Below, in pieces: positions 1 to 64,000 of a stretch of DNA of 64,000 nt (position 1 is its first letter; each line of letters begins with the position of its first letter). The translations under genes and the position numbers were made by a program. The stretch is from Malachius bipustulatus (taxonomy: Eukaryota > Arthropoda > Insecta > Coleoptera > Melyridae). The stretch lies in assembly GCA_910589415.1 (NCBI GenBank), contig OU342631.1, forward strand, positions 2,108,001-2,172,000, in the 5' to 3' direction. The notes under the pieces were generated by a model. It was not told the DNA's origin. It did no database searches and saw only the letters and a list, made by a program, of their open reading frames with translations.

Positions 1-600
1 AATCATTTTTTCAAATAGCACCCTGTATATTTTTTATTTCATTATTGGCAAAAAAAAACTACACAAAATCGATGTGCGTGACAAGGGAATTATTTTGAAA
101 AAATGTTTTTTTTAATTATAAAATTCGAAATTTCAAAAGTCATTTTGAATCACTTTTTGCGCGTTTCTTCTGATTTCTCGAATTTTGTGTGATAACTTGT
201 TAATTTTTTAGTGAGCTAAGATTTATTTCATCAATTTATGTCATACAGTTTCGTAGATAACACGGTTTTAGTGAAACTCTGAAAGTGTCAAAAAATTCAT
301 AAAAATCCAAACAACTCAAAAACAATTGAAGATCGATATTATGTTGTTGTACTAAAGTCACTTAATTTTTGATGAGGAACATGAATCCATAAAAAAAACC
401 GCACCGTGTCATTTAAAATAACGAAGTTCGTGTCCACTTCTTCCGGTATAATCGGAAGTGGTGTTGTGCTGAAAATATTTTTAAAAGGTTGAGTTTTTCC
501 TAAAACACAGATACACAAAAAATGGAATTTGTCAAACTGACAGTTTAGCCTGTATAAATGGTATCAGCTCCCAAAGGTTGACCCTGTATAAACGTCCTCA
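1..600. repeat. TE-derived block with CCCTGTATA strings at both sides
   Basis: The block has CACCCTGTATA near 19-29 and GACCCTGTATA near 580-590, the reverse complement of the TATACAGGGTG end seen on many fold-back elements in this window. It also holds a near-palindrome at 434-461 (CCACTTC...GGAAGTGG) shared with several of those elements. Both CCCTGTATA strings point the same way, so this may be two element ends rather than one intact element. No coding sequence is seen. Confidence 0.4.
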
Positions 601-1842
601 CTTTAATGTATTATTTCTGTAACAAACACTAACAACTTTAATATCAGAACTGTAAGTTGCTAAAATATAGGCTTCGTTTCCAGCTAGGTTTAAGTTTCCC
701 AAATTAAAGCTGGTAAGGTTGTCAACAAGATGTTTCATTGAAAAAACAGTGAAATTTTAAAATTATTCAAAATAAGCTTAGATGTTTCTAGATATTCTCT
801 AGATTCTTTATTACCTACCTAGTTATAGTTTCAAACAGTTTCAATAATTTCCATAATTTCCATAATTACCTACAGGAAGTCTAAACTCTTCCGTGAGACC
901 TATAATAATCATTTCAGTGTCTTGCCTATCACTGATAGCTTCTCATTATATTTGCCTGCATAATCTCGAAGAGATTACCCTGGTGATTTTTTTGCGGTTT
1001 TTTACTCATGCATGTATTCATTAAATTTCTTCAATGCATACCTAATTAGCTGTACCTACATCATTGTATGTATAACATTTCTAACATTTCCCTATCTGCT
1101 TTAGCTATACTCCATAGAGTGGCGTAATTACAGAAAGGGAGGGGCGGAAGGGGCATTTGACCCCGGGCCCCATATTCTTTATATATTAGGCCCTTAAGTC
1201 TTTATGTATTACTACTAATCTTTGTAACTGTTATAAAATCGCATTCTATAAATTAATCCAATCCATTATAATAGTTCCGTTGAAAAAATCAATTTATCTA
1301 CGCAAAAATGAAAGTGTCCCACTCCAAAACCTTGCCTGATTTTAATTGGGGGTAACTTTCCATATTGCCAAGAGATTTCAATTTTGTTTTCGCATGCCTT
1401 AAGCCCGATTCTTTATTTTTCTACTTTATTGGAAATAAACTCAAAAAAAACTGGCAAGAAATTTTCTACAGGTTGATATGTGAAGGCGTGCAAAATCACT
1501 CCACAATTTTCGTTCCCGTTTTCCAAATAAAGTTTTCTTGTAAGCTTTGATTAGCAAATTTTGAAGCTTTCTGTCTCATCTCGAGACTTTACAGAGTGAA
1601 TTCAAAAAATTAATTGTTTGCACTTGAAGTGAATAACTTTTTATCTCGCCGAGCGATTTTGGAAATTTAAGCCTCGAATTGATTCTAACACTTCAGGCAA
1701 GAAAATGCAGAGACAAAAATTGACTGAAGAAAAACAGTATAAACAAAATATTGCTGATAAAAAGCTACTCAAATATAAATTTCTCCTGGACACAATTTTT
1801 AGTAGGAAAATTGAATTAAAATCAACTTTTCTCCGAACCGGC
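601..1842. other. AT-rich stretch without recognised gene
   Basis: There is no convincing coding sequence. The only ORF of note (1365-1550) is short, does not begin with ATG and resembles nothing I know. It presumably lies in an intron of, or upstream of, the fasciclin-domain gene that enters from the left. Confidence 0.5.
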
Positions 1843-2179
1843 CTTCATATTTGAACAATTTAAGAATTTTCTTGCTAACACGTGTTAAAAAATGTTGGTA
1901 ATAGTAGCCAAATTACGTCTGCACGTTTTCAGGGAGAATCAACTTACCTGACAATGGTCCGTAACTATCGTGAAGAAAAATTTTAACAATCACTACATAT
2001 CTGGTGATTCGGCTAGTGATTGGTGCAATTTTTGTAATGATGGGTACATAACACTGTCAGGTAAGAAGCAGCGCTGATTCTCCCTTAAAAACGTGCAGAT
2101 GTAATTAATTTGAACGTCGCTATCAAGATTCTTTTATCTCGTGTCAGCAAGAAAATTCTTAAATTGTTCACAAATGAAG
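1843..2179. repeat. Fold-back MITE inserted at the end of a jockey fragment
   Basis: Two arms of roughly 100 bp are inverted copies. The left arm starts CTTCATATTTGAACAATTTA at 1843, and the right arm ends with its near reverse complement at 2179. Further in, TCTGCACGTTTT (about 1917) matches AAAACGTGCAGA (about 2088), and CTTACCTGACA matches TGTCAGGTAAG. No ORF lies inside. The right arm abuts the decayed reverse transcriptase read on the other strand, so it probably disrupts it. Confidence 0.7.
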
Positions 2180-3330
2180 TTACTGATCTCAATCCCAACA
2201 TAATGTTGCCTATCCAGCTTATGATGGTATTAGGGACATCATGATTTAAGGGTGGTCTTGTCAAAGGCCCTCTCAATGTCCAAAAACGTACCAAGAGTAC
2301 TTCTTTTTAATCGATCTTTCTATGCTGCTGACCACTTGATGTAGTGCACACTCAGTGGACCTGCCAGTAATGAAGGCGTATGGGTTTGGGTGAGTTTGAT
2401 TCTTCCCTAATTAGTCTATCGCAGAGACTTTCCAGTGTCTTTAGAGGAAAAGACGTCAAGCTTATTGGACGGAATGATTTGGCCTGTGTATAATTATTGT
2501 TACAACCAGGTGGGGGGATAAATATTACTTTGAGTTCTCTCCAATCTTGGAGTATATATCCCCATGCTAAGCATGCCCTGAAGAGTCTTACTAGGAAGGG
2601 CAGCAGGTACTCCAGGCCCCACTGTAGCAGGGCGGGGTAGATGCCGTCCCATCCTGGGGCCTTGTAGGGGGAGAGAGACTTTATTGCCAGTGCAATTCTG
2701 TTGCTCGGGCAACCACACTCCAGTCCACCTCAGATGGGGCGGGCGGAAGATAAGTCACCGGGTGAGAGGCGATAGGAGCCAGATCGCAGTCTAGGAAATG
2801 GGTGGTTGGGAGCAGCTGAAAGGTTTCTTCCGAGTTAGATGTACAGGTGCCATTTTCTTTGCGGAGAGTCGAGTTGATTCGATCCCGCTGCATAATTCTC
2901 TTCAGGACTTCCTTTGTTTTTGACGGAGGAGTTTTTTGAAGGACCTACCAGCGTCTCAATAGTCTTGCCAGTCCATCTCGCTTTTGCCCTTGTTTGCTTT
3001 GTTGAAAAGTTTCCTCGATATCTTCCTCAAGCGTTCGAGTTCCCTACACCACCATGGAAGTGATGTTTTGGTTTGTTGATTCGACCTCCTGAGTGGGCAG
3101 GCTTTCTCGTAGGCTTGAATTACACCCGAACTGAGCATCCTGGTTTCTTGTTCCAATTGGTCAATTGACTCCAAGCTGCTTGAAGTTTCTTGGTTAGTCA
3201 GGTAATCCCGAAAATGGTGGCGGTATTCATCCCTGTCGGTGAGTCTGGGGTTCCTGAAAAGTTTGTCTTTTATTACAGTGTTCTTTAAGTTGAAGACTAT
3301 ACTTCGGTGATCTGGCATTGTAGCCGCCTT
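2180..3330 (-). mobile_element. Jockey-type non-LTR retrotransposon (LINE) fragment, endonuclease tail to reverse transcriptase
   Basis: Read on the minus strand from 3318, the first ORF (2956-3318) starts with MPDHRSIVF, matching the end of the endonuclease domain (the SDHR/SDHK motif) and the linker that follows in jockey elements. Further on, in other frames, come YKAPGWDGIYPALLQ (about 2620-2665), FRPISL (about 2440-2465) and FLDIERAFDK (about 2255-2290), which are reverse-transcriptase motifs up to palm motif A with its first catalytic Asp. The YxDD motif and C-terminus are missing because the fragment ends at the fold-back element at 2179. Frameshifts and stops show that it is dead. The GC content is clearly above the surroundings. 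Confidence 0.85.
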
Positions 3331-6300
3331 AAATATATTGCAGTCACGTAAGAGTGAAGATACCTAGTAAGATACGCGTGATGTCCACCCGTGATTGTGC
3401 GCGGGTAGTGACAAAAGTCGGCTCTGTTCCTTGGCTAAGTATCTGCAAACTAGTATGGTTATTATAAGATATTCGAGCAATTCTTTTCACAAACCCCATA
3501 ATAGTTATCATATTCCTTGTTCATTTTGGGTCTTCATATTTCGTTTTTTGTTATACAAATTCTGCAAATACTTTTTTAGCAGGAGTTAATGATGTAGGTA
3601 CTAGATTTCATGTAAACAATCTAACGCTCAAGATCAGTATCTACTTATGAGAAACAAGCACATAAGCAAATTACACGCAAGCAGATAATTTCTCTTTGGT
3701 TATTAGTTCTACGTTTCCAGAAACTTTTTGCAGGAATCAAATTTCCTGCTTGTAATGAGAAGTTTATAATGAGATACTTCCCCATATGCTTGCAACCTTC
3801 TGTCGGACCCTGTATGAAAGTATTCGTGATGGTTCCTACAGGACGAAATCCTCAATTCAGGAGAAACCCAATATAATAATAAATAAGAATGTGAATTTCT
3901 GACTTAAGTGCCTCAACTTTATAGCGTCAACTAAATAAAAATTCGACACAACCAACCATGTGTGTTCAGCGTTCATAACTTTCAGATGGTCAGATGGTTA
4001 AAGGAATGGATTCAGCTCAGTGATAAAATATCTGTTCCCACTGGTAATACATTATTTCGTTCCTACTTAGTATATAAATATCGTTAAAAAAAGAGTAGGA
4101 TTTGAAAGTTTCGCCAGTAGGTACCAGCTAAAGTTATTCCACAACTTAAATAAAAACGTCGAACTGTCAGGACGATTATTATAATTGCGGCTGCATGAAA
4201 CGATAACCTTCATTACGCTGTTGTAACGTTTTATAATATAAACAAAAACAAAGACCGATTCAGACGACCTGCGAAGAAATTCCGCCGTTTCCTTGGAAGA
4301 AAGTAAAAGCTGCGTTCATAATGGTCGATCCGTCTACATGGAGATGCAGCAGAGAGTCATGCTCTGGTTACATCTTCATTGTCCTATAACATAATGCAGG
4401 TTCAAGACCGCGATAAAGCCATTAGACCAAACTCATGTCTCATGATCTCCTCTTAACAGTAAAATCATTAATTAGTTATGGTAGGCACTCATTACCTTAA
4501 ACTGCATTCATGAAGAACGAGAGTGAGTTTAATAAAAAAATAAACAAAGATTTCATAAATACGAGTATTCTAAGTAGATTTTAAAGTTTTAATCTGCTTG
4601 TAATACTGATATCATTTGGGAATTGAGCCTCTATTTAATGGAAGGTGTTCGCCATAATATCAGATAAAGATCGGAAGTAGTCACTTTCTTTAGATATTTT
4701 TCAGTTTATCAACAAACCCCATGTTATATAGTAAATACCACGTTTTCCATAATAACATTACGACGTTAGTAAACTATAAGCAGTGACCCCACGGCACTTG
4801 GCATGCCATTGAATCTAACCTATAAATAAGCAGTCAAAAACTATTATTAATTAGATTCAAATAAGACTGAAAAATCGACATTAGAACGTCTGCCGGCGTT
4901 CTAATAATTTAACTCACTGTAATTACCTTATTGGCTCTACCACAAATAAAACCGCATTAATTATTTGAGTCGTCAATGCTAACCAGATATAAAGTGCCAT
5001 AATACCTTTTGAGAAAGCCTTCTTTCATAAAACAATCCTTTAAATTTTAATCAAAATGTTTTGATGATATTATGTACAGTTTTCTTTGTATGACTGAGTA
5101 AAATGTCAAACGTGATAGGGATAATAGTTTTTCATTCGAATCTTCTCTGAGCTGTTATTGTCGATACGTTAAATGAGGCTTTGTCACTTATTAGTCCAAT
5201 TATATTAAACTGGCAAATGCCTCGGTAAGTAAGTCATAATGAGTATTCTACTTCTTCTATCTCTTTGAATGTGTAAGTAAGTAGTAATTAAATTTAATAG
5301 TCTCACGAGGATATTACATAAATATTTCAATCAATGACAAAGTGTTGAGAGGCATCTTCTTGCCAGCTTCGTTATACAAACAATGCTTTTACATCAAGAG
5401 TGATCTGTAACCCGTAATAATAGTGAACAAAATATAATTATGATAGCTTTTCATTATGTAAGGGAAAAACGACTTATTTTCCCTTGAACTGCCAGACTTT
5501 TGGTTTATGATATTAATTATGCCCATTCAATGAAGATTCCAAAATTTCTCCAATCATATTTTCCTGAAATCCCTTTTGATACAATTCAGACTCGATCACT
5601 TTATCAAAAAATAAATTAAATTTAGATGGATTTTTCATAAGAAGGAAATTGATCACGTTCCGCGTTTTTTGCAAAAAAAAAATAAAATACTGCAGAATAA
5701 TTTGTTACCTATTATGGATACCTACGACGCAATAGAAAATGCCATTTCATTTGTCATCATTGAATGGGATGGTCAATCGTTATAGCTGGAACTTTTGTGA
5801 AAAAAATTTGTGAGTCTCTGGCAGTGGAACGGTTATTTCGAAGTCATTTTGGCCACAAGAGTTTCTGGCAGCAAAAGTATATGAAGACTACAGGGGAAAA
5901 ACGATTATGCCACTCGAAGATAAAAAATAAGTTATACATGCTTTCTTATAGATTCGTATACCTACTTTTCAACGTGGTATACTTGAAATCAAATTAATAA
6001 AGCTCTAAGTCCACTAAAACCTCGTGTTTAGGTTCTCCGTAGTAAGGACAAACGATCCAAGTCCAGGTTGTCGCATGAAGAATCGATCTTCTAAGTCCTT
6101 AAAAATAATATTATAGAATAAAATGGTAAAAACTCATGTAAATATTCAAGCAATGAAGCTATTACATGGAAGATTAAAAAAAAATCTTCCCACACCCAAT
6201 ATCACCACAAACACTGTCTGGCTCATCTTTGTTAATTTCTATATTCATGTCGTATTGTCTACCGTCTTTTATGAATGCCCTCAGACGATTGCAAAAAAAG

Positions 6301-7616
6301 GAACAGACGATGTTATGTTATTTTTATATCGTTTTGTCTTCAAAATTTCAGATCCAAATTGTAGTGTAACCTACCTTTCAAAATGGAGATCCTGCGTCAT
6401 GCGCAGCAAATTCAGTAATGTGACCCCCTTAAACTGAATGATTGAAAAGAAGAACCTCTTTGACGTTTGAAATGTCAACTTGTCTGTCATGAATGACTGT
6501 TTGAATTCCCGCTCTGAATGCTTGATTTTAATTTGAGGTTATCCCGCCCTGAAGTCATGGATGTTTGAATTTTAGATTATCTCGCCCTGATTTCAAATAA
6601 AATGGCCAACATTACTTACTGTTCGTGATCGTGATTTTACCTGGGCTCGTGTTCGTCTAGTTTTCACCTTGTTTGGACCTTCCGTTGTGTTCGTAGTAAC
6701 TTTACCTTGTTATTGGTTCTTTTATACACAGACATGAAGCAAAAGGTGGGAGATTTGAGATTAATGAAACAAATTAATTCTAAAAACACCTACTTTATTC
6801 TAAGAGAAACCTAACAGTGCCAATTACGCTCCCTGGGACTCCCGAGTAAAAGAGCGTGACCGAGAAAACCTCGATCTTTATCCCGAAATGAAAAGAATCA
6901 ACGGTGGTTTTGAAAAGCGTAGATCAATCGTCTCGACAACTGTCACCAAACCAATGAACCCTCTTTCATACTGAAACAACCCCACCCCTTCCCTAGCACA
7001 TTCGCGCGAATCATTTTAAACAGAAGCATTGCCACAGAAATCTAGGTCTTCAAGATAACCATGGAAATGGGTTTTGTTAGTATGACAGTGTAACGAGGTC
7101 CGGTTAAGGAGACTACCCGCCTAGAGTTGGAGGAGCCTCTGTCCGAGGTCCGATGGTTAGGATTCAACCCGTTGGCTGTTTAAATGGCTCCTCTGGCAAG
7201 GACGAAAATGTTAGTTAGATTCACATAAGGCCCATACATTCGTAGTTCAATAGATCGGTAAACAATTGAATCGGTCATAAGAAAAAGGTCCCATAATTGA
7301 AAAATCAAAATTTACAGGAGAGACAAAAAAACTGAATTGAATGTGACAAACTAAATTTTATACCAGAAAGAATTATTCTTTAAAATCTTCAACACATTTT
7401 CATATACCTAACGTAAATATACATTCCATAAATTTCAAGATTTCATGAAAAGTAAAATTCTCACAAGTAAACTTTGTCACATTCTAATTATTTTAATCCA
7501 CTAATTAACCAATTTACTTGCTTAACCATATAATTCATGTCATCATCACATCAAAACAATTAACACCTTAAATTACCCATGTGAACAATCGCCATGCAAT
7601 GTTTTTTTTATTACAG
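3331..7616. other. Intron or flank of the fasciclin-domain gene, no recognised gene
   Basis: This is mostly AT-rich unique-looking sequence. A GC-richer block at about 6730-7210 looks unlike its surroundings and may be an old LTR or other TE piece, but I cannot identify it. ORFs at 5764-5997 and 6123-6437 show no family features. No upstream FAS1 exon was recognised here, so the preceding exon probably lies to the left of the window. Confidence 0.45.
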
Positions 7617-10600
7617 GTAACAACAATAAATGGAGCCAAGATCTTGGAAGACAAAAGAGACATCGAAATTCCTCAAGGTACGGCCCATGCGATCGACAGG
7701 GTGATGTTCCCACTTCCAGTTGGCGATATCGTCCAGACGCTCCAGTCTGACAGGGAAAGGCGTTTTACGAGCTTCCTCAGGGCGATCTTTGCTTCAGGAA
7801 TGGCAGAGACGCTTCAAGGTACATATTGACTTAAGATACCTACCTATTTATAATACAGTGTAGTTTGTCTCAGCTTATTGGCTTATATTTTTATCAGGTT
7901 AATTATTAGTACCTATACAGAGTGTTCATTTAAGAAAGAAAATTGCCGAGACAAGTTAATTTTTTTTTGAAGGGGGACACTTTTTGACGTACAGCTGACA
8001 TGTGCATCGCTCACCCTCTCGCCCCCATCAACTACCACCAAAAAATCTTAAATGGAATGATCCACCTTGTGATACCCCAGTTTAAGGGATTTTTCATCAC
8101 TGATTCCAGTGCATTTATTTTTCGTTTGAATGCTTTTTTAGAGGAAATGAGAGTCTATATTCTGTCATAATATTATGTGAGATTCAAAGAAAATGCTGAA
8201 TTTTTGGAATAAATCACAATCCAGTAGGTATATAATAATTCAAAAATACAAACCATTTTCAACTGTTTTCAACTTCCGCAGTGATTAGTGAATTGTAATT
8301 TCTTCCAATAGTTCAGTCTTTTCTTTGAATCTCTTATAATGCATGAATTCATGACTTTGTACCTGATTATTTTTCAATTTTCTTATTTAAGATATGAATC
8401 TCTCTTGTCGCGGTGTGTAAAAGATGAAAGTTACGCTGTCTAATATGTTATAGAAAATGTTATACCTACCTAGATAGTTTTAAGGCATCAAGACTTCACA
8501 TTTACCTACTTTACATTTCACTTCTCAATTTAGGAGCTGCAAAGTTTTATGTAACCGAATTCACATAGTTTACCAAATGCAAAATCTAATGTCCTAATTT
8601 CTGAGGTACCTACCTAACCTACACTGGACTGGCACTTTAAAATAAACTTGTTTAATTAAAAATCACATTTTCAATCAAATCAATCAAGCCTGGGACATTA
8701 TTATGAAGCATTATGATGTTAATTTAGTGCTTACTAATAAAAGGTACCTACATTTAAGCTAATTAAATTAATCTACTGAAACGTACTGAAATAAATCATT
8801 AATATGATGCCTATAAAATGTTTGCATAGATCACATCAGTAATTTAGGATTTACGTTTCATTATGTAATCATGTGGATTATTTTTACCTATTTATTTTTT
8901 GACAGGCACTAAGACATTCACTCTTTTCGCCCCAACTGATCGTGCTTTCACTGCATTATCAACGGAAGATCTCCGCAGGACTGTCACCGATAAAACGTTG
9001 GCGAGGGAGCTAGTGCTTCGTCATATGGTGCAAGGAACGCTATATACGAATGGTATGAGATATTACCAGCTCAAAGATACATTACAACAGGACAAGCAGA
9101 TTACGCTTAGCAAACAAACAGGTAAATTATTATAAAATACATTTTTTTTAATTCTTAAAAAAAATCACTCTACCATCAAAAACTTTCTAGAATTCAATCG
9201 CCAATCTTTCATAAAGTGGTTCAGCTACAAGGCAAAGCTATTTCTAGAATTTTCTCGGAGGTAGCGGTTGGCCGAATTAATGATTTCTGAAAAGCGTGAA
9301 CAACTTGAGCGATCTACAGATAATTTAGAATTTAACAAATAACACCCAAGGACTTGCGCAAGATACAATCTTGCCGGCTTGTGGGAGAAACCAGTGGCCG
9401 CTCTCATACCCCTTACAAAAATTCACTTACTTTCAAAATTTTCTAGAACTTGATCGTCTTTCACAAAATCGGCGAGCGTCAAGCCGATTTGTGATGTACA
9501 TACATGATATATTTCTATCATGTGAGCAAATGAAAACATAATTTAAGTAGGAATTGGGAAATTTTCATTTCTGAGATAATTGCATCTGTCAATATCTAAA
9601 GTGTTGTTTACAGTTTTACAGATTTAATGTCACCGATAGAATGTTTTCGTAAACATCGATTGGCCGCGCAAAGTAATACTTTTTGACCAATTATTATACT
9701 GCTTAAATTCCGCACCATATTACAGCCGTTTGGCAGCCATCATCTCCTTGGCATTAAAAGCGTGGCTCGGCATGGACACGTCATCCGGGCACTACACTGT
9801 GATGTGGTGGCTATAATTTCATTGTACCAATCTTCCACTTAAGTGCCGGCCGAAACACGACCGTAATTTGGTGTGATGATGTGTGTCCCAGCCTTTAATT
9901 GAAGAAACGAGAATCAATGCGCTGCGTCCATTCTGCTTAAAAACCTAACTCTATTATGTATAACGACCTATTGCGTCGGTTATTTATTTAACTCGGTCTA
10001 GGACTTTTGATATTTCACTTGTTTAGAATTTTTCCTTCTGCATTACAAGTGATGGGGAAATAAATACAAAGGCACAAAAAAAATTAAAATACGAGTACAT
10101 ATACAATTTATTACGACTTGTTTATAGACAAAGTTGATAAAGTAATAACAAGGATATTGTTTAAAGTAATTTATATGTAGCGCCCCGGGCTCAAGCCTTC
10201 GCAATGCGATTGCTCTGGCTGTCATACAGCAACTGCAAAGGTGGATCAAGTGGTGGCGCTGGTATCGACACCTTAACGCTATAGAGATGAGAAGCTATTA
10301 CTATTTCATTTTTTCAATTCTCAGTGTACTTCTAAATACCAAATAATGTAATCTTGTTATGATCTAAGAGCTATAAAAATTAAACAATAATAATAAAATA
10401 ACTCTAATTCGCACGGTCTGGATGTACTCACTACGTCAATTTCAGATAATGACAAGGATGATGCGTCAGTTCTTGAAATCGGGTTAGGGATGGCGACTCA
10501 CTATACGTCGACCGAGGGTCAGTGAATAATAAATGACTTAAAACTTATTAATCAACGCAAGACCAGACCAAAGAGGATAATAATAATAGTCCGATATTTT

Positions 10601-13600
10601 GCTCATGAACCACTATGAATACTCTCTGAGTCAGACAGCACTTTATAGAGGGTGGATGGTCGGTATCTACCTTAGACGACGTTTACGGAAAACGAGACAG
10701 GCTTTTTCTGAAAATTTGGTCACTACTTGAATAATTGACTGCTTCATCTTTCTAAAATATTTTTAGATTTCTGGAACTTCCGGTTCTATCGGAAATGTCT
10801 ACCACCTTGGTATTTCACCGTTTATTTTACGGAAACATTGCCGTTTTCCAACATCTTGAGCATTTTTCTTCATCTTGAGGTAAGAACACAAGAAATGGCA
10901 ACACAACGTTTGCCGGGTCAGCTAGTTTACTATAAACGTCTAAGGTACCATCGAATGTGAATCATCATATTATAGGTACCTATACAGGGTGTCCGGTAAG
11001 TACCTCCTAATCTCTCGGGAGCATACAGGGGAGGTCAAAATAAACCTAGTCTGTCATAAAAAAACATACCTAAAGTGTCCCCAAACTGAGATATGGAGCC
11101 CTAAAAGGGTGCCCCGCAATTTACTTTTTTGGCTCTAACTTTTGAACCGACCTGTATAATTGGATGGAATTTAAACACTTTATAGAGGCCACAGAGAGCC
11201 ATCAGGCCATATTAAAGTCGATGTTTGACGTCGTCAGGGAAGTCAGGAACGAACTTACCATCATACTCATTGAGTCAAAATTTTGACAGGTGTCACTTTA
11301 CAGAGCTAAAAACTATTTTTTTGAATAGTCTAATACTTCATCTTTAAAAAAGGTGCTCTTAATTTATTTCGGTAAAACTGACGGTTTTCGAGATAAATCG
11401 GTTTTTAGGTATGCGAAACACTGAAAAGTTACTAATGCAAAACACAAACAGGTAAAAATCAGGTTCTTGTTGATAAACCTACCTACCTAATGGATTGCTA
11501 TTATTGACGGAACTTGATCAAAATTCGCATAAAAGTCGATTTATCTTGAGAACCGCTAGTTTTATCGAAATAAGTTAAGAGTACCTTTTGTGAAGATGAA
11601 TGACTAGCGTATTTAAAAAATAAGTTTTCAGCTCTGTGAAATGACACCTGTCAAAACTTTGACACAATGAGTGTGGTGATAAGTCCGTTCCTGACTTCCT
11701 TTAGGACGTCAAACATCCACTCTGATACGGCTTGATGAGTCTTTATGGCCTCTATAAAAAAATTAAAATTTCATCAAATTATACATGTTGGTTCAAAAGT
11801 TAGAGCCAAAAAAGTCAATCTTAGGGTACCATTTTGGGGCTCTGTATCTCCGTTTAGGGACACTTTAGGAATGTTTTTTTTATGACAGACTAGGTTTATT
11901 TTGACCTCCCCTGTATGCTACCGAGAGATTAGGAGGTACTTACCGGACACCCTGTATAAAAAATATCAGATAAATATTATAATACTATTACTTATGTTAT
12001 TTTCATTTTACTATTAAATTGTACCCCAACACCGAATTCAGATCATACTCACCGCCCAGTGAGTGAGTCGTTCGGTATACAAGCAAGAGGCATCCTCAGA
12101 CCATGAAGATAGTAATCTGATTGTTGCAAGAAGACTAACGGATGCATTAATCGGTGATTACGTTAACTAAACTGAAATTAATTTTCAATTTGCATCTATC
12201 TGTAATATATCCCTAGATCGTCGTCGGTGATTATGAACGATAACAATAACTATAACAATTGTATGATTCTTTCCAAGTCTTCTCCTCGGACACTTGTTTC
12301 TTATAAGTCCTCTAGTTTTTTCAGATTTTTTTTTAGAATACTGACAAAAGCCCACGAATAATAAATGATTCTACGCCAGTTATGAATTTAATATTACATA
12401 GCTCTTTCTCTTTTGATTTATAAAAGATCCTCTTTTGATAACTCTACATTGATTATTGCGTAATTGATTGGTCATCTGACCTAGCACCTAGGGCTTCAGG
12501 ATACAAGTTCCGGGTTCCATTGATTGTTTCTTTGGATAAATCGTGTGAGATATCTTAATTCAAAACTCCTTTTACTTATAGCAGAGCATAAACGTGATTC
12601 AAGTGAAATCCTTTCTCTAGTGATTATTATTTTTTGTCCTAAATATTGCACAATTATTGGTGTTCGTTATTTTATTGAAACAAAAATTATAAAAAATTAA
12701 GCTACTTCTTGTGTAAGCTTTCAGTTTAGTATCATCCTTAAAAGCATGCTATTCTGAGTATGTAGAATAAATTTTATCAACAAAAATCGTTTTGTGTTTA
12801 ATTATGAATCGCGAGAAAATGTGCTTTTTCGGTAATATTGATTACTTAAACCAATTATTTCTTTACTGAGCCACAATTAAATTATTATCTCAAGATAAAG
12901 TATTTTCATCTTATGATAAATGTATGGGTAATGGTCTGCTTACTTTAAAATTTAGTCACACCTGATTATTTGACAGGTGTACTTAATCCATATAATATAG
13001 CAACAATCAACAAATTAGGCGTTTTGTTTCTCCCGAGATAATTGCAAAAATACACCGCTAATAATCCATCTTAATTAATGTCAAACGTAAGGAGTTTGAA
13101 CCAGCAATAGAAAGTAAATGTCTTTCATGCAGGCAACGCGAGAAAGTTTTCAGTTCGTCCGATTGTTGATGTCGCGGCATCACAAATTGAGAGAAGAGCT
13201 GATCCTGCACGTATTTCTCGATTTCTGCAGATGATGATGCCATCATATAGGTACGTATATCTTGGAAGAAAGTGAAAATCGCCGAACGCCTACAGGCCAG
13301 TGATACATTGGAATTTGCAAGAATGAAATTCGAACGATTATGGTGTAGGTCGGAGGTGAAATCCGGTCAGCCGGTGATTTTATCTTCGTGTTGGATGACC
13401 TTTAATTTATAATCGTCTAAATTCCCTTATAAAATCCTAAGCGTTTACATTAATGAATAGATTTCAAATTTCTAAAATACACCTATTAACAATTTTCACT
13501 ATTATAGTGACCTACGAAAAAAAATTAGATACGGTCATGCGATGAGATCCTGTTCCACTATATCGAAGAACTTGCCCTGACGACATAAATTTAAATTATA

Positions 13601-16600
13601 AATTTGGTATGACAATAATAATAATTATTATTATTTAGAATTACTTCAAACTAATGCCCCGAAATTCAACCTTTTTAAGCGAAAATCGCGGTAAGAAAAA
13701 TAAAGACACCTATACCTACTTTTCTTCGAATTCCAGTTGCACTGCAGATTTATCCGGCAACACTGGATTTACTTTACAAATTTGGAAAATAACTTACAAT
13801 TTTGAGAGAAAACGAGATGGAAAAATGAATTTAAAAAATTATACACACATCCTGACAGATAAAATATTTAATGAACTTTTAAAAAAAATTAAAACTGTAC
13901 AGTTACAATACCTGAACGGACGTAATTCTCAAAGCAATTTAAAATTTCATTGTATGAGGTCTCATAATCATTAGCGATTGTTAAATTAATTTCCTAGAAT
14001 CCTTATATTATTTAAAAATTACACAAATTCACTCATTATCTTACAAAACCATCGAAACTTCAGAATATTAATAATACACTAATAAATTTGAATCGTCTAG
14101 CAAATTAGAATCAATTTTTCTCCAGTAAGTAAGTAATTAAAAGATTCCGACGTTATGTTTCCGATATCACAAAAAAAAAACATTAATAGTTCGATTATAC
14201 CTAATTCAATCTCTTCAACATAACTTCATAAGTGCATCAAAGCACAATAATTAAAACTCACTTTATTTTATAACATGATAACTCAGTGATTAATATAATG
14301 AAAGTCACTCTTCATTAGTATCTCCTTCGCGAGTGAGCTCCTCCATAAATTTCAAATAAAGCATTTTTAATTAAACTAATGACTCACCTTGACTTCAGGA
14401 AAACTGGCTGCCAAGCGGCTTATTTCTTGTGAAGTATAGCAAAACAAAATTTAAACTAGAACCATTTCACAAAAGTCGTTCCTAAAAGCCACTTCCTAAT
14501 AGCGATTTCCTAAAACCCATTTCCTAGGAGCCATTTTCTAGGACCCTATTAACAAACAGAAAACTAATTATGCTATCCATCAAATAATAATGCAAAACCT
14601 TACCTCGTCTGTGTTAGCTGGTACCTCCCCCAACCTAGTTGTCGTGTGGTGACTAATGGTCTGCACTAGGGGCAACGGCGCCGAAGAATGTCCGAATGTG
14701 GGCTCTCCGTCAAACCATATATCACTCTGTACCGTGGGCATGTCTCGCGCACAGAGATATGTGAGGGTCTTGACTTAACCGTCCGGACTGCGTGGATCAG
14801 GCACCACTATAAAAACCTCCCCAACCTCATGGTATTGCGCTCGCCGAAGAGACTATGGGTAGCTCAGTCTTAACCTTAACCTAACCTCGGGGCACCCCGT
14901 TGTATTGAGCCTTACTGCTTGTATGCGGGCTCTGCGGGGAGTTGACCAAACTTTCCCAGCCATTCCTGGGACCTCCTTGGAGTGTGTAAAACAAATAATA
15001 CTCTGACGAGGAGAGCCAAAACCTCGATCTCCAGGCAACTAAAGATGCTATGGATATCGATTCTAATCCGACTCCAAGAAACAGGATTCCGCTGGACCAG
15101 GAGGAGAAAAAAACCTCCCCCGAGGAAAAGGAAGACGAATAACCAGATTACAAGCCTTCGGGAGACTTTCTCACACCGGAGGACTTGGATACATTGGCAA
15201 CAATCAAGATGGTCAGCTTCCTTAGAGGGACTGACCTGATAATGGGGTTGATGTAGCACGACTAGATGTGAGCCACAATAAACATACGGTCGCAGTGGAG
15301 GTGTCACAATGTAGCTGGTACCTGATGCTCTCGTCGACGCAGAGAGTCACAAATAATTAATTTTCTGGGTACTTCGATTCAGTTATAACTTGCATTTGTT
15401 AGAATTAAAAATGGAACTATTCCAAAAAAAGAAAATAAATTAATCCGTCGCAGACCGACCGCTGGTCTATTTACTCGTTACGTGCTAGAATCTACCGAAC
15501 AAAACTTTTTCTCTTCTTCCTCTAACACCGATCTGGCAGGTCCTCGAGTCCTTTCTCTCTCTGTACTGACAGAGGTCACTGCCTACTACGATGTCAATTT
15601 GATTATCGGTCCATTATCTTTCCTCAAACACAATTCCCTAGCGTATCTGAATTTATTGGCAGTATCCACTCGAACTAAAGGCCGGCTCTCACTTGTACGA
15701 CACCCGACGACGTGCCATGTCGTCGGGTGTCGTACAAGTGAGAACCGGCCTTAAGGCTACATAGTAGAGTGCAGAATAGGGTGAAACGTGTCACCCTGTG
15801 GGCCTTTCAAGATTAAAAGCTGCGACCTGTGGCAAATGGAAGCTTATGTCATTAATATAGCCCAAAAAAATTCGTCCAGTAATCGTCCTGTGCAAAAGGG
15901 CGCTATCCAAAATTTTCGAGTTTTTTCTATAAATCGATAGTATAGAACTGATACAAATTTTTGGTATTTTTTCCACGCAATATTTTGTAGCCGTTTGCCT
16001 GTAAAAAAATGAAAACCGATCTTGAAAAGCGTTGGCTCTTATGGAGCCAGGCGGTCTTCAAGAAGCGATATCTCCGTTCGAAGTGGCTGAAAAATTAATT
16101 CAATTTTAATACTTCGGCTGTTTATCAACGATTATCTCAAAAGCGGCAACTCTGATCGAAAAATGATCTTATAAATAATTGTTGCTCCACTATTTGTGAT
16201 TAATGTGGTCTTATTTTCATAATTTTACAACTAATAATTAATGAGAAAAGTTAATAAATGTAAAGCGATGCATAATCAAGACGCTCGAGTTCTCGCTCGA
16301 ACTGTTGGCCAGCGCTCCAACTGCCGATCACCCTCTCTCACCCCGCACTTCCCCTTATCCTCGTAATACGCCAGGATAGGTGCATAATAAGCGCGGCAAG
16401 TAAACTTATTTGAAAATATTATGGCTCTGTTTAATATCCATGAAACGTTATTTCTTGTAAATAATAGGTAAATATACAGGATCAATTAAATTTATTCCAG
16501 GTGTTTTCTCACAATGAAGATAATTTATTATACATATCCATAAATACCTACTATTTTCAGTAAAACAATGGAACAATCACTTCTAAATGCATGCAAAATT

Positions 16601-19600
16601 GGGGAGGAAGCATTGATAAATTTTACTTGCGGAAAAAGAAATGAGAAGAAGTATACATTATAAGGAAATTTTCAAACATGAGCTAGCAACTAACATATCC
16701 CATGTCGCTTGTTGCAAATGGTATGTTTAGCTACACCCTCAAATAAAAGTGCTTTAGGAGAAATAATCGAAAGCTACAGTACAGAAGAGAGAAATAGTAC
16801 TTTTAACAGCAGTAGCGGTGAAAAAATTTGTCACATATTTGATGGCATGTCTGTAGCTCAGAAACTGCGTAAGCCATAAATTCAAGAACATTTGGCGATT
16901 ATTCCAAAATATTCGCAAAAATAATCTTCAAGCGTGACATAAAATCACAACGTATATGATCTCCTTCCTATGCAAGTCAATTTGTTTTTTTTTTTACAAC
17001 CACACCACCTTGCTGTACAATCTGAAATATAAGCACAGTCACTAAGAAAAAAGCATTATGATATTATTATTATGTTTGCATACCTTTTTTACATTGACAC
17101 GTTGTTAAAAATTATGTCATTTTGGGAAAACTTGTTCATGTTTGGAAGACTACAATGATTCGATTGTCGGCGAATTCTGTGTAGTCTGGTAAGTACTGGA
17201 CAGGTCACAGAGTATTTAACCAAATGTAGATTTGATAATAAATGTACGAAGGCAATGTTGATAAAGGCTGTCTTCTGTTGGGGGGAGTTTATCTAAAGTT
17301 TTAGAAGCAGCTAATAAACCTCGCAGATGATTTATAGAGGTTATATTTTCGTTTTTCGTATAAAGTTTCAAGACAAAATTGTGAACATTTGAGAAAATTA
17401 TTTTGTTCCATGTCCCTCCAAAATTTTCCAGAAGATAATCTCATAAGTTAAGTACGTTTTCCAGCAAGTTTTTTTCCCCAAAACCTGCAAATTGACTGGT
17501 TGTATCGCACCCTGTCAGTGCATGTAAATCTGGGAGGTTTTTAATCAGGCGTTGGTCTAAATTGATTTTGTGTATGGGACTGAAACGAACACCGCATTTT
17601 TTCCCAACCTTCATCCACATTTCAAGAATTGAATGTTCTCTGAAATGTACCAGTAGTATACTAATACATCAGTATCGTTACCCAGCATTTTTTGCTGACA
17701 GAATGTGCAGTAAAATTCTTGTATCTGCTTTCTCCTGATTTGAGATCAACAGGTCATCATCCAAGAAAAAATTATTACTTTTATATTGGTAAACATCAGA
17801 GAATCCACCACTTGTTACAAACTCTATATTATCTTTCGCTGAATGTTTTAATGCATCATTTGACAGAAAATTGGTCAACTGTTTTTTATTAAATGTTGAA
17901 TTGATAAACAGATTTCACTGATGAGGCAATGGAACGCTTATTCCAGTATCGATTATCTTATTTATTGAATCTGTGCCACCTCTCTTCATTCGAGTTGCAT
18001 TTTTGACTGAATATTTTTCATAATGATCGAATACTAGAAAGAGGTCTATACGTTGTGATTTTATGTCACGCTTGAAGATTATTTTTGCGAATATTTTGGA
18101 ATAATCGCCAAATGTTCTTGAATTTATGGCTTACGCAGTTTCTGAGCTACAGACATGCCATCAAATATGTGACAAATTTTTTCACCGCTACTGCTGTTAA
18201 AAGTACTATTTCTCTCTTCTGTACTGTAGCTTTCGATTATTTCTCCTAAAGCACTTTTATTTGAGGGTGTAGCTAAACATACCATTTGCAACAAGCGACA
18301 TGGGATATGTTAGTTGCTAGCTCATGTTTGAAAATTTCCTTATAATGTATACTTCTTCTCATTTCTTTTTCCGCAAGTAAAATTTATCAATGCTTCCTCC
18401 CCAATTTTGCATGCATTTAGAAGTGATTGTTCCATTGTTTTACTGAAAATAGTAGGTATTTATGGATATGTATAATAAATTATCTTCATTGTGAGAAAAC
18501 ACCTGGAATAAATTTAATTGATCCTGTATATTTACCTATTATTTACAAGAACTAACGTTTCATGGATATTAAACAGAGCCATAATATTTTCAAATAAGTT
18601 TACTTGCCGCGCTTATTATGCACCTATCCTGGCGTATTACGAGGATAAGGGGAAGTGCGGGGTGAGAAAGGGTGATCGGCAGTTGGAGCGCTGGCCAACA
18701 GTTCGAGCGAGAACTCGAGCGTCTTGATTATGCATCGCTTTACATTTATTAACTTTTCTCATTAATTATTAGGTGTAAAATTATGAAAATAAGACCACAT
18801 TAATCACAAATAGTGGAGCAACAATTATTTATAAGATCATTTTTCGATCAGAGTTGCCGCTTTTGAGATAATCGTTGATAAACAGCCGAAGTATTAAAAT
18901 TGAATTAATTTTTCAGCCACTTCGAACGGAGATATCGCTTCTTGAAGACCGCCTGGCTCCATAAGAGCCAACGCTTTTCAAGATCGGTTTTCATTTTTTT
19001 ACAGGCAAACGGCTACAAAATATTGCGTGGAAAAAATACCAAAAATTTGTATCAGTTCTATACTATCGATTTATAGAAAAAACTCGAAAATTTTGGATAG
19101 CGCCCTTTTGCACAGGACGATTACTGGACGAATTTTTTTGGGCTATATTAATGACATAAGCTTCCATTTGCCACAGGTCGCAGCTTTTAATCTTGAAAGG
19201 CCCACACATTTCATTTTTAAGCGACTTTTGAAGCTCCGAGCACTCTACTAACACCACTGGCAACATCTACGGATGTACGGGCCGGATGTTTTATCGACTA
19301 GTCTCTGGTCGCTCAAGAACAGGGAACTGGACCACCTGACAGCAACGCAAATATGCAAATATTTTATGATTCTCGACTTGAATACAAGACTTTGAAGTAA
19401 ACAAATCATTTTATAATTTCCCTTTCTATTTCGAAGCTATAATAACGAAATAAAATTTAAAAAGAAAGATTTAAATAACAGGAAAACGAATGTTACACTA
19501 GTAACCATAGAAATACCCTTTTTGAAAAATAAAAACTAAATAAGACACATACAGGGTGTTAAGAAAATGACGGATAAACTCTTCAGTACATTGTAGGGGA

Positions 19601-22600
19601 CACTCAGTAGAGTACAATAATTTTAAAAAATCCAGAGCTACATTGTAAAAGATATATAAGCAAAATATTGAACAATACATTTGGCAACGTTTAACACGAT
19701 AACTGCTGATATTTGGTAATTTTGTCTAATTTCTAACAATGTAGGTAGTTAAGGTATCAAAAGCGTTGTTGCCAAATTCATTTTTCAGCATCTTAGAAAA
19801 GAAAAAAAATATATCTTATTATTAAATTTTCCAAGCCAGTGATACATTTTAAGCAATTTTTTTCAATTGATAACAATTAAAGTACCCTTTTTATATCTGT
19901 AAAATCATATGGTTTTTGCAAATACTGAAAAACAAAGATAGTTAAATGTTAACTTTGGCATTTATTATCTCACAAAATTGAAGACCAGAATTTTTTTAAT
20001 TATTTTTCCCGTACTCTACTGAGTGTCCCCTACAATGTACTAAAGATTTTTTCCGTCATTTTCTTAACACCCTGTATAATATCAATTGTCTCAAACAATA
20101 AAAAAATATGTAAAAATTTTGCTTTGTGCTTTTGGCAATAAGATTCCTGACAACATTTCAAAATTTTATGTGTAAAATAGAAATAGAAGAAATTATCTTA
20201 CGACATGCAACCATTACTTACTAAAAAGTATGTTCATCACAATTTCAAAGCTTACTCCGGTGGGAAAAATTTTTTTTCATCTTTTTTTAATTTTTTTGTC
20301 GTAAGTTTGTGCTTTCCAAAAGATTAAATTTGAGCCCCCTAGATCCATATGGTGTGAAGTTTAGTTCCATAGAAAATGGCGTTTTTCTAAAATCACAATA
20401 TACAACATGATATTTCGAAAACTAAACGTGTTTTGAGGGAAATTTGATCAACGTTCGTTAGAAATTCACTAATAAATGTAATAATGTCAGTAATGAAAAA
20501 GAATAATTATTTTATACAGGTGACCAAAAAGTGGTAACTTGAAATTTCAACTTTTTGCTATTTGTTCTCATCAGTGTAATTTTGAATTTTACTGCTTAAA
20601 TATTGTTTATAATACATACCTATTAGAAAAATTAACAGTAGTAAAAGCTAGTACTGGGAGGGAAATGCAGCACTTTCCAAAAACATTTAACTTTGGTATA
20701 TGCTAATTCTAATAGAGTAAAAATGTCCTGTCAGTCCATGACAGTCCCAGAATGACTTGGAGCCTGGTAATAGAGTACTCAGAAAACCTGGACAAACCAG
20801 CACTGCGCATGACACCGTAAGGCTTGTATGGGTTGAAGAATATCATGAAAGTAAAGGAAATTTGATAGCAGGACTCAAACTGAGTCCTGTTGCCTCTGAA
20901 CAATTTGTGCCCCGGAGCTCTGATCAAAGATATATCATGTTAAAATATAGCGAAACCTTAACAGAAGCCACAATTGAGGCACATCAGCAAGTAGTTCCGA
21001 TCAAAAAAAGGGCTAAATACTTCATGCAGTTGTGAAGAAAAAACCTCCTAAGACTAATAAGAATATATACTAGTCACTTCAGATTAAAGAAACATTTTCA
21101 CACTATTGGTATAACACAAGATCCAAAAAGCAAAGAATAACAAGAAGACGAAACTGCAGAGTATGTGCTTTCCCACTGAACCATCCATGAACCCAACCAC
21201 GGCTCATCCTTCAGTACATGCGAGCAATGAGGTGGTTGGAGGATGGGTAGCAGATAGGGGTTTGTCCACTCGAGAGGAGCTACAAAAGGTCTACCGGAGG
21301 CCAAGTACAAGTGAGAAATCACCCTCTCTGCCACAATCCAGATCTAGATCAGCTTTCTTAAGAACTTTTGCTTCTAATTGAGCGTTCTTAAAAAGACCCT
21401 GACGCAATAACTTATGAGGCTGAGATGATCCATCTTACTTTGGAACTGTAAAGAGTTTATCCTCGTCACGTTATAGGTGCGTCGCGGTCTCAGTCTTCTG
21501 ATTGTGGTGATGTGACTAGGAATTACATTCTTTAGAAGTGAATCATTAGATCGAAGCCACCGTGCGCGAATGAAAATTTCTCCTTTCCAGTAGGCATTAT
21601 ACCGCACACGCACATCCCCCCAAAAAATAATTATATGAAGAAGGGTTTATGCATCCCATAAGCGACCAGGCCTCAGGCCCTTTTCGTTAATCCCACTGGC
21701 CACCACCGCTTCCAATCGATTGATTAATATTATATTTTTAATACTTAAATTAATAATCGTTTCTGTGTTTTATTATGTACGTAGTAAAAAACTAACCTGA
21801 TTTATTATTATTCAATATTTACGATTGCCTCTTTCTGTTCACTTTAAAACTCTCATCTTTAATGATTATATTTATCTAATAATTTTAAAAGGAATGATTC
21901 TGCAGCTACTAAACTACAACATGACTGTAATTAATGCACCAATTCACTAGTTTCCTGTGATCACGATTAAATTATCATCTTCTGTAGTAGGTAGATACAA
22001 GAGTTCTTGTAACAAATGCAAATTAAAGAGTTTAAACATATTTTATCACTATGCGAAAGTGTTGTTTTAGAATTTGAAGAAAGTGTTCCTAGTTATTGCC
22101 AACATCTGTTGTTTTACCTTTTGCTTTCGCTACTGTTTATATAAGGTTTGTCATAACATATTTTATACAATAATAAGTGATGACCCTATAAGACCATATG
22201 ATTCATATAATCATAAATAATATAAAGTCGTTCCACAATAAACCATAGTCCGATGATAAGTAAGGTACTGTTACTATTATTTAGGTAACAGTAATGATAT
22301 TTCATTTATTTTATTATTGTAGACGATTGCTCAATAAACTATGCGAAGCTTTGTGAAGTGAGCAGCAAAAAGTCTGGAAAAACAAATTGCTATATAGCGC
22401 ATTCGATTGATCATCGTTTGACCACCGAATAATTCTGTTTAACTTCCTTTTGTGTTTGTATAGGTAATTGCAAAAATGTGTGAAGTCCCAGCTAACTTCG
22501 CAAAATCTCCAAATTTTGTAAATAGTGGTCTTTACATACAGAATTTACAAAATAATTCTACAAATTGACCAGAAGCTAATTTCCATAAGTATTTTGCGGG

Positions 22601-25600
22601 ATCCTTTGAATGCAATATCATTGTTGTATAACAGTTTGAAGAGACCTTTCAAATGGGGGTGTCACAAGTCACTACTTCTCATTTGAAAATTTAGGGGTAT
22701 CAACTCGAAGGGATGAACTCAACTCAACTTGAGATGAAATTTGTACGCTACAGGATGTCAGTTTATAATCTAAAATCGATGTGTTTCGGGATTTTTTGTA
22801 AATACGCACAATAATAATTATTATTACTGAAATAACGAATTTGTTACATCTATACACTTTGTGTATAGGGTGTTTCACGACGACCGTCAGTTAGCCATAT
22901 CTCGCAAGATAGGTACGTGGGCGATTTTTTTCAAAATTTGTATTTGACGGTTTCAGCCATTTTTGAGTGTACGTAAAATATTTTGAAAACTTGGTCACTT
23001 CCGGTTTTACTGGATATCGCCATCAGCTTTGTTATTTCAAATGAGATGCTCCAATATGAAATAATTTTGAATTTGGCGTTAAATTTTAGATGAACTTTTA
23101 TCAGCATGTTCTATACCTAACTTTGATAGTTTTCGAGAAAACCATGATTTGCAATTTTTTCTAAAAAATCATTGCCAACTTAAGTCAATCTCTGAATTGT
23201 CGAAATTGTCAGTTGCGGCCTCGCGTTTTCTATGGCTACATTACAAAGGTGCCTAAAATCTATCTAACTTCTGTTATCTGACCTATGTTATACAGGGTCT
23301 TCTCTAAGCCGTCTCCAATTTTCACAACTTTGAACTAAAAAAAATAAAAAATTTTAAATGGCAACCGCCAAAAATTTTACATCTGGTAAAACTAGAATTT
23401 AATTATGAAAGTTATTGCGTTTATTTGTCTAATCTACATAATTTCTTAACTTTGTTGTTTCTGTCTAGTTGCTTTTATAAAAATGGCAAGATTAGGGTAC
23501 AGTAATGAAGATTTTTTAAATATGTTACTGATTCATGGAGAGTACGACAGAATAGCCGCAAGAATTTAACATGTAGAAAATTCGAATATAAATACCCCGC
23601 GAAACCTCCGCCTACAGCAGAGCACACTATTTCACGATTATTAGAAAACTGTCGCAAAGGTTCATTTAAATCCATTGCAACTAGAAGAAAATCGATAGTT
23701 GATAACGAAGAAATTGAAATTAACATCTTAGAATACTTTGTAGCTTATCCTACAAATTCTATAGGGACGCCTTCCGAGATTTAGAATGTATCCGTTGCCT
23801 CTGTCCATCGATTATTGAGAAAACATAAGCGGCATCCTTTTTCTTACAACAAATTACAATCTTTAAAGCCTGGAGATGCACAAAGGCGAATAGAACTTTG
23901 TAAATGGTAATTTTAAGATTTAAAGAAAATAACGATTTTTTAAATCAAAGTTCATCTAAAATTTAACGCCAAATCCAAAAATTAATTCATATTGGAGCAT
24001 CTCATTATTTGAAATAACAAAGCTGATGGCGATTTCCGGTAAAACCGGAAGACTCAAAAATGGCTGAAACCGTCAAATACAAATTTTGAAAAAAATCGCC
24101 CCAGTATCTTACGAGATATGGCTAACTGACGAATTGTATATAAAATTGTATAGCAGCTGTTCCACAATTGATAATAATGACTAAATGTGTCTTATTATGT
24201 ATCTATAAACGCGGTTTCCTATTTATAAAGTGAATGTTTTCGAAATACTAAAAATGAAGGCACATAACTTTTAAGCAGGTTCCATATAAATAATGAAACT
24301 TTTATTACAAATTAATCAATATTCGTCCGTTCGACATCCGTTCGTCGTCCTTGTGCGTCCAAAAAATTTAGCGCATCTGATCTCGTGTCGGGTATCACCC
24401 GAAAGATGTTCAAAAACGAAAAATGCAGGCTCCCAAAGTCTTGAAATTATATTAAAAAACTTGAAAAAAAAAAGTTGCAGTACATCATAAACTCTTCCAA
24501 GGAAAATAATTTTGAACAAGATAACAATTTTTTGATAACAGTTATGTATTAAGGAATCAATTTTTTAATCACCGCATTGTATGGGGTATCATCGAACAGG
24601 TCTTTAAAAATGCAATAAAAGTTTTTTAAGTGATTTTTTCCTTAGGTGATAATTTCGGGAAATATAAGGTGTTCGCAGACCAACTGCGTGAGCAGGAGCG
24701 CAGCGTTTCGAACGCGGAACGTAATTGTGCAGCGGGAAAGCGCAGGCACAACGACTCACGCGTTTTTATTTTAACATTTCCTGTTCCACAATTAAGTCCC
24801 TCAATCCCGCGCGTTGGTCTACGAACACCTATAATATCCTAAAGTTGTCAATAATTCCTCCCTCTCTAACTTTACAATGTGATTAAAAAATATGAAAAAA
24901 ACTTTTAGTGGAGGTATCATGCATACATCAAAAAACCAAAACATCAGTTCTGGGAGGAGTGCCGCATTCTCCCCAAAAACCCCCTCTTGTATGGAAAAAA
25001 CCTTATTTAAGTGAAACGTAACTCGTAAACAGGTTAAAGATGTCAAAAAATTGCCGATTAGAAAAAAAGCATGACGAATTTCCTGAAAACCCATCCTCTT
25101 GTAATTTCGTTGTATGTGCCATTTGTTGTATTGGAAAAAATTGCAAAAATTCCAATTTTATGCGCGCGAATTTTTGTTTTTGAATTTTTTGTGCGGTCCG
25201 CCGACAAAAAGGAATTTCTCGAAACCCATACAGACTAGGAAGAAAAATCGAAACAGGTTTTGAATATGATGTAAAATAGTAAAGTAGTATGATGTAAAAT
25301 TAATCTTTTTAGTACATATTTAATAAAAAATAGGAGATCGAGGGTTCTAAGCTCATGTTCATTACTGATCTAATGCCAAAGACAGGAGAAAAACACTGCT
25401 GAAGAAATGGATGGCCATTTCGTTCTTATTGGAGCTCATCAGCATGCACTGTACATATAAGCAAAAACGATTCGTCGTCTTTAGTTTGCTATGGGAAAAA
25501 ATATTTGCATTTGCAAACCCATTTTCAAATTAATTTGCTGCTAGAGCTCCAATAAGAACGAAATGGTCATCCATGTCTTCAGCAGTGTTTTCCTCCTGTC

Positions 25601-27174
25601 TTTGGCATTAGATCAATAATGAACATGAGCCTAGAAACCACGATTTCCTATTTGTTATTCATTTTTGCTCGAGAATTCCACTCCTAATAAAAAATTAATA
25701 TGCAGTTGTCACTTGATTTTTTGCCATTTCACCATTTGCATGTCCATAAAAATACCAGACTTTCATATTTTTATAAAGTTATAAGTGTTATCTTTTAGTA
25801 GGAGGTAGTAATTTTATGCAGAGAAGTGGGACATAAGAATGTTTACAACTACAAAATTTCCAGATTGTTGAAATTAGACATTTTTTTTCATGTTTTCCGA
25901 AATGTAAAATATGTAACACAAAAATTTTGAAAACTAGCCAAAATATTTTTTTTTAATAAGATATACAGTGTGACCCATTTGTTCTTGAAACACCCTGTAA
26001 ATCATAGAGCTTGCTAAACTATATTTTGGGAGCAAAAAGCGTCTCATTCCTACAAAATCCAAGGCCTACCTACTAGATCATTGTTTACTTGTAAAATCTC
26101 AGCAATTCATCTTAGCGATTTTTTAGAAAAAAACTGGGCACGCCACAGGATTCACCACCCCTTAAAACGGTACCTACTCTATAAAATTTTATTGGAAATG
26201 TCAGAGTAATAAGAATCTTGCAGTTATTTTAGAAATTCATAATAATACTCCGAATTTTACTCGAATAAATTTATTCGAAAAGGTCAAAGTTATCCATGAA
26301 AAAAACTTAAACTACTTATCTGACTGTTAAAAGTGGCAAATAATTTTGTAGGATAATTCCAACGTGTCTAGTGTTAAGCATGGGTAACATAACTTTGAGA
26401 GACAAAATATAAATGGTACGTTTAGTTGGTAATGTAATTTAATTTTTTATTATTATTTTTTTTTTTTTTACTTATGATAGCTTTTGACCTTTTCGAATGA
26501 ATTTATGAAAATTCTGAGTATTATTATGAATTTCTAAAATAACTGCAAGATCCTTATTACTCTGACATTTCCAATAAAATTTTATACAGTACCGTTTTAA
26601 GGGCTAGTGAATCCTGTGGCGTGCCCAGTTTTTTCTAAAAAAATCGCTAATATGAATTTTTGAGATTTTAAAAGTAAACACTGATCTAGTAGGCCTTGGA
26701 TTTTGTAGGAATGAGACGCTTTTTGCTCCCAAAATATAGTTTTGCAAGCTCTATGATTTAAAAGATATACTTTTAAAATCGCACCATAAATTAAGATTCT
26801 ACAGGGTGTTTCAAGAGCAAATGGGTCACACTGTAGGTATTCTATCATTCTATTGTTTCTAATCATTCAATAGTTGAAAAATTCAGTAGTTTTAAACTTT
26901 AGTCTATTACAGTACTTGCTAAGCAACCTTAAGTTGATGAGTGTTAATTTGTTCCATAGGTACACTAATTTGCATAATCTGAAATAATGCTTCCTCCTGA
27001 ATAATTAAGTTATATTCTTTCTTGGTTCATGATAATGAGAGTACCTAATTTAATTGTTTAACTGATGAATCGTTTCTTGTTTCAGGAAAAGTAAAAGTCA
27101 ACAATGCTCAAATTGCAACACAGAATATCCCAGCAACTAATGGAGTCATACATGCAATAGACGTTCTCTTATAG
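7617..27174 (+). CDS. Fasciclin (FAS1) domain protein, 3' end of gene, three exons
   Basis: This is the C-terminal part of a secreted or cell-surface adhesion protein of the midline-fasciclin / TGFBI (beta ig-h3) / periostin type. The exons are 7617-7818, 8906-9121 and 27086-27174; all have AG acceptors, GT donors follow the first two, and the frame joins cleanly (168 codons plus stop TAG). The first exon ends one FAS1 domain (GTAHAIDRVMFPLP, the conserved H-box region). It then starts a second, complete FAS1 domain: TFTLFAPTDRAF (F-box), LRHMVQGTLY, then VNNAQI and NGVIHAIDVLL at the very C-terminus. Earlier domains and the signal peptide must lie left of the window. The final intron is about 18 kb and full of TEs. 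An ortholog of Drosophila mfas is likely, but the symbol is not certain without the N-terminus. Confidence 0.88.
9122..10774. other. First part of the 18 kb fasciclin intron, nothing recognised
   Basis: This is intronic sequence without a supported gene. Short ORFs at 9225-9407 and 10043-10249 on the minus strand are unsupported. GC-richer spots near 9720-9910 and 10180-10260 may be old TE pieces, but no family signature is visible. Confidence 0.4.
10775..10925 (+). mobile_element. Possible Helitron 3' terminus
   Basis: The sequence ends in CTAG (10922-10925) followed by T, as expected of Helitron CTRR ends, which insert before a T. Eleven bases span the gap from a small hairpin (GGCAA at 10897-10901 pairing with TTGCC at 10910-10914) to that end. 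The preceding 150 bp contains one copy of the ACTTCCGG/CCGGAA near-palindrome (10775-10796). The 5' end of the element was not located, and no Rep/helicase coding sequence is present, so at most this is a non-autonomous copy. Confidence 0.45.
10985..11954. mobile_element. Fold-back DNA element with TA-CAGGGTG ends (970 bp)
   Basis: The left end reads CAGGGTGTCCGGTAAGTACC and the right end is its reverse complement, each flanked by TA. The arms continue inward for hundreds of bases: the terminal 80 bp are almost perfect, then come matching segments around TTTTGACAGGTGTCA and the facing copy near 11650. The whole element is nearly one palindrome. It has no ORF. TA flanks and terminal inverted repeats suggest a non-autonomous Tc1/mariner/IS630-type element. 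Confidence 0.85.
11955..14599. other. Fasciclin intron, no recognised feature
   Basis: AT-rich intronic DNA. The ORF at 13654-13974 (106 codons, starting with ATG) has the low-complexity K/N composition of chance ORFs in AT-rich sequence and no recognisable domain. The minus-strand ORF at 13058-13246 is likewise unsupported. Confidence 0.4.
14600..15335 (+). mobile_element. Probable 5' region and ORF1 start of a non-LTR retrotransposon
   Basis: A GC-rich block stands out from its AT-rich surroundings. From about 15040 one + strand frame reads KDAMDIDSNPTP..., then PLDQEEKKTSPEEKEDE, a stop, then PDYKPSGDFLTPEDLDTLAT. This is an acidic, low-complexity N-terminus typical of gag-like ORF1 proteins of LINEs. 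The upstream part (14610-14930) contains the CTTAACCTAACCTC type of string common in LINE 5' UTRs. No zinc knuckle or reverse transcriptase is present, so this is a truncated copy. The family is uncertain. Confidence 0.5.
15678..15753. mobile_element. 76-bp near-perfect palindromic MITE with a TTAA-like flank
   Basis: The left half, from AAGGCCGGCTCTCACTTGT, and the right half, ending ACAAGTGAGAACCGGCCTT, form a 34-bp stem with one or two mismatches around a loop of about 7 nt (GTGCCAT). The right flank is TTAA and the left is CTAA, compatible with a TTAA target site (piggyBac-like). The element is nothing but its two inverted repeats. Confidence 0.75.
15797..19206. mobile_element. Giant fold-back element (3.4 kb), arms of about 1.16 kb
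   Basis: The left arm 15797-16956 and right arm 18047-19206 are near-identical inverted copies. Both contain the same small ORFs (for example 15791-15976 on minus and 19027-19251 on plus). The arms begin TGTGGGCCTTTCAAG, and the homology stops sharply at AATCACAACGTATA on the inner side. The spacer 16957-18046 is unique and, with the right arm, carries a decayed minus-strand coding region. It lies in the fasciclin intron, so a pre-mRNA copy could fold into long double-stranded RNA. Confidence 0.9.
17678..18180 (-). pseudogene. Decayed TE-associated protein remnant
   Basis: On the minus strand, from the inner part of the right arm into the spacer, broken frames read HIFDGMSVAQKLRKP, then EHLAIIPKYSQ, then an intact stretch (17678-17878) ending LISNQEKADTRILLHILSAK. 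The FDGM...EEADTRxLLHA arrangement recurs in uncharacterised, TE-associated proteins of insects and cnidarians. That is recognition from memory, not a search. Several frameshifts and stops are present. The sense of FDGM is also found, inverted, in the left arm at about 16836-16880, so part of the gene is duplicated head-to-head. Confidence 0.5.
19552..20074. mobile_element. Fold-back MITE family A, copy 1 (523 bp, TA flanks)
   Basis: Ends are CAGGGTGTTAAGAAAATGAC and its inverse, flanked by TA on both sides. The arms (about 80 bp) also include the GTGTCCCCTACAATGTACT segment. A second copy of the same family lies at 33229-33745 in inverted orientation: the asymmetric middle part (the GCAACGTTTAACACGATAACT segment) is reversed between them. 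No ORF. Confidence 0.85.
20075..22865. other. Fasciclin intron, with a possible TE-coding remnant at about 20700-21600
   Basis: At 20757-21035 a + strand frame reads LEPGNRVLRKPGQTSTAHDT... and on to a stop. Its composition looks protein-like (not K/N-rich), and GC content is raised until about 21620, so a broken coding remnant, probably from a TE, is likely. I do not recognise the family. The rest is AT-rich sequence with no gene. Confidence 0.3.
22866..24138. mobile_element. Fold-back element carrying a transposase remnant (about 1.27 kb)
   Basis: The arms at about 22880-23115 and 23940-24130 are inverted copies: GTCAGTTAGCCATATCTCG on the left faces CGAGATATGGCTAACTGAC on the right, and later AAAGCTGATGGCGAT faces ATCGCCATCAGCTTT. 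The left terminus TATAGGGTGTTTCAC resembles the CAGGGTG family; the matching right terminus is lost. Each arm carries one ACTTCCGG/CCGGAA near-palindrome (22996-23014 and 24033-24051). The middle encodes the transposase fragment listed separately. Confidence 0.8.
23483..23908 (+). pseudogene. N-terminal transposase remnant (DUF4817-like helix-turn-helix, IS630/mariner-like)
   Basis: The reading begins with ATG at 23483: GYSNEDFLNMLLIHGE, then RIAARI and a stop. In the next frame follow PPTAEHTISRLLENCRKG, SIVDNEEIEINILEYFV, VSVASVHRLLRKHKRHPF and LQSLKPGDAQRRIELCKW. This order (a short N-terminal helix-turn-helix with DMLL-like helix, then the VS..SVHRLL recognition helix, then the RR..CKW linker) is that of insect IS630/mariner-like transposases with the DUF4817 domain. 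It stops at CKW just before the DDE catalytic domain. Frameshifts and an internal stop make it non-functional. Confidence 0.7.
24139..25330. other. Fasciclin intron around a small MITE, otherwise no recognised feature
   Basis: Apart from the small element at 24665-24832, this is AT-rich intronic sequence. ORFs at 24293-24519 on both strands and 24819-25094 on the minus strand show no family features. Confidence 0.4.
24665..24832. mobile_element. Small MITE (about 170 bp)
   Basis: Terminal inverted repeats are AGGTGTTCGCAGACCAAC on the left and GTTGGTCTACGAACACCT on the right (one mismatch), with further pairing inside (GGAACGTAATTGTGCAG facing CTGTTCCACAATTAAG, partial). It is GC-rich compared with its flanks. 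No ORF. Flanking ATA on both sides may be a target duplication. Confidence 0.65.
25331..25650. mobile_element. Fold-back MITE (about 320 bp)
   Basis: Arms of about 105-120 bp run inward from TAGGAGATCGAGGGTTCTA on the left and the inverse TAGAAACCACGATTTCCTA on the right. They include GCCAAAGACAGGAG facing CTCCTGTCTTTGGC and ATTTCGTTCTTATTGGAGCT facing AGCTCCAATAAGAACGAAAT. No ORF. Confidence 0.8.
25966..26833. mobile_element. Fold-back DNA element with TA-CAGTGTGACCC ends (868 bp)
   Basis: Ends are CAGTGTGACCCATTTG and its inverse CAAATGGGTCACACTG, both flanked by TA. Long arms follow: CATAGAGCTTGC faces GCAAGCTCTATG, and CGTACCATTTA-side sequence near 26410 surrounds the centre. A CAGGGTGTTTCAAGA string sits subterminally in each arm (inverted at about 25985-26000). 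The ORF on the minus strand at 26597-26866 is a by-product of the arm, not a gene. Confidence 0.85.
26834..27085. other. End of fasciclin intron
   Basis: This is plain intronic sequence leading to the last acceptor (polypyrimidine TTTCTTGTTTCAG ending at 27085). Confidence 0.5.
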
Positions 27175-28091
27175 TAGAACGTCTCAACCAAATGAGAACT
27201 GTAATTTATAATTTATGTAATTTATCGAAGTTCCCATTACACTGAAAATAATCGTCTTTCAGAAAATAACATGTAAATTCAGTGGATGACAGAAAATACT
27301 GAAAATATTCAAGTTGCAAAACTGGTTGTCATTTCAATATTGCTCCATTCCTTTAAACCGTCTATGAATGTGAAAATTAATTATCTTTCTTTCTAAATAA
27401 AATTTAATCATAAATATGTTAAATTTTATTCAAGTTGATTTTCAATTATTAATTTATATACATACTCATTAAAAAAATAATAAAATTAAATTGTTTCAAA
27501 AATAATAATAAATTATGTATTTTAATTTTGTTAAAAGTACTTGAATTTTCTATATATTTATCATCTTAAGAATCTGTACATAATAATATTTATAAAGTTC
27601 ATGCTGTGCATGTTCTGAATTAAAAGGCTGATATTTTCAATTATTACACTCCAAAAAAATCTTTTTTTGAAATAAATTTTTTGAATGCAAAGCCTTAAAA
27701 TTCTTCAACATATATTTTCTCTAGATGTAAGGATTATAATAGTGTAAAATATTTAATTGTATAGGTAAATGTAAGAACTTATCTGTAACATACCTGTGTA
27801 TTTTTAATAAATAAAAATAAACAATTACCACAGTCAATTTTTTTGATCTTTAATAGATAGTTATTAACATTGACTTACATTATTTAATTACTTCTGAGAA
27901 GAACAACAAATTAATAATAACTCTAAGGATATAAAAGAAAACAATATATTACCATGATATTCCATAATTATTACCATGATATTCCACAAGACCCAACAAT
28001 AAAAAATATTCTATATCTAAACGCTGTAGCAATAATAACTAAAAATTCATAAAAATAAATAGTCATAGTTTTTATTAAAAGAAGACTGAAG
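27175..28091. other. Overlapping 3' UTR zone of convergent fasciclin and VPS52 genes
   Basis: After the fasciclin stop there are + strand AATAAA signals at 27396-27401 and at about 27806-27820. For VPS52, read on the minus strand, AATAAA is at 28076-28071, only 16 nt after the stop codon. The convergent genes therefore leave at most a few hundred bases between transcript ends. Confidence 0.5.
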
Positions 28092-31000
28092 CTAGTAATT
28101 AGTTTTATATTTTTTCATTTCAACCATAATATGATGAATGTTTGTAAGTTGTGATCTCACGTTTGGACTCAACATTCTATGAAGTCGGTGGTAATACTGC
28201 ACTAATTGGGTCAGAGCCAACTGTAATAAACTAGATCCTGTAACGAGATTCGGAAACGAAAGTAACACTTCCCGATTCAATTCCTCTAAGGCTCTTTTCC
28301 ATCTCGATGAAAAATTCTTCACGATAGCACTAGCTTTGCCTTCCATTTTTTTCAAATCATCTAATCTGCCCTTCTCTAACAAATGTTCGCCCTCCTTAAT
28401 GTACTGTATCATTTCCCCAAAATGAGGACTCAGGATCTCTTCTACATATTCCCCGCTTTTAGAAGACATTCTAGCCTTGAAAGCTTCTGCCTCTTTGCAG
28501 TTATCTCGAGTATGTTCCATTATAATATTTAAAATCATGTCATAGTTATTTATGAGAAAAATTAATTGATCTTTTCTTTGCTGGAAGGCACCAGCTAATC
28601 TCATAATAAATAATTCTACTTCTTCCTGTAGTTCCGCTAGTAATCGATTAATTACATCGTTTGGAAAGCTTTCACTTATGCCCACTACTGCACCACTAAA
28701 TTCTGCATATCGTCTAGTTATCTATAATAAAAAATCAAACATCTGGCACACTACATATAAATCTTAAACGATTTACACTTACATAATGTGGTCCCATTTC
28801 CAAATTGAATTTGTTTGGTTCAGCATCTTTAATACTGGCAATATTTAACCTGAAAACGTACTCGAACCTTGAAAGGAAAAGTTTTTCCAGACTTTCCCAG
28901 TAGTCGTCCAGTGCTGGAACGCATCGTTTATGACACATAATCCTATAACGCATGATCAAATGAAAGCAGAGGAAATGAGCTATCATGTCATATGAGTCAT
29001 TAACATAACTCTCGATATTTTTCTGAAAAAAATACAATATGCTGTCACAATGTATAGAACAAAAACTTGGAAAAATTTTTCTATATGATTTAGTTAAAAT
29101 TATTAAGATATTGTTACGAAGCTAACTTTATTTTCAACAAAACATTTATAATAGTTTATAATTTATTATAAACAAAAATTTAATAGTCTTTGTTATTTAA
29201 AAAACAATATCCTCCAAATTATTAACCAATAATCACTTCTGTTATTCTGTCACAAACCCTTCACTCAGCATCACGTTGTAAGATATTGAAGGTGACGGAA
29301 CGAGAAGTGTCAGCAAGAGGATATCATCACATTACCCCAGGTTGATCCAAGTGTGTTGTCGCTCTCGCTCGCAATGTTTTGTTCTGCCGAGCCCTTCACT
29401 CGGGCAAGCGTTAGCATAAATGATTCACGCATATTCACTAATAAAGGAGTGCTTTATGTTTTAATTTTATCAATATTTAAATGTTGGTATGCCAATCAAT
29501 GGAATACCTGTGGTAGTTTCATCGCATCAATTTCTACAATTAGGCACAACATACTTTCTACCCATTTTTACTTATCACTTATTCAGAAAAAAATAAAATA
29601 GAGTAACACGACATCCTGATGGTGGCAATTTGCATGTGTAAGAGCAAAAGGTCAGAGCTTTTACTGGCGAGACTCATACACTGACTATTGATAACTATTC
29701 CATACCTTTGCTTAATGTTGAAATATAATTGAAACTGTCCGGAATTTATGCGCAAAAAATTATGGGGGTGATTCTACTTGATAAAATATTCCCAAAAGTA
29801 TCTATAATTTTTTTTCGAAAACTCACAAATAAGAAAGTTATGAGCCTTCAAAGTTGATTTTTTTAAATCAATATTTTTTTAAACTTTTTTTCTAGTGTAC
29901 GGATTTTCTTAAAATGTGCATCCTTGGTCCAAATTACACTTGAAGCCCTCGAAATCTAGAGGCCTTAACTGCCCTTGACCTTCAAAAAAGACCTATAACT
30001 TTTTTCGTAATATTTTTTTCTGAGTTTGGAAGTTTAGAAGATATGAAAGATGAATATATTTTTTTAGCCATAAAATGGTGCCCGCGTTTGGTTCTTTTTG
30101 CAAGTTTTTTGAAATTCATTTGAAATTGAATTTGACATCTTGTAAAAAATTATTAAAAATTTTTAAAATTTTATCATTTACAAGTCTATTTATATACGAA
30201 TGTCTCTGTTTTGTACATAACTAGGCAACCCTGCAGCTGTTTCCAAAGCATGCTTTGGTATTGTTGCAGAATGATCATAATTTATGGTGATCAATTTTAG
30301 TGCACGCAAATTTTTAAAACAGTTTTACTCGGAAACAGGTCATTTTATCGTGACAGACAAAGAGGACCTTTTCCGATTATTTCTTCATGTTCTTCAATTG
30401 TGCATCTTCAAAAAAAAAAAAAATTTTACGAAAAAAGTTATAGGCCTTTTTCGAAGGTGAAGGGCAGTTAAGGCCTCTTGATTTCGAGGGATTCAAGTCT
30501 AATTTGGACCAAGAATGCAAAGCAACACCAGTGGCAAGTATGTATGTAAAATTTTAAGAAAATCCGTACACTAGAAAATAAGTTATAAAAAAATATTGAT
30601 TTAAAAAAATCAACTTTGAAGGCTTATAACTTTCTTATTTGTGAGTTTTCGAAAAAAATTTATAGATACTTTTGGCAATATTTTATCAAGTAGAATCACC
30701 CCCTTAATTTTTTTGCGCATAATTTCCGGAGACCCTGTATACATAATATACAGGGTGTTTGGTATAAGAACCGACACATAGCAGGGGCGTGTAGGAGAAC
30801 CCTAAATATGATGATTTAATGCAACTTACCTCTATACTAAGTTGTACCTCTGAGAAGTTATAGGAGTTGAAAGTGGGGTTTCAAATTTCGAAATTATCTC
30901 AATTGTACCTGAACTTAGGAAAACCAAATTTGGTACACGTTGTGAGTTTACCAGGAGCATTAATTGACAGCAAATAGAGTTCAATTGTAGCATTTTAAAG

Positions 31001-34000
31001 GGTTGATAAGGGATGATGCACTCATAAAATGTTACAGAACTTTTTAACCCGCTGGCTGATTTGAGAAATTTTTACTTTATTTTATGGAAAATTTAATTCT
31101 AATACTTTTATGTTGTTTTCAACAAAAATCTGAAAAACTAAAAAAAAAATATTGCAGTTATGTACCTAATCTATTCATCGAAAATTGAAAAGTTGGTTTT
31201 TTACTCGCAAACTTTTTTCTTTTGATATTTAAAAAAAATCTTTGTCATTTTGAACCTGATCCTCCTTGATCCTAAACTTTAAAATCTAATTTAAACCAAT
31301 TTTTGAATTTTCGATGATTTTAAATAACTGAATTGCAATACTTTTCTTTAGTTTTTTTGTATTTTTGTTGAAAACAACATACCTTTTTTTAAATAATAAG
31401 AGAATTAAAAGATTTAGAATTGTTATTAATGAAATTCCCCTTAAAATAAAGTAAAAATTTCTCGAATCGGCTTAAATGTAACATTTTAAGATTTTTCCAA
31501 GATTTGCTTTTGTTTTGTTTTTTTTTTTTAATATTTTACAAAAGTGTAAAATTTTACTTAGCAACTTCTTATACTTGATCAGAAATATGAAATTAATTCT
31601 TAAATGAAATGTGATATAAAAAAGTTATTCCCTCTTTTATATTTAAAATGCGATTTTATACATGACTCGCGATTTTAGCTATCCAGTTACCAAAAAAAAT
31701 CAATTTCACAGCAGTATACAGTAGAATTTTTAAAACATCAGTGTTTTATTTATCATCCATCAGTATGCAGAGATTCTACAAAGTAAGGGTTGAAATAATA
31801 AATTTTACATTTGCGATGATACGTCAAGTAATATGGGGCACACTGTTTTACGGCTTCCACCTTATCACTGTATTTTCAATCCCATTGAACAAGTTTGGCA
31901 TCAAATCAAAACAGGCTTTAGCAAGTTCAATACTTCACCAAAAATAAGTAGCAGTGTGGTGCAATTGATTAGAAATGCTGCTGAAAGTGTTAGTAACGAA
32001 CAATGGAAAAAATATGCAGACCATGTCATTAAAATTAAAAATTCATATGCTTGTGTCCAAAACTTAATATTTTCTGAAATTATTGTTAATTTAGATGCAG
32101 ATAGTAGTGATAGTGACAGCGATAGTAATACTGAAACAGCTTACGTAACTTATTTTTTCTATTATTACTTTTACCACCGGTAAAAATATTTGTCCAATAT
32201 GTACCTATAATACCTAATGTAATAGCATTTAAAGTTTTAAGTTGCTCATTGAGAATTTGCCTGATACTGCCCTGTTCCCGGTTCAGTAAATAAATCTCAG
32301 GTAGCAGTTTGTTAACACCTATTTCTGATTCATGTTCTTAACTGCATGCCTGCCCTATTCTTATTATATTTACCAGCAAATGCCTTTGCGGACAAATGTA
32401 ATTTATGATTTTACTATATCTTGAATCCTACTTTACCAACTACTTTCCAACCTACTACTACGAACCTACTTTCCCAGAAACAGAGCTCCATTCCTCATTA
32501 GACAAGTCATATGAACTGAGGCTCCCGATCCCAACCGCTGTTCGCGAGCATCACAGTTCACAACGCCTACTTAATGTTGTTAAGGAACTCGTTCGGCAAA
32601 AACAGTCAGTACAGTAGTTACACTTGTACTAATAACAGAAAGTGATAAATATGTAAAGTGAATTAGGTCCTGGACGAAGGGCTCATTATTCAGAGGTTAT
32701 TGTTGTGATAGTAAATTTGAAAAATTATTACTATAAATATTGTAATGCTAATAATCATAAAAGTGAAGTTCGTCACAACATATACGTATATCAATAAACT
32801 TACTTTCAGTACAGTCAAAGTTCTACCCATGATAGCATTGAACAAATCCATAGCAGCTTGTGCCTTCACCATGAAAAATTCCGATACAAACAAATATTCT
32901 CTGCAAGCATTGTCAACTAATGCATACTGTTCGCTCCTGAATAAGGCTTCATAAGGGTACTGAAAACAAAGCAACATTTAATAGAAAATTTGAAAACAAT
33001 ATCTAATTACTAATTAGACTAATAAAGTTAATTCTTTATTAAGTTTTGGTATGTCATTTTATTTGAACAAGCAAGGGAAAGATCATTTAAAAAACACATC
33101 TGACCTGAGAGTATGTAGGAACTGAGAGCTTTATCTCTGTTCACAAATAAACTATGATGACAATTGACTTATTTAATTTTGTATTCTGATATGTGATTGA
33201 CTATTAGGCCTGTATTCATCAATAAATACAGGGTGTTAAGAAAATGACGGATAAACTCTTCAGTATATTGTAGGGAACGCTCAGTAGAGTACGGGAAAAA
33301 TAATTTAAAAAATTCTGGTCTTCAATTTGGTGAGATAAAAAATGCCAAAGTTAACATTTTACTATCTTTGTTTTTCGGTATTTGCAAAAAACTAGATGAT
33401 TTTACAGATATAAAAAAGGGTACTTTTTTATCAATTTTAAAAAATGCTTAAGATGTATTGCTGGCTTGGAAAATTTAATAAGAATTTTTTTTATTTTCTA
33501 AGATGCTGAAAAAAGCATTTGGCAACAACGGTTTTGATACCTGAAACTACCTACATTGTTAGAAATTAGACGAAATTACCAAATACCAGCAGTTATCGTG
33601 TTAAACGTTGCCAAATTTATTGTTCAATATTTTGCTTATATCTTTCAAAATGTAGCTCTGATTTTTTTTTACATTTTTCCCGTACTTTACTGAGTGTCCC
33701 CTCCAATGTACTAAAGAGTTTATCCGTAATTTTCTTAACACCCTATATATAACCCCCGGGGTTATATTTTGGGACATGTGATTGGTTTAAAATTTGTAGC
33801 GTTCATAGGGTTTGAGCATTAGACCAATCAGCTGTCAGAAAATTAAAAATATCACCCCCAGTTATATTTTGAAGTTTGATGAATACGGACATTGGTGATT
33901 AAAACCAAAGTGGGTAAAACAAATATCGTTGGGCCGTATGATTTCCCTTTCATTATGTCGTTAAGCCTTGAACGTTTCTAACTTTTAATAGAAGTGAAAT

Positions 34001-35472
34001 CAAATCATAAGGCCCATTGTGATTTCTTTTGTCATATGGCTATAAAGCAAATACACTCAACTAATAATATAATACAGGACACTCTTGAATCAAGCGACAA
34101 GTCTTACAGCGCCCTCATGCAGCAAAGGGTGTCACTTGTTAATAAATTCTGTAAACTTTGGTATTTATTTTGTACTAATTCGTACCTAACACTAATGTCA
34201 CCTGTCAAATTGAGTTAGAGTTATTTTTTATTTTGTGTTAATATTTAAAACTCCAGCTGTTTCACCAAAATATACCTTTCAGTGTCACCCACATACACTT
34301 GGCTGCAGTTCTGTTATCCTAAATCAGTACAATGCATCATATTTAATAGCAAAAGTGTCCCATATTATTTGCTAAAAGTATTGAAGAAAATTTAAGAAAC
34401 TATCAAAATAAAAATTATTTACTTTATTTTTCATTTGAGCATGAGGAACTATGATGGGTGCTTCAAGTTGTTGGGCTAAAACATCACCTCTATTCCCTAT
34501 TGTGAATACAGTAGACTTCTGCTTCAAAGACCTATTCGAAAGACTCCTCGTTAACGTATCTTCAACCCCCATTAAATCATCTTTGGTTATACATTCTTCG
34601 TATCTTAATTTTGCGAGCCTGCCCGAATACGACTTGAAATAAGAGTAATAAATCTTACTCATGGTATCAATATATTCGTTACAAATTTCCTGTGCCACAT
34701 TACGTTCGTTTGACAACGTAAACTCATAAAAATATTTGTACTTGAGCATGTTATTCTGAGGTACTTGATAATTGGTCATCGGTTTACGAAACTTGAAGAT
34801 CTGCTCCAGTAAATATGCTCGAATTTTCGTCATAGCTTTGATTTTCAATTTATCAAGAACATCTTTGACATCATTGCAAGATTTGGAGTCGTTGAAACTC
34901 TGTTCCTTGACAAAACTTATCTTATGATTTAAAAGCTGTAGCTGGGTCATGAAATCCTTCTCAGTAACTGGTGAATCCATGACTCCTATTATCAGAGCTT
35001 CAGGTATCGCGATATCATCAATGAATTGGCTCAACTGGCCCCTGATCGCTTGTCGATTACTCAGTTCTTGGCTCATAGATATTGATTTCCTTTGTAAGGA
35101 GAGAATTTCGCTGCTAATATTGCTTAAATCTGATTCAAAATTCATCAGCATTGATTCCATTCGAGCCAATATCTGATCACAGGCTGTCACCTGTTTATGT
35201 AAACTCGAAATGCTTCGACCCTCCGTAATATAATCTTGCACCGAATTGTTTTCAGTTCTCTTAAGTTCACTCTCTATTTCTGTTGAATATTGTCTCAAGT
35301 CTTTAAAGGTATTCAGTATGTCCTGTATATCGTGGGTGTCAATTAAATGAATTCCCATTTGATTAGAAGCACCGGAATCGTCGACTTCTTTCGAATTTTC
35401 AGAAACACTTGAACTTGTATTTCCACCGGATGTTTCATACTGGAGATCGTTGCTGTTGCTAGCTTCCAACAT
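28092..35472 (-). CDS. VPS52: Vacuolar protein sorting-associated protein 52 (GARP/EARP complex subunit), complete, four exons
   Basis: This tethering subunit acts at the trans-Golgi (GARP, with VPS51/53/54) and on recycling endosomes (EARP), capturing endosome-derived vesicles. Exons in transcript order are 35472-34423, 32959-32804, 29022-28783 and 28721-28092. All junctions have GT-AG sites and phase 0, giving 691 aa, close to human VPS52 (about 720 aa). The N-terminal exon is an acidic/serine-rich leader, then the coiled-coil region (residues about 50-200). Conserved blocks are EAPIIVPHAQ (end of exon 1), LFRSEQYALVDNACREYLF (exon 2), VPALDDYWE (exon 3), and ITRRYAEFSGAV, LVFLINNYD-like FLINNYDMIL and ITNIHHIMVEMKK-like NIHHIMVEMKKYK (exon 4). 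The start MLEASN at 35472 was preferred to an upstream in-frame Met at 35634, whose extension is AT-rich and unlike the family. Divergent from DOLPP1. Confidence 0.95.
29023..29730. other. VPS52 intron, no recognised feature
   Basis: There is a GC-richer patch at 29280-29440 of unknown origin. The + strand ORF at 29353-29601 has no recognisable domain. Confidence 0.4.
29731..30737. mobile_element. Fold-back DNA element in VPS52 intron (about 1.0 kb)
   Basis: The left arm begins GAAACTGTCCGGAATTTATG and the right arm ends with the inverse CATAATTTCCGGAGACCCTG followed by TATA. The arms match for about 180 bp (CACAAATAAGAAAGTTATGA on the left faces the inverse near 30620-30640). Further inside, AAGGGCAGTTAAGGC faces GCCTTAACTGCCCTT. 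The left terminus has lost the CAGGGT form still seen on the right. No ORF. Confidence 0.8.
30751..31510. mobile_element. Fold-back element, right end lost
   Basis: It starts TA-CAGGGTGTTTGGTATAAG 13 bp after the previous element. Inner arms are inverted around about 31250: ATGTTGTTTTCAACAAAAAT (about 31110) faces ATTTTTGTTGAAAACAACAT (about 31362), and GAGAAATTTTTACTTTATTT (about 31063) faces AAATAAAGTAAAAATTTCTC-like sequence (about 31445). Homology ends near 31500 and no mirrored CACCCTG end is found, so the right third is deleted or replaced. Confidence 0.65.
31750..32182 (+). pseudogene. C-terminal remnant of an IS630/Tc1-like DDE transposase
   Basis: The frame at 31833-32182 reads GHTVLRLPPYHCIFNPIEQV, W, HQIKTGF, then a helical region and an acidic serine tail (DADSSDSDSDSNTE) before the stop. 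LRLPPYHCxxNPIExxW is the hallmark around the last catalytic acidic residue (E of NPIE) of DDE_3/IS630-Tc1-type transposases. The sequence just upstream (31750-31830) is the same protein in broken frames. The N-terminus and the other catalytic residues are absent. It may be the autonomous source type for the fold-back elements nearby. Confidence 0.75.
32183..32803. other. VPS52 intron, unidentified sequence
   Basis: A moderately GC-rich stretch (32270-32640) contains a + strand frame ending PTAVREHHSSQRLLNVVKEL, which looks protein-like but is not recognised. It may be the tail of a TE. The remainder is AT-rich. Confidence 0.3.
33208..33893. repeat. Possible older element split by the family A MITE
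   Basis: GCCTGTATTCATCAA at 33208-33222 and TTTGATGAATACGGAC at 33876-33891 are inverted matches lying outside the MITE at 33229-33745. The right part (33750-33890) contains two AACCCCCGGGGTTATATTTT / ACCCCCAGTTATATTTT strings. This suggests a short terminal-inverted-repeat element of about 170 bp into which the MITE inserted. Confidence 0.35.
33229..33745. mobile_element. Fold-back MITE family A, copy 2 (517 bp)
   Basis: It has the same terminal arms as 19552-20074 (CAGGGTGTTAAGAAAATGAC...) but the interior is in opposite orientation. The right end reads CACCCTA rather than CACCCTG. It lies in the first intron of VPS52. No ORF. Confidence 0.85.
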
Positions 35473-36235
35473 TTTTATTCGATTAATTTGAATTATTTTG
35501 GTTTCACTGTAAATTTTAATAAGTTTTCGAAATTGAAATGCAAAGAGTTTAATTTGAAATATGAGAGTGACAGTGACAGTAATTTTATTTGCATAAAGAT
35601 CACTTTCTTGACACTTTCCTTGCCAAGTCCTCAAAAACAGCAGAGCTCACAGTCTCATTCTCATTATAAATAAATAACAAGAAATTCAGGAACTTTCATA
35701 AGTAGGAGTGGCCGCCTGGCGGGGCAGCTGGAGTGGTGATAGGGTAATATAAATCTTTAGATTTAAATTACAAACTCCCCAGTCCCCAGGATGAAGCGAC
35801 CATCAGTGCATGATGAGCCTGTCGTGTTCCAGAAACAAGATTTAATAATTATTATAAATTATTATTCAAATTATGTTAATACACAGGTCTCACATGTGCT
35901 ACCTCGATATGGACAATTTCAATTTTATCACAACAATTACATTTTTTTTCTATGAACGTCCTTTGCAAATGTTTTGAGTGCAATAAACAATGAAAATGAA
36001 TGAAAAATGAAATCACTGAAATCTATTTCTTTTTTTTTGCATTTTTTTAGGTTAAGGTTGCTAAAAAAATCAAATGTCCACTATCAACAGGACAATGTCA
36101 GTATGTCAGTTGCTTTAACTAATTTGGTCACTACTGCGCAATGACGTCATGCGGCTGGATTTTGACTCAAAGCATTAATCGCGACGAGGTTTTTATAAAA
36201 TAAAATATATCAAATTTGATTGCTTTTTTCCTTCT

Positions 36236-36340
36236 TGCTTGTGTTTTTCTTTGTGTTAGATCTATATATTATGTTATGTGGTAGATTGTTATAAATATAA
36301 CGGTTTTATTATTGTGTTTAATGTGTTATTACAGGGGTAG
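36236..36340 (+). repeat. Direct repeat, uninterrupted copy
   Basis: It runs from GCTTGTGTTTTTCTTTGTG through AGATCTATATATTATG and GTGGTAGATTGTTATAAATA to GTGTTATTACA. The same sequence recurs at 36536-36584 plus 37109-37176, interrupted there by a fold-back element, so this copy preserves the empty site. Confidence 0.75.
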
Positions 36341-36348
36341 TCTCCCAG

Positions 36349-36391
36349 CCGCGTGACGTCAGAAGACCGGAACGCAGCCTGCGCAGTCACA
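36349..36391 (+). repeat. 43-bp repeat with TGACGTCA, copy 1
   Basis: The copy begins CCGCGTGACGTCAGAAG and ends GCCTGCGCAGTCACA. It is identical by eye over all 43 bases to 38007-38049. It includes a palindromic TGACGTCA and a TGCGCAG half of the NRF-1-like type. Confidence 0.8.
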
Positions 36392-36584
36392 ATATATAGA
36401 CTTCCCGTGTATACGTATATCGTGTAACACAGGCCACGAATGCCACGAGACACATAGATACGGTATATCAGGCTAAGTCAGGTCAGGTCAGTAACTTTTA
36501 CTATTTTGGTCACTATTTGCACTATTCATTCCTTCGTGGCTTGTGTTTTTCTTTGTGCCAGAACTTCCAGATCTATATAATATA

Positions 36585-37108
36585 CAGGTGTCTCAGGATG
36601 AGCGTGCGTTAGTCGTATATGAGAAACTGGGCATGACAGAAATTTGAAAATTTGTATAGCAGGGGTTTTACAAAAAAAATGAATCGATGGAAAATATTTT
36701 CAAAATGGCAGCACTTCCGGTTATACCGGAAATTGACTTGACGTGTCTTATTTTAAATGGGACACCAGTATATTATTGCATTTTCGAATTGCCTGAAAAA
36801 AATCAATAAAAATGGCGTTTATACAGTTCAAAATTGTACCGAGTGGTTTATAAGTTTTGTACAATTTTGAACTGTAAACGCCATTTTTATTGCATTTTTT
36901 CAGGCAATTCGAAAATGCAATAATATACAGTGTGTCCCATTTAAAATAAGACACGTCAAGTAAACTTCCGGTATAACCGGAAGTGCCGCCATTTTGAAAA
37001 TATTTCCATCGATTCATTTTTTTGTAAAACCCCTACAAATTTTCAAATTTCTGTCATGCCCAGTTTCCCATATACGGCTAACGCACGCTCATCGTGAGAC
37101 ACCCCCTG
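36585..37108. mobile_element. Fold-back MITE (524 bp) in the divergent intergenic region
   Basis: Ends are CAGGTGTCTCAGGATGAGCG on the left and the inverse CGCTCATCGTGAGACACC...CTG on the right. The arms continue almost to the centre (about 235 bp each), including AAAATGGCAGCACTTCCGG facing CCGGAAGTGCCGCCATTTT and GGCGTTTATACAGTTCAAAA facing TTTTGAACTGTAAACGCC. Each arm carries the ACTTCCGG/CCGGAA palindrome (36713-36733, 36963-36984). The ORFs here are by-products of the arms. Confidence 0.9.
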
Positions 37109-38006
37109 TTATTATGTGGTGGATTGTTGTAAATATTACGGTTTTATTACTGTGTTTAAGTGTTATTACATGGATGTCCCATTTAAAAAGAAATGAGATC
37201 ACGGAAACGATAAGAGATACATAATCAGATAAATTAGAGAAATGTTGCACAATTTCATGCAAAATGCTTATTAAGAATCTGAAACAATAACATTTTGAAA
37301 TATCCTGAAAAAATTAAAAACCAAGATTTTTTTATTTTATGAAAAAAATTACATTGTTTTTTATGTCATTTGGTATTAAAGAATCAAGAAAACCAAAAAT
37401 ATATATATAAAAAATAAAAAAAAAATAAAAATTGTATTCTTTTATGAAAAAAAACCTTTCTTTAACCGAAAGTGTCATCATAATCATAAATAATCATAAG
37501 GAAAGCAATGTGACTTCATATATTTCGCCATCATACGATGTCATTCGATGGAAAAACTTTAATTTCTTTCGAAAAAAAAGAAGAAAATTTTAAAGAAATG
37601 TTTTTCGTTAATATGATAACCTTTTGGTTTTCGTTATTTTTTTAATACCGAATGACATCAAAAAGCAAATGTGGCGGCCATAAGAAAAACAAAAGTCTAT
37701 TATGAAAACTCTGAGATTTAGTGGTCTGTGAAAATTTTTGAAACGTCAAATTAATAGCTGCTGACGACTTATGCAAGCCTACAAAAATTGTGTATTTATT
37801 TGTTTTTTATAATAAATCTTATAAATCTTATTACAATTATAATTCTTATAAAATAAAAATCTTATTAAATCTTATAATAAATCATCTCATTTGTAGTCTT
37901 CCAATCTTTTTGTTTATAATGGTGAGTTTATTTTATTTTATCCTGTAAGTGGTATTTACTATTTTTCTGTTGGGTAAATAAATGAATAATAAATACATAA
38001 TAATAA

Positions 38007-38049
38007 CCGCGTGACGTCAGAAGACCGGAACGCAGCCTGCGCAGTCACA
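38007..38049 (+). repeat. 43-bp repeat with TGACGTCA, copy 2
   Basis: Identical to 36349-36391 and lying 157 bp upstream of the DOLPP1 start codon, it could act in that gene's promoter. The flanks differ from those of copy 1, so the repeat unit is short. Confidence 0.8.
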
Positions 38050-38205
38050 GTCTACGTATGACAAGATAACAGTCAAAGTTCAAAGTCAATATAAAATCAA
38101 AAAAGATAAAAAGAACCTAAAGTCATCATTATTTTATTACAGAGATAGGAAAGAAACAAGTAACTGTTTACTGTTTATTATTTTTTGATTAAAATAAGAT
38201 GCGAA

Positions 38206-41200
38206 ATGGCCATGTCTGGTGGTGTTAAAAATTATGTTCCTGATACATTTGAGGCTGCAGACAAAACAGAATGGGTACCACTTACCCTAACATTAGTAGA
38301 ATATCCCAAAGGTAAAATCTTACTGTGCCCTTATTTCAATGTTCCAGGGATGCCTGCATGGATTATTGACCTTTTCTGATTATTCTCAATACCTAAATTG
38401 AAATTTAATTTATTGCATAATATAAACCTATAGGTACAATAAGTAGGTGGTAATCTATGTTGGTAATTCTGTTGAAGTTGTTCCTATAATAAAATAACAG
38501 CTCTTGGTACTCTTTTCCAGGTGATTTTATAGGAAAGTTTCTTGCTTTGATAAGTCTGGCACCATTTGGAATAGGAGCAGGTTTTTTAGCATTAATCCTC
38601 TTCAGAAGGGATCTTCATACGGTTAGAGATTTTATCGAATAACATATTCCCTTTCACACAATCTTCTTTGCAGATAACATTCTTTCTGGGAACATTGTGT
38701 TCTGAAATGCTGAACTACATATTGAAACATACATTTTGCGAAGAACGGCCCCTGAAAAGAACTGAAGTATATAACGAATATGGTATGCCATCCTCACATG
38801 CTCAATTCGTTTGGTTTTTTGCCACATATGTAATATATTTCGTTTTTATAAGGTAAGTCTTGAAATTTGTTGCTGTCAATCCGAGAAGGTTGTATGGTTA
38901 AATTTTTTGTAAGACTGCTGTTTAGCTGTATGAAACGCCCCTCACATGCCCATTCCACTTTTTCCACTCGCGTCGCTCACAGCAGTCACAGTGTTGCTGC
39001 ATTTTAATCAGGTCTTTGGTCAGGGTAGGTTTTTTTTTATTTTAGGGACATTTAAAGGGAAAAAAACCTACCCTGACCAAAGACCTGATTTAATGCAGCA
39101 ACCCTGTGAGCGACGCTAGTGGAAAAAGTGGAATGGGCATGTGAGGGGTGTTTCATACAGCTAAACAGCAGTCTTACCAAATTTTTTTCCGGTGAATATA
39201 TACATCCGCGTCTCCTAAGTTCCATCAATTTTTTCGGGACCGAGGAGCGAAATAGGGGTGCTGGGTGGGTAAGAAGCTAATTCAAAATAGACTAAAAAAT
39301 AATGAGCACCTATTTGTAAAGAACATTTTTTTATTGGATACAAATTACAAATTTAATTAATGAAACACTTGACAGTTTATAATTTATTCAGAATCATAAA
39401 TAATCAATTCCATAAATTAATATTTATACACAGTTTGTATGCGCAGTCCAGAGTCCTAAACCTTTTTTTTTTAAGTAGGTAGATATTATTATTGTAATAG
39501 TCCCAATATGTAAATTAAATGATAATAATAATTAATAATAATTTATAAAATGTCGAATATCTGATTTTGAAAATTAGAATAGGTCTCCAATCTCCATACA
39601 TCAGCATCATTGTTAGATAAAAGGATGAGTTCAGTCTTCACCTTCAGATATAAGTACAACTTCTGAATGTTGAGGTAAATTTTGTTCTTCCACTTGTCAT
39701 TCCTCTTCTTCTTGGAAAGAGTAAATTATATGTAAAGGAACTACAACTGCAGAAGGAAGAAGACTGACAATCGGGAATAAAATCATCTCGTAAACTTCGT
39801 AACGTTTGATGTCGACCAAAGTAAAATGATTTCTACTTAGCTCACTGATTCATAGATCCATGTTCAAAATATTGAATGATATCTGCCACCATCTGTTTGG
39901 CTTCTTTACTTTAATACTTTGGGATTTTGCTTACTTTTACAGAATAAAAAATCTATTACTTTTGTTATTTTTAATTAATTTTATAAAATTACAAATCAAA
40001 TTTATTAAATCTCAAAACTGACAGATGTAAAAAGAAAAAAAATCAGTTTGTTATTTTGGATAAAAAAGTTGACGACAGACAAGTTGATGTTGTAATCATA
40101 GTTATTTATTATACAAGAGAAAAAAGTGATAGATTTTAGCTCGAGATGTGATTTCGTAGCGGAGGGGACAAACACATCGAGAGCTAACATCGCACTTTTT
40201 TCTTGTGTGTAATATACAATTTTTTTCTGCGAGAAGAAATATCAGTGTTAGAATGTCGAAAAACGTACTTAGATAACTGAAAATTATGTTGGAAAAATGA
40301 TTTATGTTAAACTTGGATTTTCAAACTGTCTTTTATCGTAATTGACGTTGCCTGGGTAACGAAACGATTTAATTACATAAACGTCATATTAATGTAATTA
40401 AAATTGAAGACAGTTTTGCAAATATTTTGTTAGTTTTCGATGAGTGAATTTATAATAATATGGATAATGATTATTATGAAAATTCCCTTAATAATTGCCA
40501 TTTGGATAATAAGGTAACTTTCCTTTACGTATATTTGATATAAATTTAATGATATCTGAGTGTTAATAATAGTAGCTATACCTAAGCCGCCATTTCAGGG
40601 AAAAAAGTACTCATTTTTTTCCCTGCTAATTCATTTTTTTTCCCCCGATAAGATGCAGCTCATATAATGAGGCATTTTTCTACCTGTCAACGGGGAAAAA
40701 GGTCAAACTTTTAGCCCGTCGCAAAAAAAAAATTAATTTATTGTTTCTGAATCCTGTCAAAAATGTTCCATTGGTCTCTTTAATAACCTTCAAATTCTAC
40801 TTGTCATTTTTATGTTTGTCATAATGTTCGATGTTACAACGCAGCATAAAGCTAATGTGACCTTGGCAGACTATCAAGAAAAAAATCTAAATGTAGGTAG
40901 CAATTTAATTTAGTTCACTTGACAACAATGAATGATTTATATCCAATAATCATAGATCCCAGATTACAGTCGTTTTCTCTTGTTTTTCTTCTTTTATCAA
41001 TTTCTTGTATTTCCAAGTGACCTGCTACACTGGACTGAGCTAGCCGCTATTCACATTAGTGGCAAAAAGCAAGTACATACATATAACTTCCATTGAAAAG
41101 CATGCATTTCTGTCATTTTTTTTACCTAAAATTACATTCTTCTAAAATCTTCATTCTTTCCTAAAATCTTTAACTAGAAAGCATTCTTGCTGAATCTAAT

Positions 41201-44200
41201 AAGCTTTTCATAATAGTTAGCTTTTCAGAATGACTTAATATGTTTGCTGAAGTTTGGATTTTTTGGATCTTATTCATTGAAATGCTTTCTTAATGAGGAT
41301 TTCTTCATTTAACGATATTATTTTCGTTATCTTGCTCTTTTGAAATTTATAATGTCAAAAAGATTAATATTTATTTTTCACCTTGAGAAAAATTGATCAA
41401 AGTAAAACATGATCCTTGATCTCCTACTAAAACTGCAATTAGACAACAAGGCTGTTAAGTCAGCTGAGACAGTTTGAGAGATTTGACAAATGTCAGTGTT
41501 TACTTAACCTTTAATACTTCAATCAGCTGATATTGTCAATAAAGATCTAAGGAGTTTCCATTTTTGTAAACCTAAAAACAAAATGTCATGGCCTACTAGT
41601 GCATAAATAATATGTGAACGGTGTATATGATATTTTAGTTGAACTGCCACATTTATTACTTATCTAAAAAAAAGTCCATTCAGGAAAATTCTTTTAGAAA
41701 AGTGATGTGATGAAAATTCAGGCATACAGGGTGTCCCAGCTCATTCGAACCGGTCTCTGAGGGCCAAACTTGGATAAAAAAAAAATTTGCAAATTCAAGT
41801 ACATGATCACAATGGCCACTATTTAAAATTATTTTGGACTACACAGAGTTTTGGAAAATCGCGATTTTGGAAGTTCAAAGCCCTGTACAACGAAAACGGC
41901 TCAAGATAGAGAAAAACGGCTTACATGTCCCTATTTTAACATTTCATGTACTATCCTATGATGTATAAGAAATGTTTAAACAGGATGATAAAATATCTGA
42001 GAAAATCTGAGATTTCTCAACGTTGCGCCAAATAAAAAAAATAAAAAAAAGTACAAATATTTATGTACCATAGGATAGTACATAAAAAGCTAAAATAGGG
42101 ACATGTAAGCCGTTTTTCTCAATCTTGAGCTTCACTTGTTTATAACTCACAAACTTCTCAATTTAAACACCAACTGTAAAAGCCAATCTTATTTTTTCTT
42201 CTCAGACAATCTAAAAATGCAATAACATAGGAGCATTCCATTTAAAAAAACATAACTTTGATATGCCTTTCTTATATGGGACACTGTATAGTCCAAAATA
42301 ATTTTAAATTATGCCCATTGGAATCCTGTATTGAAAAATTTCACAAATAGTCTGAAATAGGGTGGTACGAGGTATATAGAGCTGAACCTGATACGGATGA
42401 GCGTCTGCGGCTCGACGTATATTTCTGCCCGGTCTTGTTCTAGGTGGGATTAAGCGGGCCACGTCTTTTGAACACTTTCCTTTCATGTAATAATGTGAAT
42501 TGATTCAGGTAATCATGTGAATCCTGCACCGGAGTCGATTTTAAATTTTTGCTGTCTTCCTTCTATGAAGACTAGTGTAATATTTCTTGGCATCAGGATT
42601 ATTATATACACCGTGTTTTATATTAAGTCGGCACTATTGCTAACTTCGTTATTATTTAACCTAGAAAGTCGGTTAAATTAGCAAACTAGTAGTATTTTTT
42701 CTCCTGAATAAAATGGCGAAAACAAAAAAACAATTGAACATCGCGATTTCGAGATATTTAAAAAAATGTAACTTTTTTAATGGAACACCCTATATATTTT
42801 TGGATGGATCGGTTGCAAATTTTTTTTAAAGGAAAAAGTCTTTATGCACTATGATCCTAAAATAATAAATTCATTAATTATTCATTATTTTATTACTCCC
42901 AAAGTAGGCTGCGACAATTAATGTAATTTATTAGTGTACCTACCTACGTAATGTTAGGTAAAAAAATATATCGTCCTCAATAGTGTATTTTTCAATAAAA
43001 AAATACACAAAAAAAGGAGTTGTTATATTGAAAAGGATTTAATTTTAAATAAACAAATAACAGAACTTGTCTGTGTTTTAAATTAAGTCGGCACTATTGC
43101 TAACTTCGTTATTATTTGAGCTAGAAAGTCGGTTAAATTAGCAAACTAGTAGTCTTTTTTCTCCTGAATAGAACGATGAAAACAGGAAAATAATTGAACA
43201 TCGCGTTTTCGATATATTTAAAAAAATGGATATTTTTTATGGAACACCCTGTATATTTTTAGATGGATCGGTTGCAAAATTTTTTTTAAAGGAAAAAGTC
43301 TATGCACTATGATCCTAAAATAATAAAAATTGTACACACAAACAAGTTCTGTTATTTGTTTATGTAAAATTAAATCCTTTTCAAGGTAACAACTCTTATT
43401 TTTAGTGTATTTTTTTATTGAAAAATACACTATTGAGGACGACATAATTTTTTTACCTTACATTACGTAGGTACACTAAATTACAATAATTGTCGCAGCC
43501 TACTTTGGGAGTAATAAAATAATGAATAATTAATGAATTCATTATTTTAGGATCATAGTGTATAAAGACTTTTCCCTTTAAAAAAAATTTGCAATCGATC
43601 CATCTAAAAATATACAGGGTGTTCCATTAAACAAATTACATTTTTTGAAATATCTCGAAAACGCGATGTTCAATTGTTTTTCTGCTTTCACTATTTTATT
43701 CAGCGGCAAAAATACTACTAGTTTGCTGATTTAATCGACTTTCTAGGTTAAATAATAACGAAGTTAGCAATAGTGCCGACTTAATATAAAACACGGTGTA
43801 TAATCGTATTTATTCCAATTATTGCTTCATGACTGTAAATGTCTTCTTGAACTTGATGAGTATCTGACCTCGATTTTATCTTTCTGGCTAATAATGAACG
43901 AATGCAGACGTTTCTGACGTGAACTATCTAACCGCAGTCTGTACATTTCAGTGTCTTGGGATTGGTTCTACAACTTTTTACCAAGTGGTTGTCTTTTCCG
44001 CATCGTATGCATGCATTATCAATACCCAACTCTTTATAGTTAATTCTTGATTTAGATTTGTTTCTGGAATGTGACTTCTCTCGATAATAATCTCTGGACT
44101 TCGGATGGACTTCGATCATGATGACTGTCTTGCCTTGAACTATGTTTGATTTTATTGACAGGACAGGATTATAAATTGTGGCTTTATTGATAATTGGTGT

Positions 44201-45472
44201 AGATAGTTCTTTACATTCTACTTTTGATGCTTCTAGGGCTAAAGCTTTGGATACAATTTCTTCAAAATCTAAGTTACTTGCCTGAAATAGTTGTTCACAT
44301 ACTGAATTGTCCTTTATGCCTCTAATAAACTGTGTGAAATCCATAAGGAATACATTCGCAATGCTCACTTTTGCAGTTACATGGAACATGGAGAATGGAA
44401 GTTTCTAAGTCACAGTCGATTGTATTACCTCATAATACAGCAACATATGACATAGATTGATTTTCAAGCTGATATTTTAGTTTTTCTTGGGTCATAGATG
44501 TTTTTCGAGCTTTTCAATCAATTTTTCGTAGGTATTTAAAATCATTTGGAACTTTCGGTGCAACCAATAAGGTATTATAATTTGTTGAACCAATAGAATT
44601 TACCAACAGTTTACTTTAACAATCAACAATTCAATCAACCTCCATTGTCTAATATTATTTCAAAATAATCAATAATGACAATCTCTAACCACTTAATGAT
44701 TCATTAAGTAGTTATAGAGAGTGTCGTTAGTGAATCATAAGTTAACAATAAAGACTATCGTTAAACCTTTATCGAGAGTCTCTAACTTTAAATAGAAGGG
44801 AAATCATACTGTATTCACTGTGTTCACATTGTCTGTCTTCAGAGGTTTTACATTTACATCACGGACTACTTGTTAACATTTAGTAAATTGGAAATAGTAT
44901 ATTATAATGATTTTTAAAATAAGTTAAGACCAAGAGGTTTTCAAATATGTTTTATTATCTACTCTTCAATCTGCTTCAAAATTAACTCAAATTTTATTTG
45001 TAGATTGCATCATATGAACAATAACACAATAATTGAAAATGTTTCGAAATTTTTGATAATATCATCATCAGTTGTGATGGCTCTTCTTGTTTGTATAAGT
45101 AGAATCTACTTGAGCTATCATACAATCCTCCAGGTTTTATGTGGAGCTGTTGTTGGTATGCTGTTTGCAACTTTATGGTTTGCGTTGACCTTTTTCGTGT
45201 TCACTCCACTTTTTCCTCAGATTGTGTCATGGTAAGCTAATGTTCAATATTATTTATTTTATTTCTGATTGAAATTTACTGAAAATATTTGATGAAAATG
45301 AATGCATTGAAAGATAAGATAAACATGTGCATTTATTTCTAGGAGAATATCTGAAATTCTACTGCTGCGAGACACCACATTAATACCAAACGTCTTATGG
45401 TTTGAGTATACAAACACCAGGCAGGAGGTGAGGGCTCGAAGTCGCAAGTTGGTCAGTATGAAGTCACAATGA
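38206..45472 (+). CDS. DOLPP1: Dolichyldiphosphatase 1, complete, five exons
   Basis: This ER membrane enzyme removes phosphate from dolichyl diphosphate on the lumenal side, so the lipid carrier can be reused in N-glycosylation. Exons are 38206-38311, 38521-38621, 38674-38852, 45004-45231 and 45343-45472. All have GT-AG junctions and the frame is continuous to TGA (247 aa, human about 238). It has the family's four hydrophobic segments and PAP2 catalytic motifs: K-x6-RP (KHTFCEERP), PSSH ([12 protein letters not shown]) and SR-x5-H (SRIYLSYHT). The conserved C-terminus is [16 protein letters not shown]. Start choice: ATG at 38206, or 38212 two codons on; an in-frame ATT-led extension further upstream lacks a better ATG. 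The third intron (6.1 kb) is full of TEs. Confidence 0.95.
38909..39176. mobile_element. Fold-back MITE in DOLPP1 intron (268 bp)
   Basis: Arms of about 125 bp start at the outer ends TAAGACTGCTGTTTAGCTG and CAGCTAAACAGCAGTCTTA, and meet at a centre rich in T and A. Both flanks hold AAATTTTTT, compatible with a 9-bp target duplication. This is a different class from the TA-flanked elements (the 9-bp length suggests Mutator-like or similar). Confidence 0.8.
39187..39285 (+). repeat. Dispersed repeat B, copy 1
   Basis: The segment with TACATCCGCGTCTCCTAAGT, then CAATTTTTTCG, then GAGCGAAATAGGGGTGCTG and GGGTGGGTAAGAAGCTAA also occurs at 62665-62762 in the same orientation with moderate divergence. 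The family is unknown. Confidence 0.65.
39286..41221. other. DOLPP1 intron, AT-rich, one small MITE
   Basis: No gene was recognised. The small inverted-repeat element at 40108-40213 is listed separately. The rest shows only simple AT-rich runs. Confidence 0.4.
40108..40213. mobile_element. Small palindromic MITE (106 bp)
   Basis: The left half ATTATACAAGAGAAAAAAGT...CTCGAGATGTG faces the right half CACATCGAGAGCTAAC...TTTTTTCTTGTGTGTAAT, giving about 40 bp of imperfect stem. No ORF. Confidence 0.6.
41222..41637 (+). repeat. Dispersed repeat C, copy 1 (about 415 bp)
   Basis: It is similar along its whole length to 58874-59290 in direct orientation. Shared blocks include TTGCTCTTT, CAATTAGACAACAAGGCTGT, CAAATGTCAGTGTTTACTTA and ATGTGAACGGTGTATAT. 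No terminal inverted repeats and no ORF were seen. Confidence 0.75.
41727..42325. mobile_element. Compound fold-back element in DOLPP1 intron
   Basis: It starts TA-CAGGGTGTCCCAGCTCATT. The inner arms match around about 42010: AAACGGCTTACATGTCCC at 41928 faces GGGACATGTAAGCCGTTT at 42097. Outer arms AAATTATTTTGGACTA (about 41826-41841) and TAGTCCAAAATAATTTT (42288-42304) also match. The right arm is broken by a piece ending GGGACACTG-TATA (to 42286), itself the end of another TA-flanked element. No ORF of merit. Confidence 0.65.
42609..43798. mobile_element. Fold-back element with a third, tandem partial arm (1190 bp)
   Basis: The outer ends TA-CACCGTGTTTTATATTAAG and its inverse, ending CACGGTG-TA, define arms of about 460 bp (42609-43070 and 43335-43798). 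Between them (about 43076-43330) lies a second forward copy of the arm's outer half (GTCGGCACTATTGCTAACTT...), so three arm copies occur. TATACAGGGTGTTCC strings lie inside the arms. No ORF. Confidence 0.85.
43928..44389 (-). pseudogene. LTR-retrotransposon gag fragment with zinc knuckle
   Basis: The ORF reads [29 protein letters not shown], then a basic serine/arginine-rich linker. It ends in a CCHC knuckle (C-x2-C-x4-H-x4-[15 protein letters not shown]) and the start of a second (CTDCG) cut off at 43928. This is the gag capsid C-terminus to nucleocapsid arrangement of Ty3/gypsy-like retrotransposons of insects. No protease, reverse transcriptase or LTR is seen nearby, so the piece is isolated. 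The first residues may not be the true start. Confidence 0.75.
44671..44723. repeat. Palindrome of about 50 bp
   Basis: GACAATCTCTAACCACTTAA and TTAAGTAGTTATAGAGAGTG are imperfect inverted copies around GATTCA. It could be a tiny MITE or a hairpin in the DOLPP1 intron. Confidence 0.5.
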
Positions 45473-47601
45473 CATCTACTGGACGACGGATTCAACATGG
45501 ATATGTTTTACGAGATAATACAAAGTCTAAGGACCATCCAGTGGCCCAGAAAGCGGTAATCGAAATGAATCGACCTGTTCCGTTTTGTAACAATCAATAA
45601 TATTTTTCTATAAGACGCAGCTTTTATATAGGCAACAAGAAAGGTGTTTTCATCCTTCACTTGTCACGAGAGACCCGCATTTTTAGATATTAAACACAGT
45701 TGTCAATTTGTACAGCTGTTGATATTAATTCCAATTCCATTAGTTGAGAGTAATAATTATTATTATTACGATACTTATTTAGATTAGAGATTTATTAAGA
45801 GTTTTGAATCTAAAAAAGACAGATTTAGGTACTCATTATTATTCGTATTTTATTAGACATAGTAAAATGGTTTCATGTTCATGATACGAATTTTTTGCAG
45901 CTTAATATCATAAATAACATTAATCGTAGTGATTCGTGACAGATTTATGGTACTGTTGGGCTAGAAAACTTTACAATGATTGTTACGCTCATTAACATTG
46001 ATGGAGTTTTTCTAGGATCAACAAGTTTTTTGAATTTACTTTATATTCTTGCCAAGATATTTTTGTATTTGTGATATTTACACAGATTAAAAATTAAACG
46101 AATTTTATTTGAGTTAAGTTACGCTGCTTGAACTTAGAGGCTGCTTACTTGTAATACTCGTAACATTGTTGAAAGAAATTTGGCATAGGTATTCGCGAAT
46201 TTGATGGGTGAAGTTTTTTTGTATATTGATACAACTACATAAATTTTTTTTTTCGTAAAAAATTAATTTTAATATAAAAAAAGGAATGGTTTCCATTGTG
46301 ACTGGAATGGTTTATTTTAAGAACTCAAGACCACATAACAAAGTAGAAAAACTTGATCATTTCATTTTTAATCTGTTTGAGGTTGATGGCTGTTGGGGAA
46401 CCGTTTCAGGCAATTTTGAAAGTCAGTTTTTGTAGGTAATTGATTTTTCCAAAGAACTACAATAATAATTATTGTAATTCAAGATTTTGAGATTAGTTTT
46501 CAGTGTTCACTTTATGAAAAGTGAGCTACACTGGTCATATTTTTTGTAATATTTTGACTCTTTAAAATTAAAAGTATCTTTTTGAACCATAAATTTATCC
46601 TCTTCATTCATTTTGACAGTCGTTTTGATTTTATATGATAATTTTATATTGTTCCTTAAAGGAAACTTTATTAAAACAGAACTACTCAAACTAGACTGCA
46701 GCTGGTCAGTTTAAAAAATGAGTAAAATTTTGTTATGCTAATTATTTAAAGAAAATTGCTGTCAATTGTAAATGTGACAAGAAAGATCATTAACAGAGTA
46801 ATATAAAGAAAATTATATAGGTAATAAAGAATACATAATAAGTTGAATGTTCAACTTTTGCCTGACTTGTTCAACTTAAACCTTTTTAAGGGAGACACCA
46901 CACAAATAAATGTCTCAAAATATTTATTAACTGGCTGTGTTCTGAAATTCATAATATGATGACATCAATAAAACAGTTTTTTATTGCTAATTGATTCATC
47001 AGTGATGACATCATTCCACGATCTAAACTAATAAGTGATTTATTTGTGATGGAAACGTGATGGATCTTGTTCTATTGTGGCTTTATACATTCGATAAAGG
47101 TTTGAAAAACTTTTTATATCCACTGAAAGGTAACATTGTTTTGTTGATCCTCTGCAATAATGTGAAGTAACTGCGGATAAGCTTTCTATAAATTGTTCGA
47201 AACGGTTTTTCTGTTGAGTAGTAATTTTGTGGAATGGATCGTGTTTTCAAATCCTCTGTGGATTATTCTTTGCAATAATTGGAGATATAGTCAAATTATC
47301 ATCCTTTGGGCTACTTTTTTGAAAACTAGAGATCACTTCAGAATCTTGTTGATTAATTCATTTCATTAGTACCTACCTATCTTGGAATTATTAATCTTTT
47401 TAATATTCATTTCTTTCTTGTATTCTTACTTTTAGAGATCTTACTGTGAACCAATTGCAATGTTTCCATTAAATTGATCTTTAGGTTGTACAACAAGCTG
47501 AACAGTTTCTTGTGGTTTTTATGTTGCACCAGCAGTAGATGAATTAACCAGTGATGATCAATAATTTGCGTTCAATAATAATTATTAATGATCTCCCAAT
47601 T
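45473..47601. other. Intergenic region after DOLPP1, nothing recognised
   Basis: This holds the 3' UTR of DOLPP1 (a clear single polyadenylation signal cannot be chosen) and AT-rich sequence. ORFs at 45259-45498, 46114-46296 and 46507-46689 on the minus strand are unsupported. Confidence 0.4.
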
Positions 47602-50339
47602 CTCAATAATGTTGCTTGAGTTCTATGTTCATCTCTTTAAGATATAGATTTTCTTGACAATAATAATTAATTGCACATTTTACACATTCTTCACCAATAT
47701 CAGTCCCATCTTCAACATGACAATTGCATTTATTTTCAGACCTTCTTCTTCTTATGCTGCTATACATTAATGGATGTTTGCGATCATTTTTGACCATTTT
47801 TCCTTGTCTCTGGTGGTGTGAATTAACTCTTCTGCGGTTCTTATCCCTGTCCAATGTTTGATATTTCGGAGCCATGACATCTTCTTCCTTCCTATTCCCC
47901 TTCTTCCCTCTTATTTTTCCTTCTATTAATAGCTGGATCAGATGATATCTCTCGTTTCGTATCAGATGTCCGAGGTATGCTGTTTTCCTGCGTTTTATCC
48001 TGCCCAGCAATTCACGCTCCCTTTCCATCATCCTCAGAACTTCCTCGTTGGTTTTCCTTGCTGTCCATGGGACCTTTAAGATTCTTCGGTAGATCCACAT
48101 TTCAAATGCTTCCAACCTGTTCTTGGTATCAACTTTCAGTTTCCATCCTTCCATGCCATACAGTAGCACGGACCATACATAACATTTTGTGAATCTTATT
48201 CTGAGGTTGAGGTCAAAGTCAGAGTTCGTAAGGACGCTTTTAAATCTCATGAATGAGCTCCTCGCTTTTCCTATCCGGCACTTGATTTCTGCGTCTGAAG
48301 ACCATTCCTCACACAACCAAGCCCCCAGATAGTTGAACTTTTTTACCCATTCTATGTCCTCATTATTGCATGATAGTTTTGCATTATTGAACTCATCTAA
48401 TTTTCGGGTGATTATTAGGAATTTTGTCTTTTTTGTGTTGATGTTAATTCCCATAAGCCGGCTATGTATTCCAACTATGTCCAGGAGCTTTTGGAGGTCA
48501 TTCATGTTATCGGCCATCAGGACTGTGTCATCTGCGTACCATACCTACATTGTTGATCCATGTGCCATTCACTCTGATGCCCAATTGTTGCCCTTCGAGA
48601 GCTTCCTGGAAGATGTTTTCAGAGTAAACGTTAAACAGGAGTGGGGAGAGGACACATCTCTGCCTTACACCTCTAAGGATTTTCTGTGCCTTTCTAACTT
48701 CGTTGTCCACTCGAACTGCAGCTGATTGGTTCCAGTACAAGTTTTCAATACAACGTATATCCTGCTGATCTATGTCAAGTCGCCTCAATATTTGAATGAG
48801 TTTATGATGTTGCACTCTGTCAAAAGCCTTTTCGTAGTCAATGAAACACATCACTATATCTTTTCTCTGGTCGTAGCAGTTCTGAACTAACACCTGGGTT
48901 GCGACCAGTGCCTCTTTCGTACCTAGACCTCTTTTAAATCCGAATTGAGAGGATCCCATAGCACTTTCGCATATTGTAGAAATTCTGTAGTGAATGACCT
49001 TCAGAAATATTTTCAGAGTGTGACTCATCAAACTAATTAATCTATGGTCTTCACATCTTGTTGCGTTGTTCTTTTTTGGGAGTGGGATGAAAAGAGACAT
49101 AAGCCATTTGGTTGGGAATTTTCCTGTTTCATAAATTTGGTTGAAAAGCCTTTGAAGTACCTTAATACCATCGTTGTCTAATAGTTTGAGCAGTTCGACA
49201 GGCATTAGATCTGGTCCAACCGCTTTCTTATCTTTTGAATTATTTATTGCTCTGGTAATTTCTTCTATTGTAATTGATGGTCCAGACAGATCACCTTCCA
49301 GGTTATCGTCCAAGTGGGGTCTCTCATCCACAAAGAGGTCGCCAATATATCGCTCCCATATAGTTTTTCTCTGTGCGTTGTCTTGTGCTATTTCCCTTGT
49401 TCATTTTGTATGTTAGAGAAAGTCTTCCTTCTATATACTCCCAATGTTTCTTATCCGATATTTTCTTGTGTAGGTTAAACTCATCGTGCTGCTCCTGTAA
49501 GCGTTCCATTTCTTCGCACTGTTCCTTCAGCCATTTATTCTTTGCCGCTCTTATTTCTCTTCGTATAGTACGCTGCAACACCACATATTTGTCTCGACTG
49601 CCTTGGTTCTTGTGTTTGCTTCTCTCCTCAAACATTGCCAGTATTTCGTCTGTCATCCAATCTTTCGTCCTTTTTATCCCTTGTTTGTATTCTGTTTCCT
49701 TTCTTGCAGTGCCCATCATTATCTCCTCCATGTCTTTCCATGCGTCATCAAGATTCATTTCCTGAGCCGGTTGTGATATGGCTAACGGTGCTAAGGCTTT
49801 ATTTATTCTCTTGCTTACCTCACTTTTGACGCCCTCGTCTCTAAGTCTATCATAATCTATCATTGGTTCTTTTTTTTTTGTTTTCTGATATTAGTGATCT
49901 TTATCTTTATTTCTGTTGTGAGAAGGACATGATTCGATGGGACGTCGGCTCCAGGGTATGTACATGTTCTTGTTACTGATGTTCCAAAACGTTTGTTGAC
50001 CAATATGTAGTCTATTTGGTTTCTAATTATATGTTCGGGACAGTCTGCTGGGGCTCTCCATGTGTAGAGACGCCTGGGTGGCAGTCTAAACCAAGTGTTA
50101 GTTATTTTCATCTGCTCTTCTTGACAAAATTGGTGCATCCGCCAGCCTCTTTCGTTCCTCTCTCCCAATCCATAAGGGTCTATTAGTTCATCTGGTATGC
50201 TTTTTCCAATCTTGGAGTTGAAGTCGCCTAGTATGAGGTTCATTTCAGATTTTTTAACATTGTTATGAATTAGTTGTTTCAGACCTTCAGACACGTTTAT
50301 TTCCAGACCAAATATAACCTCAAAATAATTAAAAATCAA
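47602..50339 (-). mobile_element. RTE-type non-LTR retrotransposon, 5' truncated, endonuclease plus reverse transcriptase
   Basis: The minus-strand order is as follows. An endonuclease C-terminal half (50339-49860) has LILGDFNSKIG, NQIDYILVNKRF and the SNHVLL ending equivalent to the SDH motif. A linker (49863-49324) follows. Reverse transcriptase (49331-48528) has NSKDKKAVGPDLMPVELLK, FGFKRGLGTKEALVA, FIDYEKAFDRV (motif A) and GVRQRCVLSPLLFNVY, where the usual GVRQGC Gly is Arg. YADDTVLMADN (motif C, codons at 48538-48527) is reached by a frameshift near 48545. The C-terminal part (48517-47603) has RRILKVPWTARKTNEEVLR and YLGHLIRNERY, then shifts frame near GKKGNRKE. The N-terminal half of the endonuclease is missing. 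The copy is dead but fairly young. Confidence 0.88.
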
Positions 50340-50340
50340 T

Positions 50341-50900
50341 TACAATTACAAATTTCTTTATTGTACTTAAATTACAACAGTCATTGCTCAGTACAATAGC
50401 GTCATTACAGAAATAATAAAAACAAACATAAAGACAAACAGTAAAAATTTAAAACGCACAGCAAGTCAACATAACACCGGGAACAGTGAGGGTTGAGACA
50501 CGCAGAGACACCAAAGACATCAGGTCTCGATTGAGGAAACAACACATTATGATTCGTAAATTGAATTCAAGGTTACATACGTAAAGGTACCTACGTTATG
50601 GTCATAAATGGTGGACTGATGAAAGTTTTCTGTTTTCTTTTATAATTTTTTGTGACGGTACACCACTGTTCATTTCTATTGATATCATGGAACATCGCAT
50701 TCCATCACTGATAGTTTCTATGAGACTTTGCTGATAAATTTCAGAACACACCTACACTATTAACTAAACGACAATGACTAGCTAGTCGCCCTTATTCTAA
50801 ACCAAAACATTAATGTCTGCAAAAGATCGGCGAGTAGGCAGACCTGAAATCCCTACATTGGGCCAATAAAATGTAATAATTATTTCTGTCAAAAATACAC
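50341..50900 (-). repeat. Probable 3' tail of another LINE-like element
   Basis: On the minus strand this reads GTACAATAAAGAAATTTG followed by TAATTGTAATTGAT, a polyadenylation-like AATAAA with a short simple-repeat tail of the kind that ends many insect LINEs. It directly abuts the 5' truncation point of the RTE copy at 50339. No coding sequence. The extent to the right is a guess. Confidence 0.35.
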
Positions 50901-52215
50901 TTTATCTAGAGTACAATAATTATTATTGTATGAATCTTCTCTGAACTTTTTCAAGGCTATTAATTCCAGTAACATAATGAGGACTTCATATAACAGAACC
51001 AAGTTCAAGAATTGATTTAACTGCCTAATATGTTAATTTTTCATCTCTTCTTTCACCTCATCATATTATCTCGAATTTCTTTCATTCCAGATACCTACCT
51101 ATTCTTTTAAGGGCATAAATTTTTTGAAATAAAAAATTTTGCAAATTTTGTCAAATACTGTTTTCTGAAGCCTCACAAAAAAAAATGAAACAGATATTAT
51201 CTGCAGCTCATTAGACAGGGAATAATGATAAACAAACGTGGTCACTAACAGCCTTCGATCTTACGCAGGATCAAAAGGTCGAAATTTTTATTATCGGTGG
51301 ATCTGTTATAAGAAAACTTTTCACACTTACCCCGAAAATATTTTCATTTTTCTCATCTTTTATTATTATAATACTACAGGGTAGATCGCTATTTGGTAGC
51401 TAAATAGCTTAACGAGATATTATGGTACCAATAAAATTGAACAATTTAAGACATTTTGTGATACAACTGTCATGTGTATTAATATTTTTCATGATTTTTT
51501 TTTGTCTCTGGTATAAAGCAGTTCGTATTTTGAATTCCAATATGAATGTTTACCTACTGCTGCTGTAAAATGGCAATCGCTTACCTTATACCTTGAATGT
51601 AAAATTAATAGGAACCTTAGGTTTTGCTTGCAAGATTTAATAAATTATTAAGTATGTATGATTAAGAGGTGTACTCTTTACATTATTATTAATTATTATG
51701 GAATCATCAATTAGTGTAAAAGTAAGTACTTAATACTGCTCGACTGATTTATTATAGCTTTAGGATGTTGTATAGATTAGTAGGTACAAGTTTTAAGGAA
51801 TAGGTTTCAAGCTGTTGATACTGATGAAAACTGAAAATGACTACTTTGTTTCCTATAATTATTAAATATTTATTTATTTAATGTTGTGATTATTATTAGT
51901 ATCAATAATTAGCAATGCGGTAATATGTTATTAATTATAAACATGACAATACCAGGCACCACAGGGATTATTGCTTTTGTATGTTACTTGTGCTTGTGCG
52001 ATTTTTTATTTTTTTGTTTTTGTATATTATGAATTCACGTAGTTTTTCATTCAGTCCCTCATGTGATTATTGTTAATAAGCTAATTAATGAAAATTTATT
52101 TGCACATCTCTTTGTGTTTTTATTAATTTTTTTATTATTTATCCACTTTAGACATTTTTAATATATTACCTGAAAAAAAAATAAGTAAAATGTATATTTA
52201 TTTATTTCCACTTAT
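50901..52215. other. Intergenic, AT-rich, nothing recognised
   Basis: No ORF above background and no repeat structure that I can define. Confidence 0.4.
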
Positions 52216-53060
52216 ACCGGGTGGTCCATCACTTATGTCCACCCCCGAAATAGAGGTTAATTTTAAAGATAAAAAATTGAAACTTTGAGGATTTGTGTAA
52301 TTAATATATGACCACATAATGGCATAATCAGATTAATTATTTTTTTTTAGTTGAGCCATCAGCGATAAAAAACTGTAATTTGGTGGTAATGTGACCAAAA
52401 TAAATTCGATTTTTCTTTAATACACCGATAGAAATCGATTAATAAACTCAAAATCAATGAAAATGAATATCAAAAACCTTATTACAAGCCTTTAATTAAA
52501 TAAAATACTTAAAATATGGAAATGACAGGTAAAATTATTGATATATGGTAGAGTAATAAAACTGACAAATCTAATGAGGTTAGGTACCTACCATAAATAA
52601 TCTTCAAAGCAGTCAGAAGAATGTACCATTGAACTCGAATGGGGCTTCTTTTATTAATGTTTACTTAGAATATGTTTACTTAACATTTGTGCTATACCAG
52701 CCCTTCAAAATCCTGATAGTTTTATTGCTTCCATAAATCAATCATTCTAGCTGTCATTCCCATATTTTAAGTATTTTGTTTAATTAAAGGCTTGTAATTA
52801 GTTTTTTGATATTTCTTTTAAGCGATTTTTATTTTCTTAATTGATTTCTATCGATGTATTAAAGAAAAATCTAATTTATTTTGGTCACATTACACCAAAT
52901 TACAGTTTTTTATCACTGATGGCTCAACTAAAAAAAAAAATTAATCTGATTATGTCATTATACGGTCCTATATCAAGTACACAAATCCTCAAAGTTTCAA
53001 TTTTTTATCTTTAAAATTAACCTCTATTTCGGGGGTGGACATAAGTGATGGACCACCCGG
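52216..53060. mobile_element. Fold-back element with CCGGGTGGTCC ends (845 bp)
   Basis: The left end TATA-CCGGGTGGTCCATCAC faces the inverse GTGATGGACCACCCGG-TGTA. Arms match for more than 200 bp (ATTTCGGGGGTGGACATAAG on the right faces CTTATGTCCACCCCCGAAAT on the left), and again further inside (TCCATATTTTAAGTATT region). No ORF. Confidence 0.85.
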
Positions 53061-53545
53061 TGTACTACCGGTTTAAAAGAGTTTAAGTATAACAAGTTGA
53101 ATCAATTCTGAGGATACTACCTGCCTAAATAATAAGAGTGTAAAATATAAATAACAAAAAGTAATTATGTGGCTTGTAAAATTTAGTTGAAATGTAACTC
53201 AAGTCTTCAAAGTAGTTGCAGCAAATGCGGCGATTGCTCAGTATATTCTACTTATTTTAAATTCACAATATTTTAACTTAATAATTGTCATAAGTATAGT
53301 CATTATTAAATCGATATGAAATCTTTCTAGACCATTTAGAAACTGAAGTGTTCATAAAAAATATAATTACCCCAGCCTTAATGGTAGATGAGCCCGGTTC
53401 CTATCTCTTATTTGGCACCAAAGTTGTTCTAATATTTACTAAATATTGTTGCAGTTGTTTGACAGCATATTTTTGTCGAATACACCATATTAATCTATTT
53501 TTGAGATATAGGGGAATCATAAGCAAAATGAATGATCAGTATTGA
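53061..53545. other. Intergenic, no recognised feature
   Basis: AT-rich; the ORF at 53348-53545 is unsupported. Confidence 0.35.
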
Positions 53546-53883
53546 AATTATCTTCCCCAAATGTTTTCGAGAAAATCATTAAATGTGTCATTTGTTAAGA
53601 TTAAAAAATTGATGTTGTTGCTGTAGCTATTTTGCATACAAGTATGTATACACTTTAAGTCTGTTTTTTTCGAGGAAATTAAGAAAAGGTTTTCAATTTC
53701 TAATTTAATTTTCGTCATTTGACGGTATTTTTAATTGTTAAAGTCTTAATAATTTTAATGTAAAAAATGAAAAAAATATTTTCTCGAAAATGAAATTTTG
53801 TAGCAACAGAAGGCGCTTTTCAATTATTTTAACAAATGACATTTATTAATGTTTCTCTTTAAAACATTTAGGGGAAATAATAT
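53546..53883. repeat. Imperfect fold-back repeat (about 340 bp)
   Basis: The left arm TTATCTTCCCCAAATGTTTT and CATTTGTTAAGATTAAA face the right arm TTTTAACAAATGACATTTA and AAAACATTTAGGGGAAATAA. Arms are about 65 bp and clearly older than those of the other fold-backs. Confidence 0.6.
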
Positions 53884-54078
53884 AGTCCAAACTTCCATTT
53901 TGCATGTGATTTTCCTGTATCCAGTTCAAATTAACAACCTGTACATTACCAACCTATCTAGTAATATGTTTTAATAACTTTGTAGGCATACCTGTAATTA
54001 TCAATTTTTATGGATTATTGATATTTCATACCTTTTGAACTTACTGAATATTTTGCACTTCGGTTGAACAAACACTTA

Positions 54079-54171
54079 CCCTTATTCTCTAACCTCTATT
54101 ATAAAAATTACATTACTGTTATTCTGTTGTCCCTGTAATTCAGTAATATTCCATAAAATAGAGAATAAGGG
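54079..54171. repeat. Palindromic repeat (93 bp)
   Basis: CCCTTATTCTCTAACCTCTA...ATTACATTACTG faces CAGTAATATTCC...ATAGAGAATAAGGG. It is probably a tiny MITE; no ORF. Confidence 0.55.
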
Positions 54172-54333
54172 CCTATATGTTGATCAATTTTTATGTAAAA
54201 AATTAACAACAACACACAAACGTTATTTCATTTAATTTACTAAGCATTTTTTTAATGTGGTCTTTATATTATGTACCTATTTGTAATACCATTGTGATAT
54301 TATTGTACAGCGAGGATGTTAATAGCCAGTGAA

Positions 54334-54598
54334 GTCTGGCATTGTTGGCGCCTGAAACTGCAATATACTTAGAGTGAACTCACGGTTAGTTCTTTAGGCT
54401 GACCGCTACATGTCGCTCTATTATACACCACAGGGAGATCCGTTTAATTATTGGCTTAAGATAGGCCAACTACCATTCATCCAGCAACATCCTCCCGGAT
54501 ACTCCAGATGCAGCACACTGATGAGCTCCAGTGGAGCGAAACACGTGTCTGTGCTTGTTCTGGTACTCTGGCTGGCTCTGCTGTTGGATGTGGAAACT
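54334..54598 (+). repeat. Direct repeat unit 1 carrying a hammerhead ribozyme
   Basis: This begins GTCTGGCATTGTTGGCGCCT and runs through the ribozyme to about GCTGTTGGATGTGG. A copy with roughly nine-tenths identity by eye lies at 54801-55070 in the same orientation. The 200 bp between the copies (54599-54800) has no coding sequence. Tandem non-coding units with hammerheads match retrozymes or the tandem LTRs of Penelope-like elements. No Penelope reverse transcriptase or GIY-YIG endonuclease is present in the window. Confidence 0.8.
54504..54563 (+). ncRNA. Type I hammerhead self-cleaving ribozyme, apparently intact
   Basis: Core CTGATGA is at 54518-54524. Stem II is GCTCC/GGAGC (54525-54529 with 54533-54537) and closes on a 3-nt loop. 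GAAA follows at 54538-54541. Stem III is a short A-U, C-G pair closing on ACGT, then GTC ends at 54549, where cleavage is expected. Stem I is AGCACA (54512-54517) with TGTGCT (54550-54555), an internal loop TGC/TGT, then CCAGA (54504-54508) with TCTGG (54559-54563). All core bases are present. The short stem III and internal loop in stem I are the known features of metazoan retroelement hammerheads, which usually act as dimers because of the weak stem III. Confidence 0.88.
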
Positions 54599-54800
54599 CT
54601 CTACGTTGGAGTTTCGGGTCGGGCACTGCCATCATGACAACTGCTAGGGCGATGGAGGAATTTTCCGACCCCATCTAACAGGCTAGTAATTGCACTTTAT
54701 GTGCTTTATACTTATACTCATTCGACCTACCTTCATTATTCTATATATTAATTAATCGTTGAGTATACTTGCCTTATTTCTCTTATTCATGATTGTCAAT

Positions 54801-55070
54801 GTCTGGCATTGTTGGCTCCTGAAACTGAAACTGAAATATACTTAGAGTGAACTCGTGGTTAGTTCTTTAAGCTGACCGCTAGATGTCGCTCTATTTTACA
54901 CCACAGGGAGATCCGTGTTAATTATTGGCTTAAGATAGGCCAACTTCCATTCATCCAGCAGCATCCTTCCGGATGTCCAGATGCAGCACAGTGATGAGCT
55001 CCAGTGGAGCGAAACACGTGTCTGTGCTTGTTCTGGTACTCTGGCTGGCTCTGCTGTGGATGTGGTTGGA
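54801..55070 (+). repeat. Direct repeat unit 2 carrying a mutated hammerhead
   Basis: It matches 54334-54598 from GTCTGGCATTGTTGGC onward, with small differences, among them a duplicated GAAACT near 54820 and loss of two bases near 54976. After about 55070 the sequences diverge. Confidence 0.8.
54977..55036 (+). ncRNA. Hammerhead ribozyme copy 2, core C3 changed to G
   Basis: It has the same layout as the first copy. Stem I is AGCACA/TGTGCT plus CCAGA/TCTGG, stem II is GCTCC/GGAGC, then GAAA, with the cleavage-site C at 55022. The core reads GTGATGA instead of CTGATGA: base 54991 is G. C3 pairs with G8 in the active fold, so this copy is expected to be inactive. Confidence 0.8.
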
Positions 55071-55444
55071 TGTAAATTACGTAATCAGTTATGTCCAGCA
55101 CATTCTAATGTACCTATATCTCCATTTTATTTATTTAATTATTTTCACGCTATTCCAGGAGCTTTGAGAGTATAGACATAAGTCTAATATTTAGTAAAGT
55201 TAGATAAAAAATTCTAAGTTATGTTGGTATTTTGGTATGTATTTTTAAGTTGCCTTCCCTCCCGGTCAACCTTCCCATTGATCTCCTCGAATGAGGAATA
55301 TCAATAATTAACATGAAAATTAGAAAGTAATCAGATTATATAAAAAAAGGTGTACGTATAATATAATTAACATCAGTCACTTTCATTTGGCACAAAAGTT
55401 ATATTAGAAATTAGGAAAGTATCTGAAACAATAATTAATTAATA

Positions 55445-55581
55445 GCCCAGCCACACACCAAAGAAATATAAAACAGGAAACATTTTGCCATATGTAGGAC
55501 TGAGAGCTCGCTAGCTAGTTCTCGCTCCTACACATTACAAAATGTTTCTTATTTCATATTTCTTTGCTGTGTGGCTGTGCT
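55445..55581. mobile_element. Palindromic MITE (about 137 bp)
   Basis: GCCCAGCCACACACCAAAGA...GGAAACATTTTG faces CAAAATGTTTC...TCTTTGCTGTGTGGCTGTGC. The stem is about 45-50 bp. TAA/TTA flanks are compatible with a TA or TTAA target. No ORF. Confidence 0.7.
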
Positions 55582-56177
55582 TAGCTCTCTAGCTCTCATG
55601 AAACATGAACTAAAGTTACAAGTTTCACCAGAAACTCTAGTTTTATCCTTACATTCCAGGACTTTAGTTTTTTGGAACCCCTGTATTCTCGCCACCAATA
55701 CCTTTTTTTTCTGATATTTTTCCAAATATATAATATAAAGACCATATCTATATGTAGTAATATCGACACTTCTTATAAGTTGAATTGACACCATTTAGTA
55801 TTAATAATAATTGTTATACTTTTGCACAGAAAGTATTTTGACTATTCGCTTCACTCTGTTTTTAGAGTTGTTTGTATGTAGGTACTTCTGACAAATTTTT
55901 CACATTTTAAATCCTATTAATGAATAATTTCTACTGTGAATCAAATACTATAAAAAGAAACGCACAAATGTATATATTAACTTTTTGCGTCAATATGTGT
56001 ACTTTTTTGTTGTTTGTATGTTTATATAAAGTGCATAACTATAATGTAAGTATTTATTACCTGATTAAAAAATATAAAAAACATTGTGTTTTTTTTTAGT
56101 TGTAATTTATTTCACAGAAATGTCAAAATACTTTAACATCAATTTCGATGCTGTAGATGTGACTGAAAATATTCGAT

Positions 56178-57301
56178 CTATGTCTTCTTTTCATCTTCTT
56201 TCTTTTTTTCATCCTATTTGAAAACAAAATTATTATCATTAGAGTCTATAAATTAAGCTTGAAGTAAAACATCAACAAAATATTAAAGCATATTTATTAG
56301 AGATGAAACGGAAATCCTGTTACTATCCAGCTATTTACTATGATATTCAGTCTTTGGTTAGATAGTGATCTAGAATTTGTATAATTTGGATAGTTAAAAA
56401 AAATGTGTATGTAACTCTTTAGTTTTAGTTGGCACTACTTTACTTGAGTCTCTCTATGGAGAGTTGAAGCATATGCCGATGATCTTGTCATTCTGCTCAA
56501 ACGAAGGAATTCTGAAGCGACTATATGTAATACCTTTCAAGAAGTTTCACAAATTACTTATCTGTAGTACGAGAGGGAACAGATGTCTGTTGATCCCGCA
56601 AAACGGTTATAGTGTCGTTTACCAGAAGAAGAAGGTTGGGAGGTCACTCACTCTTTCGGGAGATATTATACCATTTGCGGAGGAAACTAAATATCTAAAC
56701 ACCTGGGCAGAGAATGAAGTAACTGCAGTACTGGCAAAGTCTACCAGATTTGGCTCATTCTAAGGCCCTCATTGAAGGACTGGAGCTCAACATTTCGGGC
56801 CCTGTAAAGTCTGTACACAGGACACTGTAAAGTGAACACGGGCCCTGTTAGGCCTGTACACAGGACACTGTAAAGTGAACCACCGTTTACCTACACAGGA
56901 TAGGTCTAGCAGATAACGCAGAATGTCACCTGTGTTTAGAGGATGAAGAAACAGAAGAACATATTCTATATAACTCTGCCCCACTCTGGGAAGAACCACT
57001 ATCTCTTTCTCGAAGAGACCTCTGCACACATTCTCTAAAAACATATAGGTACCGCGGATATTCCAAATATCCAATCAAATCATTATCCATTGCATTTCTA
57101 ATATTTATTCTCAGTTTAGTTAGGGTCATCATTCTAAGACAAAATAATGAGTATTCTTACTTTAACAGTTGGCAGATTTAGTTTTTCGTCTGCACTTTCC
57201 ATTTTAGCAGGATTCAAAGAAAACGATTGCAGGGAAACTAAGTCATCATCAAGGTCTTCTTTCGAATCATTATTAGTTTTCTTATCTGTCTCGTCGCTCA
57301 T
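56178..57301 (-). CDS. Small acidic/lysine-rich protein, probable two-exon gene, not recognised
   Basis: Exon 1 (57301-57161) starts at an ATG and encodes MSDETDKKTNNDSKEDLDDD, then LVSLQSFSLNPAKMESADEK and LNLPTVK. A strong donor (GTAAGA) follows in phase 0. In the same phase an acceptor (AAATAG) opens a terminal exon (56213-56178) for DEKKKEDEKKT and TAG. AATAAA is about 70 nt further on (56110-56105 on the minus strand). The product would be 58 aa, hydrophilic and disordered, with no transmembrane segment. Other exons may lie in the 0.95 kb intron, which contains an antisense LINE remnant. The composition and clean splice signals argue for a real gene. I do not recognise the family. Confidence 0.5.
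56455..57075 (+). mobile_element. LINE remnant, reverse transcriptase YADD to RNase H tail
   Basis: At 56464-56556 a + strand frame reads VEAYADDLVILLKRRNSEAT, which is the reverse-transcriptase motif C. Next, in another frame, comes SLTLSGDIIPFAEETKYL, the thumb-region motif (usually ETKYLGV). At about 56885-57030 comes HRIGLADNAECHLC, then EDEETEEHILYNSAPL, the C-terminal part of the RNase H/zinc-knuckle tail of R1/I/jockey-type LINEs. Much of the middle is deleted and replaced by a 43-bp tandem duplication. It is inserted antisense in the intron of the small minus-strand gene. Confidence 0.75.
56797..56881. repeat. 43-bp tandem duplication
   Basis: Two copies of GGGCCCTGT...CTGTACACAGGACACTGTAA...AGTGAAC stand head to tail (56797-56839, 56840-56881) with few differences. 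It lies within the LINE remnant. Confidence 0.7.
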
Positions 57302-58371
57302 ATCTTTCCAAGTTCATTTTGATTTATATTTGGCATTTATGTGACAGTAAAAAAAGAAGTCAAAACTTGAATTTGAATTAATAAGTAGGTAAAGTCTATT
57401 TTTTATTTAGATGGACTTGTCAAACAGCTGTCAAGTTGGTACCCTGTGCAATCTTTAAACAGTAATTTTCATATTGTCAGATGGTAGCCTGCTTTCTTGA
57501 CCTTGGCAAAAAATTTACGTTGTGACTAAAGTAACGGCAACATTCCCCGATTCGTGTATAGGCTATGACGTCACCTGCAAAACTTTTTCCCTTGTTGTAG
57601 GTTGCACTATTATAAAACGCAAGTTAAAAACTTCAAGTTACTTTATTTTCTTCGAAAATAGTCCTTTTTTAGTAGTTATTCGTTTTTTGAGGATACATTT
57701 AACTGTTGCTTGGATTGACTATACACCGTTCACTTATTATAAAAGAATTGGGTTATGGTGTAGGGTGATAGAAATCACTGGGTATAACCGCTGTCAATCA
57801 TTGGCTGGAGTTTGGTTATGTCTCTTTTTTATGAGGTTGAAGTTTTATGGCAAGGAACAGGACATAGTTGCCAGATGGATTTTTGATATTTTTGGTATTC
57901 TTATTATATTTATATTTGCATCTTTGGGGGCTTTTTATTTTGAATCATTTAGTCACATATTGCAATCTTTAACTAGAACGCAATGTCGCTGGATCTAATT
58001 AAGATCTTAAAATCTGAAGCTTTTCATAAGAGTTTGAGAAAAAGGTTATCATGTAATTTTGCCAAGTTAGGAAAATACACAAATGTACTTTTTGAATATA
58101 AAATAAAAAACTTGAATCAAATTATATTAATTTACTTTTAACTTTTAATAAATACATATAGCAGGTGATTAAAATATATCGGTGCGTTTATTAAAATATT
58201 AAAATATAAGTACGTAAATGACAAATATTTTTCGTCAATTCGTCGGTTATTCGGTATCGTAGTACTGTGTTAGAAACCAGCCAAAGATTCTAGACTTGAG
58301 AATGTTTTACACAAGACACAAGATACTTTTCAGTTTTCGCTTCTGGCCCAAAATTATCCCCCATTATCAAA

Positions 58372-58401
58372 GCAGTAGCGGTTATATTGAACCGCTACTG
58401 C
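58372..58401. repeat. Perfect 12-bp-stem hairpin
   Basis: GCAGTAGCGGTT and AACCGCTACTGC are exact inverse copies around ATATTG. Its role is unknown; it could be a chance palindrome or the core of a small MITE. Confidence 0.5.
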
Positions 58402-58768
58402 ATCCTGCTTAGAATCAGAATCATCTTCAGGGCTCTGATTTTAATAAGATTTTCACCATGTCCATTTGTTTCGTCCAGTCCTCCTAAATAAGTTTTTCAC
58501 AATGATTATATTAATTTTGTCACATATCAGGTGTACTTACATTTTGAAAGCTCTTCAAGACATACATTCTTTACTTTATCCTTAGAGGGAAGCTGCTAAT
58601 TTACGTGCTTGTATAATGAAGTTTGCAATACCCCCATCATTTTGATTGGGTTTGTATTGGAAATAGATTATTGCAAATCTTTCGGAAACACAATATTTTC
58701 ATAATTCGTGCCTGTTTTAGGCGGGCTGCCCAAAGGTGTAATTTCACATTTGACCTGTCTAATAATAC

Positions 58769-58817
58769 TTGCTAATGCACGGTCTGACTACTATATCAGA
58801 GACCGCATTACTAGCAA
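58769..58817. repeat. Imperfect hairpin (49 bp)
   Basis: TTGCTAATGCACGGTCTGA faces TCAGAGACCGCATTACTAGCAA around CTACTATA. It could be the remnant of a short palindromic element. Confidence 0.5.
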
Positions 58818-58873
58818 TTTAGCAAATACACATAAATTTTACTTAATACTTACATCCCAAATATATTTTACCT

Positions 58874-59290
58874 TCAGAGAATGACTTAAATGTTTGCTCA
58901 AGTTTGGACTTTCTGGATCTTAATCATTGAAATGCTTTCCTAATGCGGATTTATCCATCTAAAGATATTATTTTCGTCATTTTGCTCTTTCGAAATTTAA
59001 AATGTCAAAAATTTAATAATTTTATTTGTCAGTTTGAAAAAAATTAATCAGAGTAAAAAATTACCTATCCTAGATACCCCTTCTTCTAAAACTTCAATTA
59101 GACAACAAGGCTGTTAATCAGCTGAGACAATTTGAGTGATTTGACAAATGTCAGTGTTTACTTAACCTTTAATATCTCGATCAGCTGATATTGTCAATCG
59201 AGATCTAGGGAGTTTTCATTTTTGCAAACCTAAAAACAAAAGTTCATGGCCACCTAGTTCTTTTTTAATATGTGAACGGTGTATATATCC
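58874..59290 (+). repeat. Dispersed repeat C, copy 2 (about 415 bp)
   Basis: This is the second copy of 41222-41637, colinear and in the same orientation, with scattered substitutions and few indels. No ORF. Confidence 0.75.
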
Positions 59291-61600
59291 AATGACGGTT
59301 TTGCGAAAACTAGGTCTGGGTTCTCAGTCGGTACTCTAGTCACAGCGAAACGCTAAGAAACTTGAAAAGTTGAAGTTGTCAAATTGACAAACCAAATAAT
59401 AAAATTCAAAATTATTAAAATGCTCAGGCAGGTAAATTTATTTCAAAATAAAGAAAAGAATGAATCATCAAATGCTATAAACATTAGCGATTGAAATATA
59501 TTTCTCCAGATTCAGCAAAAATACAGTTTAATTAGATTCCTTGAAATATTCCTTGAGAAATTCTTAAAAAATGATTAGGTAAATAATGTAAGTACCTACC
59601 TACCTCTATTTGTCAATAATAGATCTTCTATTTTCAACATTTTTACATAAAACTAAGAAGGAATCGGTCTAATCCTACATACATAAGATTTATAAGAGTA
59701 AATAGGTAGGTATTTACACTTACAAGTCTCTAAAATTTTCCAATTTACCTCTAAAAATTGCGTTTACAGCTTTACGAATTTTGAATTTTGGAATAAAATG
59801 ACATTTCAACTAATCGACATAACCTAAATTAATTTAGTAACTATTCCAGTGACTATTTTAGTAACAACTATCACCATAACCAACCTAATCAGTCTTGTTG
59901 CCAATCGTTCCCCTAGAATTTTGACTTGGTGGAATCCATCTAATTAAAAAATAATGTATAGTAGGACTTCATCAGCAATAAGCCCCATATTTTCATCTGT
60001 TTAGAGGTAATAAATGATACTATTTTTTTGAGGAATTATATGTAGGTATTTATTTGACATAAAAACTATAATAAATTTGAAAATTGGATGTATGTTAACA
60101 GGAATATTAGTTCCATAGTTTTAAAAATCTTTCAAGATATTTTTTTTATACCTATGAGATACTTTATAATACTTTTTAACTTATACAGTTGGTTGTCTTT
60201 TTAACTATAAAAAACTAATTAATAAAAGTTAATAATAAAAGTACCTATTCTTTTATACATTTAACCACAAATAATATTAATGCACTTTTCAATAGTAACG
60301 TGTATATTCGCTAAAGTTATCATTGAAAATTGTATTAATTGATTATTATGTGGACTTCCAAATAGCCAGAATTCAAAGAAATAATTTAAATTTAAATATC
60401 CCGCCAACCGCTATACCCCCCACCACCGCCATAAATGCTTTTTAGTTACGGAACTCCGCGGGCAGGGGGCGCTCAAGTTTGTATCCAAAATATTTACATT
60501 GAGTCTGCGATCTTTTAAATTTAAACTTTTAAGGTATGATAGCAAATACATTAGATGATAATACGTGCAGCTCTCCGCTATTTACATGTAATAAAAGTGA
60601 AGTATGAAAAAGAGCGCCATCTACACGCCTCGATCGCTAACTACACGCAGAACCGGAAATTGTATTTAGAAATCACGGATATAATAATTATAATGCAAGG
60701 TTCACTGACATAATAATATTATCTAGAGTTCTTTCTTGCCGGTAATAATAATTATAATTATCACTTTCGTGTAAGTATTTAGTAATGAACACACGTCATT
60801 ACTTCTACATCTGATTACATAAATTCAGATTTAGGCATTAGAATGTAATAAACTTGCATATTCAACGTATTATTATCTAGAGTATTTGGTTTAAGTATTA
60901 AGTATGTGGTTTTTTTTTCACTGTTTTGATGTTTGTTACTTGAATGCTAATTATTCATAAAATTGATGTTAAAACATTAGTGTTTTATTAATCATCCATC
61001 ACTAATTATTGTTCATGTTATTTAATGATTATGGAATCCCACCACTTCACACGATAGATTATGGTTGGCAGAACTCAAAACTTTGCACGCTTACATTATT
61101 TTCGCATTCTTTACAGACATTCTTTGAATTCTTTACCTTAACAAAAGGTCGCGGAAAACGATTGCGGCCTCAGCACTCAGCGGTAATGTTCCTCTCGGTT
61201 CGTTAAAGAATGATTTCGCGTCCTAAGTATACGAATAACAATTATTTGCCTGTTTCGATTGCACTATTGTGACTAAATAAAGCACACGGCACAAGGCTAA
61301 TTCTGTCTGTTGGAGGTTGGAGCGCTGAATATTTATATTTGTTTCAATAATGAAGAGTATGAGTGGACATTAGGACTATAATCTTCACAATCATAGCATA
61401 GCAGCCCAGACTTTTGCTGATTTGATGGCTCACTAGTCAGTCACTACTCACTCTCTTGTCTGTTAGTTGTGGCAATTCGCATCTGATTAAAAAACTAAAA
61501 AAATAAAATCAATAATATAACAACAACAGGGATTTATTACCGATTTCAAATTTGATTCAATTAATGAAAAAAGAGTCCAAAAACGGATTCTAAGCAAGTA
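59291..61600. promoter_or_regulatory. Upstream region of endophilin-B
   Basis: AT-rich, with a GC-richer patch at 60400-60480 (CGCTATACCCCCCACCACC) and another at about 60600-60660. A 5' UTR exon for endophilin-B may lie here, but no promoter element can be assigned with confidence. A 35-bp string at about 60968-61005 resembles 31731-31765. Confidence 0.3.
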
Positions 61601-62183
61601 ATGGATTTTAACGTGAAGAAGATAGTGAAAGATGCTGGAGCAGCGATTAGCAGGGTTGTACAGGTAAAACCAATCACTTTATTAATTGACCCATTTATTG
61701 TACTTACTCCACAATTTTCCCCATTATCTCATATAAATAATTATTTTAGTACACTGAAGAAAAACTGGGTACGTCAGAAAAGACCGAGCTGGATGCCCAT
61801 TTTGAGAATTTGTGGGAGAGGGCCGAAAACACCAAAGTTTGGACGGAAAAACTTGCTCGTAACACTGAGGCTGTTCTCATGCCCAATCCGGGCAACAGAA
61901 TTGAAGATTTCCTGTATGAAAAAATAGAAAAGAAGAAACCGTCCCGTTTGAGCAATTTGGAGTACTTGGGGCTTGACATGATCGAAGCCGGCAACACTTT
62001 CGGTCCAGGGACTGCTTATGGGAGCACGTTAATTAAAGTAGGCCAGTATGAACAGAAGCTTGGACAGAATGAGCGTGATTTTATTGGATCTGCGGCACTC
62101 TGTTTTTCTCAACCACTAAGAAAATTCTTGGAAGCAGAAATGAAGACTATTATGAAAGAGAAGAATTTGCTTGAAACTAAAAG
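61601..62183 (+). CDS. EndoB: Endophilin-B (SH3GLB-type N-BAR protein), first two coding exons
   Basis: This N-BAR/SH3 protein binds and bends membranes at mitochondria, Golgi and autophagosomes. Exon 1 (61601-61663) encodes MDFNVKKIVKDAGAAISRVV and Q, the amphipathic helix H0. Exon 2 (61750-62183) begins YTEEKLGTSEKTELDAHFEN and goes on with TKVWTEKLARNTEAVLMPNP, NRIEDFLYEKIEKKKPSRLS, FGPGTAYGSTLIKVG and FLEAEMKTIMKEKNLLETK. This is the N-terminal half of the BAR domain and aligns colinearly with vertebrate endophilin-B1. The junctions are GT-AG in phase 0 then phase 2; the exon 2 donor (AAAAG-GTTTGT) is weaker than usual. The remaining BAR and SH3 exons were not found before 64000 and must lie to the right. 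Confidence 0.93.
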
Positions 62184-62664
62184 GTTTGTTCTTTTATGAT
62201 TTTTTCCGATAATTATTTAGGGGCCCCCTAGTGGCGTACCGTGAATTTTTGTCACTTTTAGTGCACACTCATTTTGACATAAATTTGACACCCCCTCCCC
62301 TGTTGTAAGGGCATAGCCAGAATCAAATGTTAGGAACGGGACTGACTTTTGTTTTGGAAGGATGATATTATTTAAATATTTTACATTAACATCACATAAC
62401 TACCATGCAGTGATTACATTTATTATTGTTAGAAAATTAAAGAAAGAAGGTGAAGGAAGAATTTTGGGTGTTTAATTATAGTATTTGAAAACTTTTTCAC
62501 AGAACAATATTTCAAAGATGTTGGTATTAAAGTATAACCGGCAGGTCTAGGTGATAATATGGAGTATTCCCCAATTGAAAGGAGGGTTCTTTTTGAAAAA
62601 CACTCAGAAATGTTAATCTTAATTCATTTTTTAATGCACATCTTTGAATTTCTCACTGGAGTAG

Positions 62665-62762
62665 TCAGTTTGGTAAATATTTACATCCACGTGTCCTAAG
62701 TTCCCTCAATTTTTTCGAGGTTTGAAATATGAGCGAAATAGGAGTGCTGTGTGGGTAAGAAG
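62665..62762 (+). repeat. Dispersed repeat B, copy 2
   Basis: It matches 39187-39285: TACATCCACGTGTCCTAAGT, CAATTTTTTCG, GAGCGAAATAGGAGTGCTG, GTGGGTAAGAAGCTAA. Confidence 0.65.
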
Positions 62763-63866
62763 CTAAAAACAGCCATTGCAAACTAATATTAAGGTCACAT
62801 CTAAGGCCTCTTTGACACTACGGTCGAATTTCTATTTTTTTCTTCACTTTCAGGGCAAGGGATATCTTCGAAATTAACAGTAACACGATTTTTATTTTGA
62901 AATTTGCATTTATTTCCCATTTGCATTCCAAAAAACGTGACCGTATATTCCGGGTACGTTAGGAGTTAGCTTGGAGCCTTACGCCGGTCCTGAATCGGGC
63001 GGACGCATCTTCCTCGGTGACATCATATCTGGCTCGACGGGCTGAGCTTGCATGCTTGTGTGAGGAGCAGAACCCCACTCCCTGAAGCGATTTTTAGTGC
63101 CGTTTTTTTTTGGCTAACCATGCATTTGCAAAGCAAATGATTACCTTCCTGGTGTTACTATGGGTACGTCTTCCACCTCTATATAAGTGCCATGGTGAAA
63201 CTGTAGGACACGCAGATGTGTTAGTTTATTCAAAACATTGTTGTTGTGCCCCCCCCCCCCTTTTTTTTTCTTTCGAACCTGAAGCACGAGATTGTGTTCC
63301 ATAATGGTTAATTTGAAACTAGTGACTAGGAAATTAAAACAGCACAGATACCTAAATGATTTTAGTTAATTTATAAACTAAATATATTCCATGACTTTTC
63401 AACAGAATGTTATAAAATGCCCCCATGTGCATTACCCTTAGAACCCCAGGGAGTTCTTATATAGGGCCTTTGCCAATCAATAATGTACCTATTATAAGAC
63501 TTTAAATTTTTTTTGTTATTATACATATTTACATTATTTCTTCTGAAATGAGGACCTCCCTGAGATTGGGGTCCGGGGCATACCGGCCCTCTGCTCTTAA
63601 TCGCCTTATAGGCCAGACCTGTATTACCAGGTCAAGAAATGAGTAAGGCCCACAGGTGTAGTCAGATGTACAAATTGTGTCAACTAGAGACTTGATTAGG
63701 TCCTAATAAACAGGGCAATAAAGAACTATCAAAAGAGCAGGTTTTTATTGCATGAATCCTTTAAATAAAGGTAATTAAGAATGGAAAAATCGTGGAGTTC
63801 TATTAAATAAGATGGTGGAAATTGGAGATGGGGGTGAAACTGCACCGTTTCAGCTTTTTAATTATA

Positions 63867-64000
63867 CAGGGTGTTCCTAAATACCAGGTAATATCTTTAA
63901 GTTCTCCACCGCTTCGTTACCGATATAGCTGTTGAAATTTGAAGATTTCTTCTTTTTTTCTTTATAGCTCCTTGAGGTTAGTCAAACAGTTAAACACACA
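63867..64000. mobile_element. Left end of a TA-CAGGGTGTTCC element, cut by the window edge
   Basis: ATTATACAGGGTGTTCCTAA begins here with the same TA-CAGGGTG end as the fold-back elements upstream. The mirrored end would lie beyond 64000. Confidence 0.5.

Follow-up and report, generated by a model that had tools for sequence, protein, structure and literature searches.

A hammerhead retrozyme family in the beetle Malachius bipustulatus whose insertions were probably made by a Penelope-like element

Previous studies indicate that insects are among the hosts of metazoan retrozymes (Cervera and de la Pena 2020, PMC7229834), and a 2020 review, in the part available, names Penelope elements as 'likely candidates' for moving the retrozymes of animals (PMC7761336). 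In Adineta, the accessible text of PMC3846280 describes Penelope inserts with adjacent inverted pLTRs, mostly head-to-head; their target-site duplications (TSDs), when they occur, are 8-10 bp long, and one of the inverted ends may carry a 31-bp tail. According to the available portions of PMC11167929, the purified Penelope protein of Anolis cleaves both strands and extends them from two internal sites that lie next to each other, and the Penelope tail is the sequence between these two start sites. Here, we describe a hammerhead-bearing repeat in a 64,000-nucleotide stretch of contig OU342631.1 of Malachius bipustulatus, which is called the window below. The locus is, with high probability, a degenerate non-autonomous retrozyme, belonging to a family whose insertions were made in trans by a Penelope-like RT/GIY-YIG protein, probably that of an 823-aa family. 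The initial annotation had offered a retrozyme or a Penelope relic and called the choice undecidable; the retrozyme reading stands, and the undecidability holds for the window alone, being resolved by the other copies in the genome.

Repeat search and pairwise alignment showed that the two direct repeats of the initial annotation are real; they span 54334-54593 and 54801-55065 and are 92% identical over 267 columns. The period of 473 nt equals the distance between the two hammerheads, and the locus holds ~1.56 units (Table 1), with a unit GC of 0.44. The units had been described as non-coding, which agrees with our results: no long frame lies between the repeats, and the longest sense frame of the unit covers 79 codons from stop to stop. 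No homologue of this frame was found, and a coding role was rejected on that ground. An ATG within the hammerhead core opens a 38-codon frame at 54521-54634, inside the 79-codon frame, reminiscent of the Anolis Penelope ORF, which begins at stem II in the partial account available. Unit 2 contains a word at 54876-54890 that we take to be CTCF-like and that is altered in unit 1. A 69-nt inverted repeat with directly abutting arms, 83% complementary, lies at 55444-55581 of the window. A plasmid BLAST search gave no match.

Table 1. Coordinates of the features of the retrozyme locus, numbered from the first letter of the window.
Feature	Position	Strand	Evidence and remarks
Retrozyme unit 1	54334..54800	+	467 nt; repeat search and alignment; unit recurs in 39 other genomic loci
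Subdivision of unit 1	shared part 54334-54593; unit-only part 54594-54800	+	
Retrozyme unit 2, partial	54801..55065	+	265 nt; ends at unit position 260, ahead of the sites where 3' ends normally lie
Type I hammerhead copy 1, intact core	54504..54563	+	Pattern search, descriptor, constrained fold; compensatory changes in the alignment of the 58 distinct copies
Hammerhead copy 2, predicted inactive	54977..55036	+	Core GTGATGA; C at that position in 57/58 distinct copies
Long imperfect hairpin with hammerhead at its tip (extended stem I)	54473..54593	+	-48.1 kcal/mol, z -3.2
3' stem-loop TATACTCA/TGAGTATA	54713..54767	+	Folds; shared with Penelope-823 as TATACCCA/TGGGTATA
Putative reverse-transcription start sites	X ~54749-54760; Y ~54787-54794	+	Transferred from mapping in other loci

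In copy 1, the core CTGATGA (54518-54524) is followed by stem II (GCTCC/GGAGC, 54525-54537), GAAA (54538-54541), a stem III of 2 bp with an ACGT loop, and a GTC that ends at 54549, after which cleavage would be expected from the layout. Stem I consists of CCAGA/TCTGG and GCACA/TGTGC, interrupted by an internal loop. The claim that each repeat holds a full type I hammerhead is correct for this copy but not for copy 2, whose core at 54991 reads GTGATGA instead of CTGATGA, with C3 replaced by G and G8 kept. PMC11167929 reports that C3G leaves the hammerhead without activity except in combination with G8C. Since G8 is unchanged in copy 2, cleavage at 55022 is not expected, and therefore neither is the release of a 473-nt monomer from the window locus; the release by cuts at 54549 and 55022 that had been proposed is thus unsupported.

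A search of the window with the core pattern, allowing up to three mismatches, returned the sites of copies 1 and 2 only, and none in 100 shuffles, while a looser descriptor found copy 1 alone, with 8 matches in 200 shuffles (~0.04 per window). A chance motif was rejected in view of the 0/100 shuffles for the core pattern and of the genome counts (731 for the core pattern against 0 for a reversed control). The Rfam covariance search that had been proposed as a check gave no match at the gathering score in the whole window; Hammerhead_HH9 scored below the threshold of 52 bits at both hammerhead sites (21.8 bits with E 0.03 and 18.3 bits with E 0.4). A third candidate hammerhead at 25442 on the minus strand was rejected. 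In this stretch (25360-25640, minus strand; Rfam HH9 22.1 bits), the core CTGATGAGCTCC...CGAAA sits in a foldback repeat and is probably a coincidence, because its stem II does not pair.

The MFE values of the short hammerhead motifs were no better than those of shuffles (z -0.24 and -1.17), and their MFE structure was not the hammerhead. The longer hairpins were more stable than shuffles (z -3.2 and -3.5), with the hammerhead-constrained fold lying above the MFE by 2.9 kcal/mol for copy 1 and 5.3 kcal/mol for copy 2, and the copy 1 hairpin has its base where the duplicated part ends. The 473-nt unit as a whole was also more stable than shuffles, with z -8.1 as a linear and z -6.0 as a circular molecule; 2 of 40 random stretches of the window had a lower circular z, and the paired-base fraction of the circle, 0.61, equalled that of shuffles. 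One of the random control stretches, 36647-37119, gave a circular z of -27, far under nearly all others, presumably reflecting a strong inverted repeat.

The search for other genomic copies that the initial annotation had called for was productive. In the 544-Mb assembly, CTGANGAGNYCCAGTAGRNCGAAACACGTGTC, the exact core pattern, was found 731 times and the reversed control pattern 0 times; the window copies are outside the 731, having GTGG where the pattern has GTAG. With the repeat as the query, the best 40 scored of 1241 candidates yielded 74 matches, in which the other copies are 78-96% identical. We mapped 40 loci, including that of the window; they were taken from one assembly as those most similar to the window copy and do not form a random sample. 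The unit size in the family is 451-473 nt, about 461 nt, and the spacing of same-strand neighbours is 460-463 in 27 of 28 cases among the 100 listed of the 731 cores. A scan of viral contigs for the core gave 0 matches, and no array of telomere repeats was detected at six contig ends.

A coverage filter left 82 hammerhead copies, and an alignment was made of the 58 that are distinct. Intact cores are present in 45 of them, and G at C3 is found in copy 2 of the window only. Stem II occurs as GCTC/GAGC, GTTC/GAAC, GTCC/GGAC, and GCCC/GGGC, and the 5' side of the internal loop of stem I is invariant in all 58 rows. Across the alignment, 97.3% of the cells are paired, compared with 20-48% when the partner is slid, and both partners are altered in 36 cells, where shuffles give 13.3; these cells belong to three pairs, two in stem II and one in stem I. 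Two of the five measures were not above shuffles, which do not preserve relatedness: the count of pairs altered in both partners (3 vs 2.6) and that of further pair types (14 vs 15.1). Paired bases changing without compensation had been named beforehand as evidence against the ribozymes, and what the alignment contains is compensatory change in stems II and I.

The mapped loci share a characteristic architecture. Two arms were found in 26 of the 40 loci, and all 26 are head-to-head (minus then plus) with their 3' ends outward. The 100 listed of the 731 cores fall into 60 clusters, comprising 24 plus, 24 minus, 12 minus-plus, and 0 plus-minus clusters, so that the mixed-strand clusters are head-to-head in 12/12 cases and none is tail-to-tail; 47 of the 60 contain one exact core. 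Adjacent units within an arm are a median of 98.2% identical (28 arms), ranging from 81.5% up to 100% over >500 nt. At the outer borders, a TSD score of at least 9 was obtained for 17/40 loci against 21/400 mismatched flanks, and a score of at least 11 for 11/40 against 0/400. The TSD length is about 10-15 bp; a score of at least 9 is absent in 23/40 loci, and some of the duplications that reach it are simple AT sequence (L020, L047). Two loci were edited by hand: a 49-bp minus piece was moved into the plus arm in L011, and a separate plus piece was dropped in L024.

We found that the outer array ends lie at two fixed sites, X and Y, about 40 nt apart. Site X is located within the loop of the 3' stem-loop, for example after ...GACCTACAATTCACTATTTTTA, and site Y lies past the stem, ~27-37 nt past the start of TGAGTATACTTGCC. 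Among the 20 two-arm loci with both ends classified, 17 have one X and one Y (binomial P 0.0013), one is YY, and two are XX, including L034, which is XX by script but XY-like by its end in the unit mapping. In six more two-arm loci, one end or both fall outside X and Y. The two-arm loci with a duplication are XY in 13/13 cases. The one-arm loci (14/40) end at X in six cases, at Y in two, and at neither in six.

Ordinary satellite DNA that carries the hammerhead passively and is amplified by recombination or through extrachromosomal DNA circles would likewise give tandem units with near-identical neighbours. The pDo500 repeat of Dolichopoda cave crickets, which is also an insect hammerhead repeat with compensatory changes in stem II, is described as satellite DNA in the available text of PMC2837043; its size is suggested by its name only. 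Satellite amplification fits poorly with dispersed short arrays (47/60 clusters with one exact core among the 100 listed of 731), TSDs, fixed 3' end sites, and an exclusively head-to-head order, and we regard it as extremely improbable.

The partner arms of a locus are a median of 97.6% identical (26 loci), and in 13/26 an arm has its nearest relative in its partner. In L018 and L021, the two arms differ by 0 of 535 and 0 of 708 positions, respectively. When substitutions alone were counted in 10 re-examined loci, the partner was clearly closest in four (L018, L021, L034, and L043), and in the remaining ones other arms were equally close or closer. At the arm junction, the gap or overlap is between -4 and 11 bp in 16/26 arm pairs, and the inner 5' ends of the arms differ by at least 30 nt in 24/26 loci, the difference being 20 in L021 and 0 in L015. 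Head-to-head arrays can also be explained by snap-back self-priming, which was proposed for the Penelope elements of Adineta (PMC3846280, in the part available), instead of priming on both target strands. That partner arms may share a template, to judge by L018 and L021, and that the partner is closest in 13 loci speak for it, whereas a simple snap-back predicts matching inner 5' ends and equal outer ends. It fits less well because the inner ends differ and the outer ends are unlike, one X and one Y, and we consider it unlikely.

Compared with the metazoan non-LTR retrozymes of PMC7229834, as far as they are described in its accessible text, the family is the same in being non-coding, in its type I hammerhead, direct tandems of a few units, GC of 44%, and stable unit fold, and in the presence of Penelope elements in the genome. 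The unit of 451-473 nt is outside the published size of retrozyme RNAs, 170-400 nt, which is a reported range and not a strict definition, and slightly beyond that of the published repeats, 150-450 bp, as given in the sources available in part. The available portion of PMC7229834 mentions neither double arrays in head-to-head order, nor two fixed 3' ends, nor a stem-loop in common with a particular Penelope family. The plant-type LTR retrozymes are marked by a type III hammerhead, a 4-bp TSD, and LTRs with PBS and PPT, and the family also differs from them, having a type I topology and TSDs of ~10-15 bp. In contrast, head-to-head order, partial tandems, TSDs of ~10 bp, and a tail between the start sites are common to the family and the Penelope-like elements, according to the accessible parts of PMC3846280 and PMC11167929. 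The retrozyme differs from these elements in its lack of an RT/GIY-YIG ORF (longest frame 79 codons) and its larger hammerhead, and the only region in common is the 3' stem-loop, with one Penelope family.

A GIY-YIG search of the genome gave 150 matches scored of 775 candidates, of which 48, by our own count, fall within open frames 823-921 codons long, and many of them belong to tandem arrays; the Penelope families were grouped in this analysis and named by open-frame length. Six sampled families have hammerhead-like cores between their ORFs, which are different from and smaller than that of the retrozyme. In the 823 family (823 aa), the frame contains RVT_1 and GIY-YIG. Ten array ends of this family were fetched, four of which lie at reference 1097-1104 (X) and five at 1135-1141 (Y), while one shows no end; the head-to-head pairs have one X and one Y in 3/3 cases. 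A genome search with the 823 3' region returned 41 matches with query starts at 1 (11), 7-20 (25), and 43-53 (5), those at 7-20 being of the Y class and those at 43-53 of the X class. The 841 family provided one head-to-head pair with ends ~42 nt apart, and neighbours that belong to the same family but lie on opposite strands are, by eye, arranged minus then plus. In the contig G000 C11 (84 kb), 833-codon Penelope copies follow each other every ~3.33 kb, on the minus strand up to ~20 kb and on the plus strand from ~26 kb. Within the window, a broken retroelement at 47603-50339 (minus strand) has RVT_1 and a weak Exo_endo_phos match, and is therefore LINE-like, not Penelope.

The region common to the retrozyme and Penelope-823 includes TTATACYCATTGACCTACAAT and an inverted repeat, in which one pair is changed on both sides between the two (Table 1). 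The 3' regions of four retrozyme sequences score 50-63 against Penelope-823, and for all four, 0 of 1000 shuffles scored as high, one of them barely beating its best shuffle (50 vs 49). For the five other Penelope families, at least 56 of 1000 shuffles did as well; these controls were 120-nt segments taken by position, with ends unmapped except roughly for the 841 family. The similarity is short, about 85-95 columns, and the Penelope-823 segment was picked after a BLAST match with E 0.001. The shared region folds as a hairpin in three of the four retrozymes and in Penelope-823; since the exact sequence of the 3' half of the stem served to select the copies, only the 5' half (50/55) is informative.

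These comparisons bear on the possibility that the repeats are a relic of Penelope pseudo-LTRs, that is, the terminal repeats of a Penelope element minus its ORF. Penelope elements are abundant in the genome, carry hammerhead-like cores, and have the same insertion architecture, as such a relic would require. However, the units succeed each other at ~461 nt in 40 loci, which leaves no space for an ORF between them, the intact core recurs 731 times, and the six sampled families have other cores, with a resemblance to one of them of ~90 nt at the 3' end. A pseudo-LTR relic is accordingly very unlikely. The retrozyme is a separate non-coding family, since no long frame lies between the repeats and the sampled Penelope families have other cores, and it may derive long ago from a Penelope pLTR.

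As judged from their sequences, the insertions of the family bear the Penelope integration signature, the 'tail' included. The insertion would start with the transcription of a retrozyme array, and active hammerheads would cut the transcript to unit-length RNA, which would be ligated into circles as in the published retrozymes. A Penelope protein, the presumed enzyme, would then bind the 3' stem-loop and cut both target strands, and cDNA would be primed from both cut ends, at X on one and at Y, ~40 nt downstream, on the other; in this step the two sites and the one-of-each pattern are observed, and we infer the priming on both strands. Each cDNA may round the template once or several times, giving near-identical direct units, and the template was probably a circle produced by the hammerhead and copied repeatedly. 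In the last step, the two cDNAs, unequal and truncated at their 5' ends, would be joined head to head, in many loci with a TSD of ~10-15 bp. In the accessible part of PMC11167929, purified PAc shows no strand difference in the start site, so the one-X-one-Y rule exceeds the in vitro result; PAc insertion also did not need hammerhead cleavage.

The head-to-head order, TSD, and tail at one end that make up the Penelope insertion signature are found in the family and not in the window copy. The latter is a single direct array, with 92% identity between its units and no second arm. Its 3' border lies at unit position 260, which is neither X nor Y, and the transferred X and Y positions are inside the tandem, not at its end. 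No convincing TSD was found for the window copy; ATGTACCTAT at 54271/55108 was rejected as its duplication, an exact match of that length occurring in 663 of 20000 random placements. The window copy is a decayed, older retrozyme insert, and the mechanism is shown by its relatives rather than by the copy itself.

SINEs are non-coding parasites that share the 3' recognition end of an autonomous partner LINE. We lean slightly towards a similar parasite-helper pair here, formed by the retrozyme and the 823-aa Penelope instead, which would be linked through the shared stem-loop, with each start site used once, one per strand. Penelope had previously been only suspected as the mover of retrozymes, and the insertion scars of the other copies now point to it; in a search of open-access titles and abstract openings, none showed a Penelope-retrozyme link. 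In this genome we have a candidate for the partner family, a cis element common to both, and a footprint from which the reaction order can be predicted, and the helper question can therefore be tested in vitro with a Penelope assay of a kind that already exists. The tail and the head-to-head structure of Penelope elements may likewise be accounted for by the one-X-one-Y pattern. If the proposed pair is real and uses each start site once per insertion, Penelope would integrate by a two-strand reaction with a fixed order, carried out by a paired enzyme on a single (circular) RNA, and the 'tail' would be no more than the interval between the two start sites.
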